Shown: in pieces, positions 1-48,987 of the stretch
How the letters are laid out: each line of letters opens with the position of its first letter
Position numbering within the stretch: position 1 is the first letter of the stretch
Assembly: GCA_021413735.1 (NCBI GenBank)
Contig: JAIOPV010000275.1
Location: 1 to 48,987, forward strand
Direction of reading: 5' to 3'
From: Planctomycetota bacterium
Lineage (GTDB): Bacteria; Planctomycetota; Planctomycetia; Gemmatales; Gemmataceae
DNA: 48,987 nt
The notes under the pieces: model-generated
Told to the model about the DNA's origin: nothing
The model's input: only the letters and a program-made list of their open reading frames with translations
Databases searched by the model: none
Translations under genes and position numbers: made by a program

Positions 1-75
1 GCTTCTGGTCGATGATCATCTTGACGGCCTGGAGTTTGAACTCCGGCGTGTAGACCTTGCGTTTACCTGCCATCG
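1..75 (-). CDS. IS3-family transposase OrfA, N-terminal fragment
   Basis: Reverse-complement translation from the ATG at 75 gives MAGKRKVYTPEFKLQAVKMI and a few more residues before the window edge. The 'R.YTPEFK.QAVK.I' pattern is the start of the helix-turn-helix domain of IS3/IS911 OrfA proteins, which bind the element's terminal repeats; the catalytic OrfB would lie further left. A GAGGAG ribosome site sits about 10 bases upstream of the ATG. Only about 25 residues are visible, so the subgroup cannot be named. Confidence 0.75.
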
Positions 76-140
76 GTGTGTCTCCTCATGATCAGAGTTT
101 ACACCGCTTTCCCACTGTCCACCATTCGTGGGGAACTTCA
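1..140 (-). mobile_element. Left end of an IS3-family insertion sequence (partial)
   Basis: The element runs out of the window at position 1. Its outer end appears to be at 140: read on the minus strand it begins TGAAGTTCCCC, like the TGAA..CCCC tips of IS3-group elements. About 65 bases follow before an OrfA start codon with a GAGGAG ribosome site. From 141 onward the plus strand reads in frame as conserved ATP-grasp sequence, which places the junction at 140/141. The other end and any target duplication are outside the window. Confidence 0.7.
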
Positions 141-554
141 GTTTACCGACTCTACGGTGCAGCAGGCCGAATGTTCGGGTGGGTCGCGCGGAGGTACCCG
201 TCAGGAACTCGAGCATCACCGTGGGTAGCACACGCACGGGGAGCGCGGTACGAATCGGCCGGGGTCGCTCCAGAAGATGCCATTTCTGCCGCTCGCACAG
301 CGTTGACAGCCGTTGGTCTTCTTGATTCGTTCGGGTGCGCCGACCTTGTCCGCAAATCGAGCGGGGAATGGGTCGTTCTGGAAGTTGGTACAGACGGGAT
401 GTTCAACCACGTTGACCGCGACTTGGGCCTTCCAGAGCTGGAATCGGAAGTCTCGCGTCGCATCGCGGAGGCGTTCTGGTCTCGAAGTTCCCAAAAACCG
501 TGGGGAGTGGGGGAATGGCAGCCTCGTCCCACAGGAGTAACGGGAGGACGCTGA
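141..554 (+). pseudogene. ATP-grasp protein, C-terminal fragment cut off by the IS element
   Basis: An open frame continues without a stop from the IS end to 554. It reads VYRLYGAAGRMFGWVARRYP, then SPWVAHARGARYE, a helical stretch with AARTALTAVGLLDSFGCADLVR, and WVVLEVGTDGMFNHVDRDLGL. This is the C-terminal half of an ATP-grasp ligase-like domain: the 'D-V.. EVN.. G..NH' metal/ATP region survives in modified form (EVGTDG..NHVD). The N-terminal half and the start codon are missing because the IS lies immediately upstream. Product and substrate of the intact enzyme are unknown. The fragment keeps good codon structure, so the disruption is probably recent. Confidence 0.6.
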
Positions 555-606
555 GAACCCGAGTTGTGCAGAGATGTTCGCTTTCTCTGCTTACCAATTG
601 GTTTGC

Positions 607-1107
607 TCAGGGAGTCGTCCTTCGGTGTGGCCGTTTAGTCTCGACGGCGTTTCGCAACATCGACAGCCATATGCCGTTGATATCGTTCGCCTTCGAGATT
701 CCAAAGTGTGACTTCAACTGGCAGACAAACTCCTCGGCCTCAAGCTTACGCCGCGCGGCTACAAGCCAAGCTCTGTTGCACACGAGGTCACGAGCCAACC
801 TCGCCGTTTTCTTCCCTTCCGCAATGCCAACCAACAGCTTGACCAACTCAGAAGGCGTGCGGTGGGTGCCTTGAAACACAGTTCCTTGCCATGCGTTGAA
901 CACGCGATGGCACTTGCGGCATTGGTAGTCAAGGAGGGGCGCTCGGTGTTTACGATGGATTTTGACATTTGTTGCTTTGCAATGCGGACATCTTGGAGAG
1001 CTCGGAGTGGGTGGGTCACTGTATGTCAACCACGGAGCCCAACGGCCATGGACCATCTGGACGAGCAACGCGAAGCACTGATGCTCATTCGGAACTTTAC
1101 TGTCCAT
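607..1107 (-). CDS. Zn-ribbon protein resembling the N-terminus of IS1595/IS1 transposases
   Basis: The 166-residue protein has a four-cysteine zinc ribbon: CPHC at about residues 40-43 and CRKC about 20 residues later. An F-x-A-x-x-GTVF-x-G-x-H segment and a helical region rich in Lys/Arg (EGKKTARLARDL) follow. That order matches the DNA-binding N-terminus of IS1595-type transposases, but the DDE catalytic domain is absent and the protein ends soon after. It may be a truncated transposase or a standalone DNA-binding protein. Its ATG lies inside the end of the upstream small gene (11-base overlap) and has its own GAGGAA site, so the two look translationally coupled. Confidence 0.55.
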   Translation of the reverse strand: MDSKVPNEHQCFALLVQMVHGRWAPWLTYSDPPTPSSPRCPHCKATNVKIHRKHRAPLLDYQCRKCHRVFNAWQGTVFQGTHRTPSELVKLLVGIAEGKKTARLARDLVCNRAWLVAARRKLEAEEFVCQLKSHFGISKANDINGIWLSMLRNAVETKRPHRRTTP

Positions 1108-1294
1108 CGCGATGTTCCTCTTCGACCTTTTCCATCACTTCCGAGCGTTGTTGGCTGAGGCTGACCTGAATCAGTGCCTCCGCAAGTAAAAAGCAATATC
1201 CGACCAGAAGAACATACTCCCCGATTTGCAGAGCTCCAACGAACACAGTCCCGTAGCCGATGAGCCGCAACCTCGAAATCAATTTGTCGCCCAT
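1097..1294 (-). CDS. Small single-span membrane protein
   Basis: This 65-residue protein has one long hydrophobic segment (about residues 12-45: IGYGTVFVGALQIGEYVLLV and on) followed by a charged tail with EVMEKVEEEH. The ATG at 1294 is preceded by GAGGAG at good spacing. Its stop overlaps the start of the downstream Zn-ribbon gene, making a two-gene unit. I do not recognise the family. The hydrophobic pattern, ribosome site and overlap support it as real. Confidence 0.5.
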   Translation of the reverse strand: MGDKLISRLRLIGYGTVFVGALQIGEYVLLVGYCFLLAEALIQVSLSQQRSEVMEKVEEEHRDGQ

Positions 1295-1455
1295 TGCCGA
1301 TACTCCTCGTGGGAAGTCTGGTCCGGTGATTGGTCTTCGCTCCAGTTTCTTCCCGTATCAAGCCCAAAGGCGTCGCGAAGCTCCCAAACAAGGGGCTTTC
1401 CATAAGGCTTTTATCAACAGTTACTTGCGGATTAGTAGTTTTCCTCAAGTGTACG

Positions 1456-1684
1456 GTATTTGGTTTGACCATGTACGGAAAATGGTGCCGCACATCACCC
1501 GAAGTCGAACAACTTCGGAAAGTGGTCTTCAAGGCTAGGAAATCAGTCGGGAAAAGCAGGGCTCGGAACAGTCGCGAAGGCACTTGCAAACCTAACGGCA
1601 GCTGGGGAGCTTGTGAACCTAAAGGACAAGAAGGGATACCGGCTTCCTGCGTGGCGAGGCGTTGAGACGCCGAGTTTGTTTTAA
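1456..1684 (+). pseudogene. Frameshifted C-terminal remnant of an unrecognised protein
   Basis: From about 1565 to the TAA at 1682-1684 the frame reads GTVAKALANLTAAGELVNLK and then GYRLPAW..., which looks like a conserved C-terminal winged-helix-like end (helix, turn, KKGYRLP strand). Upstream the matching sequence continues in another frame (EVEQLRKVVFKARKSVGKS), so about one frameshift separates the halves. No start with a ribosome site is seen. The stretch is followed by a small GGCGT/ACGCC hairpin and a T-rich run that could be the old terminator. The interpretation rests on protein-like composition only. Confidence 0.35.
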
Positions 1685-1734
1685 CGATTCGACCAGGTCT
1701 GCTTCCCTGCTCACGACCTCAAGATATTCGGACG

Positions 1735-2775
1735 GTGGTAATCAAGATTGCTTACATCGAGTACGGGTGGGCTAACCGGGAGTCGATGCGAGCTTTGTTG
1801 GCCGACTCCCCGCTGGTTACGTTGGACTCCGACGAACCCGGAGAGATTGCGATGGCACCGAGTCATGCAGCAGACAATTCCGAGCCGGACCACGGTCCCG
1901 TCAGTGCGCGACTCAGGAGCGACAACTACACCGTCGCCTGGGGCACCCCACTCGCCATCGACCCCGGCGCGGAGCTGGAAGTCGGACGCGGGGGCGGGCA
2001 TGGCGGCACGCTCAGCTGGATTCGGTTCCGACCTGGGCCGGACGAGGTCGAGGTGCTCTCTGTAAAGCTCGACGAGGGTTGGCACCCGTACCACTCGAAG
2101 TGGCCACCTGACCGGGCACCGGTCGCCACCACCCGTGGCCGCATTGACCTCGCGGCGTACGTCGCCCTGCTGAATGAACTTGCCATGTTGCATGCAGCGA
2201 CCGTGCGGCCCGTCCCACAGAACTCGAATTCCATCTCCAGGAGTACCACCAACTTCTGGGTACAAGCTCGCTTGGCGTCAGGCACCGAGGTGGTCTTTGA
2301 CCTCGACTGGGCGGGGTACTACGGCAGTGACACCGAGGTCGAGTTCGCCAAAGCCCTGGCGATGACCAACCTGACGTCCGACGCGGTCGAACGCCTCGAA
2401 CTCCGGCCATATACACTGACCGCTGAGGAGCGAGGGTGGGTCAGCGATAAGTTCGTCCACGATTGGGCGAGGTTTGCCGGCTCGGACTCGCACTGGTGGG
2501 TTCGGGAGCGCTATCTCATCACTGTCGGCGTCGCCGGCGACGCGGCGGCCCTTCCGGCACTCCGAGACATCCTGGCGGGTGGGGACTCGGTAGACCGGCA
2601 CGAGGCGGCGATACGGGACATCCTGGGCGACGGAGCATCGGACGACCGGTGCGTGTACTACGCAATCAACGCGGTGACCCGGCTGGTAGGGACGGACGTG
2701 CGGGAGTGGCCCGTGGAGGAGATGGACACGGCGGCTGTGCGGCCGAGAGTTCTCGCCTTGCTCGACGGGCGATGA
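1735..2775 (+). CDS. Hypothetical protein with a HEAT-like C-terminus
   Basis: A long open frame of about 346 codons begins at GTG 1735. No clear ribosome site fixes the start; ATGs at 1786 and 1852 are alternatives. The N-terminal half contains a glycine-rich strand region (LEVGRGGGHGGTLSW). The last 100 residues read like paired helices (YLITVGVAGDAAALPALRDI, RHEAAIRDILG, CVYYAINAVTRLVG) as in HEAT-type repeats. No catalytic motif is visible. Such proteins occur in planctomycete accessory regions, but I cannot assign a function. It is followed after about 60 bases by a GNAT-like gene in the same direction. Confidence 0.6.
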   Translation: MVIKIAYIEYGWANRESMRALLADSPLVTLDSDEPGEIAMAPSHAADNSEPDHGPVSARLRSDNYTVAWGTPLAIDPGAELEVGRGGGHGGTLSWIRFRPGPDEVEVLSVKLDEGWHPYHSKWPPDRAPVATTRGRIDLAAYVALLNELAMLHAATVRPVPQNSNSISRSTTNFWVQARLASGTEVVFDLDWAGYYGSDTEVEFAKALAMTNLTSDAVERLELRPYTLTAEERGWVSDKFVHDWARFAGSDSHWWVRERYLITVGVAGDAAALPALRDILAGGDSVDRHEAAIRDILGDGASDDRCVYYAINAVTRLVGTDVREWPVEEMDTAAVRPRVLALLDGR

Positions 2776-2833
2776 GCCACGCCGGAACAGCTCGAACTGT
2801 TCTACTTCGCCGTAGTTTAGCAGGAGAGTATAG

Positions 2834-3490
2834 GTGGCGAGCTTCGACATCATCCTCCAAACCCGTGGCCCTCTCGACCCTCACGGCGAGCCGAGCGACT
2901 TCGTATCGCATTACACGGGCATCATCATCTGCACGAACGACGAGACGGGGGAAGAAACCAAGGTCGGGAAAATCGCGGCCCTGCGAATTCATGCGGGTCT
3001 GGCCCACAACGCCGGCGAGTCATTGTTCGACGTTTGCGACAGCCACAGTGACGAACTTCATTTCCTGCACACCCTTCTTTACGAGCCCGATTGTTTTCAC
3101 TTCCGCGACGAAATCACTGACCGATTCGACGCCATGCAATCCGACTTGCTGGTGCTTGATTACGTCGTGCTCTCTCCAAAATGGCGAAAGCTGAAGCTGG
3201 GCCTGTTGGCCGTCCGGAAAATGGTTGACATGATTGGCGGTGGGTGTGGTTTGGCCGTGAGTCTCATTGCACCAGTTCGTCGCGATGCGGCGAAGCTTCT
3301 TGGAATCCCGAAGGCCTGGCTACCCCGTAATGGCGACAAAGCACAGCGACGGGCGGCGGCAGTAAAGCTGCGAGGTTACTATCGTCGCATGGGTTTCTCA
3401 CGCCTCGGTCGCACACCTTATTACGCTCTGCCGATGAATCAAATGGTTCCGACGGCGTCAGAGTTGATTACGCCCACGGATGACGTGTGA
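2834..3490 (+). CDS. GNAT-like acetyltransferase fold protein
   Basis: The GTG at 2834 has AGGAG about 8 bases upstream, giving 218 residues. The order of elements fits a GNAT fold: an N-terminal strand/helix segment, a central strand LLVLDYVVLSPKWRKLKLGL where the acetyl-CoA loop would be, a helix (LLAVRKMVDMI), and a C-terminal LRGYYRRMGFSRLG block typical of the last helix-strand (Y..xGF). The canonical R/Q-x-x-G-x-G/A loop is degenerate (KWRKLKLG), so activity is uncertain. It lies in the accessory stretch between the IS element and the tRNA scar. Confidence 0.6.
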   Translation: MASFDIILQTRGPLDPHGEPSDFVSHYTGIIICTNDETGEETKVGKIAALRIHAGLAHNAGESLFDVCDSHSDELHFLHTLLYEPDCFHFRDEITDRFDAMQSDLLVLDYVVLSPKWRKLKLGLLAVRKMVDMIGGGCGLAVSLIAPVRRDAAKLLGIPKAWLPRNGDKAQRRAAAVKLRGYYRRMGFSRLGRTPYYALPMNQMVPTASELITPTDDV

Positions 3491-3753
3491 CTGCCGAACG
3501 ACCCAGCGGGCTCAGCGACCTAGCAATGTGAGAGCCGAAACCGCGTATCCTGTTGTCTCGCACGGGTGAAGCTGCCTCATTCCGACCGCCCCAGAATCGC
3601 CCCAGAATCGCGGTAACAGGCGGGAGATGACGGTAAGTGGCGGTAAGTCGCAGGCTTCACGAGTTCCTGGTATTTCTAGTGTTTCGCAGTGTTTTGCTGG
3701 GGAAGTGGGCTTCTGCGTCAAACCCGTTCCATCGAACTTCGGAACCGAGGGTT
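3491..3753. other. Non-coding stretch at the edge of the accessory region
   Basis: No credible gene is seen. The stretch holds a short tandem duplication, CCCCAGAATCG repeated twice at about 3590-3612, then GGTAACAGGCGGGAGATGAC and two further 'CGGTAAGT' words. It ends at the tRNA T-arm fragment. The layout would suit the flank of an integrated element beside its attachment site, but no integrase is present. Confidence 0.4.
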
Positions 3754-3778
3754 AGAGGTTCAAATCCTCTCGGGTGTA
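3754..3778 (+). other. tRNA 3'-end fragment (T-arm plus acceptor strand), probable att scar
   Basis: AGAGG-TTCAAAT-CCTCT forms a perfect 5-bp T-stem with a consensus seven-base T-loop (TTCRANY). It is followed by CGGGTGT and A as a 7-base acceptor strand and discriminator. No matching 5' acceptor strand (ACACCCG) occurs in the preceding 100 bases, and no D-arm or anticodon arm is found, so this is not a complete tRNA gene. Tyrosine-recombinase elements commonly duplicate exactly this part of a tRNA. Confidence 0.6.
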
Positions 3779-3981
3779 CTTGACATATCCCCTTTAGCCG
3801 AAGCGTTTCCACTTACCTTCCGTGGTGTCATGTGCGGCTTCCGAACGAGGTAAACTGTGGAATCATTCCACAGTTATCCCGAGGAAGCCAACGTGAGTAG
3901 CCATCGCAACTCCGTTCCGCGCCGCCTCCTCCATCGTCTGTCAAACCCGGCAAGAGTCGTTCGGACCGGCACGCGCCACAT

Positions 3982-4161
3982 CCCCCCCTTGTCCCAGCGA
4001 TGGAAGGCAATGAGCTTGTGTTCGTCGGGCAGATGAACCTGGGTGAACTGCCCGCAAAGACCGCGCGTGAAGTTGTTGCGGTTGAGTCGCAACCGGATGA
4101 GGTCGCGATGCAACCGAACGATGCCATGAAACTCATCGCGTTGGGGCCAATCGACCGCACT
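3982..4161 (-). pseudogene. Remnant of a GH13 alpha-amylase / glucan-branching-enzyme C-terminus
   Basis: On the minus strand the translation reads SAVDWPQRDEFHGIVRLHRD, then LIRLR, TRGLCGQ and KLIAFHRWDKGG. This matches the end of the catalytic domain of 1,4-alpha-glucan branching enzyme-like alpha-amylases, where '.LDW....H.GI..L.RDLI.LR' precedes '.VIAFHRWD.GG'. Upstream (4162-4245) the frame is not recognisable, and downstream of GG the expected strand is lost through frame changes. The catalytic residues would lie upstream and are absent. It is a decayed gene fragment that partly overlaps the end of the LOG-family gene. Confidence 0.55.
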
Positions 4162-4226
4162 TTTCCTGGTGTTCCCGGCGCACGGAGTTTCACGCATCCC
4201 AGAGCAACCGCGAACACCTGCTCCGC

Positions 4227-5030
4227 TCATTCCCACAGGTACCAACGGCGTCTGAGTTTCGGGCCATAGGTAAGCCCGAACTGCCTCACCGCTGCGTCGC
4301 TGGCCATCTGCACAGCTTCAACGGCGGAATCTGTCACCAGAATGCGCGAGGCGTCAATCGGGTCAATCGTCTTCGCTTCCACGAGGCGGCCTCGCAGGAA
4401 ATCGAGGAGTGGCTGCCAGTATTCTGTGCCCACCAACACGAGTGGAAAATCCTGGATCTTGTGAGTCTGGATGAGAGTTGCTGTCTCGAAGATTTCGTCC
4501 ACGGTGCCGAAGCCGCCGGGCATTGCGATGAAGGCGTAGGAGTATTTCACGAGCATGAGTTTGCGCACGAAGAAATGCCGGAAGGTCACCCAGCGATCAA
4601 GGTAGGGGTTAGGGCTCTGTTCCTGAGGTAATTCGATGTTGCATCCAACCGAGTAGCCGCCAACTTCTTTCGCGCCGCGGTTGGCGGCTTCCATGATGCC
4701 GGGTCCGCCACCAGTCATGACCGTGAAGCCGGCGCGAGCCAACCGCTGACCGACTTCGCGTGCCTGGACGTAATACTGATGGTCCGCTGTAAATCGTGCC
4801 GAGCCAAACACCGTCACACACGGACCGACGAAATGGAGTTTGCGGAAGCCACGCATGATCTCGAAGAAGATGCCAACGGCGCGACCCAGTTCAAAGGTAC
4901 GCTTCTGTGGTCCCTGGAGGAATTGCGTGATCTCCGGAACGGGCGGTGCCTTGCCCCAGTCTGTCGTCGAAGATGCTGGCCCCGTTTGAAGTTGCCCGAC
5001 GACCGGTTCGGGATTTGGTGGCTGGTTCAT
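4227..5030 (-). CDS. LOG-family (TIGR00730-type) nucleotide-processing protein
   Basis: The protein has 267 residues from the ATG at 5030, which has GAGGAAG just upstream; an earlier in-frame start at 5066 lacks one. The family's two signatures are present: TGGGPGIMEAANRGAKE at about residue 100 and PGGFGTVDEIFE at about residue 170, which bind the phosphoribosyl group and supply the catalytic Arg/Glu. Characterised LOG proteins release free base from nucleoside 5'-monophosphates (cytokinin-type) and belong to the Rossmann-like 'lysine decarboxylase' superfamily without being decarboxylases. The N-terminal 40 residues are a low-complexity extension. The gene stands alone, and its true substrate here is unknown. 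Confidence 0.85.
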   Translation of the reverse strand: MNQPPNPEPVVGQLQTGPASSTTDWGKAPPVPEITQFLQGPQKRTFELGRAVGIFFEIMRGFRKLHFVGPCVTVFGSARFTADHQYYVQAREVGQRLARAGFTVMTGGGPGIMEAANRGAKEVGGYSVGCNIELPQEQSPNPYLDRWVTFRHFFVRKLMLVKYSYAFIAMPGGFGTVDEIFETATLIQTHKIQDFPLVLVGTEYWQPLLDFLRGRLVEAKTIDPIDASRILVTDSAVEAVQMASDAAVRQFGLTYGPKLRRRWYLWE

Positions 5031-5115
5031 CTTGCTTCCTCGGCCGTTCTGGAACGGCAGGACCAACCACGGTTACGAAATGCGGTTGATCCGACTTGGC
5101 ACCCCAATTGGTGCT

Positions 5116-5508
5116 CTATTCAGTCGTTTTACCGTCGAAGTGCTCATTGTCGGCTTCCGCTGCCGTGCGGGTGTGGTGGATGACCCCATCTCGATGATTC
5201 GGCGGAGCATAGAGCGTGTACAGTTTCAACGGAACACTGCCGGTGTTGATGATGTTGTGATTTGTCCCCGCGGGGACGACGACTGCAAAGCCTGCATGAA
5301 TCGGCGTCCGAACGCCATCGAGAACCGCCTCACCGGTTCCTTCCTCGACGCGAAAGAACTGGTCGAGTTTGTGGACTTCCGCCCCGATCTCTTCCTTGGG
5401 CTTGAGCGCCATCAGGACGAGTTGGCAGTGCTTCGCCGTGTAAAGCACACGACGAAAATCGTGATTCTTGACAGCCAGTTTCTCGATGTCTTGCACAAAA
5501 CCTTTCAT
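5116..5508 (-). CDS. Cupin-domain protein
   Basis: This is a small 130-residue single-domain cupin. The start at 5508 (MKGFVQDIEKL) is supported by a GGGAG site; the frame extends 19 codons further up without one. Cupin motif 1 appears as EVHKLDQFFRVEEGTGEAVL, with His and Glu metal ligands but a second His replaced by Leu-Asp. Motif 2 appears as VVVPAGTNHNIINTG with the final His. Relatives are often annotated as mannose-6-phosphate isomerase-like or sugar-binding cupins, but the sequence does not fix a substrate. It is flanked by a hairpin on the upstream side. Confidence 0.8.
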   Translation of the reverse strand: MKGFVQDIEKLAVKNHDFRRVLYTAKHCQLVLMALKPKEEIGAEVHKLDQFFRVEEGTGEAVLDGVRTPIHAGFAVVVPAGTNHNIINTGSVPLKLYTLYAPPNHRDGVIHHTRTAAEADNEHFDGKTTE

Positions 5509-5621
5509 CGCAACTCCCTGTAGGGTTCTCGTGTCACACGAAGCGTTCGAGGTCATTCCGAACAATCATCACTGCACGTCAAGACCGCGATAAGACGCGA
5601 GGAACCTTGATTGGTCATGAA

Positions 5622-5658
5622 GAGGCCCAGCAATTCCCAAGTGGAATCGCCGGGCCTT
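5622..5658. terminator. Imperfect 15-bp hairpin between the cupin and coiled-coil genes
   Basis: AGGCCC-A-GC-A-ATTCC pairs with GGAAT-C-GC-C-GGGCCT around the loop CAAGT, with two mismatches. It lies about 45 bases past the stop of the minus-strand gene ending at 5703, so it may terminate that gene. No strong T-run follows. Confidence 0.5.
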
Positions 5659-5702
5659 CGAGGGCAACCTGCTTCGGCCGGACTGGCCCGTGTGCTTGTG
5701 GC

Positions 5703-6125
5703 TCATTCAAACGCTTTCTTCAGGTCGTCGAAGGCATTTCCCACACCATCCTTGACCTTCTCCCAGCGGTCGTGGCTGGCCTCCTTCAACTCGCTCAACT
5801 TCTTGGCTGCCACGTCGCGCTTGGCCTTTGCCACCTTGACCTTCTCGTCGAGTTCCGTTTTGGTGTCGCCCTTGGCCTCAGCGGCGCGTTGTTCTAACGC
5901 CTGGAGTTTCATGTCGAGTACGTCGAGCCCCTTCTGAAAATCGCGGACGAATTCGTCCTTCTTGGCCTTGGCCGCTTCGCCCGTCGCATCCACCGCGTCC
6001 CTGATCTTTTCCTTCGCGTCCGACGTCGTGGACTTGGATGGTGGACTGGACGAAGTATTTGTTCCGCACCTGAGTGGCAGCAAAGCAATAGCGAGTACCA
6101 GGGCCAATGTTCCAGCGTGACGCAT
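5703..6125 (-). CDS. Exported coiled-coil protein of the sll1863-type stress family
   Basis: From the ATG at 6125 the protein has 140 residues; a TTG at 6143 would add six. An N-terminal hydrophobic signal (GTLALVLAIALLPL) is followed by Arg-Cys, so it may be a lipoprotein, though the Cys context (PLRC) is not a standard lipobox. The rest is an almost uninterrupted amphipathic helix rich in Lys, Glu and Ala (KAKKDEFVRDFQKGLDVLD, KVKVAKAKRDVAAKKLSELK). It ends in the DRWEKVKDGVGNAFDDLKK block typical of the small stress-response family named after cyanobacterial sll1863. Its neighbours are other small stress-type genes. Confidence 0.65.
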   Translation of the reverse strand: MRHAGTLALVLAIALLPLRCGTNTSSSPPSKSTTSDAKEKIRDAVDATGEAAKAKKDEFVRDFQKGLDVLDMKLQALEQRAAEAKGDTKTELDEKVKVAKAKRDVAAKKLSELKEASHDRWEKVKDGVGNAFDDLKKAFE

Positions 6126-6224
6126 GGGAATGTTCTTTCGCAAGTTGGATGAGCCTGATCTCGTGGGGCTCAGTCTTCCGAATGGCGTGTGATTTGAAGA
6201 ATGAATCCGTCGGCCGGTATCGTG

Positions 6225-6671
6225 TCACACAGTGACGCATTGTTCACCGAACCGCCTCTTCCGAAGAGGTCGGGATTCGGTCCAGAGTTGCAACGGTTTG
6301 GGGCACACGATCAACCGCCCCAGCAGTTCCCTCAAGAGATCCGGGTCGGCGGGCTTGACGAGGTAATGATCGATGCCCACCTCACGAGCCTGGCGAGTCA
6401 GCAAATCGTATCCGGTGATCGCCAGAACTGGGATAGTGCCGCACCCCGGCAAGGCTCGGAAGAGGAGGGCGAATTGGAACCCGGTCATCCTCGGCATCCC
6501 AATGTCGAGAAGGACCGCATCTGGCTTGTGGGACCGGGCCGCTTCGAGAGCGGTCACCCCACTGTAGTGAGGTTCCGCGTCGTAGTCCCACAGGGCCAGT
6601 AGCTCGGACAGACTGTCGGCAGCGTCTGCCAAATCATCGACAACCAGGATGTGGGGCCGTATTGCGTCCAT
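6225..6671 (-). CDS. Single-domain response regulator (CheY-like receiver)
   Basis: A 148-residue receiver domain without an output domain. The acidic pair is D12-D13 (ILVVDDLADAADSL), the phospho-acceptor D56 is in AVLLDIGMPRMTGF, the switch Thr is T86 (ITGY) and the conserved Lys K106 is in YLVKPADPD. All catalytic residues are intact. The last 25 residues are basic and unconserved. There is no histidine kinase nearby, so its partner is encoded elsewhere. It is 49 bases downstream of the DUF2934 gene and may be cotranscribed with it. Confidence 0.9.
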   Translation of the reverse strand: MDAIRPHILVVDDLADAADSLSELLALWDYDAEPHYSGVTALEAARSHKPDAVLLDIGMPRMTGFQFALLFRALPGCGTIPVLAITGYDLLTRQAREVGIDHYLVKPADPDLLRELLGRLIVCPKPLQLWTESRPLRKRRFGEQCVTV

Positions 6672-6720
6672 CGTGTCTCCTGACGATCCCGATGGATCGG
6701 TTCTCGTGCCGTTCCGAGGT

Positions 6721-6954
6721 CTACTTCTCGCTCACCAGTTCTTGCTCCGCTTTGAGCCAAAACTCGATGCCATCTCCGTTCGGCCTTCCTGCACTCTCCC
6801 ATTTCCGGTAGGCACAGAGTCGAACCTCGTCCGCGGAAACCGCCGGAGTCTTGTCTTTCATCTCGCAAGTTGACACAGGCGTTTGCGCTGGTGTCGTTGC
6901 TGTCGTCGAACCAGTATGCGCAGTGGTCTTGGGCTTGTGATGGTGCGTGTGCAT
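6721..6954 (-). CDS. DUF2934 family small protein
   Basis: A 77-residue protein. The first 35 residues are a low-complexity His/Thr-rich leader (MHTHHHKPKTT...). The C-terminal 40 residues carry the DUF2934 signature: ADEVRLCAYRKWESAGRP, then GDGIEFWLKAEQEL. The function of the domain is unknown; members are commonly small stress-associated proteins. A CCTCTGA/TCAGAGG hairpin lies about 60 bases upstream of its start (7014-7030). Confidence 0.8.
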   Translation of the reverse strand: MHTHHHKPKTTAHTGSTTATTPAQTPVSTCEMKDKTPAVSADEVRLCAYRKWESAGRPNGDGIEFWLKAEQELVSEK

Positions 6955-7222
6955 GGCTGCTCCTGAGACATGAAACCCGTTGATGTTGTCGCATTTGGTT
7001 TTGGTGGCGCAGCCCTCTGACCTTCAGAGGCCTCTGCCACCACAATGGGACACAAACAGTGGCTTCATGCGTTAGTATCGTGACGTTGTGAGTTGACAGG
7101 TTGAGTAATCCCGCTCATTACCATCAGTCAGGCTGAGAGCGGGCAAGAATGTTGCGATGATTAACAGTCGGAACTCTGTTTCCATTAGCCGCATCGCAGG
7201 ATGCCTGATGACGAGCTTTCGC

Positions 7223-7408
7223 TCAGGCATCTCGGGTCCGAAAAACGAACCCTCCCACGAACGACAGCACCGCGAGGACAAGGAAGACGAAGAAGAAGAT
7301 CTTCGCCATCAACCACGATTCAGACGAAAGAACTCCGAAGCCGAAGAGAGCGGCGATCATTGCGATGATGAGGAACACAATTCCCAGGCCGAGTGTTGTC
7401 CGAAACAT
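7223..7408 (-). CDS. DUF1328 small membrane protein (YtjA-like)
   Basis: A 61-residue protein starting MFRTTLGLGIVFLIIAMIAA, with two membrane spans separated by a short loop and a C-terminal FVFRTRDA. This is the usual length and pattern of DUF1328, whose members are made under stress in many bacteria. An in-frame extension to 7570 is possible but unsupported. A weak sigma-54-like site lies about 120 bases upstream. Confidence 0.85.
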   Translation of the reverse strand: MFRTTLGLGIVFLIIAMIAALFGFGVLSSESWLMAKIFFFVFLVLAVLSFVGGFVFRTRDA

Positions 7409-8162
7409 GCTGTTCTCCTGAACGGTTTTGGGGCTCATCAAGGGTGACGTGCTGAACGCCAGCATCGTCTCTTCCTCCCGATCAGCCGCACACAATGGGA
7501 TGGTTATCGTTCTGATTAGTCGATTGGCATTTGTCGCGCCGCATTGCAGGAACTTTTGGCGAAATGCCACAGGTGATGCTGGCGTCGAAGTTTACAACCT
7601 GTCGGAACGGATCATTCACAGAGACCTGGCTTGAATCCACTCGGGGAGTCTCACCACGCTCGCCACAAACGCACATCGAGTGTGTCCGTATCGCCACGTG
7701 TTTGAGACTCCTCAGCACGGCACCCACGAGTGAGGTGGTCGAAGTGTTGTTGCAAATGTCGTTGAACCAATTCTTGGCTTTCGAATTGGTCAATACTGGG
7801 TACGGGACTCTGTGTCGAGAAATGTCGCTCGGGTGGAAGGGTGTGCGGAGTTGGCACCTATGGTTGTTCTGTTGAAGTCGTCGGTTGTTGGCGTCCCAAG
7901 CCTTCCGAGGGTTTCAACAAAGCAACCTTTGGTCTGTGCATGTGTTCCCGCGTTGGTTTTGTGACAGGATGAAGAAGGGGCATCGACTCCAGCCTTCCCA
8001 GAGCCGCTCGTGTTTCTGCGAGTCCGTCGATTTGCTGTTTGCTGTTTGTTACTTGGTCTTTTCGCCCTGGCGCGAGGTGAATCATCATCTGTCGAACTCA
8101 GGGTTTTCACCAACGTCTACGATTCGCTGGACTCATCTTCACTCCGGTTCCCGTACCACTAG
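7409..8162. other. 754-base gap with decayed reading frames only
   Basis: No convincing gene is seen on either strand. Minus-strand frames at 7482-7857 show protein-like pieces split over two frames (ELVQRHLQQHFDHL, then LRSLKHVAIRTH), which might be a decayed BON-type domain; this is weak. A minus-strand frame at 7858-8088 has no recognisable motif. The stretch GCTGTTTGCTGTTTG is a short tandem repeat near 8032-8050. A weak sigma-54-like element sits at 7526-7541. Confidence 0.4.
7526..7541 (-). promoter_or_regulatory. Weak sigma-54-like promoter upstream of DUF1328
   Basis: Read on the minus strand: GGCGCG-ACAA-ATGCC, with GG and GC ten bases apart as sigma-54 requires. The -12 element is ATGC rather than TTGC, making it the weakest of the set. 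It is about 120 bases upstream of the start codon. Confidence 0.3.
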
Positions 8163-8178
8163 CGGCACGGAGATTGCT
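8163..8178 (+). promoter_or_regulatory. Sigma-54 (-24/-12) promoter for the DUF2383 gene
   Basis: CGGCACG-GAGA-TTGCT matches the consensus TGGCACR-N4-TTGCW at all but the first base. GG is at 8164-8165 and GC at 8176-8177 (N10 spacing). The predicted start of transcription is near 8189, about 85 bases before the ATG. Confidence 0.7.
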
Positions 8179-8272
8179 TTGCTGCTCTTTTCAGTGGCAA
8201 CAACACTGTGCGCAGCGGTGGTCGGCTCGAGACCCATCATTTTAGCACTCACCTTCATGAAAGAGATGCAAC

Positions 8273-8722
8273 ATGAACGCAATCAAGAACAACCCGAATT
8301 GGACATGCGACACGGACGCGTTGAACGCGCTGCTGGGTTATCAACTGTCAGCAGTCGATACCTATGACCGAGCGATGACGAAGTTTTCAGACCATCACGC
8401 CCTGGCCGAACTCCAACAGATCCGCGAAGACCATGCTCGGGCGGTCGTGTTGCTCCGTGCGAAGGTTACGCAGTTCGGTGCCCTGCAGGTCGAGTCGCCC
8501 GGTCCGTGGAGCGCGTTCAGTGAGGCGATCACAGGATCGTCGAACTCGCTTGGCCTGGCGGCCCTGAAGCAAGGTGAGCAACACGCAATCAACGAGTACG
8601 AAGAGGCACTGCGGAACGAGGCCGTGAATCCTGATTGCAAGGAACTGATTCGGTCCGAACTGCTCCCGAACGACAAGGTACACCTGGAGAAACTGGACCG
8701 GCTCTTGGGTGGAATGTCGTAA
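8273..8722 (+). CDS. DUF2383 ferritin-like four-helix-bundle protein
   Basis: A 149-residue all-helical protein. Helix 1 carries LNALLGYQLSAVDTYDRAM and helix 2 ALAELQQIREDHARAVVLLR, where Glu and His stand in the positions of a ferritin-like E..H pattern. Helices 3-4 carry GEQHAINEYEEAL and DKVHLEKLDRLL. This is the DUF2383/PA2169-type family (about 150 residues), whose function and metal binding are unproven. It is preceded by a strong sigma-54-type promoter and followed after 134 bases by a membrane protein gene on the same strand. Confidence 0.75.
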   Translation: MNAIKNNPNWTCDTDALNALLGYQLSAVDTYDRAMTKFSDHHALAELQQIREDHARAVVLLRAKVTQFGALQVESPGPWSAFSEAITGSSNSLGLAALKQGEQHAINEYEEALRNEAVNPDCKELIRSELLPNDKVHLEKLDRLLGGMS

Positions 8723-8856
8723 CACTCGTGGATGCTTCCGTCGACTCACGCCGCCGTTTAGTCGAGTTCAATTGGGCTTGCATAAATCGGGGCTTCCGCC
8801 GACCATTCCGACCGTGGCAATCTGGGCGACTTCCCGCACCCTATCCCCGGTGACCC

Positions 8857-9540
8857 GTGGCCGGCTTCCGAACACACATTACGGTGTCCAGCACTCTTGG
8901 TGTCGTCTACGGCGGCATCGCCGTGCAGCCGCTCGGATTCGAGACCGACGCCGCGATTTTGGCCGCTGGAATCACAGCCATCGGCGGAATGCTTCCCGAC
9001 CTCGACAGCGACTCCGGGGTCCCCGTTCGCGAAATGTTCGGACTCGCCGCCGCTGTGCTGCCGATGCTGTTACTGCCCAGGTTCGTTCACTCGGGGATGA
9101 CACGCGAAGCTATCCTCGCGTCGCTGCTTTTCGGATACATCTTTGTTCGTTACGTCGTGTCTCGCGTCTTCAAGAAACTGAGCGTTCACCGGGGGATGTA
9201 CCACAGCATTCCGGCCATGCTCATCGCGGGCTTGGTGGTGTACCTCGCGTATCACACACCCAACCGGGATCTGCGATTCCTGATGGCTGGCGGCGTCATG
9301 ATCGGGTTCGCGTCGCATCTCATTCTCGACGAAATCTACTCGGTGGATTTCCGTGGGGCGAAGATTGTGTTGAAGTCGTCCGCTGGCAGTGCGATCAAGC
9401 TTAGTTCGTCGTCGTTGATCGCGACCGCGAGTTGCTACGCAATCCTCGGCGGGCTCGGATATCTCGCTTACCTGGAATACATGAAGCCGCCCGCGCCGGA
9501 AGCACCGATCGAAACGCACCGCAATCCCCGAATGATGTGA
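8857..9540 (+). CDS. YdjM-type membrane-bound metal-dependent hydrolase-like protein
   Basis: A 227-residue protein from GTG 8857. It begins FRTHITVSSTLGVVYGG, where the early His is a family feature. It then has GMLPDLDSDSG, the DxD-containing block of the YdjM/LexA-regulated membrane hydrolase family, and further His positions at HRGMYHSIPAML and ASHLILDEI. Three to four hydrophobic segments alternate with these motifs, so the active-site residues lie at the membrane face. Substrate is unknown; relatives include proteins tied to DNA damage and lipid metabolism. No clear ribosome site precedes the GTG. It may share the transcript of the DUF2383 gene. Confidence 0.7.
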   Translation: MAGFRTHITVSSTLGVVYGGIAVQPLGFETDAAILAAGITAIGGMLPDLDSDSGVPVREMFGLAAAVLPMLLLPRFVHSGMTREAILASLLFGYIFVRYVVSRVFKKLSVHRGMYHSIPAMLIAGLVVYLAYHTPNRDLRFLMAGGVMIGFASHLILDEIYSVDFRGAKIVLKSSAGSAIKLSSSSLIATASCYAILGGLGYLAYLEYMKPPAPEAPIETHRNPRMM

Positions 9541-9548
9541 CGGCTCCG

Positions 9549-9595
9549 CAATCGCCGCTTGCAGGTGCGCCTGCGAAGCCGCAAGGCGGCGATTG
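9549..9595. repeat. Inverted repeat after the YdjM-like gene
   Basis: CAATCGCCGC-TTGC pairs with GCAAG-GCGGCGATTG, leaving one bulged base and an 18-base loop. It lies 9 bases past the stop codon at 9540 and could act as a terminator, although no T-run follows. Confidence 0.55.
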
Positions 9596-9823
9596 GGATT
9601 CGGAAATCTTCAATCAGAAGTCGCCTCGCTCTTGCTTTCCGCAGCAAGGGGCGCGACAATACCATCGTTCAATAAACCACGACCCATCGATGCACCGGCT
9701 CTGAGCCATCGCGTCGGGGTGTCGGGTGTCGGTTTGGGCAGGCCGCTCGTCGGCTTCCTCAAACTACCCCGGCTCCGCGGCGTGGTCGAAGCTCAAGCCG
9801 GTGTGACCGTTTTAGCAGAAGAC

Positions 9824-9902
9824 AGAGGTCAGAAGACAGAGATCAGAAGACAACAGGGAACATCTGAAGCAACAGACTTCTGTCCTCTGTCTTCTGTCCT
9901 CT
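9824..9902. repeat. Degenerate-repeat hairpin upstream of nusA
   Basis: A 26-base left arm (9824-9849) made of AGAGGTC/AGAAGAC/AGAGATC words pairs with 9877-9902 at 23 of 26 positions around a 27-base loop. Each arm is itself a degenerate 14-base tandem repeat. The right arm ends 13 bases before the nusA start codon, so the structure would sit in the mRNA leader. Confidence 0.7.
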
Positions 9903-9915
9903 GATTGGGGGCAGC

Positions 9916-11325
9916 ATGACGACCAAGAAAGAGAAAGATCCGGGCGATGAGATCCTGAAACTCGTCGATAAACTCCACGAGGATCGGAAGATTCCCCGCG
10001 AGACCATCCTCAACGGTATCGCGTCCGCGATTCAGGTCGCCGCTGAACGGCACTTCGGCGTCGAAGAAGGTGTGTCTGTCACCATCGACCAGGCCACCGG
10101 CCACATCTCCGCCCGGCACGGTGACATCGAACTCGACCCCGAAACGCTCGGTCGAATCGCTGCCCAGTCCGCCAAGCAGATGATTATCCAGAAGATTCGC
10201 GAAGCCGAATCGGACACCGTCTTCAACGAGTTCGCCGGCAAGAAGGGCGAACTCATCGTCGGAACCGTCACCCGCGTGGACGCTGGCACCGCCATCGTAT
10301 CACTTGGCAAGAGCGAAGCGTTGTTGCCGCGAAGCGAGCAGATTCCGGGCGAATCGCAGCACGTCGGCGACCGTGTGAAAGCTGTCATTCTGGAAGTGCG
10401 TAAGCAAGGCCACCGCGTGAAGATCGTGCTGAGCCGCTGCCACCCCGATTTCGTGCGAGTTCTGTTCGAGGAAGAGATTCCCGAGATCGACGAGCGTATA
10501 ATTGATATTCGGGCAGTGGCTCGCGAAGCCGGCTACCGCTCGAAGGTCGCCGTTACGAGCATCGACCTGAAAGTCGATTGCGTCGGAGCGTGCGTCGGTG
10601 TTCGCGGTAGCCGAATCAAGAACGTGATCGAAGAACTCAACGGCGAGCGAATCGACATCGTTCGCTGGAACGACGCCCTTCAAGTGCTGATTCCGAACGC
10701 CCTGCAACCCGCCCAAATCTCGGAAGTCTTCACATACTCGCGCCTCGGTCGAGCCATTGTTCTCGTGACCGACGATCAGTTATCGCTCGCAATCGGTCGG
10801 CGTGGTCAGAATGTCCGCCTTGCAAGCAAACTTGTCGGGTGGGACATTGAGATCATGACGCACGACGAACTGGCGGAAGCTCTGGAACGGGCCGAGCGCT
10901 GGTTCGGGCAACTGCCGCATGCCAGCCCCGAACTGGCGAATGCGCTCATCGACCAGGGTTTCCTCTCGTACAACGACATCACGATGACCGACGCGGCGGG
11001 TTTGGCTGAATTTTCTGGTCTGAGTGAGGAACAATCCGACGAAATCGTGATGTACGCTGAAGAATACGCGGAGGTCATGGAACGCAGCGTCGAGGACGAA
11101 CGCCGGCAGGCGGAAGAGGCTGCGGATCAGGCTCGCATCGCGGAACAGCAAGGGAACGCTGCGGCTGCAACAAGCGAAACCGACACGGACGCGACCGAAG
11201 AAACGCCCGAAGAAACGAACGAAACCGACGCGGACGCGAACTCCGAGCCGGCTGTTGTGTCTGAAGAGAAGAGTGAATCACCCGACGCGCCCGCCGCCGA
11301 ATCTGAAGTGAAAAGTGATGAGTGA
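9916..11325 (+). CDS. nusA: Transcription termination/antitermination factor NusA
   Basis: A 469-residue protein. The N-terminal RNA polymerase-binding domain (KLVDKLHEDRKIPRETILNG) is followed by an S1 domain from about residue 110 (GELIVGTVTRVDAG ... IVLSR). KH1 has a GVRGSR loop near residue 230 and KH2 a GRRGQN loop near residue 290. A helix-hairpin-helix-like segment (LIDQGFLSYNDITMTDAAGL) and a long acidic Glu/Asp/Thr/Ala tail end the protein. NusA modulates pausing, intrinsic termination and antitermination. It heads the usual infB-rbfA cluster, but rimP, often the first gene, is not directly upstream, nor is ylxR downstream. The start ATG follows GGGGG and a long hairpin in the leader. 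Confidence 0.97.
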   Translation: MTTKKEKDPGDEILKLVDKLHEDRKIPRETILNGIASAIQVAAERHFGVEEGVSVTIDQATGHISARHGDIELDPETLGRIAAQSAKQMIIQKIREAESDTVFNEFAGKKGELIVGTVTRVDAGTAIVSLGKSEALLPRSEQIPGESQHVGDRVKAVILEVRKQGHRVKIVLSRCHPDFVRVLFEEEIPEIDERIIDIRAVAREAGYRSKVAVTSIDLKVDCVGACVGVRGSRIKNVIEELNGERIDIVRWNDALQVLIPNALQPAQISEVFTYSRLGRAIVLVTDDQLSLAIGRRGQNVRLASKLVGWDIEIMTHDELAEALERAERWFGQLPHASPELANALIDQGFLSYNDITMTDAAGLAEFSGLSEEQSDEIVMYAEEYAEVMERSVEDERRQAEEAADQARIAEQQGNAAAATSETDTDATEETPEETNETDADANSEPAVVSEEKSESPDAPAAESEVKSDE

Positions 11326-11340
11326 GAAGGTCGCTATGAG

Positions 11341-11360
11341 CCAGGGGACGCAAGCCCTGG
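11341..11360. repeat. Short REP-like hairpin between nusA and infB
   Basis: CCAGGG pairs with CCCTGG around an 8-base loop, 15 bases after the nusA stop. The nearly 200-base gap (11326-11523) also contains CCCCT/AGGGG palindromic words near 11393-11410. No open reading frame of note is present in the gap. Confidence 0.5.
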
Positions 11361-11523
11361 AGACCCAATTGCTCGCTACTCTCGCCAAAGCTCCCCTTTT
11401 CATTAGGGGCCGCGGGATTAGAATATAACTCATTCGGGGCGTGGTCGGTCGATCCAGTATGCCCATGGCGCGGCCCGTGGGAAGGTTCGGGGGTTGCTGA
11501 GGGCACCCCCATAGGAGTTCCGC

Positions 11524-14500
11524 TTGACGATCCCGCAGACGAAAGAAAAGCCCGAGAAGGACAAAAAAGTTCGAGTGTTCGCGCTCGCAAAAGAGCTGAA
11601 CCTCGACAGCAAGGTTCTCGTTGACCTTTGCAAGGAACTCGGTTTCGCGGGGATCACCAGCCAGCTCAATGGTCTGGAAACCGCACAGGCCGAGGCACTG
11701 CGAGTTCGCGTCAAGAAGGGGCCGAAGACCACTGCGCCCGCAGCCGGTTCGGCACCAGTGGCTCCAGCCAAACCCGCTATTCCTCCCGTTGCCAAGGATA
11801 ACCGGATTCAGACGCTTCCCAAGGCAAAGCCCACCCCGAAGGTCGCACCAGAGACTCCGCTGCCCACCGTCGCCACACCCCCCGCCCCCGTCTCGACAGA
11901 CGTCGAGGCACCAGCAACCCCAACGCCTCCGACCCCGGCAGCCGAAGTTCCGGTCGTCGCACGCACTCCTGAACCCGTCGAACCCCCGAAGACGGAAACG
12001 CCGGCCGCTCCACCACAAAACATCATTCCGAATCTCGGTGCGGGCGGGATGCGAAACCTTCCCGGCAAGATGCAGAACCTCAGCGCCTCACGACCGACTC
12101 CTCCGCAGCAACCCCGGCCAACCGCGGCTCCCGCAACACCCGTTGCCGTCGAGCCAGCGAGTCCGCCCCCTGCGCCAGCGACGATTCCGACTCCGGCCGC
12201 AACTCAGCAGCCGCAGCCGGCGACGCCCGCAAGCACGAAACCGACCGCACCGGTTGCCCCAACAACGCCGACGCCAGCCGCGCACCCAATTTCGCCTCCG
12301 GCTGCCGTGAAGCCTCCGACTCCGCCCGTTGCTCCGACCTCACCGCCCGCGCCGCCCGCACCCCCTGCTCCTCCGCAGCGGATGCCGAACGTGATCCCGA
12401 CCAACACCGGCGCGAACACCGGTGGCTCATCGGGTCGTCCGGATGTGTTGAAGCGGCCTCCGCAGGTCGCTCCGCCGAAGTTCATCGCCGATCGCCGAAC
12501 GGGAGTTGGGCAATCTTCGCCGCCGACTGGTGGCCAACGTCCGCCGGGTGGCCAGCAGGGCAGCGGTGGTGGTCAACAGGGTGGCCAGCGTCCCCCGCAG
12601 CACGGGGGCAGCCAAGGCCAGCGAACCGGCGGCCCTCAACAGAGTGGCGGTCCGAATGCTCCGCAGAAGCCTGGACCCGGACCGAACAAAGCCGGTGGCG
12701 GTCCACAACAAGGTCAGCCGATGAAGCTGACGCCGGAGATGATTGAACGTCTCCGTACGGCCAGCGCTCGCGGTCAGAAAATGAGCCTTGCCGAAGCCAC
12801 TCGGCCCGTTGCTCCTGCACCGACGGGTGTTGCGGGGCCGCCTCGCGGAGTCGAAAGCAAGTCGGGTCCAGGTTCCGCTGCACGCATTGCCGGTCGTCCA
12901 CCTGCTCCCGATACCAGCAGCCCAGGCATCGGCGCTGGTTCGAGCATGGTCGGTGACGATGAAGACGACAAGAAGAAGAAGGGTGTTGGCGGCGTTATCG
13001 GTCGCGACTCTCGCCATCGTGGTCGTCAGGGTTCCGGTCGTGGTCCGGGTGGTGGCCAACCGGCCGTCGTCCTCGGGCCGGGCGGACAGGTCGATATCAT
13101 CGAACAACAGTGGGGTTCCCGTCGTGGACCTCGCGCCGCACTGCTTCGCAAGCACATGCGAGGCAAGGTTGCTGCTCCGATCGTCAAGGAAGGCAAGATC
13201 GAGATCGCGTTGCCGATCACGGTTCGTAGCCTGTCCGAAACGATCGGCGTGAAGGTCGGCGAGCTTATCAAGCGGCTTCTCAAGGAAACCGGCCAACTTT
13301 ACGGCAACAACTCGACGCTGGAGTTCGATACCGCGGCGTTGATCGCTGTCGAGAAGAACATCGAGTTGGTCGTCAAGAAGCAGGTCACGGTCGAAGAGCG
13401 GTTGCTCGACGAATTCGAGAAGATGCTCACGGACGTGGACCCGGAGAAGCTCCGACCGCGACCGCCGATCGTCGCGGTCATGGGTCACGTTGACCATGGC
13501 AAGACGTCGTTGCTCGACAAGATTCGTCAAAACTACGGCCTCGATTCCGATGTCGTTTCGACCGAAGCCGGCGGCATCACGCAAGTGATTCGTGCGTGGT
13601 CGGTGAAGCGCGAAGTGCTTCTCGAAAAGGAAGTCGATGGCGTGAAGCAGGAGGTGCAGGAAGATCGCTTCATTACCTTCCTCGACACGCCAGGCCACGA
13701 AGCGTTCACCAAGATGCGTGCCCGTGGTGCGAACGTCACCGATATCGCGGTGATCGTCGTTGCTGCCACCGATGGCGTCATGCCTCAGACGCAGGAAGCC
13801 ATCAGTCACGCGAAGGCTGCCGAGGTTAAGATCGTCGTGGCGATCAACAAGGTCGACATGCCGAATGCGAACATCGAACGCACGAAACGCCAACTGTACA
13901 CCGAAGGGCTTATCCCCGACGACATGGGCGGCGACGTGCAGTTCATCGAGACGAGCGCCGTCACTGGGCAGGGCATCTCCGATCTTCTCGACACGATCGT
14001 TCTCGTCGCGGAAGTCGAAGAACTCACGGCCGACCCGGATCGTCCGGCGGCTGGCACCTGCCTCGAAGCGTATATGTCGTCCGACGAAGGCGTCACGGCG
14101 ACGGTGCTGATTCAGCAGGGCACGCTCAAGAAGGGCGACATCGTCCTGTGCGGTTCGGCCTACGGTCGCGTGCGGGCCATGTACAACGACATGGGCCGAC
14201 CGGTCACGTCGGCGGGCCCAAGTATGCCTGTGCGGATCACAGGTCTGGGTCACGTGCCGAACGCGGACGATCCGTTCTATGTGGTGAACGAGCTGACCAA
14301 GGCTCAGGAAATCGCCGAAGCTCGCGAACAGAAGGACCGCGAGGCGGCCCTGAACCGCTTCTCCGCTCCGAAGGACTTGGGCGAGTTGTCGGCAGCCAAG
14401 AGCAAGGCCAAGATTTCCGAGTTGAAGATCATTCTCAAGGCTGAGGCTCGCGGTTCTGTCGAGGCGATTCGCAAGGAACTTGAGAAGCTCACGCACGAAG

Positions 14501-15048
14501 AAGTGACGACTCGCATTCTGCACGCCGGCATCGGTGCCATCAACGAGTCCGATGTCGAATTGGCGCTGATTAGCCCCGAAGATACGCTCGTCATCGGGTT
14601 CAACGTCACGGCAGACGACGCCGCACTGCGGCTCGCCGAGGATCGCGGCATCAGCCTTCGTGAGTACGACATCATTTACAAGCTGACCGACGATGTGAAG
14701 TCGGCGCTTGAGGGTCGGTTGAAGCCGATCGAGGAAGTCGTTCACTTGGGTCGGGCGGTCATTCGCCAGACGTTCAAGGTCGGTAAGGTTGGCACGATTG
14801 CCGGGTGTTTCGTCACGAGTGGCACGCTCGAACGCTCGGCACGGGTGCGAGTCATCCGTCAGGGTGTCGTGGTGTTCCCGCCGTCGGACAAGGTCGTTGG
14901 CCTCGACAGCCTCAAGCGGTTCAAGGACGACGCGAAGGAAGTCCGCGAGGGCTTCGAGTGCGGCCTGAAGATCACCGGTTACGACGACATCAAGGTCGAT
15001 GACGTGATCGAGGCGTTCAAGATCGAGATTCGGCAACGAACACTCTGA
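11524..15048 (+). CDS. infB: Translation initiation factor IF-2
   Basis: A 1174-residue protein starting with TTG at 11524, with AGGAG about 8 bases upstream. An N-terminal IF2N module ([20 protein letters not shown]) is followed by about 480 residues of Pro/Ala- and then Gly/Gln-rich low-complexity linker. A second IF2N-like module at about 555-620 precedes the GTPase domain: G1 GHVDHGKTS near 653, G3 DTPGHEAF near 720, G4 NKVDMPN near 774, G5 TSAVTGQG near 809. The C-terminal domains II, III ([14 protein letters not shown]) and IV complete the protein. It delivers initiator tRNA to the 30S subunit. The linker makes it longer than the about 890 residues of the E. coli protein, which is usual for GC-rich species. 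Confidence 0.98.
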
Positions 15049-15050
15049 CC

Positions 15051-15136
15051 AAGGATGAAAAATGAAGGATGAAGGATGAACCGAAATCACCGATCTGGGT
15101 CTTTGATTCATCCTTCATCCTTCGTCCCTCATCCTT
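15051..15136. repeat. GGATGAA-repeat hairpin between infB and the DUF503 gene
   Basis: The 30-base left arm (15051-15080), built of AAGGATGAA words, pairs with 15107-15136 at 26 of 30 positions (one of the others a G-U wobble) around a 26-base loop. It begins 3 bases after the infB stop and ends 7 bases before the next start codon, so it would cover the ribosome-binding region. Confidence 0.75.
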
Positions 15137-15143
15137 CTGAAAT

Positions 15144-15437
15144 ATGTTCATCGGCTCCCTCACGATCCGTTTGCTCGTCCGTGAGTCTCGCACTCTGAAG
15201 GACAAGCGTCAGGTCGTGAAAAGCATCCTCGCCCGACTTCGGGTGGAATTCAATGTGTCGGCCGCCGAAGTGGACACGCTCGAAGACGTGAAGGTGGCCA
15301 CTTTAGGTTTCGCGACGATCGGCTTCGAGACGGCCGCCGTGCAGCGTGTTCTGCAAGAGATCACCGAGGCGCTGCGGAAACATCCCGTGGCCGAGTTTCT
15401 GGGCCACGAAACGAGCGTCGGACACGAAGTGGTTTAA
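15144..15437 (+). CDS. DUF503 protein (YlxP-like)
   Basis: A 97-residue protein of the usual family length. It has SLTIRLLVRESRTLKDKRQVVKSILARL, the conserved first strand-helix of DUF503, and DVKVATLGFATIGFE. Bacillus ylxP occupies the same place between infB and rbfA. Its function is not established; its conserved position suggests ribosome or RNA work. The start is chosen because ATG 15144 gives the full family N-terminus. No Shine-Dalgarno sequence is visible, as the space is taken by the preceding hairpin. Confidence 0.9.
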   Translation: MFIGSLTIRLLVRESRTLKDKRQVVKSILARLRVEFNVSAAEVDTLEDVKVATLGFATIGFETAAVQRVLQEITEALRKHPVAEFLGHETSVGHEVV

Positions 15438-15440
15438 GGT

Positions 15441-15540
15441 TGTGTTTAGTGTTGAGTGTTTGGTGTTTCGTCAGAACCACCCACTCCCATTGATGTTCAC
15501 GACTGAAAACTAAACACAAAACACCAAACACTGAACACCA
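15441..15540. repeat. TGTTTAGTG-repeat hairpin between the DUF503 gene and rbfA
   Basis: The left arm 15441-15468 (TGTGTTTAGTGTTGAGTG...) pairs with 15512-15540 with about four mismatches and one bulge. Both arms are degenerate GTGTTT(A/G) repeats. It starts 4 bases after one stop codon and ends 5 bases before the rbfA start codon. Confidence 0.65.
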
Positions 15541-15545
15541 AAGAA

Positions 15546-16040
15546 ATGAAATCGCACCGGTTGGCAAGAGTGTCCGAAGTGATCCGCGAAACCGCGGCCA
15601 CGGCCATTCTGTTTGAATTGAAAGACCCGCGAGTGAAGAACGTCACGGTGACCCGAGCCGAGGTGTCCGGCGATCTTCAGCACGCCAAGGTGTTCGTGTC
15701 GATCATGGGCTCCGAGAAGGAGCAGCAACTCACGATGCATGGCCTCAAGAGCGCCGCCGGGTTCGTACAGACGAAGATCGCGAGCCAACTCACCTCGCGT
15801 TATGTGCCGCACATTACGTTCGTCCTCGATGATGGCGTCAAGAAGAGCGTCGAAATCGGTCGGATGATTCGCGAAGAAAGCGATCGGCTCGCGGCCGACA
15901 AAGCCGCAGCCGGAATCGTCGATTCTGATGAAGATGAAGGCGACTTGGACGACGATACCGACTCGCCCGAGACGCCCGCACACGCCGAGCAGCCCGGACA
16001 CGCCGACGGATCGGCGAACCACCCGGACTCAACCCGCTGA
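15546..16040 (+). CDS. rbfA: Ribosome-binding factor A
   Basis: A 164-residue protein. The first 115 residues show the RbfA KH-like fold: R.A.VSEVIRETAATAILFELKDPRVKNVTVTRAEVSGDLQHAKVFVSI, then YVPHITFVLDDGVKKSVEIG with the conserved P.I.F..D. The last 40 residues are an acidic, low-complexity tail (DEDEGDLDDDTD) not found in shorter homologues. RbfA binds the 30S subunit during late 16S rRNA maturation and cold adaptation. Its place after infB and the DUF503 gene is the standard order. It is followed after 21 bases by an endonuclease III-like gene. Confidence 0.95.
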   Translation: MKSHRLARVSEVIRETAATAILFELKDPRVKNVTVTRAEVSGDLQHAKVFVSIMGSEKEQQLTMHGLKSAAGFVQTKIASQLTSRYVPHITFVLDDGVKKSVEIGRMIREESDRLAADKAAAGIVDSDEDEGDLDDDTDSPETPAHAEQPGHADGSANHPDSTR

Positions 16041-16061
16041 CCGGAAACGGAGTGGCCCTGC

Positions 16062-16787
16062 ATGCCGGCCATCACGAATAAACAGCAGCTTCTGACCCAG
16101 GCTCAGACCGCGCTCAAGAAGCGATTTCCGCTTCCGGAAGCGGAAGAGGCTGAGCCGCGCCCGCTGCTGGAAGAACTCATTTACGCCATCTGTCGCGAAG
16201 GCAGCACCACTGCCGACGCCGACGCGGGCTACGCCAGACTCCGCAAGGCGTTCATCGACTGGAACGAAGTTCGCGTCAGTACCGTGCAAGAGGTCGGCGA
16301 CGTGCTTCGCCCTCTGAGCGGATCAGGCAGCCGAGCGAAACGCATCATCGGGTTGCTGCAAGAAGTGTTCGAGGACAAGTATTCGTTCGACCTGAGCGAA
16401 CTCGACAAGAAAGGGCTGAAGGACACGGCCCGCAAACTGCGGTTTTACAAGGAAGGCGTGAATGATTACGCCGTGGCGTGGGTGATTCAACGCACGCTCG
16501 GTGGTCACGCGATTCCGCTGGATGAACCGACACTTCGCGTACTGCGTCGGCTCGGCGTCATCGAGGATTTCGACCCGGACAACCTGGAAACAGTTCGCGG
16601 CAGCATCGAGCACGTCATTCCGAAGACACGCGGCCCGGAGTTCACGGACCTGATGAGCGTTCACGCGAAGGAACTGTGCGTGGAGCAAGACCCGCACTGC
16701 TCGGCGTGCCCGCTGAACCGCGATTGCCCCGTGGGGATTGAAAACGCATCAAAGAAGACCGAAACGAAGCCGAAGAAATCGCGGTGA
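16062..16787 (+). CDS. Endonuclease III-like HhH-GPD protein with a 4Fe-4S cluster
   Basis: A 241-residue protein. Its C-terminus carries C206-X6-C213-X2-C216-X5-C222, the iron-sulfur loop of the Nth/MutY superfamily. The catalytic Asp of the family is represented by D154 in IPLDEPTLRVLRRLG. The helix-hairpin-helix element is present as LRFYKEGVNDYAVAWV, but the Lys that makes endonuclease III a lyase (GVGRKTA) is replaced by Tyr (GVNDYAV). That residue is also non-Lys in MutY-type monofunctional glycosylases. A base-excision repair role is likely but the lesion is unknown. The gene follows rbfA closely and may belong to that operon, ending before a strong hairpin. Confidence 0.75.
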   Translation: MPAITNKQQLLTQAQTALKKRFPLPEAEEAEPRPLLEELIYAICREGSTTADADAGYARLRKAFIDWNEVRVSTVQEVGDVLRPLSGSGSRAKRIIGLLQEVFEDKYSFDLSELDKKGLKDTARKLRFYKEGVNDYAVAWVIQRTLGGHAIPLDEPTLRVLRRLGVIEDFDPDNLETVRGSIEHVIPKTRGPEFTDLMSVHAKELCVEQDPHCSACPLNRDCPVGIENASKKTETKPKKSR

Positions 16788-16810
16788 TGTCGACGAAGAC
16801 CGAAGCAGGA

Positions 16811-16928
16811 TTCACCGCAGAGAATGCAGAGGACGCAGAGAGAAAGCAGAGCGGATTGAGAGCGGGTTGCTTTCAACTCTCGTGTCTTCTCTCTGCGTTC
16901 TCTGCGTTCTCTGCGGTGAACCCTTTTT
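16811..16928 (+). terminator. 34-bp GCAGAGA-repeat hairpin with T-run after the rbfA cluster
   Basis: The left arm 16811-16844 (TTCACCGCAGAGAATGCAGA...) pairs with 16887-16920 over 34 positions, only two of which are not Watson-Crick, and both are G-U. The right arm is followed at once by CCCTTTTTTC, so it fits an intrinsic terminator for the upstream genes. The arms are degenerate GCAGAGAA repeats. A further unpaired run of ATCTG(T/C)GTT words follows at 16931-16960. Confidence 0.75.
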
Positions 16929-16995
16929 TCTTATCTGTGTTTCATCTGCGTTCATCTGTGGCTACTCTTGTCTTCACACCACCGGAGTTCACATC

Positions 16996-19173
16996 ATGCT
17001 CACCCGCCGTGAAATGCTCGCGTTGTCGGCCGCTGCTGCCGCGCCTCCAAGTCTGCATCCATCAATCGCGTGGGCGCTCGCCGACGACAAAGAAGACCCC
17101 ACTCGCGTCTTCACAGGCGACAAGAAGCCAATCGACGCCCGCCTCGGCGCACCGCGAACGCTCAACGACTACATCCCCTTCTCGCCACCGAAGACGAAAG
17201 AAGCCTGGGAAGCACGGCGAACGCAACTTCGCGAACAACTGCTCGTGGCAACTGGTCTGTGGCCGATGCCCGAGAAGACGCCGTTGAACGCGGTGGTTCA
17301 CGGCAAGATCGCACGAGACGGCTACACCATCGAGAAGGTGTTCTTCGCGAGCATGCCTGGCCACTACGTCACCGGGAACCTGTATCGGCCGACGCATCCG
17401 GCTCCCGACCCTGGGATGAAGGTAACTTACCCCGGCGTGCTGTTCGCGCACGGTCACTGGGCGAACGGTCGCTTCCACGATGCCGGCGAGAAGGCCGCCA
17501 AGGCGAGCGTCGATGCGAAGGGCGAGCCGGACATGGATCGCGGTCACTTCTTCATGCAGGCGTTGCCCGCGACTCTCGCGAAACTCGGCTTCGTCGTCTT
17601 CCAGTACGACATGGTTGGCTACGCCGACAGCGCCGCGATCAAGCATCGCGAAGGCTTCACGGACATCACGGCCGAACTGCGATTGCAGAGCCAGATGGGC
17701 CTGCAAACGTTGAACAGCGTTCGCGCTCTGGACTTCCTCACGTCGCTGCCGGATGTGGATGCGAAGCGCATCGGCATGACGGGGGCCAGCGGCGGCGGCA
17801 CGCAAACCTTTATCCTCGCGGCGATCGACGATCGCATCGCGAGTGCGTTCCCGGCGGTCATGGTGAGCACCGGTATGCAGGGGGGGTGCGTGTGCGAGAA
17901 TTGTTCGCTGTTGCGGGTTGGCACGGGGAACGTCGAGATTGCAGCGTTGTTCGCGCCGAAGCCGCAGGCCATGAGCGCCGCGAACGACTGGACGAAGGAG
18001 ATGATGACGAAGGGCTACCCGGAACTGCAACAGCTTTACGACCTGTACGGCGCGAAGGACAAGGTCGCGGTGCGTGCCTGGCTCGAATACGGGCACCAGT
18101 ACAACGTTCACGCTCGCGAAATGATGTACGGCTGGTTCCTGAAGCACCTCCAGGGCAAGGACGAGGTGGTGAAGGAGCCCGCGTTCAAGCCGACGCCGGT
18201 GGCAGAACTGTCGGTGTTCGACGCCGAGCACCCGCGGCCCAAAGACGAACTCGACGCTGCAAAGCTCCGCGAAGAGATGACGAAGGCCAGCGATTCGCAG
18301 ATGGCGAAGTTGACGCCGAAGGACGGGGCGGGCCTCAAGGAGTTCAAGCGAGTCGTGGGCACGGCCCTGCGGGTGATGGTGAACAGCGAGTTGCCGAAAG
18401 AAATGACAGAGATCGTCGAGCGGCCTGAGAGACAGGCTTTGAAGTTGAAAGATGACGCTCCGAGGGTCGATGGGCGGAAACTGGTCCTGAGGGCCTACGG
18501 ACGTCGAAACGAGAAAGACTCGGTCCCCACCGTCATTCTGGGCGCAAAAGGTGGGCCGACTGAGTTCGTCATCTGGCTGCATCCCAAGGGCAAAGCAAGT
18601 CTCGTTGAGAACGGCAAGCACCATCCCTCTGCGAAATCGCTCACGGATGCGGGGTGCTTAATCATCGCACCCGATCTGCTAGGAACGGGGGAGAATATCT
18701 CTGCGAAACCATTCGCGGTGGACAAGAACTACGCAGGCTTCACATTCGGTTACAATCGCACGTTGCTGGCAAACCGCGTTCACGACGTGCTGACGATCCT
18801 CGCTACTTTCGGTGCCCTCCGAGAGCACGTTCGTCTTGTTGGTTGGGGTGAGATGGGTCCGGTCGCGATTCTGGCGAAGGCTCTGGCCGGTGATGCTGTG
18901 AAGAAAACCGCAGCCGATCTCGACGGCTTCAGCTTCGAGAAGATCCACGACACGAACGACCCGATGACGCTGCCAGGCGCATTGAAGTACGGCGGCATGG
19001 GTGCGTTCCTGGGGTTGTGCGCTCCGGGGGAAGTGTTGGTGCACAACCAGAAGGGCAGCGGAACCGGAAACCTGTCGCGTGCGGCCTACGATGCAGCGGG
19101 TGCCGCCGATAAACTGACACGCAACGCCGAGAAGCTCGACGACGCGAAGGTCATTGAGTGGCTGCTGAAATGA
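16996..19173 (+). CDS. Tat-exported alpha/beta-hydrolase (acetyl xylan esterase-like)
   Basis: A 725-residue protein. The open frame runs much further up, but the ATG at 16996 gives a twin-arginine type leader, MLTRREMLALSAAAAAPP, so this start is chosen. The first catalytic module reads YPGVLFAHGHW, VVFQYDMVGYADS and MTGASGGGTQTF with the nucleophile S265 in G-x-S-x-G. Its His is probably in WLEYGHQYN. A second, weaker alpha/beta-hydrolase-like half follows from about 470 (FVIWLHPKGKAS, LIIAPDLLGTGE, LVGWGEMGPVAI) in which the serine is replaced, so it is probably non-catalytic. Planctomycetes encode many such secreted esterases. The stop overlaps the start of the hflC-like gene. Confidence 0.7.
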   Translation: MLTRREMLALSAAAAAPPSLHPSIAWALADDKEDPTRVFTGDKKPIDARLGAPRTLNDYIPFSPPKTKEAWEARRTQLREQLLVATGLWPMPEKTPLNAVVHGKIARDGYTIEKVFFASMPGHYVTGNLYRPTHPAPDPGMKVTYPGVLFAHGHWANGRFHDAGEKAAKASVDAKGEPDMDRGHFFMQALPATLAKLGFVVFQYDMVGYADSAAIKHREGFTDITAELRLQSQMGLQTLNSVRALDFLTSLPDVDAKRIGMTGASGGGTQTFILAAIDDRIASAFPAVMVSTGMQGGCVCENCSLLRVGTGNVEIAALFAPKPQAMSAANDWTKEMMTKGYPELQQLYDLYGAKDKVAVRAWLEYGHQYNVHAREMMYGWFLKHLQGKDEVVKEPAFKPTPVAELSVFDAEHPRPKDELDAAKLREEMTKASDSQMAKLTPKDGAGLKEFKRVVGTALRVMVNSELPKEMTEIVERPERQALKLKDDAPRVDGRKLVLRAYGRRNEKDSVPTVILGAKGGPTEFVIWLHPKGKASLVENGKHHPSAKSLTDAGCLIIAPDLLGTGENISAKPFAVDKNYAGFTFGYNRTLLANRVHDVLTILATFGALREHVRLVGWGEMGPVAILAKALAGDAVKKTAADLDGFSFEKIHDTNDPMTLPGALKYGGMGAFLGLCAPGEVLVHNQKGSGTGNLSRAAYDAAGAADKLTRNAEKLDDAKVIEWLLK

Positions 19174-20240
19174 TGACACGATACGCTCTCATTCCGCTGT
19201 TGCTGCTCCTCGCGCTCTGGGGACGAACTTCGTTCTACTCGGTCGATCAGGCCGAGTTCGTGTACGTCACACGTTTCGGCGATCCAATCGCGATCCACGA
19301 CGGCAGCACCGACTCCGGACTGCACACGAAGCTGCCCTGGCCCGTCGATTCCGTGCAGCGCCTCGACCGTCGCATTCAGTCCATCGACCTGCCAGCCGTC
19401 GAAGTGCTGACTCGCGATCGTGCCCGCGATGTCGTTCAGCAAACGGTCGGTTCCACGCTCACCGTCGATGCCACCATCATCTGGAAGATTCCGGACGCGA
19501 AGGCTGCCGATCAGTTCTTCCGTGCGGTTCGCACACCCGAACAGGCCAAGAAGATCCTCGGGCCGCTGATTAACGGTCGGCTCTCCGCGATCATCAGCAC
19601 CGTGCCCGTCGAATACCTCATCGACGTGGTGGACGTGCAAACCGCCGCTGCGGGCATGATCGGGGTCGCGGCTGCGTTGCCTGCCGACGGCGTATTTCGT
19701 GCTGCCGACGCCCGTGTGATCGACGAACGGGTTGAGCGCGTTCGTCAGCGTTTGCTCGGCGAGGAAGGCTTGACCGGCGGCGCTTCGACTGCGAGTGAGA
19801 ACTTGCGGGCACGCGCTCTGAGCGAGTACGGCATCGAGATCGTGGACGTGCGAATCCGCCGCTTTAGCTACCCCGAAGCAGTGCGTGCGAAGATCGCGGA
19901 ACGCATCCGAAGTGAGCGTGACAAGAAGGCCGCCGACTACGAGAGCGAAGGTCGCAAACGCGCCGCAGACATCACCACCGACGCCGACCGTGCCGCCCGC
20001 ACAAGCGAAGCCGATGCGCGTGCGAAGAAAACCGTGATCGAAGGCCAAGCGAATGCTGAGGCGAAACGCATTCTCGCGACGGCGTGGGCACAGGATCGCG
20101 AGTTCTACCTGTTCTTGCAAAACTTGCGAGCGTTCCAGCGCATGATGGAGAACACCCGCGACGTCTGGCTGCTGAGTACGAAGAACCCGCTGCTGAAGCC
20201 GTTGACCGGACCGCCCATGCCCCCTGCGGCGAAGCCATGA
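19170..20240 (+). CDS. hflC: SPFH/Band-7 membrane protein, HflC-like
   Basis: A 356-residue protein with an N-terminal membrane anchor (YALIPLLLLLALW). The SPFH domain begins YSVDQAEFVYVTRFGDPIAI and GLHTKLPWPVDSVQRLDRRIQSIDLPAVEVLTRD, the HflC order. A long Arg/Glu/Ala helix (KIAERIRSERDKKAADYESE) and a QANAEAKRI segment follow, as in the coiled-coil part of HflC. In other bacteria HflK and HflC assemble into a cage around the FtsH protease. The ATGATG start overlaps the stop of the esterase gene. The partner follows with an ATGA overlap, in the opposite order to E. coli hflK-hflC. Confidence 0.75.
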   Translation: MMTRYALIPLLLLLALWGRTSFYSVDQAEFVYVTRFGDPIAIHDGSTDSGLHTKLPWPVDSVQRLDRRIQSIDLPAVEVLTRDRARDVVQQTVGSTLTVDATIIWKIPDAKAADQFFRAVRTPEQAKKILGPLINGRLSAIISTVPVEYLIDVVDVQTAAAGMIGVAAALPADGVFRAADARVIDERVERVRQRLLGEEGLTGGASTASENLRARALSEYGIEIVDVRIRRFSYPEAVRAKIAERIRSERDKKAADYESEGRKRAADITTDADRAARTSEADARAKKTVIEGQANAEAKRILATAWAQDREFYLFLQNLRAFQRMMENTRDVWLLSTKNPLLKPLTGPPMPPAAKP

Positions 20241-21178
20241 TTCGACTTCGCTATCTCCTGTTGATTGCACTCGTGGCGTATCTGCTCACCGGCATCGCTC
20301 AGGTGTCGCCGGAAGAGCGAGTCATCGTGCGACGTTTCGGGCAGGTCGTCGCACGACCGGGGCCGGGGCTGTGGATCGGCTTACCGTGGGGCATCGACCG
20401 CATCGACCGCGTGCCAGTTCGCACGGCGTTGCAACTCACGGTCGGTTACGATCCGCAAACCGCGTCCGATGCTCCAGGCACGCCAGCCGGTCAGTTCCTC
20501 ACTGGCGATCAGAATCTCGTCAACGTGCAGCTCGTGCTCGACTACGCCATCGGCGAAACCGACGCTGATCTCGACGACTTCGTGAACCATCGTGATCGCA
20601 TCGACAGCACCCTTGCGCGAATCACCGAGGCGGCCGTTGCCGAGTGGATCGCGGGGCGTGGGGTTGATCGCGTCCTGATCACCGGGAATGCGGCGTTGCC
20701 CGCGTGGGTGATGCTGCGAGTCAGCGAACGGCTCCCGGCCTATCGGCTTGGGGTGCGATTGCAGCGAGTGAGCGTGGGGTATCTGGCTCCCCCCGAAGAA
20801 GTGCGAGCCGCGTTCGAGGCAGTCACGCAGGCCCAAACCGGCATCCGCACCCGCGAGTTTCAGGCACTTCAAGAGAAGGAACAGCGTGAACGCCAATCGG
20901 ATGCACTGCGATACAAATTAAGCCAGGAAGCGGAAGAGTTTCGCGACTCGCAGTTGCGGCAAGCACAGGCCGAGGCCAGCGCCTTCCGCGATGAACTCGC
21001 TGCGTATCGTGAAGTGTCGAAGACCAATCCGGATTCGCTGGCGTTCGTGTGGTGGGCAGAGATGAGCAAGGCGATGGAATCGCTCGAAGCACGCGGCGGC
21101 AAAGTGCGGCCGCTCGATCAGCACCTGCAAAACGGCGAACTAAACCTGACTGAGTTCGTGCCGATTCCGAAGCGGTGA
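20237..21178 (+). CDS. hflK: SPFH/Band-7 membrane protein, HflK-like
   Basis: A 313-residue protein whose ATG overlaps the previous stop (ATGA). The N-terminal anchor YLLLIALVAYLLTGIAQV is followed by SPEERVIVRRFGQVVARPGPGLWIGLPWGIDRIDRV, then FLTGDQNLVNVQLVLDYAI, which is the HflK-type 'T.D.N.V.V...V.Y.I' strand. A long Gln/Glu/Arg coiled coil (QALQEKEQRERQSDALRYKL) ends the domain. The tight coupling supports an HflKC-type complex, probably controlling membrane proteolysis. It is shorter than E. coli HflK (419), lacking the long Gly-rich N-terminus. Confidence 0.75.
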   Translation: MIRLRYLLLIALVAYLLTGIAQVSPEERVIVRRFGQVVARPGPGLWIGLPWGIDRIDRVPVRTALQLTVGYDPQTASDAPGTPAGQFLTGDQNLVNVQLVLDYAIGETDADLDDFVNHRDRIDSTLARITEAAVAEWIAGRGVDRVLITGNAALPAWVMLRVSERLPAYRLGVRLQRVSVGYLAPPEEVRAAFEAVTQAQTGIRTREFQALQEKEQRERQSDALRYKLSQEAEEFRDSQLRQAQAEASAFRDELAAYREVSKTNPDSLAFVWWAEMSKAMESLEARGGKVRPLDQHLQNGELNLTEFVPIPKR

Positions 21179-21238
21179 CAACGAATGTGTTGGCGAGCCG
21201 GGAGCGTTTTTCTGCTTCACGACCGGAGCAGAGAAAGC

Positions 21239-21373
21239 GAAGCAATGGCACACGGATGACACGGATGAAAGACAGGATTCAAGACGATCAGACAAAAGCA
21301 GGATTTTGAAATGCAGTTTGTTTGATCCTCTTCATCCGTGGTTTGATCCTCTTCATCCGTGTACCATTGCTTC
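21239..21373. repeat. Inverted repeat upstream of the cyclic glucan synthase gene
   Basis: GAAGCAATGG-C-ACACGGATGA (21239-21259) pairs with 21353-21373 at 20 of 21 positions. Inside the right side, a 21-base unit GTTTGATCCTCTTCATCCGTG is present twice in perfect tandem (21320-21340 and 21341-21361). The left side has shorter ACACGGATG repeats. It is the same design as the other hairpins, with a different word. Confidence 0.7.
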
Positions 21374-21442
21374 TCGTCGATATTCCTCGGCACTCCGTTT
21401 GCAGATGATAGCGCATCTGACACCGCGGAGTCGCTCGCCAGA

Positions 21443-24400
21443 ATGGAACTGACACTCGACAAAAACGCTCAACCATTTCCGCTCCAAAACCTTTCCACCG
21501 ATCCACTTCGCGCGGAGCTTTTTGGTCCCGATCACCTCGCAGACTTCGCGCATTTGCTCGCGGGGTCGGTCAAGGTAGTCGTGAAACCGCGTTCCCATCT
21601 TCTGCTGAAACGACTTCACGAAAACGCCGCCATTCTGCGGAAAGCACGCGATGCCGCTGCGATCATGGCTCGCAGCGAACCGCTGATGCCCGACGCGGAG
21701 TGGTTGCTCGACAACTTCTTTGTGATCGAAGACGTTCTTCGCGAAGTTCGGACTGACCTGCCTCGCAGTTACGCTCACGAATTGCCGCTCGTCGCAGCTG
21801 GACCGTGGGCGGGCCTCCCTCGCGTTTATGTCATCGCGGTCGCACTCATCTCGCACACCGACAGTCACCTCGACGACGCCCAGATCCTTCGTTTCGTCCA
21901 GAGTTACCAGGAGGTCGCACCGCTTACAACGGGCGAGTTGTGGGCCGTTCCGACCATGCTCCGGCTCGCGTTGCTGGAGAACCTGCGACGACTCTCAACG
22001 CAGATGCTCGGCACCCAAGCTGAACGCGAAAAGGCCGTGCTTTGGGTTCACAAGGCCGCGAGTTCCAGCGTTCCGCCGTTACCGAATGAACCGTCTGATG
22101 CGTTTCTCGTGGGCTGGCATCAGGCGGTTCGCGATCTTGGTGAAACGCCGCCGATCATCTGGGATGTGGCGGGCGACCTCACGGAAGTCCTTCGCCGCGA
22201 GCATCGCCGACAGGCCGCGAATCAGGTTTCGGTCGGAAACTGCGTCACGAGTTTGCGGTTGCTCAATGCGATCGACTGGCACAGTTACTTCGAGCAAGCG
22301 AGCCTGGTCGAAGCGATTCTGCGAACTGAACCGACTGGCGTTTACGTTCGTCAGGAACTATCGACTCGCGACCGCTATCGGCGTGCCGTGGAGCAACTGG
22401 CGAAGGCCGCGAAACAATGCGAAGTCGAGGTCGCCCGACTTGTTCTCACGCGAGCGGGATGCGGAACAACGCCGCGCGAGCAACACATCGGGTATCACCT
22501 CATCGCCGAAGGCCGTAAGTCGTTCGCGAAGGAGTTGGGCTGCCGCTTCCCGTTCCGGGACCGCTGGCGAACCTTCCTCACGGATCACCCGCACAATGTC
22601 TACTTCGGCGGGCTCGCACTGGTAACCGGTCTGCTTGTCGGGCTCGCGGTGCTGCTGGCGGCGACTGCGGGCGCTCAGTGGTGGCTGCTCGTCCTGATCG
22701 GGTTACTCGCGTTGTTGCCTGCCAGCGATGTTGCTGTCGCCGTGGTCAACGTACTCGTTTGCCGAGTGTTGCCGCCGCGAGTGCTGCCAAAACTCGACTT
22801 CGCATCAGGCATTCCCAGCGAACATCTCACGATGGTGGTTATTCCGGGGATGCTGCTGAAGCCCGAGAGTGCGGCAGCATTGTGCGAACGGCTGGAATTG
22901 CACTACCTCGCGAACCCCGATCCGCGACTGCGTTTCGCGCTGCTCACTGATTGGTCCGACGCGCCGAACGAAACCGCGCCAGAAGACGACTCGCTCGTGA
23001 AGGCCGCGATCGCTGGCATTCATTGCCTGAACGAGCGACACGCTGTGGACGGGCAGGGTTTGTTCTTCTTGTTCCACCGCAAGCGGCTGTTCAACCCGTC
23101 CGAAGGCGTCTGGATGGGATGGGAGCGAAAGCGCGGAAAGCTCGACGAGTTCAACCGCTTGCTGCGAGGGGCGACCGACACCAGTTACATCGTGCAAACC
23201 GGCGATGCGGCAAAGCTCGACGTGCGATTCGTGCTGACGCTGGATGCCGACACCGTGCTGCCCCGCGATGCCGCACGTCGGTTGGTGGCGACACTTGCTC
23301 ACCCTCTCAATCGGCCCGTGTTGTCTGCCGACGGTCGGCGAGTGATCGCGGGCTATGGAGTACTTCAACCTCGTGTCAGCTTCTTGTACAAGACCGGCCT
23401 GCGTTCGCGCTTCGCTCGGATCTTCGCGGGATCAGCGGGAATCGACCCTTATTCCAGCGCCTCGTCGGACGTGTATCAAGACCTGTTCGGCTGGGGCACG
23501 TTTACCGGCAAGGGGTTGTACGATGTGGACGCATTCCACGCGACCGCCGGCCGTGCCTTCCCCGAGAACAGCATTCTCAGTCACGACCTGATCGAATCGA
23601 ACTTCGCCCGTTGCGGATTGGTCACGGACGTCGAGGTATTCGACGACTTCCCCGCGAAGTACCACGCCTACGCGAAACGCGAGCACCGCTGGGTTCGCGG
23701 CGACTGGCAACTCCTCCCCTGGCTGCGTCGCACTGTGCCGACAGCCACGGGGCGAATGCCGAACGTGCTGACATCGCTCGGCTACTGGAAGATCATCGAC
23801 AACCTTCGCCGCAGCCTTGTACCCATTGCGCTAGTTGTGTTGCTCGCCCTCGGCTGGACTGTTCTCCCTGGCCCGGCGTGGGCTTGGTCGCTCACGGCGT
23901 TCGCGGTGCTGGCTATCCCGCTTGTGTTGCAGTTCCTCGGCATTCTGAGCGCTCTCGTGTGGAGCGGTCGGCCGCGTGCGGTTCTTCGTGGTGCGCGACA
24001 GAGTCTCGGTTCCACATTCGGGCAACTCGGCCTTGTCGCAGCATTCCTGCCGAATCAGGCGTTGCTCGTTCTTGATGCGATCACTCGCACGCTGTATCGG
24101 TTGGCCATCTCGAAACGCCCGCTGCTCGAATGGGAGACGGCTGCGGCTGCTGAGTCCCGCCTTGGAACGGGATTGCTTCAGTTCCTCGGAACGATGTGGC
24201 AAGCGGTTTCTCTCGCGGTCGGGCTTGGGGTCTTGCTCGCGCTTGTGAACCCCGACTCACTGGGTGCCGCAGCGCCATGGCTTCTGGTGTGGGTAAGCTC
24301 GCCGGTGATCGCGTGGTTCGTGAGCCGACCGCTCAAGGAGACCCTGCAATCGCTGACTGCGACGCAGCAACACGAACTCCGCCGAATGGCCCGCAAGACC

Positions 24401-27400
24401 TGGCGATTCTTCGAGACGTTCGTGACCGCCGAGGACAACTGGCTACCGCCCGACAACTATCAGGAAAACCCAAAGGGCGTCGTCGCGCATCGAACCTCGC
24501 CGACGAACAAGGGATTGCTCCTGCTCTCGACGCTTTCCGCTCACGATCTGGGTTACATCGGCTTACCCGATCTCGTGACGCGGATCGGCCGCACGTTCGA
24601 CACGCTCGACCGAATGCATCGGTTTCGTGGTCACTTCCTGAACTGGTACGAAACAACCACGCTGCGACCGTTGCCGCCAGACTACGTTTCGACAGTGGAC
24701 AGCGGGAACTTGCTTGGCTGTCTACTCGCGACGAAGAACGGACTGCTCGAAAAGGCCGACGAGCCAATCCCATCGCGGGCCGCCGTGAATGGTCTGCTCG
24801 ACACGCTCGACCTTGCCTCTGAATCGATGCCTGCCGGAACCGTAGACGCTCTGCGCAAGCATCTCGCAGCGGCTCCAGGCGACCTGATCGGCTGGGCCGA
24901 CTTCTTGGAAGTCGCCGAGAAGTTCGCGAATCAGTTGCCCGTTCCGACGGGCGACCTCGGCTTCTGGCTGCGGGCCTTGAACGACCAAATATGCGGCTTG
25001 CGTGGTGAATTGACGGCTGTGTGTCCGTGGGTCGCGGAGTTGCGTGCTACCCCGGTGAACGAACGACAGGTGAGTCCATTCGCGGAACTCAACACCCCTG
25101 CGGGAACGCGACAGTGGGCGGATCGGTTGCCGTTGCTGCGGGCTGATCTGGCCAAGCACAACGGCACGGACGCTCTCGCGGCGGCGTTGGATCACTCGCA
25201 GGCCAACACGATCGTGACCCAACTCAACGATCTCGCATCGCGGGCGGAAGGGTTCGCGAATGCGATGGACTTCCGGTTCCTCTACAACGAAGCGCGGCAC
25301 CTGTTCAGCATCGGGTACAACGTGCCGCTCGAACGCCTCGATTCGGCCCATTACGATTTGCTCGCATCGGAAGCCGCCCTCACGAGCTTCCTGGCAGTGG
25401 CACGCGGTGTCGTTCCACGCAAGCACTGGTTCCAGCTTGGTCGGCTCGTGACCCCCGCCGCCGGACTGCCGGGCCTGCTGTCGTGGGGCGGCACGATGTT
25501 CGAGTACCTGATGCCGCGGCTCGTGTTGGCTCCGGCACCCGGTACGATGCTCGATGTCGCTTATCAGGCAACAGTCGCGCGGCAGATCGAGTACGGCGGG
25601 CAAACTCACACGCCGTGGGGCATCTCGGAATCGGGCTTCGCCGTGCTGAGTCCGGAAGGCGACTACCAGTATCAGTCGTTCGGCGTCCCCGGCCTCGGGC
25701 TGAAACGCGGTCTGAGCAAAGACCTTGTCGTCGCTCCTTACGCCACGATGCTCGCCACGATGATGGACGCTCCAGGTGCGGTTGCGAACTTCTCGGCCCT
25801 CCGTGCCCTTGGTGGCGAAGGACCGTTCGGTTTCTACGAAGCCATCGACTTCACGCCCGACCGACTCAACCGCGATGAGCGTTGCCGCGTGGTGCAGTCG
25901 TACATGGCACACCATCAGGGCATGGGCCTCTGTGCCATCACGAATCGCCTGCTGCGAGATGTCCATTGCCGTCGGCTCTCAGCCGAAGCAACTGTGCGTG
26001 CGGTTGACTTGCTGCTTCAGGAACGGGTGCCGCTGGACGCCCCTGAAGTCCGGCCACCGGAGGTCGAAGGCGAGGTCGCGACGCCAACCAGCCCAACATC
26101 CGAAGTGAGTCGCAGGCTCACAACCGCCGACACGCCAGCACCCCGAAGTCACTTGCTTTCCAACGGCAACTACACGGTGATGCTGACGAACTCGGGCGGC
26201 GGGTATAGCACTTGTCGCGGGTTGGCCGTCACTCGTTGGCGAACCGATCCGACCCGCGATTCCTCGGGCACCTTCGTGTACATCCGTGACACTGAGACCA
26301 GCAAGCAATGGTCGGTCGGCCACCAACCGCTCGGCGTGATGGCCGAGGATTACGAGGTCATTTTCTCCGCGGACAAGGCCGAGTTCCGCAGACGCGACGG
26401 CATGATCGAAACGAAGATGGAACTGGTGGTTGCACCGGATCAGGACGCGGAGGTTCGCCGGATCACGTTGGTCAATCACGACAGCCGACCGCACAGCGTC
26501 GAGGTCACGAGCTACGCGGAAATCGTGCTGAACGATCAGCGAGCCGATCTCGCGCACCCTGCGTTCGGCAAGCTGTTCCTCGAAACGGAATGGTTGTCGC
26601 AGTATGACGCCTTGTTGTGTCGTCGCCGACCGCGTGCTGCTGACCAACAGCCGATGTTCGCGGTCCATCTCGTGTCCGCCGACGCCAACGCGAACCGATC
26701 CACCGAGCACGAGACGGATCGGTCGAAGTTCCTTGGTCGTCGCCGTTCAGCCGCGAACCCCGAGAGTCTCTCTCACCGTCTTTCCAGCACCGTTGGACCT
26801 GTTCTCGATCCCGTGTTTTCGCTGCGAAAGACTGTTCGCCTTGCACCCGGTGACAGTGCGACGCTGGCGTTCATCACGGCGGTTTCTTCCAGTCGCGAAG
26901 CGGCGCTTTCTCTCGCGGATCACTACCACGCGCCGGCGGCGTCGGATCGAGCATTCGATCTGGCCTGGGCTCACAGCCGCGTGGAGTTGCGGCACCTGGG
27001 AGTGTCCGCCGCGGAGTCGCACATCTACCAGCGGCTCGCGGGACATGTCCTGTTCCCACCGCTGGCGTTGCGGGCTCTCGTGGCTCTTCGCGAGAATCGA
27101 CAGGGGCAGCCTGCACTGTGGCGATATGGCATCTCGGGCGACCTACCGATTGTCGTGGTGTGTGTCTCCGATGGGGATGGCATGCCCCTCGCGCGACAGG
27201 CGTTGAAGGCTCACGCATTCTGGCGAGGTCGCGGCTTCCCGGTTGATCTCGTGCTGCTCGCCGACCGCCCCGCGAGCTACCGCGAAGAACTCTATCAGGA
27301 TCTCTCCACCCTGGCGCGATCGAGTGACAGCCGCGACGTGATCGACAAGCCCGGCGGCGTGTTCGTTCGCAAGGTGCAGCCCGGCAGCGAGGACCGCACG

Positions 27401-29941
27401 CTCCTCGTCGCAGCCGCTCGCGTTGTGCTCCATGGCGATCAGGGAACGCTCGCGAATCAGACAGATGCGCTCGCTCGCGGTCGTCGGTTGCCGCCTGACT
27501 TGGTGCCCACTCGTCCGGGCGAGCCCGAGGTTGGCGAACGGCCGCAGGTCGAGAAGTTGCTGTTCCCGAATGGCACCGGGGGCTTCAGTCCGGATGGCCG
27601 CGAATACGTCGTGACGGGCACCCCTCCCGCACCGTGGACCAACGTGATTGCGAATCCGTCGGTGGGGTTCCTCGCGACCGATTCCGGTGTGGGTTACACC
27701 TGGGTCGGCAATAGTCAGTCGAATCGGCTGACGCCGTGGAGCAACGACCCGGTGAGCGATCCGCCAGCCGAAATCGTGTATCTACGCGACGAAGAAAGTG
27801 GTCACTTCTGGACAACGACCTCGCGACCTGCAGGTGGAACAACCGAGACGCGACACGGTCATGGCTACACCACTTACCTTGCCGACCGCAACGGCCTCAC
27901 CACGGAATTGACGGTCTTCGTGCCGGTTGCCGATCCAGTGAAGATCCTGCGGTTGCGGGTCACGAACCGCGCCAATCGTAACCGAAAGCTCTCGGCGGCA
28001 TTCTTCGCGGAATGGGTTCTCGGCGTGAATCGCGAACAGACGGCCCCGTTCATCGTGACCGAAACCGATTCGGAATCTGGGGCGTTCCTCGCCCGCTGCG
28101 CATTCAACGACAGCTTCGGAAACAGCGTTGCATTCAGCGACACAAACTTGAGGCCGCGAACCTTCACCGGCAACCGCGTCGAGTTCCTCGGTCGGAATCG
28201 TTCCCCATCGCAGCCCGCGGCAATGCGGCGTGTTGGACTCAGCGACCACGTTGGCCCTGGGTTGGACCCGTGCGTTGCGCTCATGGGGCGATTCGATGTC
28301 GCCGCGAATGGCACTGCCGATGTCGTGTTCGTGCTTGGCGAAACGAACGACGCAGCGACAGCCGCAAACCTCGCCACCCGCTATCGCGATCCTGGCGTGG
28401 TCAACGCTGCTCTGAAGGAAGTGACCGCCGCGTGGGACCAACGGCTCTCGGTTGTGCAGGTCCGAACGCCGGTTCCCGAGTTCGATGTGCTTGTGAATCG
28501 CTGGCTGCCGTATCAAGTGCTGGCGTGTCGGCTGTGGGGTCGCTCCGCGTTCTACCAGTCCGGCGGGGCTTACGGATTCCGCGATCAGTTGCAGGACGTG
28601 ATGGCGCTGCTCTACGCGGAACCCGGCGAAGCTCGGGCACAGATTCTTCGCGCTGCCGCACGCCAGTTCCCGGAAGGCGATGTTCAGCACTGGTGGCACC
28701 CGCCATCCGGTCGCGGCGTTCGCACTCGCTTCTCGGACGACTTCCTGTGGCTCCCGTACTCCGTGAGCCGCTACATCGCTGTGACCGGTGACACCGCGAT
28801 TCTCGATGAAGAGGTGCCGTTCCTGCGTGGGCCGGCGCTCAAGCCGAACGAGCAAGAGGAGTACTACCTGCCCGAAGTCTCCGACCAGACGGACACGGTT
28901 TACGGGCACTGCCTGCGTGCTCTCGCTCACGGTTGGAAACTCGGTCCACATGGCATTCCGCTGATGGGCTGCGGCGACTGGAACGACGGCATGAATCTTG
29001 TCGGGGCGGGCGGCACCGGCGAGAGCGTGTGGGTTGCATGGTTCCAGATTCTCGTGCGTGGTGAGTTCGCGGAACTGGCTGCTTCGCGAACCGACAACGA
29101 AACGGCAACTCGCCTGCGTGATGAAGCGAAGCAGTTGCGGCAGGCCGTCGAGGCTCATGCGTGGGATGGCGAGTGGTATCTGCGGGCATGGTTCGACGAC
29201 GGCACTCCGCTCGGCTCGCACACGAACAACGAGTGCCGCATCGACTCATTGCCGCAAACGTGGTCGGTGCTCGCTGGCGGTGAGGACAAGCAGCGTTCCA
29301 TTCAAGCCGTCGATTCCGCTGTGAAGCATCTCGTCGATCGCGATTCACGACTCGTGAAGCTGTTCGAGCCGCCGTTCGACAAAGGCAACCTGCATCCGGG
29401 GTACATCAAGGGCTACGTGCCGGGTATCCGCGAGAACGGCGGGCAGTACACGCACGCGGCTATCTGGCTCGTGCAGGCACTTGCTGGACTCGATCGCGGC
29501 GGGCAAGCGTTTGAACTGTGGAAGATGCTCAGTCCGCTGTCGCACGCTGACTCGCCCGAGGGGGTCACACGCTACAAGGTGGAACCATACGTTGTCGCGG
29601 CGGATGTGTACGGCGTGCCGCCCCACGTCGGACGCGGCGGGTGGACATGGTACACCGGCTCAGCCTCGTGGCTCTATCGGGCCGCGATCGAAACGCTTCT
29701 TGGGTTCACCAAGCTTGGCGACCGTCTCTCGTTCAACCCCAAGATCCCCGCGACCTGGGACCGCTTCGAGGTGGAATATCGGCACGGAAACACCCGCTAC
29801 CGATGTCAGATCGAGAACCCGCACAAGGTCGAGCATGGCGTTGCCGAGGTTTGGCACAACGGCACGCGATTGCCCGAAGGGACGATTCCGCTGCGCGACG
29901 ACGGCCAGGAGCACACCGTGCGAATTGTTCTTGGTGGTTGA
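21443..29941 (+). CDS. ndvB: Cyclic beta-1,2-glucan synthase (NdvB/Cgs type)
   Basis: A giant 2832-residue membrane enzyme. After a cytoplasmic N-terminal region come membrane spans at about 390-440. A GT84 glycosyltransferase module follows, with LTLDADTVLPRDAARRLV near 597 and the acceptor motif HRWVRGDWQLLPWL near 747, then more spans to about 1000. A glycoamylase-like domain (SWGGTMFEYLMPRL ... HTPWGISESGF ... MAHHQGMGL) covers about 1340-1500, and the C-terminal GH94 phosphorylase module has GDWNDGMN near residue 2511. In rhizobia and Brucella this architecture initiates, elongates, cyclises and trims beta-1,2-glucans that act in the periplasm. The ATG at 21443 is chosen after the upstream hairpin. 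There is no obvious exporter (ndvA) directly beside it, though an ABC exporter gene lies 440 bases downstream. Confidence 0.9.
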   Translation: MELTLDKNAQPFPLQNLSTDPLRAELFGPDHLADFAHLLAGSVKVVVKPRSHLLLKRLHENAAILRKARDAAAIMARSEPLMPDAEWLLDNFFVIEDVLREVRTDLPRSYAHELPLVAAGPWAGLPRVYVIAVALISHTDSHLDDAQILRFVQSYQEVAPLTTGELWAVPTMLRLALLENLRRLSTQMLGTQAEREKAVLWVHKAASSSVPPLPNEPSDAFLVGWHQAVRDLGETPPIIWDVAGDLTEVLRREHRRQAANQVSVGNCVTSLRLLNAIDWHSYFEQASLVEAILRTEPTGVYVRQELSTRDRYRRAVEQLAKAAKQCEVEVARLVLTRAGCGTTPREQHIGYHLIAEGRKSFAKELGCRFPFRDRWRTFLTDHPHNVYFGGLALVTGLLVGLAVLLAATAGAQWWLLVLIGLLALLPASDVAVAVVNVLVCRVLPPRVLPKLDFASGIPSEHLTMVVIPGMLLKPESAAALCERLELHYLANPDPRLRFALLTDWSDAPNETAPEDDSLVKAAIAGIHCLNERHAVDGQGLFFLFHRKRLFNPSEGVWMGWERKRGKLDEFNRLLRGATDTSYIVQTGDAAKLDVRFVLTLDADTVLPRDAARRLVATLAHPLNRPVLSADGRRVIAGYGVLQPRVSFLYKTGLRSRFARIFAGSAGIDPYSSASSDVYQDLFGWGTFTGKGLYDVDAFHATAGRAFPENSILSHDLIESNFARCGLVTDVEVFDDFPAKYHAYAKREHRWVRGDWQLLPWLRRTVPTATGRMPNVLTSLGYWKIIDNLRRSLVPIALVVLLALGWTVLPGPAWAWSLTAFAVLAIPLVLQFLGILSALVWSGRPRAVLRGARQSLGSTFGQLGLVAAFLPNQALLVLDAITRTLYRLAISKRPLLEWETAAAAESRLGTGLLQFLGTMWQAVSLAVGLGVLLALVNPDSLGAAAPWLLVWVSSPVIAWFVSRPLKETLQSLTATQQHELRRMARKTWRFFETFVTAEDNWLPPDNYQENPKGVVAHRTSPTNKGLLLLSTLSAHDLGYIGLPDLVTRIGRTFDTLDRMHRFRGHFLNWYETTTLRPLPPDYVSTVDSGNLLGCLLATKNGLLEKADEPIPSRAAVNGLLDTLDLASESMPAGTVDALRKHLAAAPGDLIGWADFLEVAEKFANQLPVPTGDLGFWLRALNDQICGLRGELTAVCPWVAELRATPVNERQVSPFAELNTPAGTRQWADRLPLLRADLAKHNGTDALAAALDHSQANTIVTQLNDLASRAEGFANAMDFRFLYNEARHLFSIGYNVPLERLDSAHYDLLASEAALTSFLAVARGVVPRKHWFQLGRLVTPAAGLPGLLSWGGTMFEYLMPRLVLAPAPGTMLDVAYQATVARQIEYGGQTHTPWGISESGFAVLSPEGDYQYQSFGVPGLGLKRGLSKDLVVAPYATMLATMMDAPGAVANFSALRALGGEGPFGFYEAIDFTPDRLNRDERCRVVQSYMAHHQGMGLCAITNRLLRDVHCRRLSAEATVRAVDLLLQERVPLDAPEVRPPEVEGEVATPTSPTSEVSRRLTTADTPAPRSHLLSNGNYTVMLTNSGGGYSTCRGLAVTRWRTDPTRDSSGTFVYIRDTETSKQWSVGHQPLGVMAEDYEVIFSADKAEFRRRDGMIETKMELVVAPDQDAEVRRITLVNHDSRPHSVEVTSYAEIVLNDQRADLAHPAFGKLFLETEWLSQYDALLCRRRPRAADQQPMFAVHLVSADANANRSTEHETDRSKFLGRRRSAANPESLSHRLSSTVGPVLDPVFSLRKTVRLAPGDSATLAFITAVSSSREAALSLADHYHAPAASDRAFDLAWAHSRVELRHLGVSAAESHIYQRLAGHVLFPPLALRALVALRENRQGQPALWRYGISGDLPIVVVCVSDGDGMPLARQALKAHAFWRGRGFPVDLVLLADRPASYREELYQDLSTLARSSDSRDVIDKPGGVFVRKVQPGSEDRTLLVAAARVVLHGDQGTLANQTDALARGRRLPPDLVPTRPGEPEVGERPQVEKLLFPNGTGGFSPDGREYVVTGTPPAPWTNVIANPSVGFLATDSGVGYTWVGNSQSNRLTPWSNDPVSDPPAEIVYLRDEESGHFWTTTSRPAGGTTETRHGHGYTTYLADRNGLTTELTVFVPVADPVKILRLRVTNRANRNRKLSAAFFAEWVLGVNREQTAPFIVTETDSESGAFLARCAFNDSFGNSVAFSDTNLRPRTFTGNRVEFLGRNRSPSQPAAMRRVGLSDHVGPGLDPCVALMGRFDVAANGTADVVFVLGETNDAATAANLATRYRDPGVVNAALKEVTAAWDQRLSVVQVRTPVPEFDVLVNRWLPYQVLACRLWGRSAFYQSGGAYGFRDQLQDVMALLYAEPGEARAQILRAAARQFPEGDVQHWWHPPSGRGVRTRFSDDFLWLPYSVSRYIAVTGDTAILDEEVPFLRGPALKPNEQEEYYLPEVSDQTDTVYGHCLRALAHGWKLGPHGIPLMGCGDWNDGMNLVGAGGTGESVWVAWFQILVRGEFAELAASRTDNETATRLRDEAKQLRQAVEAHAWDGEWYLRAWFDDGTPLGSHTNNECRIDSLPQTWSVLAGGEDKQRSIQAVDSAVKHLVDRDSRLVKLFEPPFDKGNLHPGYIKGYVPGIRENGGQYTHAAIWLVQALAGLDRGGQAFELWKMLSPLSHADSPEGVTRYKVEPYVVAADVYGVPPHVGRGGWTWYTGSASWLYRAAIETLLGFTKLGDRLSFNPKIPATWDRFEVEYRHGNTRYRCQIENPHKVEHGVAEVWHNGTRLPEGTIPLRDDGQEHTVRIVLGG

Positions 29942-30003
29942 AGTAGCCGATATGACAGCGGTTATGGAAATGCCGGTTTTTCCAGACAGAACGGAGGGCT
30001 GAT

Positions 30004-30019
30004 TGGCGCGCAGTCTGCA
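30004..30019 (+). promoter_or_regulatory. Sigma-54-like promoter upstream of a small gene
   Basis: TGGCGCG-CAGT-CTGCA has GG at 30005-30006 and GC at 30017-30018 with the required N10 spacing. It differs from consensus at the fourth base (G for A) and at the first T of TTGC. The expected transcript start is near 30030, ahead of the ATG at 30052. Confidence 0.5.
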
Positions 30020-30051
30020 CGTCTATGGATTACCATCTCAGACCTGCAACG

Positions 30052-30270
30052 ATGAGGGACTCCGTGAATAACCGACAACCAACTTTTGACCGTTCTCAGA
30101 CGAACAACGAGGCTGACAACATTTGGGCCGACGAGGAGAGTCTGGTTGCTGATAGCCGTGCAGATTTGACTCCTTCGCAAATGGTCGAGCAGAGGCTCAT
30201 TGGGATGCTGAAGTCTTCACCGCTTCTCGTGAGCCAAGTCCAGCGCCGTCTCCAGTCGTGCGGTCGCTGA
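30052..30270 (+). CDS. Small protein, possibly a truncated BON-domain protein
   Basis: A 72-residue protein. The first half is polar and disordered in appearance (MRDSVNNRQPTFDRSQTNNEADNI). The end reads MVEQRLIGMLKSSPLLVSQV, which resembles the first helix of BON domains in planctomycete stress proteins, but the domain then stops. The frame opens at 30025, yet that ATG would precede the predicted sigma-54 transcript start, so 30052 is preferred. It is followed by a clean terminator. Confidence 0.4.
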   Translation: MRDSVNNRQPTFDRSQTNNEADNIWADEESLVADSRADLTPSQMVEQRLIGMLKSSPLLVSQVQRRLQSCGR

Positions 30271-30311
30271 CTCCGCATGAGTTCCTCTCCTTATCACCTC
30301 TCCATCTCATG

Positions 30312-30335
30312 CCGCCCACTTCGGGCGGTATTTTC
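30312..30335 (+). terminator. Intrinsic terminator after the small gene
   Basis: CCGCCC-ACTTC-GGGCGG is a perfect 6-bp stem with a 5-base loop, followed by TATTTTCTC. It separates the small gene from the ABC exporter gene. Confidence 0.7.
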
Positions 30336-30385
30336 TCGCGCTGCGACTGGCTGTCGCGTTTTTCGATCATTCGCCTGAGGACGAC

Positions 30386-32251
30386 ATGCCTGCGAAATCG
30401 ACCCAAGAGGTCGCCGCCTTCAACAGAGAAGTTCGTGAGTTGGCGGTCACGGCTCGCAAAACCTGGCAAATGCTCTCGAAATCGCATCGCGGAGCGCTGC
30501 TGGCTGCGGTTGCCATCATGGCCTTCGGCGGGGTTGCGGCCACGGGCATCCCTCTGCTTTCCGGTATGCTCGTTGATCGAGTCGCAACGGGAATTCAGTC
30601 TGGCGAATCGAAGGCAGTGGTGCTTGAGGCTGTGGCCTTAGTTCTCGCTGGAATCGGCTGCATGATCCTGGTCCGCGAGTTCCTCCAGGTTCTCCGTCGC
30701 TTTCTTGTCGAAAACACGTGTACCCGCATTGAACGGCACACGACGGTGAAGGTGATTTCCCATCTGGTGCAAGCCAATCTCTCAGGACTGACGCACGAAA
30801 AGATTGGAGCTTTGCACGGACGAATCTTCCGCGCGGTCGGTGGGTTCATGCGGTTGTTGCGGCTGTCGTTTTTGGACTTCTTCCCGGCGCTTGTCGTTGG
30901 CGTCTTCGCAATCACCACGGCGATTTGGAAACAACCTTGGTTGGGGTTAGCTATGCTCGGGGTGATCCCGGCGTCGCTGGCGTTGACCGTCTGGCAACTT
31001 CGATCGCAAAAGCGAGTTCGCTTGCGGCTCATGAAAGTGAACGAGGAGATGGATGGCACCGTCGTGGAACTCCTCGGCGGATTGGATTATGTGCGAGTGG
31101 CGAATGCGCACGCCCACGAATTGCGGCGAGTCTCGAAGGCTGCGGAGCAGAAACGCTCCAAGGAACTGAAGCATCACATTGCGATGTCGTTCTTCGGGGC
31201 TGGGAAGGCACTCATCGAAGGCTTGTTCCATGTCGGCGTTCTCGCACTTGCCGCGTATCTGGCGATCTCCGGGCAGATCAGCTTCGGAGACATCCTGACA
31301 TTCTCCATGTTGTACCTGAGCGCGATGGCTCCTCTGAACGAGATCCATCGTGTCCTCGACGAAGGCCATGAAGCGAGTCTGCGGGTTCTCGATCTTCAGG
31401 AACTCCTGGCAATCCCTGTGGATCCTTCGTTCAAGACACCAACCCATACGGAACCCAGGCTCGATGACACCTGCCCGGTTATCCGCGTCGAGGGGCTACA
31501 TGTGGACTACGCGCTTCCCGACGGCCGGCCGGCTCCGGCACTTCGTGGCATTGATCTCGTCGTTCACGCAGGAGAGACGATCGGCGTTGCCGGCAAATCG
31601 GGGTGCGGGAAATCAACGTGGCTCAAGGTTCTGATGCGGCTCCTGCATCCCCGTGAGGGCAAGCTCTGGTTGATGGGCATCCCGCTTGAAGAAGTGTCAC
31701 GCGAAACGATCAGCCAACTGATCGGATACGTTGGCCAGAATCCGTTCATATTCAGCGGCACCATCGAGGAGAACATCACCTACGGTGCCCAGAGATACTT
31801 GCCGGAAGATGTCGCGAAGGCGGCCAAGTTGGCCTGCATTCATGATGAGATTCTTGCGATGGAAGACGGCTACAAGACCGCAGTCGCCGAGCGAGGCGTG
31901 AACCTCTCCGGTGGGCAGCGGCAGCGAATCGCACTGGCCCGGGTCTTCCTCCAGAATCCGCCCATTCTCGTTCTCGATGAAGCGACAAGCGCCCTGGACA
32001 CCATCAGCGAGCGGCAAGTTCAACACGCGATCGGCACGGCGAGCAGGAACCGCACGGTCATCATGGTCGCTCACCGACTCAGCACGTTCGCAGATGCGGA
32101 CCGAATCTTGGTCTTCGATGATGGGCGGCTCGTCGAAACGGGATCGTATCAGGAGTTGCTGGCTCAGGAGGGCATGTTCGCCGATCTGGTCCGTGCCGCA
32201 GAGTCGCGGACAGGAGAAGCCCACGTGCTGGGGCCACTAATCCACGTATGA
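30386..32251 (+). CDS. ABC exporter, fused membrane and ATP-binding domains
   Basis: A 621-residue half-transporter. Six membrane spans fill about residues 30-320 (LLAAVAIMAFGGVAATGIPL; ALAAYLAISGQISFGDILTF). The ATPase domain has Walker A AGKSGCGKST near 403, the Q-loop YVGQNPFIFSG, the signature LSGGQRQRIALAR near 506, Walker B ILVLDEATSALD near 528 and the H-loop MVAHRLST. The type is that of homodimeric lipid, glucan or peptide exporters. Its closeness to the glucan synthase allows the guess that it exports cyclic glucan as NdvA does, but a terminator and a small gene stand between them. RBS: AGGA just before the ATG. Confidence 0.88.
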   Translation: MPAKSTQEVAAFNREVRELAVTARKTWQMLSKSHRGALLAAVAIMAFGGVAATGIPLLSGMLVDRVATGIQSGESKAVVLEAVALVLAGIGCMILVREFLQVLRRFLVENTCTRIERHTTVKVISHLVQANLSGLTHEKIGALHGRIFRAVGGFMRLLRLSFLDFFPALVVGVFAITTAIWKQPWLGLAMLGVIPASLALTVWQLRSQKRVRLRLMKVNEEMDGTVVELLGGLDYVRVANAHAHELRRVSKAAEQKRSKELKHHIAMSFFGAGKALIEGLFHVGVLALAAYLAISGQISFGDILTFSMLYLSAMAPLNEIHRVLDEGHEASLRVLDLQELLAIPVDPSFKTPTHTEPRLDDTCPVIRVEGLHVDYALPDGRPAPALRGIDLVVHAGETIGVAGKSGCGKSTWLKVLMRLLHPREGKLWLMGIPLEEVSRETISQLIGYVGQNPFIFSGTIEENITYGAQRYLPEDVAKAAKLACIHDEILAMEDGYKTAVAERGVNLSGGQRQRIALARVFLQNPPILVLDEATSALDTISERQVQHAIGTASRNRTVIMVAHRLSTFADADRILVFDDGRLVETGSYQELLAQEGMFADLVRAAESRTGEAHVLGPLIHV

Positions 32252-32420
32252 ATAACCCCACGCAGAGGAATCTCACATCGAGATGCTGTGCAGGGTCATG
32301 CGCGACTTGGAGAACCCCACTGCCACGTTCGCTGCGGATTGAATCTGAAGCTCGATTCGCTCGTCACGACATTTCGACCGTTGTCGGGAATCTTCGATAA
32401 GAGTCTGGAACTGATACATT

Positions 32421-32436
32421 TGGCACTTCAATTGCA
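32421..32436 (+). promoter_or_regulatory. Sigma-54 (-24/-12) promoter for the XdhC-like gene
   Basis: TGGCACT-TCAA-TTGCA agrees with the consensus at every strongly conserved base, with GG at 32422-32423 and GC at 32434-32435. The predicted transcript start is near 32447, about 48 bases before the ATG at 32494. This is the best match of the set. Confidence 0.75.
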
Positions 32437-32493
32437 GCATCAAGCGCGGTCAATTCTTGTCCTCTGAAACCACTTGTCGTTCACGAGGCCGCC

Positions 32494-33642
32494 ATGCTCG
32501 AGTTGCGAGCGGTCACAACTGCTGCTATCCGTATGGTCGAACGTGGTGAGTCCACCGTCCTCGCAACCGTAATGAAAGTCGAAGGCTCTGCGTATCGGCG
32601 CGTCGGTGCACGCCTGCTCGTGGCGAACGTCGGTGAGCAGACCGGGGGAAGCCGCGAGAGTGGTTTGAAAGGCGACCTCGGGGCAAACGCCTGGCTGCGA
32701 ACCGAGAATGGACCGTGCGTCGTGAGCTACGATTCCACGACCGACGACGAAACTGCCTGGCAACTCGGCCTTGGCTGTAACGGTGCCGTCCATGTGCTAC
32801 TCGAACGGCTCACGACAGACGGACCGGACCCGTTGGCGTTCCCTCGTCGGTGCTTGCTTCAGGATAAACGGGGCGTGCTGGCGACTGTGTTTCGTGCTGA
32901 TCCCGAGACGGGATTTGCGATTGGCGAACGGCTCGCAGTGACTGAAAGCGGGGAGGCAGAGGGCGAATTCTCGCACCGAAGCCTCACTGAACGGGTTCGG
33001 CTTGATGCCGCCGAGTGCCTGTATCTCGACTCTTCCTGCGTCAACACCTACGCCCTCCCCACAGGCGAAGTCGAGATTTGTCTGGAAGTCATTCGACCAC
33101 CACGAAGACTCGTGATCTTTGGAGCGGGATCTGATGTTCCGCCGCTTGTTCAGGCCGCGAAACTCCTCGGCTGGCACGTCACGCTTGTCGATCGGCGGCC
33201 CACTTATGCTAATCAAGACGCATTCAAAGTAGCCGATGAAGTGATCGTCGCACCGGCCAGGAAAGCGTGTGAAACGCTTCGCTTCAATAACAATACCGCG
33301 GCGGTTGTGATGAATCACAACTTCTCGGAAGACCTCCTCACAGTGGAATCGTTGCTCCAGACTTCGACCCGTTACATCGGTGTACTTGGCCCACGAGCCA
33401 GAGCCGAGAAGTTGCTTGCCGAAGTGGACCGCCATTCCTCTGAACTGTCACCCGGTCAGTTCGCGAGACTGCACGCTCCCATCGGTCTGGATATCGGGGC
33501 TGAGAATCCTCAGGAGATTGCGGTCGCGGTTGTGGCTCAGATCGTCGCAACCTTCGCCGAGCGAGATGGCCGCGACCTGCGAGAGCGTGCCGGTTCCATT
33601 CGCCAACGGGAGTCTGCACAAGTCGCCGAGGTACTGGTATGA
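32494..33642 (+). CDS. XdhC/CoxI-family protein (molybdenum hydroxylase maturation type)
   Basis: A 382-residue protein. The N-terminal XdhC/CoxI domain has VMKVEGSAYRRVGARLLV and ends LGCNGAVHVLLE, with the Cys of GCNG. A C-terminal Rossmann domain (PRRLVIFGAGSDVPPLV) is followed by YIGVLGPRARAEKLL and HAPIGLDIGAENPQEIAVAV, all standard. Such proteins insert sulfurated Mo cofactor into xanthine dehydrogenase-type enzymes. No molybdenum hydroxylase gene is in the window. Members in stress clusters may have another role. A strong sigma-54-type site precedes it, and the topoisomerase gene follows after 65 bases, so both may be one transcript. Confidence 0.85.
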   Translation: MLELRAVTTAAIRMVERGESTVLATVMKVEGSAYRRVGARLLVANVGEQTGGSRESGLKGDLGANAWLRTENGPCVVSYDSTTDDETAWQLGLGCNGAVHVLLERLTTDGPDPLAFPRRCLLQDKRGVLATVFRADPETGFAIGERLAVTESGEAEGEFSHRSLTERVRLDAAECLYLDSSCVNTYALPTGEVEICLEVIRPPRRLVIFGAGSDVPPLVQAAKLLGWHVTLVDRRPTYANQDAFKVADEVIVAPARKACETLRFNNNTAAVVMNHNFSEDLLTVESLLQTSTRYIGVLGPRARAEKLLAEVDRHSSELSPGQFARLHAPIGLDIGAENPQEIAVAVVAQIVATFAERDGRDLRERAGSIRQRESAQVAEVLV

Positions 33643-33707
33643 CCCACATCGCGGTCGCTGGACTGGCTGTGGGATGAAGGAAGAGAGTTTTCGCCCAAGT
33701 CTGATGG

Positions 33708-34781
33708 GTGCCGAGAAGCAACTGCATGCCGCACGTCACCGTAACAATTCGAACGAAGCGAACGACCACCTCAACGGTATTCAAGTTCTCAAAGCGGGTT
33801 TCGCACTCGTGCGACGGAACGCCGGGCATTCGGCGCGAGCGAACCAAGGTCGGCTTTCGATACCGCGCAAGTGACGGTCGGATTCTCAATGATCCCGCCA
33901 CACTCGCGCGGATACGAGCCGTTGTAATTCCGCCTGCGTGGGAAGATGTCTGGATCTGCCACAACCCCAACGGCCACATCCAGGCGACCGGTCGAGATGC
34001 TCGTGGTCGGAAGCAATACCGCTATCACCCGGCTTTCCGTTCGTCGCAGGATGGCGAGAAGTTCGAGCGACTCGCCGCGTTTGGATCAGCGTTGGTCCGC
34101 ATCCGAACGCGAGTGGAAGCCGACCTTGCCCTTCCGGGATTGCCGAGAAAAAAGGTTCTCGCGGCGGTGGTGAAGTTACTCGACCAAACCCATCTGCGAG
34201 TCGGCAATGCCGAGTATGTGAAGGCAAACAAATCCTTTGGCCTCAGCACCCTCCGGGATCGCCATGTCGCCTTCGTGGGTGAATCGCTCCAGGTGCGATT
34301 CCGTGGCAAGAGCGGCGTCTGGCACGACCGAAGAGTGAACGACAGGGCACTGGCTCGCGTGGTGCGAACCTGCCGTGACATACCTGGTCAGCACTTATTC
34401 CAGTATCGCGACAGTCGCGGGAAGACCGGGCGTGTTGGGTCGGCAGATGTGAACGAGTACATCCGCGAGGCAGCAGGAGGAGCATACACCGCGAAGGACT
34501 TTCGCACCTGGGCCGGAACCGTTGCGGCGTTGGAGCAGTTGGGCAAGATGCCGGTGCCTGACTCGCAATGCGTCGCAGAGAAAGCGGTGGTTCATGTGAT
34601 TGAGCAAGTGGCAATTGAACTCGGCAACACACCTGCGGTCTGTCGAAAGAGCTACATTCATCCGCGGGTATTCGCTGCATTCGCGAATGGATCGCTCCCT
34701 CGCTGCCGTGCCCGAGCGGGACTTTCAGCGGCTGAACAGAGTGTTTTGAAGTTGTTGAATTCGCGAGCATCCCACAAATAA
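33708..34781 (+). CDS. DNA topoisomerase IB
   Basis: A 357-residue protein from GTG 33708 (ATG 33726 is an alternative with weaker context). The poxvirus/bacterial type IB features are present: N-terminal GFRYRASDGRILNDPATLARIRAVVIPPAW, LRVGNAEYVKANKSFGLSTLRDRH with the first catalytic Arg, TAKDFRTWAGTV with the second Arg, and CRKSYIHPRVF with nucleophile Tyr316. It relaxes supercoils by nicking one strand through a 3'-phosphotyrosine. Bacterial copies are optional and often in stress contexts, as here. It converges on the YsnF-like gene across a perfect terminator. Confidence 0.88.
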   Translation: MPRSNCMPHVTVTIRTKRTTTSTVFKFSKRVSHSCDGTPGIRRERTKVGFRYRASDGRILNDPATLARIRAVVIPPAWEDVWICHNPNGHIQATGRDARGRKQYRYHPAFRSSQDGEKFERLAAFGSALVRIRTRVEADLALPGLPRKKVLAAVVKLLDQTHLRVGNAEYVKANKSFGLSTLRDRHVAFVGESLQVRFRGKSGVWHDRRVNDRALARVVRTCRDIPGQHLFQYRDSRGKTGRVGSADVNEYIREAAGGAYTAKDFRTWAGTVAALEQLGKMPVPDSQCVAEKAVVHVIEQVAIELGNTPAVCRKSYIHPRVFAAFANGSLPRCRARAGLSAAEQSVLKLLNSRASHK

Positions 34782-34783
34782 CA

Positions 34784-34814
34784 ACGGGCAGGGGACTTTT
34801 TCCCCTGCCCGTTT
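34784..34814. terminator. Bidirectional intrinsic terminator
   Basis: AACGGGCAGGGGA pairs perfectly with TCCCCTGCCCGTT (13 bp) around CTTTT. It lies 2 bases past the topoisomerase stop and 16 bases from the stop of the convergent minus-strand gene, so it can end both transcripts. Confidence 0.85.
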
Positions 34815-34829
34815 CGATGTCACCTTCTC

Positions 34830-35783
34830 TCACTTCCGCGAGGTTTTGTGAGTCTGGCGGACCTTGGCCCCATTTGTGGGATCGACCACCAGATCTTCCT
34901 TGCGGACATCGCCTGACACCGTCTCGTTGCTACGCACCTTCCGTTTGCTAATGTTGACGTCTTCCTTCACGACAGTCTCCTTGGAGACCTTGACTCGCTC
35001 CTCCTTGACCGGAATGCGAATCTCTTCTGCGACGACATCTCCCTTGGCGTGCCTTCCGTTGGCCGGACGCCGTTCGATGACGACCTCCTCGTGTTCAACG
35101 GGCACGGTGATCTGCTGATGTTCGGTGTGGACTTCTTTGCGAACCTTGACATCTCCCTGGTTGACTGTCTCCTTGTTGGCGCGAAGCTGCTCTTCTTTGA
35201 GCTGGATCACCCGTCCGTCCTCGGTCCGGATGCCACCTTCTGAGAGCGTGATTGCTCGATCCGCGCGAACGGCTGCCCACGCGCACCGATCGAACCCACC
35301 ATTGCGATGGAGGATCAGACGGGCCTCATCGATTCGATCAGTCGTGTCCACAGTGACCAAGTAGCGACCAGCTTGGACCTCGTTCTCGTAGAACTCCGCG
35401 TCTTCCTCGGGAATCCCCCACCCGACCAGTGCGCCCGTGAGTCCCACAATGGCAGCGCCACCAGCGGCGTTCACAAGAACAGTGCCGAGCGTGCCCAGCG
35501 CCAGAACGGGACCGATCACCGGGATCACCCCCGCGAGAATACCAGCACCGACGAGGGCACCGCCCGCTGCTCCGGCGACCGCCCCGGCAACGGCTCCTTC
35601 TTCCGCGTGACTCTCATTTGCAGCGCCGGTCTTCACGGCCTTACCTTCCGCATCGTGGTATACCATTCCGATTTCTGAATCGGTGAATCCCGCGGCCTTC
35701 AGGTCAGCAACTGCATGGTCTGCGCGAGCCTTGGTTTCAAAAACGGCCACGGCAGCGTTGTGCTTTTTCTTGCGATTCGGCAT
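34830..35783 (-). CDS. YsnF/DUF2382 stress protein with general-stress N-terminal module
   Basis: A 317-residue protein with an AAGG site before the ATG. Residues 10-40 (AAVAVFETKARADHAVADLK) form the general-stress-protein module that takes alternate strand and helix. A Gly/Ala-rich hydrophobic stretch (AVAGAVAGAAGGALVGAGIL, then VIPVIGPVLALG) covers about 65-120 and may enter the membrane. The C-terminal third is DUF2382: LKEEQLRANKETVNQGDVKV and alternating charged strands such as EIRIPVKEERVKVSKETVV. Proteins of this kind are induced by osmotic or oxidative stress, with unknown mechanism. A sigma-54-like promoter lies about 70 bases upstream. Confidence 0.8.
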   Translation of the reverse strand: MPNRKKKHNAAVAVFETKARADHAVADLKAAGFTDSEIGMVYHDAEGKAVKTGAANESHAEEGAVAGAVAGAAGGALVGAGILAGVIPVIGPVLALGTLGTVLVNAAGGAAIVGLTGALVGWGIPEEDAEFYENEVQAGRYLVTVDTTDRIDEARLILHRNGGFDRCAWAAVRADRAITLSEGGIRTEDGRVIQLKEEQLRANKETVNQGDVKVRKEVHTEHQQITVPVEHEEVVIERRPANGRHAKGDVVAEEIRIPVKEERVKVSKETVVKEDVNISKRKVRSNETVSGDVRKEDLVVDPTNGAKVRQTHKTSRK

Positions 35784-35850
35784 TGCAAATTACCTTTTGG
35801 TGTTCAATCGAATTTGCCCAATCTGGGCCGATGTGGAACGACTAACGAGA

Positions 35851-35866
35851 TGCAATCCCTGCGCCG
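35851..35866 (-). promoter_or_regulatory. Sigma-54-like promoter for the YsnF-like gene
   Basis: On the minus strand: CGGCGCA-GGGA-TTGCA. The GG (35865-35864) and GC (35853-35852) are separated by ten bases, and the -12 TTGCA is perfect. The same GG..CAGGG.TTGCA words recur at 42893-42908. The predicted transcript start is near 35840. Confidence 0.6.
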
Positions 35867-35990
35867 CGTTTGAAGCATTTCCCGCAAACTCGGAACCTGT
35901 GAGGCTCGTGGCCAACGACAGCGTGGTGCGGGTTCTCAGCACCGCGTTCAAGCGGATCAACGTTCCGTTTGAAGCGGATCGCACATCAAT

Positions 35991-36006
35991 TGGCAGAGTC
36001 TCTGCC
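35991..36006 (+). promoter_or_regulatory. Possible sigma-54-like site or operator upstream of the STAS gene
   Basis: TGGCAGA-GTCT-CTGCC has GG at 35992-35993 and GC at 36004-36005 with N10 spacing, but it is also a near-perfect palindrome (GGCAGA..TCTGCC), so it may be a protein-binding operator instead. The rest of the gap between 35784 and 36099 holds no gene. Confidence 0.3.
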
Positions 36007-36099
36007 GTCACATGCTTGATTCAACCCATCCACGCGGCTACGCTTTGAGAGACGATTCGCCCGCGTTCGAGATCCCGTTCACCCTGAAAGGTTGCCGCA

Positions 36100-36483
36100 A
36101 TGACCACCGACGCGGACCTGACCAAAGAATTCTTCCAGGTCCGGCGGCACGGCGACATCGCCGTTATTATTCCGTCGCCGCAGATCGAACACCTACCCGA
36201 AACGCTTCTGCAACCGGCTGCGCAGATGGTGCTGGCTCCGTTGAAGGAGAACCCGCCGAACCAGATCATCGTGGATCTGTCGGGCGTGAACTACTTCGGC
36301 TCGGCGTTCATCACGTTTCTGTTGCGTTGTCATCTCATGGCGAAGCAACGCGGCAGCGAGTTGGTGCTGGCTGGTGTGAACAAGCAGATTCGTGAGTTGC
36401 TCCGCACGACGGCGCTCGACACGCTGTGGGCGTTGTACGACACCGCAGCCGAGGCAATCGACGAACTCGGAGCCACGGATTGA
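36100..36483 (+). CDS. STAS-domain protein (anti-sigma factor antagonist type)
   Basis: A 127-residue protein with an AAAGG site. It has one STAS domain: HGDIAVIIPSPQIEH, a strand/helix, NQIIVDLSGVNYFGSAFITFLL with Ser68 in the place of the phosphorylated Ser of SpoIIAA-type proteins, and GSELVLAGVNKQIRELLRTT. In partner-switching systems this Ser is phosphorylated by an anti-sigma kinase. No such kinase or sigma factor lies beside it, so its partner is not known from this window. It converges tail-to-tail with the DUF4058 gene, with a 1-base gap. Confidence 0.85.
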   Translation: MTTDADLTKEFFQVRRHGDIAVIIPSPQIEHLPETLLQPAAQMVLAPLKENPPNQIIVDLSGVNYFGSAFITFLLRCHLMAKQRGSELVLAGVNKQIRELLRTTALDTLWALYDTAAEAIDELGATD

Positions 36484-36484
36484 G

Positions 36485-37258
36485 TTATGCTTTCGGGGCT
36501 GCTGCGAGAATCGCGGTCGCCCATTTTGCATCGGCTGGCGAAAGTTGCGGTTCCGGAGCGTAGTGGTAAATTTGGTCGCCGTACTGTGCCTCGTCATACA
36601 CGCGGTTTAACACTGCCTGGAGATCAACCAGCGGTTCGGCTTCGCCTTCTCGCAGTGGGATCGGGAGCGCGGGCAGCGGGTCGCGAAGTGTGAGCGGCCA
36701 GATGTCGGCTTTTGGTCGCGCTGCCGGTCGGCTAACCATTGCGTAATACGAGCAATCGGGCAACCCGGTGAGTGGCAAGCGTGGCCCACCTCGAAGGAAA
36801 TCCAACTCAACAAAATTAACCTGCGTTGCGAACAGTTCCAACCGCTTAGTCAGGTATTTGTCTCGGTCAGCGCCAGCGTATTTATTCGACGGGCTCAGCA
36901 ATTCAATCACCGTGATCACCGTCTGATCCTTGCCGTCCACAACTTGAAGATAGCCAACTTTCCGTTTCCTCAACTGCGGAATCGTGACCGTTGCGGGAGC
37001 GGTCACTGTCGCGGTTCCCTTTCCTGACAAACGCTTATTGGAGGTTGTCGCGTAAGCGATATCGACATCGGGAACTCCGAGCAGTCTCTTGTCCTCGGGC
37101 TCGTGGATGTAAACGTGTTCTTGAACCCCAACGAAATAAGCTGGTGCGACCTTCGCCGTGAGCGCGGCCCGTAACGCGGGAATGAACGTCGCATGAAAGT
37201 CAGCCCAGAAGTGCGAGCTTTCCAAGTACGGGTTCATGCCAGGAAATGGCGACGGCAT
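36485..37258 (-). CDS. DUF4058 family protein
   Basis: A 257-residue protein. The start at 37258 is chosen because MPSPFPGMNPYLESSHFWADFH is the conserved N-terminus of DUF4058; the frame runs on to 37579 but overlaps the riboswitch there. Other family blocks are VGVQEHVYIHEP, PDVDIAY, VIELLSPSNKY (a nuclease-like E-x-SP-x-N core with PxxD before it) and VELDFLRGGPRLPL. The family is abundant in planctomycetes and cyanobacteria and its activity is unknown; the D..E..K-like arrangement recalls the Uma2/PD-(D/E)XK nuclease fold. It is divergent from the SAM-riboswitch operon. Confidence 0.88.
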   Translation of the reverse strand: MPSPFPGMNPYLESSHFWADFHATFIPALRAALTAKVAPAYFVGVQEHVYIHEPEDKRLLGVPDVDIAYATTSNKRLSGKGTATVTAPATVTIPQLRKRKVGYLQVVDGKDQTVITVIELLSPSNKYAGADRDKYLTKRLELFATQVNFVELDFLRGGPRLPLTGLPDCSYYAMVSRPAARPKADIWPLTLRDPLPALPIPLREGEAEPLVDLQAVLNRVYDEAQYGDQIYHYAPEPQLSPADAKWATAILAAAPKA

Positions 37259-37408
37259 CGAGAATCCTCCCTCCAGTTGCGGTGCCTTGCCATCATAACA
37301 GCACGCGAGAATTTCCGACATTCCCTTGCCGCAATGCGAGTTGTCTCTTATCCTTGACCCAACTCCACGCGGCCGCGCCGCTGGAACCTGACAACTTGAA
37401 CTGGTGAG

Positions 37409-37564
37409 TATCTTATCCAGAGTGGCTGAGGGGCCAGGCCCGACGACGCCACAGCAACCGGCCCGGTCGCGTATCGCAAGATACGCCCGAGGTGCAGGTG
37501 CTAACTCCTGCCCGGCAAACGCCTCGTTCCAATGGGAACGGGTATGGCCGGGGAAGATAAGATC
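37409..37564 (+). promoter_or_regulatory. SAM-I (S-box) riboswitch aptamer
   Basis: P1 is formed by TCTTATCC (from 37411) and GATAAGAT (37556-37563). The core words of the class are intact: AGAG-TGG-CTGAGGGGCCAGGCCC, a kink-turn side GACGACGCCACAGCAACC, the P3 arm, and GGTGCTAACTCCTGCCCGG, followed by a P4 hairpin and GGAAGATAAG. The aptamer binds S-adenosylmethionine. It stands about 110 bases before the threonine-synthase-like gene and reads in its direction. Confidence 0.93.
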
Positions 37565-37592
37565 TCGTGTGGGGGGCAACCTCCGCCGATTC

Positions 37593-37628
37593 CTCTTATC
37601 TCACCGCACCCGCTGGGCTCCCCGGCGG
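37593..37628 (+). promoter_or_regulatory. Candidate expression platform of the SAM riboswitch
   Basis: CTTATC at 37595-37600 can pair with the 3' strand of P1 (GATAAG, 37556-37561), competing with aptamer formation. Just after it, CCGCTGGG and CCCCGGCGG can form a hairpin at about 37610-37628. Mutually exclusive pairing of this kind is how S-box platforms switch. No T-run follows the hairpin, so control could be at translation or through Rho. Confidence 0.5.
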
Positions 37629-37674
37629 TTCATCCCTGGAACAAGACTCACTCCAACACAACTGGGGTGTCTCC

Positions 37675-38940
37675 GTGTCGAGTAGCGACTTTTCCATCGG
37701 CATGAAGTGTCGCGTCTGCGGCAAGCTCTATCCAAAATCTCCCATCAACTTCTGCGTCGACGACTTCGGCCCACTCGAAGTCGCCTACGACTACGCACGA
37801 GTGAAGCCGGCGCTCACCCGCGCCAAGCTCGATAAGCGGCCGTGGAATATGTGGCGGTATCGCGAACTGCTGCCGCTCGACGGCGAGCCCACCGTTGGCG
37901 AACACGTCGGCGGCACGCCACTGATTCGCGCCGACCGCCTCGCGGATGCACTCGGCGTCGAGCGGTTGTGGATCAAGAACGACGCGGTGAACTTCCCGAC
38001 GCTGTCGTTCAAGGATCGCGTCGTGTCGGTGGCGCTCAGCAAGGCCCGCGAGTTCGGAATGCGAACCGTCGGCTGTGCCAGCACCGGGAACCTCGCGAAC
38101 AGCGTTGCGGCACAGGCTGCCTCTGCTGGATTGGAGAGCTTCATCCTTGTTCCGGCCGATCTGGAGCGAGTGAAGATCCTCGGCACGGCCGTCTTCGGGG
38201 CGAAGGTCATCAAGCTGACCGGCACCTACGACGAGGTGAACCGCGTCTGCACCCAGATCGCGATGAAGTACGGCTGGGGGTTCGTCAACGTGAACCTGCG
38301 GCCGTTCTACGCGGAAGGCTCGAAGACGATGGGCTTCGAGATCGCGGAGGAACTCGGCTGGCGATTCCCGCAGCACGTCGTTTGTCCAATGGCGGGCGGA
38401 GCGCTCATCGGCAAGATTCACAAGGCGTTCACGGAACTGCACAACGTCGGCCTCGTGGACACGCCCGTTACGACGAAGATGTACGGGGCACAGGCCACCG
38501 GTTGCAATCCAATCGCCGACTGCGTGAAGAGCGGTCGCGAGCGTCACAAGCCGGTGCGGAAGCCGAACACGATCTGCAAGAGCCTCGCGATCGGCGACCC
38601 TGCCGACGGGTACTTCGCGGCGAAGCTCATCAAGGAGTCTGGCGGTTGGTCTGAGGACGCAACTGACGCAGAGATCGTCGAATCGATGATTCTGCTGGCG
38701 AAGACGGAAGGCGTGTTCGCGGAGACGGCAGGCGGTGCGACTCTGGCCGTGGCGCGAAAGCTGATCGAGTCGGGCCGCATTCCGCGAGACGAAGAGATTG
38801 TGTTGTGCATCACGGGCAACGGCCTGAAGACGCAAGACGCGGTGTTCGACGCTCTGGAAGCGCCAGCGACGATCGCCCCGACGCTGGCCGCGTTCGAGGA
38901 ACTGTCGGGTTTGAAGTCAACGGAACCGGCGTTGGTGTAA
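37675..38940 (+). CDS. Threonine synthase-like PLP enzyme under SAM control
   Basis: A 421-residue protein from GTG 37675 (ATG 37702 is possible). An N-terminal Cys cluster C12-X2-C15...C27 (KCRVCGKLYP) begins it, as in many ThrC proteins. The fold-type II PLP site is FPTLSFKDR with Lys113; the phosphate loop is ASTGNLANSVAAQAASAGL, and LVPADLERVKILG and GTYDEVN follow. Threonine synthase converts O-phosphohomoserine to threonine. Two features argue for a different or added role: it follows a SAM-I riboswitch, normally found on methionine and SAM genes, and it leads an operon for a sulfur carrier, E1 enzyme and cysteine desulfurase. It may be an O-phosphohomoserine sulfhydrylase; plain threonine synthase remains possible. 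Confidence 0.8.
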   Translation: MSSSDFSIGMKCRVCGKLYPKSPINFCVDDFGPLEVAYDYARVKPALTRAKLDKRPWNMWRYRELLPLDGEPTVGEHVGGTPLIRADRLADALGVERLWIKNDAVNFPTLSFKDRVVSVALSKAREFGMRTVGCASTGNLANSVAAQAASAGLESFILVPADLERVKILGTAVFGAKVIKLTGTYDEVNRVCTQIAMKYGWGFVNVNLRPFYAEGSKTMGFEIAEELGWRFPQHVVCPMAGGALIGKIHKAFTELHNVGLVDTPVTTKMYGAQATGCNPIADCVKSGRERHKPVRKPNTICKSLAIGDPADGYFAAKLIKESGGWSEDATDAEIVESMILLAKTEGVFAETAGGATLAVARKLIESGRIPRDEEIVLCITGNGLKTQDAVFDALEAPATIAPTLAAFEELSGLKSTEPALV

Positions 38941-38943
38941 TTT

Positions 38944-39013
38944 GTAGGGCCGGCTCTGCCGGCCGATATTTGCGGGATGCGAACACGAAGATGGCCGGCA
39001 GAGCCGGCCCTAC
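38944..39013. repeat. Perfect 21-bp inverted repeat between thrC-like and moaD-like genes
   Basis: GTAGGGCCGGCTCTGCCGGCC (38944-38964) and its exact reverse complement (38993-39013) enclose a 28-base loop. Each arm also contains the near-palindrome GCCGGCTCTGCCGGC. It starts 3 bases after one stop codon and ends 12 before the next start codon, just ahead of the GAGGAAA ribosome site. It looks like a mobile or REP-type intergenic element. Confidence 0.85.
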
Positions 39014-39025
39014 GAAGAGGAAACG

Positions 39026-39298
39026 ATGGCAATTAAGGTTGAGATTCCCGGTCCGTTGCGTGAGCAAGCTGGCGGCAAGACAGAAGTGACCGTGACCGGA
39101 ACTACGGTGGGCACGGCACTCGCCGATCTCGTGAAGCAATTCCCGGCGCTGGAACCGAAGCTGTTTCAGAATGGTACGATTCGCCCATACATCAACGTGT
39201 TCGTCAACAACGAGGACATCCGCTACCTCGACGAGATGGACACGGCGCTCACCGATGGCGTGGTCGTGGCGTTGATCCCCGCAGTCGCCGGGGGCTGA
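39026..39298 (+). CDS. MoaD/ThiS-family ubiquitin-like sulfur carrier protein
   Basis: A 90-residue beta-grasp protein with a GAGGAAA site. It begins IKVEIPGPLREQAGGKTEV, continues with a helix ALADLVKQFPALEPKLF and a strand PYINVFVNNEDI, and ends DGVVVALIPAVAGG with the free Gly-Gly terminus needed for adenylation and thiocarboxylation. MoaD, ThiS and CysO work this way for molybdopterin, thiazole and cysteine synthesis. Here the neighbours (thrC-like, E1-like, cysteine desulfurase, no moaE, no thiG) point to another acceptor. No C-terminal processing enzyme is needed, as nothing follows Gly-Gly. Confidence 0.88.
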   Translation: MAIKVEIPGPLREQAGGKTEVTVTGTTVGTALADLVKQFPALEPKLFQNGTIRPYINVFVNNEDIRYLDEMDTALTDGVVVALIPAVAGG

Positions 39299-39300
39299 CC

Positions 39301-39579
39301 GTGCCGATTGTGACTCTCCCGAAAATGCTCACCGAATTGGTGGTGGATTCCCCTGCGTGGACCGAAGTTCGGGTGCATTCGCGGAAAGATAAGGACATCT
39401 ACCGTGAACTTGCTCTCCTGTTCCCACAGATTCAGCATCACATGGTGAAAGAGGGTGAGCCGCGTTGGGTGTTCGCACTGTTTCGGGATCGAGACGATGA
39501 AGACCTACGCGGCTTGCCCGACGATCATGTGCTTGACGCGGATGAACGGCTATCTCTGATACCAATGGTTGGCTGCTGA
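39301..39579 (+). CDS. Second MoaD-like beta-grasp protein, ending Gly-Cys
   Basis: A 92-residue protein whose GTG begins 2 bases after the moaD-like stop. It aligns over its whole length with that neighbour: VTLPKMLTELVVDSPAW against VEIPGPLREQAGGKT, ELALLFPQIQHHMV against DLVKQFPALEPKLF, and DERLSLIPMVGC against DGVVVALIPAVAGG. It is therefore a diverged tandem copy. The last two residues are Gly-Cys instead of Gly-Gly, so it cannot be activated by the usual route unless the Cys is removed or is itself the sulfur-bearing residue. I know of no named family with this ending. The coding frame is well kept. Confidence 0.7.
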   Translation: MPIVTLPKMLTELVVDSPAWTEVRVHSRKDKDIYRELALLFPQIQHHMVKEGEPRWVFALFRDRDDEDLRGLPDDHVLDADERLSLIPMVGC

Positions 39580-39593
39580 ATCACGAGGAAGAT

Positions 39594-39935
39594 GTGGCCG
39601 AGGAAGACACAGAACCGACGCCCGAAGAAGCTCCCGACGGAGCGGCGGTGTTTCCGCTGATCCCGGAGGAGTTGGGCGTTCACCCGCTGCTGCTCGCGGC
39701 ACTGCACGCTTACGTCTTCCTCGAAGGTTCCGATGCCAGCGTGCTCAATGCGGCCGTCGCCGAAGAAGCGATGAACTATCTCGTCGGCTATTTCCAACGA
39801 ATGGAAGGCGACGGGTTGCGTCGAATGCGTGAAGACATGGCCACGCTCGCGGGCTTCGCGAAGGCCGAGAAGTGGCCCAAACAGCAGGTGCGATTCCTGC
39901 AAGACTTCCTCAAAGACAACGGAATTACTGGTTGA
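39594..39935 (+). CDS. Uncharacterised acidic helical protein of the sulfur-carrier operon
   Basis: A 113-residue protein from GTG 39594, 14 bases after the previous stop. The first 20 residues are acidic and flexible (EEDTEPTPEEAPDG). The rest looks helical: PLLLAALHAYVFLEGSDASV, LNAAVAEEAMNYLVGYFQRM and WPKQQVRFLQDFLKDNGI. It has no cysteine and no metal motif, so it is not a JAMM protease. It is probably a binding or scaffold partner in the operon. Function unknown. Confidence 0.65.
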   Translation: MAEEDTEPTPEEAPDGAAVFPLIPEELGVHPLLLAALHAYVFLEGSDASVLNAAVAEEAMNYLVGYFQRMEGDGLRRMREDMATLAGFAKAEKWPKQQVRFLQDFLKDNGITG

Positions 39936-39942
39936 ATCCCTC

Positions 39943-39993
39943 GTTTAGCCGCGACCCGCAGGGGAGCGTGCTCCCTTGCGGTCGCGGCTAAAC
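39943..39993. repeat. REP-like inverted repeat before the moeB-like gene
   Basis: GTTTAGCCGCGACC-C-GCAGGGGAGC pairs with GCTCCCTTGC-GGTCGCGGCTAAAC with one bulge and one mismatch; the loop is only a few bases (GT). It sits between the hypothetical gene and the E1-like gene, ending 16 bases before the ATG. Confidence 0.75.
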
Positions 39994-40009
39994 TATTTCA
40001 CGGCACACC

Positions 40010-41065
40010 ATGACAGACACCAATCCTCTCGAACGATATTCCCGCCAAATGCGGCACCCTGGCATCGGCAAAGTCGGCCAAGAGAAACTGCTCGCCAGCC
40101 GCGTCACGCTTTGCGGCTGCGGCGCCCTCGGAACGGTCCTCGCGAACACGCTCGTTCGCGCTGGCGTCGGCTTCGTTCGGGTCGTTGACCGCGACTTCGT
40201 CGAGCCGTCGAACTTGCAGCGGCAAGTGTTGTTCGACGAGTCCGACGTCGCGAACAATATGCCCAAGGCCGAAGCTGCCGCGATCAAACTGCGACAGATC
40301 AACTCATCGGTCACGGTGGAGCCGATCGTCGCGGACATCAACCGCACGAACATCGAGGACTTCTGCAAGGACGCCGACCTCATCCTCGACGGCAGCGACA
40401 ACTTCGAGATTCGCTACCTCATCAACGACGTGGCGTTCAAGCACGGCAAGCCGTGGGTGTATGGCGGTGCGGTCGGCAGCGAAGGCATGACCATGACGAT
40501 CATTCCTGGCGAGACGCCATGCCTGCGTTGCGTGTTTGAAGCAGCCCCAGCGCCTGGCGAAACTGGAACCTGCGAGACAGCCGGCGTGCTGGCTCCAATC
40601 GTGAGCATCGTCGCGAGCTACCAGGCAACGGAAGCGATCAAATTACTGTCGGGGAACAAGGCGGCAATCAACCGCGAACTGCTCGTGCTGAACGTGTGGG
40701 AGAACACGAATCGCCGAGTGAAGATCGCGCCGCTGGCGGGTCGCAAGGGGAAGTGCCCGTGTTGTGCGCAACGCAACTTCGAGTGGCTCGACGGCGCACA
40801 CGGCACACAAACGACGACGCTCTGTGGTCGCAACGCGGTGCAGGTGTCGCATCGTGCGGCGAACAAGCTGGACTTCGAGTACCTCGCGGGGGTGCTGAAG
40901 CAAACCGGCACCGTGAGCTTCAACAAGTTCCTGCTGAAGTTCAATCTGATTGAGAACGGCGACCCGTATGAGTTCACGGTGTTCCCGGATGGTCGCGCGA
41001 TCATCAAGGGCACGAGCGAGACCGACAAGGCTCGCACGCTGTACGCGAAGTACGTCGGCCACTGA
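40010..41065 (+). CDS. MoeB/ThiF-family adenylyltransferase (E1-like)
   Basis: A 351-residue protein. It opens LERYSRQMRHPGIGKVGQEKL with the conserved Arg, then the nucleotide loop LCGCGALGTVLANTLVRAG near residue 33 and VVDRDFVEPSNLQRQVLF with the DxxxxxNLxRQ ATP site. Two zinc-binding pairs follow, PCLRC and KCPCC. The Cys of GTCETAGVLAP is in the place of the MoeB/ThiF active-site Cys. A C-terminal domain of about 90 residues (LCGRNAVQVSHRAANKL) replaces the rhodanese domain of MoeZ types. Such enzymes adenylate the Gly-Gly end of a carrier and support its conversion to a thiocarboxylate. The target is almost surely the adjacent carrier. Confidence 0.9.
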   Translation: MTDTNPLERYSRQMRHPGIGKVGQEKLLASRVTLCGCGALGTVLANTLVRAGVGFVRVVDRDFVEPSNLQRQVLFDESDVANNMPKAEAAAIKLRQINSSVTVEPIVADINRTNIEDFCKDADLILDGSDNFEIRYLINDVAFKHGKPWVYGGAVGSEGMTMTIIPGETPCLRCVFEAAPAPGETGTCETAGVLAPIVSIVASYQATEAIKLLSGNKAAINRELLVLNVWENTNRRVKIAPLAGRKGKCPCCAQRNFEWLDGAHGTQTTTLCGRNAVQVSHRAANKLDFEYLAGVLKQTGTVSFNKFLLKFNLIENGDPYEFTVFPDGRAIIKGTSETDKARTLYAKYVGH

Positions 41066-41079
41066 CAAGGATCAATCCC

Positions 41080-41400
41080 GTGAGTTTCCGTCGCGACCGA
41101 GCACCTGAGTTGGCTTGGCGAGACTGGGTGACGACGCACGAAACCGAGTTGATAGCCCTCGGTATCCCTCGCGAAGTGTGGGCCGACCGGATGACGTGGT
41201 GGCGATTTCTCGAAAACACCATTCATCCCGACGTCTCAAACGCTCGTGACGTGCGGTTCCGCCTCACGGATCTTTCACCCGAGCAGCAACAGCGACTCTA
41301 CCGATTTCTTGACCTCGTCCTTCCCGACCAACGTGCCGGCGTGGTTGTCTGGTGGGTCTTGAATCATCAGTTTGGGACTGACACAGACAACCGCGAGTAA
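41080..41400 (+). CDS. Uncharacterised small protein between the E1-like and desulfurase genes
   Basis: A 106-residue protein from GTG 41080, with AAGGA upstream and only 14 bases after the E1-like stop. It is rich in Trp and Arg (APELAWRDWVTTHETEL, WADRMTWWRFLEN, VVVWWVLNHQF). No known motif or cysteine is visible. It ends 11 bases before the cysteine desulfurase ATG. It is likely a real operon member of unknown role. Confidence 0.6.
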   Translation: MSFRRDRAPELAWRDWVTTHETELIALGIPREVWADRMTWWRFLENTIHPDVSNARDVRFRLTDLSPEQQQRLYRFLDLVLPDQRAGVVVWWVLNHQFGTDTDNRE

Positions 41401-41411
41401 ACTACGACACC

Positions 41412-42557
41412 ATGATTTACCTCGATAACGCAGCGACGAGTTTCCCGAAGCCCGAAGGCGTTTACACCGCACTCGATCACTTCGCACGACACACCCTCGC
41501 GAACCCCGGACGTGCCGGCCACAAGATGGCTCTCGCGGCAGAGCACACGCTCGACGATGCACGCCACCGGCTCAACCGCTTCTTCTCGGGCGTGCGGCCG
41601 GATCGGTGGGTCTTCACGCTCAACTGCACAGACGCCCTCAACATGGCGTTCAAGGGCGTCCTCAACGATGGCGACCACGTCATCACCACCGACCTCGAAC
41701 ACAACAGTGTCTCGCGGCCACTGGTCGCGATGGCCGAAGCGGGTCGCATCACGCTAACCCGCATCGCGTCCGATGGTGGCGGAACGGTCGATCCTGCGGC
41801 GATTCAGGCGGCGTTCACCCCGAAGACTCGGCTCGTGGCCGTCACACACGCGAGCAATGTTCTCGGCACGGTTCAGCCCATCGCCGAGATCGGGAAGTTG
41901 GTTCGCGCTCGCGATGCGCTCTACCTCGTCGATGCGGCACAGACCGCAGGTGTGATTCCGATCGACGTGCAGGCCGAGTGCATTGACCTGCTGGCGTTCC
42001 CGGGGCACAAGTCACTGTTCGGGCCGACCGGCACGGGAGCGTTGTATGTCGGCTTGCGAGCCGCCGTGCGACCGTGGCGTGAAGGCGGCACCGGTGGCGA
42101 CTCGTCCAGCCCGTTGCAGCCGAAGGAGTTCCCGTACTACCTCGAAGGCGGCACCCCGAACGTGCTCGGGGTCGCGGGGTTGGTCGCGGGTCTTAACTTC
42201 GTCGAGGAACGCGGTCCAGCAGCGATTCTGCATCACGAAATCGAACTGTGCGATCGACTGCGGGGAGCCCTCGGGGAAATGTCTGGCTTCGAGGTGTTCG
42301 GCCACGGCGACCCCAAGCGTCGCGTCGGCACGGTCAGCTTCCGCTGTGAGGTGATGCCCGCGTCCGACCTCGGCGCGATCCTCGATCAGTCGTTCGACAT
42401 CGCCATCCGACCGGGCCTGCACTGCGCTCCGTATATCCACAAAGCGGTAGGCAGCTACCCCGACGGTTTGGCTCGCGTCAGTCCGGGACCGTTCAGCACC
42501 ACTGCTGAGATCGACACACTCATCGAAGCTCTGAAGGAAGTCACCGGTGGAATATGA
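41412..42557 (+). CDS. Cysteine desulfurase family protein (class V aminotransferase fold)
   Basis: A 381-residue protein. IYLDNAATSFPKPEGVYTAL opens the NifS/SufS fold. The PLP lysine is K200 in FPGHKSLFGPTGTGALYVG, and YLEGGTPNVLGVAGL is the EGGT block of the TIGR01977-type group. The persulfide-forming Cys is C338 in IRPGLHCAPYIHKAVG. It takes sulfur from cysteine as an enzyme persulfide and leaves alanine. As the last gene of the operon it can supply the sulfur for the MoaD-like carrier through the E1-like enzyme. SufS and IscS partners (sufU, iscU) are absent nearby, which supports a dedicated role. Confidence 0.9.
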   Translation: MIYLDNAATSFPKPEGVYTALDHFARHTLANPGRAGHKMALAAEHTLDDARHRLNRFFSGVRPDRWVFTLNCTDALNMAFKGVLNDGDHVITTDLEHNSVSRPLVAMAEAGRITLTRIASDGGGTVDPAAIQAAFTPKTRLVAVTHASNVLGTVQPIAEIGKLVRARDALYLVDAAQTAGVIPIDVQAECIDLLAFPGHKSLFGPTGTGALYVGLRAAVRPWREGGTGGDSSSPLQPKEFPYYLEGGTPNVLGVAGLVAGLNFVEERGPAAILHHEIELCDRLRGALGEMSGFEVFGHGDPKRRVGTVSFRCEVMPASDLGAILDQSFDIAIRPGLHCAPYIHKAVGSYPDGLARVSPGPFSTTAEIDTLIEALKEVTGGI

Positions 42558-42600
42558 CTCCGATGGACGGCCCTGACTTGGTGGCACTGGTCACGGCAGG

Positions 42601-42855
42601 TTAAGTACGAGCCAATTCCATCTCATTCCGCCACCCTGGAGTATTCGAAGATATCACGCGACTTCGGCCGAGAATGTCGGCGGCCAGAGGGATCGTCGTG
42701 GCGACACCCGCGAGCATGAGAGCCCACCCGAACACCTTCCGTTCACGGGGTGTGAGTCGATCGCCCAAAAGTAGAGCGAGGCCAGCACCGAGGGCCGCGC
42801 GAGTTCCGGCGACAAGGCCGAGTTCCCGGAGGCTGAGTTGCGTTTCGCGCATCAT
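42601..42855 (-). CDS. Small two-span membrane protein
   Basis: An 84-residue protein with GAGGAG before tandem ATGs (42855 and 42852). Two hydrophobic segments (GLVAGTRAALGAGLALLLG and VFGWALMLAGVATTIPLAADIL) are joined by a basic loop (DRLTPRERK). The family is not recognised. A sigma-54-type site lies about 40-50 bases upstream, and its neighbours are small envelope or stress genes. It converges with the cysteine desulfurase gene. Confidence 0.65.
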   Translation of the reverse strand: MMRETQLSLRELGLVAGTRAALGAGLALLLGDRLTPRERKVFGWALMLAGVATTIPLAADILGRSRVISSNTPGWRNEMELART

Positions 42856-42892
42856 AAATCTCCTCAGAAATTAGGCGACACCAATCAAGAAG

Positions 42893-42908
42893 TGCAACCC
42901 CTGTGCCG
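42893..42908 (-). promoter_or_regulatory. Sigma-54 (-24/-12) promoter for the small membrane protein
   Basis: On the minus strand: CGGCACA-GGGG-TTGCA, matching the consensus TGGCACR-N4-TTGCW at all positions but the first. GG is at 42907-42906 and GC at 42895-42894. The expected transcript start is near 42882, followed by GAGGAG and the ATG at 42855. Confidence 0.7.
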
Positions 42909-42962
42909 CCACTCCGACCTCCAGGCATGTGCCGGCGTTGCCACCGCGAAGCCCTCTTTTGT

Positions 42963-43364
42963 TCAATTCGATTCCCGACCCATTTCTTGCCTCGCTTTTG
43001 AACTACCCGTCGCACTGTCCACGAATGCGATCAGCACCACACCCGTGAGATAATAGCCGAGATTCACCACATCAAAGGTCATGCCCAGAAACCACCGAAC
43101 CAAGAACATGCGGTGGTATTCGGCGGGAATGCCCGTCAGCTTGAACAGCTCGACCGCCAGGCAACAACCAAACGCAATCAGGGCGATGAACCACGGCGGT
43201 TTGCGACGCAGGAGCATGGCGAGTGCGAGGTAAGCTGCCACTGCATACAGGATTTCCCCCAGGACCCTGTCCCAGAATAACCAGCCCAGCGGAGACAGCC
43301 GGGACGCGAGACCGAATGCCACCGTGACAGCCATGGCCAAGATCAAACGTAGCATCAGCGTCAC
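42963..43364 (-). CDS. DUF2809 membrane protein
   Basis: A 133-residue protein with four hydrophobic segments (LRLILAMAVTVAFGLASRL; GEILYAVAAYLALAML; FIALIAFGCCLAVELFKLTG; FDVVNLGYYLTGVVLIAFV). The FGLASRL....FWDRVLGEILYAV and VELFKL blocks are typical of DUF2809. The start codon is GTG at 43364. Function unknown. It is 49 bases downstream of a tiny lipoprotein gene, probably in the same transcript. Confidence 0.8.
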   Translation of the reverse strand: MTLMLRLILAMAVTVAFGLASRLSPLGWLFWDRVLGEILYAVAAYLALAMLLRRKPPWFIALIAFGCCLAVELFKLTGIPAEYHRMFLVRWFLGMTFDVVNLGYYLTGVVLIAFVDSATGSSKARQEMGRESN

Positions 43365-43413
43365 ATCTCCATGGTTCGGCCAAGCAGGGTTTGCCGACGT
43401 GTCTGTTCGGCCG

Positions 43414-43479
43414 TTACCACTCCGAGTTGCGCTGTTGGCAGCCGGTCAGGGCGACGAGTAGGACTGCGACGCGTTTCAT
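43414..43479 (-). CDS. Micro-lipoprotein (21 residues)
   Basis: The open frame encodes MKRVAVLLVALTGCQQRNSE plus Trp and stop. This is a complete lipoprotein signal peptide with lipobox LTGC, leaving an eight-residue mature peptide. It could be an entericidin-like peptide, or the start of a longer gene cut by a frameshift: the adjacent frame stays open to the DUF2809 start (VVTAEQTRRQTLLGRTMEM). A sigma-54-like site lies about 45 bases upstream. Confidence 0.45.
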   Translation of the reverse strand: MKRVAVLLVALTGCQQRNSEW

Positions 43480-43520
43480 GGCACCGCCTCTTGCGATTGG
43501 GGTCGGCATCGTACCAGCGT

Positions 43521-43536
43521 CGCAGCGACTGTGCCA
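43521..43536 (-). promoter_or_regulatory. Sigma-54-like promoter for the micro-lipoprotein and DUF2809 gene
   Basis: On the minus strand: TGGCACA-GTCG-CTGCG. The -24 half is perfect and the -12 half has C for the first T. GG (43535-43534) and GC (43523-43522) have N10 spacing. The predicted transcript start is near 43510, ahead of the ATG at 43479. Confidence 0.5.
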
Positions 43537-43649
43537 GCCGAGTCATTCGCTGCCGGAAGAATCGGTGAGTCGTATGCGTTATGGTGGAGGTCGCCCCGCG
43601 ATATCGTGAAGTTGATCGGTTGGAGGTAATCTTGCTGGGTTGAAATGAT

Positions 43650-43740
43650 TGTGAGCGTCGAAGCGTCAGCTCGACGGTGTGCGCCAAACAACCGTCGTCC
43701 TCGCGAAATCGACCGTCGGCCTGACACCTCGACGCTCACA
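43650..43740. repeat. 29-bp imperfect inverted repeat upstream of the WD40 kinase gene
   Basis: TGTGAGCGTCGAAGCGTCAG and on (43650-43678) pairs with 43712-43740 at 25 of 29 positions around a 33-base loop. It lies in the gap from 43480 to 43878 that otherwise contains only the minus-strand promoter. It may be a REP-type element. No start-proximal hairpin is formed, since the kinase ATG is 138 bases away. Confidence 0.7.
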
Positions 43741-43878
43741 AAACACCTATCAATTCAACAATGCAAGGTTATCTTTGTCGTCGCCGCGCGGCTTCGGTGA
43801 TGATCTAATCACAGGCGGAGTTCGCCCGGTCAAGACGCACGCAAGAACACACTACTCTCCGATTTCGTGGGAACACAA

Positions 43879-46800
43879 ATGCGTTGGCCGAGTTCGAGAG
43901 ATTACAACGAAGCAGTGCAAGACCCGTCGTTCTCGTTCAAGGACGTCGAACTCCGTGTCGCCGAAGTGACCACCAGTGCTCACGGTCTGCCCATCGCTCG
44001 TTCAGGCGGCTTCGCCGATGTGTATCAATTGCGTTCGACTGCGGGGAAAAGTTGGGCGGTCAAATGTTTCACCAAGGAAGTCAGCCAGCTTAATCGACGC
44101 TATCAGGCCATCAGCGAACACCTCGCTCAAGCACGAGCAACGACCAAACTGCCATTCATGGTCGATTTCCAGTATCTCGATGGCGACCTGCGCATCGGCT
44201 CCGAGCGTTACCCTATCCTGAAGATGACCTGGGTCGAAGGCAAACTGCTTCACGAGTTTGTCCGGGAACGGCTCGACACTCCGGCTGTGCTCGAGAAGTT
44301 GTCGGTGATCTGGCACAAACTCAGTCAGAATCTTCGTGCTGCGAAGATCGCCCACGGCGACTTGCAGCACGGCAACGTCATCCTCGTGCCGACAGACGGC
44401 GGCGTGTTACCGCAATTGATTGACTACGACGGGATGTACGTCCCTGCTCTGGAAGGCACACCCGCAAGCGAGATTGGACACGCCAATTACCAGCATCCCA
44501 GGCGCGACGACGACCGCTTTCACTTCGAGATGGATCGCTTTCCTCTGTTGCTGATCTACACCGCCATTCGTTGTCTTGCCGTGGGTGGTCGCAAGCTCTG
44601 GGAGAAGTTCGACAACGGTGACAACCTGCTGTTCAAGGAAGCGGATATCAAGGAGCCGGCGAATTCGCCGTTGTTTCGTGAACTGTGGAGTTTGCCCGAC
44701 CCCACGGCGAGGGCGTTGGCCGGTTGGGTGATACTGTCCAGTCGGATGCCTTTGCGAGAAGTGCTGCTGCTCGATGAACTCATCGGCACGGATGGCAAAC
44801 GCATACCGACTCTCACTTCCAAACAAGAAGCCGAGGTTCGGCGGTTGCTCACTCCGACATCGCAACCGATGCCGCTCCCCGATCCGAAGCCACTCTCGCC
44901 ACGCAAATCAACGCCGGTCCCCGTTGCGAAGCCGGTCCAGGCATCGCCGCGACAGACAACTCGGCCGGCGCATCCCGTGAAACAACCGACAGCGCCAAGC
45001 CCCCTCGACAGCGAGGAGAGTAGTGGGAAGGGGAGGTGGCGGTGGTCGTCGCTGACCAAGCTCCAGAAGCTCGTGGTCGGCGTTGCCGGGTTCATCGGCA
45101 TGAACGTGCTTTCCTGCGCCGTGATGATCCTCAAGGAGCAAGGCTCGCGTCCAGCGCGGCCGCCTGGGGGTTCAGGCACCTTTTCGCAAGTGGCTGACTC
45201 GACCCGTGAGAAGCCGCCTTCCGTCACGCCGACACCCAAGCCAGTCGAAGCGAAACCTTTCACGCCGTGGCGTGCTGGTCCGGTACTGGATGGTCACACG
45301 AGCGGAGTGTGTGGAGTCGCGATCTCGGCAGACGGAAAGCGAGCCGTTTCCGGTGGGATGGACAAGACGGTCTTCGTCTGGAATCTGGAGGCGGGCCATG
45401 AACTGCTTCGCCTCCCTGGGCACACGGATCGAGTTCGCAGCGTGGCGATCTCGGCAGATGGAAAGCGAGCCGTCTCCGGTGGTGACGACAAGACAGTACG
45501 GGTGTGGAACCTCGATACGGGCAAGGAACTGCACAAACTCGAAGGACATAGAGGCAATGCCGAGAGCGTGGCGATTTCAGCAGACGGAAAGCGAGCGATC
45601 TCGGGTGACAGCTTCGATAATTTGGTGAGAGTTTGGGATCTGGAGGCCGGCAAGGAACTCCGCAAATTCGACGGACACAAAGGATGGGTCTCCAGCGTCG
45701 CGGTCTCGGGAGACGGGAAACGAGCCGTCACCGGTGGCTCCGACCGTACCGTGCGGGTATGGAATCCTGAAACCGGTAAGGAACTCCACAAACTCGAAGG
45801 ACACACAAGCATTGTCACCAGTGTGGCGATCTCAGCCGACGGAAGGCGAGCCGTCTCCGGAACTGGGGGCTCCGACAATTCCGTGAGAGTTTGGGATTTG
45901 GATACGGGCATGGAGCTCCACAAACTCGAAGGGCACACAGTCCACATCTTCGGCGTGGCGATCTCAGCAGACGGAAAGCGGGCCTTTTCCGGTAGCGAGG
46001 ACAAGACCATTCGGATGTGGAATCTCGAAACCGGCAAGCAACTCCAGAAACTCGAGGGACACACAGGCTGGGTTTCCGCCGTGGCGATCTCGGCAGACGG
46101 GAAGCGAGCCGTATCGAGTAGCTACGACATGAGCGTGCGGATGTGGCTGAGTCCGGAGGTTCCTGATGTGAAGGCGACACCGTCGGCACCGACGCCCATC
46201 GTGAAACTCACCGCGAACGACGTGACCCTCAAGTCTGGGGAAACACAGTCTGTGAATGTTGCCATCAACCGGCTGCAATTCCTTGGTCCACTCACGTTGG
46301 AAATGAACAACCTACCGCCCAAGGTAACGGCCAAACCCGTCACCGTTACGGGCTTCACGGACACCGCCAAGATCGAGCTGACGGCGGCGCCAGATGCGGC
46401 AGCAGGCAAGACTACGGTTCAACTCCAAGCCAGCACTGACGGGCTCGTCCTGACAGAGCCGTTTGAGATCACCGTTCGGGTAATCGCTCCGATCTCAACT
46501 CCAACTCTGAGGTACCCCCCGCTCGAACAGTCACGCGGAGTTCTCAGCGTGGGAGTCTCGGCAGATGGGCAGTTCGGCATCTCCAGCGGGAGCGGCTCCG
46601 AAGGCACTACCGCTCGCATTTGGAATCTGGAAACCGGTAAGGAACTCCACGAACTGAAAGGACACACGTCAACGATTAGTAGTGTTGCGATCTCGACCGA
46701 TGGAAAGCGAGCCATCACCGGTGGTCTCTTCGACACCACCGTTCGGGTCTGGAATCTGGAAACTGGTAAAGAACTCCGCGAACTGAAAGGACACACGGCA

Positions 46801-47721
46801 TCGGTTTGGGGCGTGGCCATTTCGCCTGATAGCAAGCGTGCCGTTACTGGTGGCTTTGACAAGACACTTCGGGTCTGGAATCTGGAAACCGGCAAAGAAC
46901 TGCTCCAACTTCCGCACCCCGCGTACGTGATGCGTCTGAAGGTTTCGTGGGATGGGAAGCGGGTGGTTTCCGCCAGCGGTAAGCTCGTCTTCGTCTGGGA
47001 TATCGACAAGGGTACGGAGCTTTACCGCCTCCAAGGACACACGGAGATCGTTTCTGGCGTGGGCATCTCGGCGGATGGGAAGCGGGCTGTGTCGGGAGGC
47101 TTCGACAAGACGGCCCGCATCTGGAATCTGGAGACCGGGAAGGTCATGCACACGATTACCGAGCACATCTCCACGGTTTACGATGTGGACATCTCAGCAG
47201 ATGGCAAACGCACCATTTCCGGCTCCAGCGATGGAGCCATCTACGTCTGGAACACGGAAACCGGCAAGTCGCTGTTCCGACTTCCCGGCAAAGCTGAGTC
47301 CATCCGCAGCGTTGCGATCTCGGCGGACGGCCGACGTGCCATCGCTGGCAGCGACGAGAAGAACGTGAGGGTGTGGGATTTGCCGCTTGGAAGTGAGCCG
47401 CTCGTGGCCCCTGCACCCGTCACGACCGACTGGCCTTTGAAGATCGTCGGCAAGTGGAAACAACCCGCGACCCAGAAGGGCCTCGAATCGTTCCAGGAGT
47501 TCACCATCACCGGGAAGGTGATTCTTTCCTCGATAGACAACGGGAAGCCCGAGAAATTTGAGGGCACCTACACACTCGACGGCGACACACTTGAGATGGT
47601 CGTAACCGTGAGTGAAGTGGAACGCAAATCACGGCGGACCATCCTGAGGCTGACCAATGATGAATTGGTGCTCAAGTATGGCGATGGCGAACTGCAGTTT
47701 ACAAAGGTAACGCCGAAGTGA
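43879..47721 (+). CDS. Membrane protein kinase with two WD40 propellers
   Basis: A 1280-residue protein; the ATG at 43879 gives MRWPSSRDYNEAVQDP, a better start than the GTG at 43867. The kinase-like domain has a Gly-rich GGFADVY loop, AVKCF Lys near residue 60, HGDLQHGN near 158 in place of HRDLKxxN, and LIDYDGMYV near 181 in place of DFG. Asp, Asn and Lys are kept, so activity is possible. One membrane span lies at about 395-417 (LVVGVAGFIGMNVLSCAVMI). Seven WD40 repeats (about 467-757), an Ig-like module (about 762-872), seven more WD40 repeats (about 880-1170) and a lipocalin-like beta domain (VGKWKQP ... LEMVVTV) follow. The sensor part would face the compartment outside the cytoplasm. 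Confidence 0.85.
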   Translation: MRWPSSRDYNEAVQDPSFSFKDVELRVAEVTTSAHGLPIARSGGFADVYQLRSTAGKSWAVKCFTKEVSQLNRRYQAISEHLAQARATTKLPFMVDFQYLDGDLRIGSERYPILKMTWVEGKLLHEFVRERLDTPAVLEKLSVIWHKLSQNLRAAKIAHGDLQHGNVILVPTDGGVLPQLIDYDGMYVPALEGTPASEIGHANYQHPRRDDDRFHFEMDRFPLLLIYTAIRCLAVGGRKLWEKFDNGDNLLFKEADIKEPANSPLFRELWSLPDPTARALAGWVILSSRMPLREVLLLDELIGTDGKRIPTLTSKQEAEVRRLLTPTSQPMPLPDPKPLSPRKSTPVPVAKPVQASPRQTTRPAHPVKQPTAPSPLDSEESSGKGRWRWSSLTKLQKLVVGVAGFIGMNVLSCAVMILKEQGSRPARPPGGSGTFSQVADSTREKPPSVTPTPKPVEAKPFTPWRAGPVLDGHTSGVCGVAISADGKRAVSGGMDKTVFVWNLEAGHELLRLPGHTDRVRSVAISADGKRAVSGGDDKTVRVWNLDTGKELHKLEGHRGNAESVAISADGKRAISGDSFDNLVRVWDLEAGKELRKFDGHKGWVSSVAVSGDGKRAVTGGSDRTVRVWNPETGKELHKLEGHTSIVTSVAISADGRRAVSGTGGSDNSVRVWDLDTGMELHKLEGHTVHIFGVAISADGKRAFSGSEDKTIRMWNLETGKQLQKLEGHTGWVSAVAISADGKRAVSSSYDMSVRMWLSPEVPDVKATPSAPTPIVKLTANDVTLKSGETQSVNVAINRLQFLGPLTLEMNNLPPKVTAKPVTVTGFTDTAKIELTAAPDAAAGKTTVQLQASTDGLVLTEPFEITVRVIAPISTPTLRYPPLEQSRGVLSVGVSADGQFGISSGSGSEGTTARIWNLETGKELHELKGHTSTISSVAISTDGKRAITGGLFDTTVRVWNLETGKELRELKGHTASVWGVAISPDSKRAVTGGFDKTLRVWNLETGKELLQLPHPAYVMRLKVSWDGKRVVSASGKLVFVWDIDKGTELYRLQGHTEIVSGVGISADGKRAVSGGFDKTARIWNLETGKVMHTITEHISTVYDVDISADGKRTISGSSDGAIYVWNTETGKSLFRLPGKAESIRSVAISADGRRAIAGSDEKNVRVWDLPLGSEPLVAPAPVTTDWPLKIVGKWKQPATQKGLESFQEFTITGKVILSSIDNGKPEKFEGTYTLDGDTLEMVVTVSEVERKSRRTILRLTNDELVLKYGDGELQFTKVTPK

Positions 47722-47727
47722 CACAAG

Positions 47728-47760
47728 AGCGAGGGCGATGGGCCAGACCTCGCCCTCGCT
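47728..47760. terminator. Hairpin between convergent WD40 genes
   Basis: AGCGAGGGCGA pairs perfectly with TCGCCCTCGCT (11 bp) around an 11-base loop. It starts 7 bases after the kinase stop and lies 21 bases from the stop of the minus-strand WD40 gene, so it can serve both. There is no T-run. Confidence 0.65.
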
Positions 47761-47780
47761 CCGGGCTCATTGCGATCCCT

Positions 47781-48987
47781 TCATGGGATTCGCCACATCA
47801 GGACAAGTTTGTCCGCCCCACCCGTGATGGCTTTCTTTCCGTCGCTTGAAATCCCAACGCCGTATACGCCGCCTGAGTGTCCTTCAAGTGACCGCATATT
47901 TCCGGCGAGTCTCAACTCCGTGTACCGGACGCCCCCCTCTGCGCCGCTCGAGACGACCCGCGATCCGTCTCCCGAAATCGCAACACCGAGGACAGCATCC
48001 CCATGGAAATTGACCTGACGGATCTCCTTCCCAGTCTCCAGATCCCACAGTCGGACGGACTGATCTTTACTTCCTGAAACGGCACGCTTTCCGTCGGTCG
48101 AGATCGCGACGCAATTCACGCTTTCCGTGTGCCCCGTGAAGCGACGCACTTCTTTCCCCGTTTCGAGATTCCACAGTCGCATGGTGGCGTCCGAGCCGCC
48201 GGAAATCGCCTGTGTTCCATCACCGGATATGCTCACACACAACACCGAACCCGTGTGCCCCGTGAGGCGATGCTGTTCTTTCCCCGTTTCGAGGTTCCAC
48301 ACTCGCACAGTGCTGTCTTGACCGCAAGAAACGGCTCGCTTTCCCTCACTGGATATCCCGACCCCAAACACGATGTCCTTGTGACCTGTGAGACGATAAA
48401 GCTCCTTCCCCTTCTCAGTCTCCCAAACGTAAATCATGCCATCGGCGTCCCCGGAAATGGCTCGCGACCCGTCCGCAGAGAGTCCCACACCATAGACACC
48501 CGCCATGTGCTTGCTGAACTGAAGAAGTTCCTTGCCGGCCTCGGTATCGAAGACACGCACGGTCCGGTCTCGACTGCCCGAGATGCCCCGTGTCCCGTCG
48601 GCGGAGTACGCGACGCATCGGACTGTCTCCGTGTGCCGACCCAGCCGGTAGAAGGCCCTGTCTGAGGTCGTGTCCCAAACTCGCACGGCTATGCCAGCGC
48701 TCGGAGAGAGAATTCGTTTCCCGTCACTCGAACTTGCAATGTGATCAATCGACCCAATGTTTCGCGTGAGACGAAACAGTTCCTCTCCTTTGTCCGCATC
48801 CCACACGCGGATGAAGCCGTCCGAGCAACCGGAAATCACTTGCTTCCCGTCCGGAGTGATATTCATGCTCTGGAGGATGTACGTCTGGAATTGAGGGATG
48901 TCCTTGCCCTGGCCGTCCAACTGGGAAATCTCCTTTCCCTTCTCTGTGTCCCACACGCGGACGACGCCCCCATACTGACCGCGCGAA
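47781..48987 (-). CDS. WD40 repeat protein, C-terminal part (runs out of the window)
   Basis: The frame is open to the window edge, and residues before the first Met (GVVRVWDTEKG) belong to a repeat, so the gene is 5'-truncated. About nine to ten WD40 repeats are visible, each ending VWD/VWN plus TEKGKEL or LETGKE and then a G-H pair (RLTGHTGSV, FTGHTESV). The last blade is degenerate (YTELRLAGNMRSLEGH), and the protein ends LMWRIP. Repeat wording is close to that of the kinase gene opposite, so the two may share ancestry or recombine. N-terminal domains, perhaps a kinase or a cytochrome, are not visible. It is likely a scaffold or sensor propeller. Confidence 0.85.
   Translation of the reverse strand, partial: SRGQYGGVVRVWDTEKGKEISQLDGQGKDIPQFQTYILQSMNITPDGKQVISGCSDGFIRVWDADKGEELFRLTRNIGSIDHIASSSDGKRILSPSAGIAVRVWDTTSDRAFYRLGRHTETVRCVAYSADGTRGISGSRDRTVRVFDTEAGKELLQFSKHMAGVYGVGLSADGSRAISGDADGMIYVWETEKGKELYRLTGHKDIVFGVGISSEGKRAVSCGQDSTVRVWNLETGKEQHRLTGHTGSVLCVSISGDGTQAISGGSDATMRLWNLETGKEVRRFTGHTESVNCVAISTDGKRAVSGSKDQSVRLWDLETGKEIRQVNFHGDAVLGVAISGDGSRVVSSGAEGGVRYTELRLAGNMRSLEGHSGGVYGVGISSDGKKAITGGADKLVLMWRIP

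Follow-up and report, generated by a model that had tools for sequence, protein, structure and literature searches.

A fast-evolving, predicted beta-grasp paralogue ending in Gly-Cys: an optional gene beside a CysO/SAMP1-like sulfur carrier in some Gemmataceae

The Gly end is the working end of sulfur carriers and of ubiquitin-like proteins. In UFM1 and ATG8, which are eukaryotic ubiquitin-like proteins, a hydrophobic residue and a Gly are followed by a removable tail, and dedicated proteases and E1s act on these proteins. Capped ends are also described for carriers: in a published account (PMC6006322), PtmS3 has Gly-Gly followed by one Cys and PtmS2 has Gly-Gly followed by Met-Val, and capped carriers such as these typically require a QbsD-type protease. 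Here we analyse a locus in which a carrier with an intact Gly-Gly end (C1) stands beside a constrained sister without one (C2). This arrangement is a small natural experiment on the purpose of the Gly end, and it bears on how carrier pathways acquire optional partners. The locus lies in what we call the window, the whole 48,987-nucleotide stretch of Gemmataceae DNA that was analysed. No paper describing C2 was found in one open-access library by the search terms used. The window contains the following features around the two carriers.

37567..38940, + strand: PALP enzyme, threonine-synthase-like, upstream of both carriers; the gene may really begin further into the frame
38940..39025: intergenic inverted repeat, apparently a dispersed REP-like element, arms at 38948-38964 and 38993-39009
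39026..39298, + strand: C1, CysO/SAMP1-like beta-grasp sulfur carrier ending Gly-Gly, 90 aa
39301..39579, + strand: C2, divergent paralogue of C1 with a predicted beta-grasp fold, ending Gly-Cys, 92 aa, GTG start
39571..39576, + strand: last two C2 codons, Gly (GGC) and Cys (TGC)
39594..39935, + strand: X113, conserved small operon protein, 113 aa
40010..41065, + strand: E1-like ThiF/MoeB-family adenylyltransferase with an extra C-terminal part (Pfam ThiF, 5.6e-76)
41080..41400, + strand: X106, small protein with no family assigned, recognised in 5 of 40 loci
41412..42557, + strand: class V aminotransferase, cysteine desulfurase family protein (CD; Pfam Aminotran_5, 6e-82)

An earlier note on this DNA had reported tandem beta-grasp carriers at 39026-39579, one ending Gly-Gly and one ending Gly-Cys, with a 2-base gap. 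The pair was borne out as two adjacent + strand reading frames, 39026-39298 ending AVAGG and 39301-39579 ending MVGC. The 2-base gap between them is a property of the window; the other six C2 copies described below have a 3-base gap. The PALP enzyme matches Pfam PF00291 (8.3e-68) and NCBIfam TIGR00260 (277.9 bits, cut-off 167.1). Of the 19 genomes of the genus, 16 have three thrC-like matches, and in one of these, the window genome, two of the three exceed the cut-off; the operon copy thus need not be threonine synthase, and a CysO/CysM-like role may be envisaged. The E1-like protein gives a PRK12475-type match over residues 8-350 that falls under that model's cut-off, and CD exceeds the cut-off of NCBIfam TIGR01977 (398.3 bits against 377). 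X113 had no Pfam match above cut-off and no NCBIfam match, and it is strongly conserved and recognised in 38 of the 40 loci around C1. A phage-defence reading was rejected: none of C2, C1 and X113 matched a PADLOC model at E values up to 0.01, and the PADLOC matches of the E1 to E1-E2 models (best 2.8e-18) and of the desulfurase to SspA and DndA models (about 1e-52) are as expected of those enzyme folds.

The inverted repeat between PALP and C1 (38940-39025) has perfect 17-base arms. A search of its own genome returned 19 matches, counting itself and those on the opposite strand, and the repeat therefore looks like a dispersed REP-like element. A second inverted-repeat-like stretch lies between X113 and E1 (39945-39990), and a motif resembling it was seen by eye downstream of C1 in genome G003 (L044).

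C1 is a normal carrier. It matches Pfam ThiS (2.2e-14), scores 65.5 bits against the SAMP1 model NCBIfam NF041918 (cut-off 60) with a Gly-Gly end, AVAGG, and has CysO of Mycobacterium tuberculosis as its best solved relative (3dwg_C, E 6.8e-15). It was found in 88 of 95 family genomes at E<=1e-20. In the 40 loci fetched around C1 from these 88 genomes its C-terminus is invariably Gly-Gly (39 AVAGG, one AVSGG). The window genome has three ThiS-family matches, C1 among them; C2 goes unrecognised.

The window C2 had no match in Pfam or NCBIfam, and none of the seven known C2 members matched ThiS (PF02597) at E values up to 1. Compared directly with C1, C2 shows 28% identity over 71 aa by BLASTP (E 7e-5 for that single comparison) and a profile-profile probability of 96.5% by HHalign (E 7.6e-10, 81 columns), and on these scores it is homologous to C1. 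Its GTG start agrees with the six other copies, which have ATG at the same point of a shared beginning, MP(V/I/T)V. An AlphaFold2 model built from four sequences (mean pLDDT 82.6) predicts a beta-grasp with a low-confidence tail at residues 91-92 (mean pLDDT 48). When this model was compared with the PDB using Foldseek, the three best matches were SAMP1 chains, the first being 3po0 (E 8.6e-4), and SAMP1 3po0 was the only match at E<=0.001; VIA Z was 9.4 to the MoaD-related 1v8c and 8.8 to CysO 3dwg_C. Ubiquitin, ISG15 and kindlin, all sharing the fold, appeared lower in both structure-match lists. A C2 profile search of solved structures gave a single unconvincing match (E 1.4). By its model, then, C2 is predicted to have the beta-grasp (ubiquitin-like) fold of sulfur carriers.

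A search with the single protein detected C2 in 6 of 41 genomes, its own included. A profile search (E<1e-30) found it in 7 of 95 family genomes and not in the other 88. At most 54 candidates were scored per genome, and 29 of the 95 are less than 90% complete or more than 5% contaminated, so that a C2 that is very divergent or was left unassembled could have escaped this search. Six of the C2 genomes (G000, which is the window genome, G002, G005, G007, G009 and G010) belong to one genus, and G109 belongs to another. At E<=0.01 the profile matched 29 of the 95 genomes, and only the seven with E<1e-30 were counted as C2; among the other 22 matches, 21 overlap the places of C1 and the remaining one, a G022 protein, is a carrier with an AIGGG end. 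In a sample of 392 Planctomycetota genomes, the window genome included and at most 13 candidates scored per genome, no strong C2 match at E<=1e-4 was found besides the window genome; two further genomes, G245 and G251, matched weakly, and their matches are carriers ending AIAGG and AIAGGLQ. In G251 the ThiS-family carrier gene, with Gly-Gly and a two-residue cap (L072:1483-1761), adjoins a Prok-JAB gene on the opposite strand (L072:1910-2350). A pattern built on the C2 copies of G010, G005 and G109, which could miss others, recovered those same three loci from genome contigs and nothing from viral contigs.

In all seven loci C2 occupies the same slot, between C1 and X113. In the 33 of 40 loci without C2, the next recognised operon gene is X113 in 31 and E1 in two. 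With C2 not found in 88 of 95 genomes and the operon occurring without it, C2 is optional. The C1-X113 junction tolerates insertions, for it holds other reading frames without a Pfam match in G016 (L039:1806-3086, 426 aa) and G072 (L060:1808-2788, 326 aa).

The earlier note described the end of C2 as a terminal Gly-to-Cys swap. C2 does end in Cys, but a simple swap is rejected: with the tails anchored on a shared 'LIP', C1 reads PAVAGG and C2 reads PMVGC (MAFFT and HHalign agree), so that C2 has one tail residue fewer and, in place of Gly-Gly, a single Gly before the Cys. The penultimate Gly is kept in all seven copies, and none ends in Gly-Gly. The last residue is Cys in six copies (G000, G005, G007, G009, G010 and G109) and Asp in G002, a member of the same genus as the window; the terminal Cys is therefore common among homologues and not invariant. 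The tail is encoded with GGC or GGG for Gly and with TGC or TGT for Cys. The terminal Cys is the sole Cys of the protein in four copies (G000, G007, G009 and G109), and the G002 copy lacks Cys altogether, which argues that a terminal thiol is non-essential. Altogether 17 of 95 alignment columns are invariant, the Gly included, and six more, including the last, are identical in six of the seven copies. The Cys is thus well kept, yet unexceptional among C2 positions. Random C-termini or frameshifts, proposed beforehand as signs of a decaying duplicate, were for the most part not seen, as all seven frames are open and six end Gly-Cys. The suggestion that retention beside C1 implies a role gains from the same two observations and is qualified by the 88 genomes in which C2 was not found, G008, the window's nearest relative, among them.

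The seven C2 frames encode 92-93 aa and share invariant residues specific to C2. dN/dS of C2 is below 0.5 in 21 of 21 pairs; dS exceeds 1 in 20 of these, so that only the unsaturated pair G007-G009 is reliable, with 0.14 for C2 and 0.04 for C1. Identity between C2 copies is 30-57%, except for G007-G009 (96%), a near-identical pair that amounts to about one observation; C1 of the same seven genomes is 71-90% identical (G007-G009, 98%). By these sequence comparisons C2 evolves faster than C1. GC3 of C2 (0.59-0.75) is the lowest of the measured operon genes in all seven genomes, PALP lying outside the G007 stretch. At four-fold sites, few in C2 (11-44 per pair), C2 has diverged more than C1 in 20 of the 21 pairs and less only in G007-G009 (0.09 against 0.20); in two pairs with G109 the genes are nearly equal (0.50 against 0.48 for G007, 0.43 against 0.40 for G009). 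GC3 and four-fold divergence suggest horizontal swapping of C2 alleles, although the pattern would fit such exchange or, alternatively, relaxed codon use in a gene expressed at a low level.

On a tree of PALP, E1 and CD, made from 34 of the 40 loci (the other six had too little sequence to be kept), at least five changes are required to account for the presence of C2. The nearest relative of the window on this tree is G008, 95% identical over the kept columns; C2 was not found there, and C1 and X113 lie 3 bases apart. In an AU test C2 rejected the PALP-E1-CD topology (p 0.024). So did the control gene C1 (p 0.001), which rejected the C2 topology as well (p 0.020); the test is thus not specific to C2, does not tell exchange from relaxed codon use, and we do not rely on it. 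We also compared alignment columns of the operon proteins in 23 of the 40 fetched loci, of which 23 were usable for C1, X113 and E1, 20 for CD and 19 for PALP. No column in these five proteins separates genomes with C2 from those without, the largest frequency difference being 0.62. Co-adapted operon partners were rejected on this basis, and these columns give no hint that the shared machinery has been adapted to C2 as a substrate.

We favour, with a probability of roughly 0.4, the reading that C2 is a working but optional gene whose product is probably a non-thiocarboxylating partner of the C1 pathway in some Gemmataceae. C2 is a fast-evolving paralogue of C1 with a predicted beta-grasp fold, retained as a dispensable addition to the C1-E1-desulfurase operon. 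Lacking Gly-Gly, and with a tail that falls one residue short of the C1 tail, it would not be a normal thiocarboxylate substrate. Most likely it would retain the body that docks on shared partners, whether the E1, the PALP enzyme or C1 itself, and it would modulate or compete with C1, its Gly-Cys end being used in binding and not in sulfur delivery. Among the options first raised for the Cys end (trimming, a persulfide, or a non-reactive partner), a non-reactive partner would fit best. Several observations count against it: an invariant Gly with a variable last residue is also expected of a capped carrier; Gly-Cys in six of seven copies exceeds the need of a purely passive tail; a Prok-JAB protease that could remove a cap is encoded throughout the genus; constraint on C2 is weaker than on C1 in the same pair; and model confidence is low in the last C2 residues. 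The single Gly, the shorter tail and the Asp copy nevertheless place the partner reading first, a capped carrier second and a thiol carrier third.

If C2 were a capped carrier, a JAMM-family protease would remove the Cys or Asp, and the single terminal Gly would be activated by the E1 for sulfur transfer or conjugation. The Gly is invariant while the residue after it varies (six Cys, one Asp), as this requires, and the published account of PtmS3 and PtmS2 (PMC6006322) offers a precedent, above all in the single Cys after Gly-Gly of PtmS3. The AIAGGLQ carrier beside an opposite-strand Prok-JAB gene in G251, another planctomycete, also speaks for it. Every one of the 19 genomes examined in the window genus (G109 being of another genus) encodes JAMM-family (Prok-JAB) proteases, so trimming of C2 is possible; but they occur with or without C2, and none is among the window operon genes. 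C2 also has one Gly where capped carriers have two, and removal of its last residue would make its tail fall two residues short of the C1 tail. We regard this explanation as unlikely, though the most serious of the alternatives.

A more doubtful proposal is that the terminal Cys itself becomes persulfidated by the desulfurase, or else enters into a disulfide, and acts as a swinging arm feeding the C1 adenylate. The Cys of six copies is encoded by both TGC and TGT and is the only one in four of them, a desulfurase-family protein lies in the operon, and no rhodanese domain was reported in the E1 by Pfam or NCBIfam. The Cys-free G002 copy weakens the persulfide option, and 33 of the 40 loci have the operon without C2. 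Slightly less credible again is a more speculative variant in which C2, exchangeable and fast-evolving, would be a decoy with the ubiquitin fold or a thiol carrier that handles sulfur at its C-terminal Cys and not as a Gly thiocarboxylate, its gene travelling between Gemmataceae as a cassette that enters one fixed slot of the operon. That C2 is a functionless, decaying duplicate of C1 might be read from its fast evolution, patchy occurrence, low GC3 and higher dN/dS than C1 in the closest pair, but seven open frames, C2-specific invariant residues, dN/dS below 0.5 in every pair and 0.14 in the unsaturated one make decay very improbable. Equally improbable is that the Gly-Cys ending is a by-product of nucleotide constraint, with the last codons doubling as the X113 ribosome-binding sequence: the X113 start lies a few bases from the C2 stop and GGG stands at a plausible distance in G007, G009 and G010 (by inspection), but in the window and G109 the start is further off with its own purine-rich sequence upstream and Gly-Cys is kept all the same, the Gly (GGC, GGG) and Cys (TGC, TGT) codons vary, and the Cys is left unexplained.

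Compared with known systems, the locus shares with CysO of Mycobacterium tuberculosis and SAMP1-type carriers the beta-grasp fold, C1 being a clear relative, and an operon in which a PLP enzyme and an E1 are also encoded; C2 differs from them in having no Gly-Gly, no match to a carrier family model and a tail one residue shorter than C1. The end of C2 resembles those of UFM1 and ATG8 in having a single Gly after a hydrophobic residue and then an extra residue. With PtmS3 and PtmS2 (PMC6006322) C2 shares a Gly followed by a one-residue Cys end (PtmS3), and its genus encodes Prok-JAB, a JAMM-family protease, in all 19 genomes. It differs from them in having one Gly and not two, in all seven copies, no protease in the operon, and Asp in one copy. 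Lacking a Gly-Gly end, a ThiS match and Gly-Gly with a short cap, C2 is filed neither with the sulfur carriers nor with the capped carriers; by its predicted structure, it is a paralogue having the sulfur-carrier fold.
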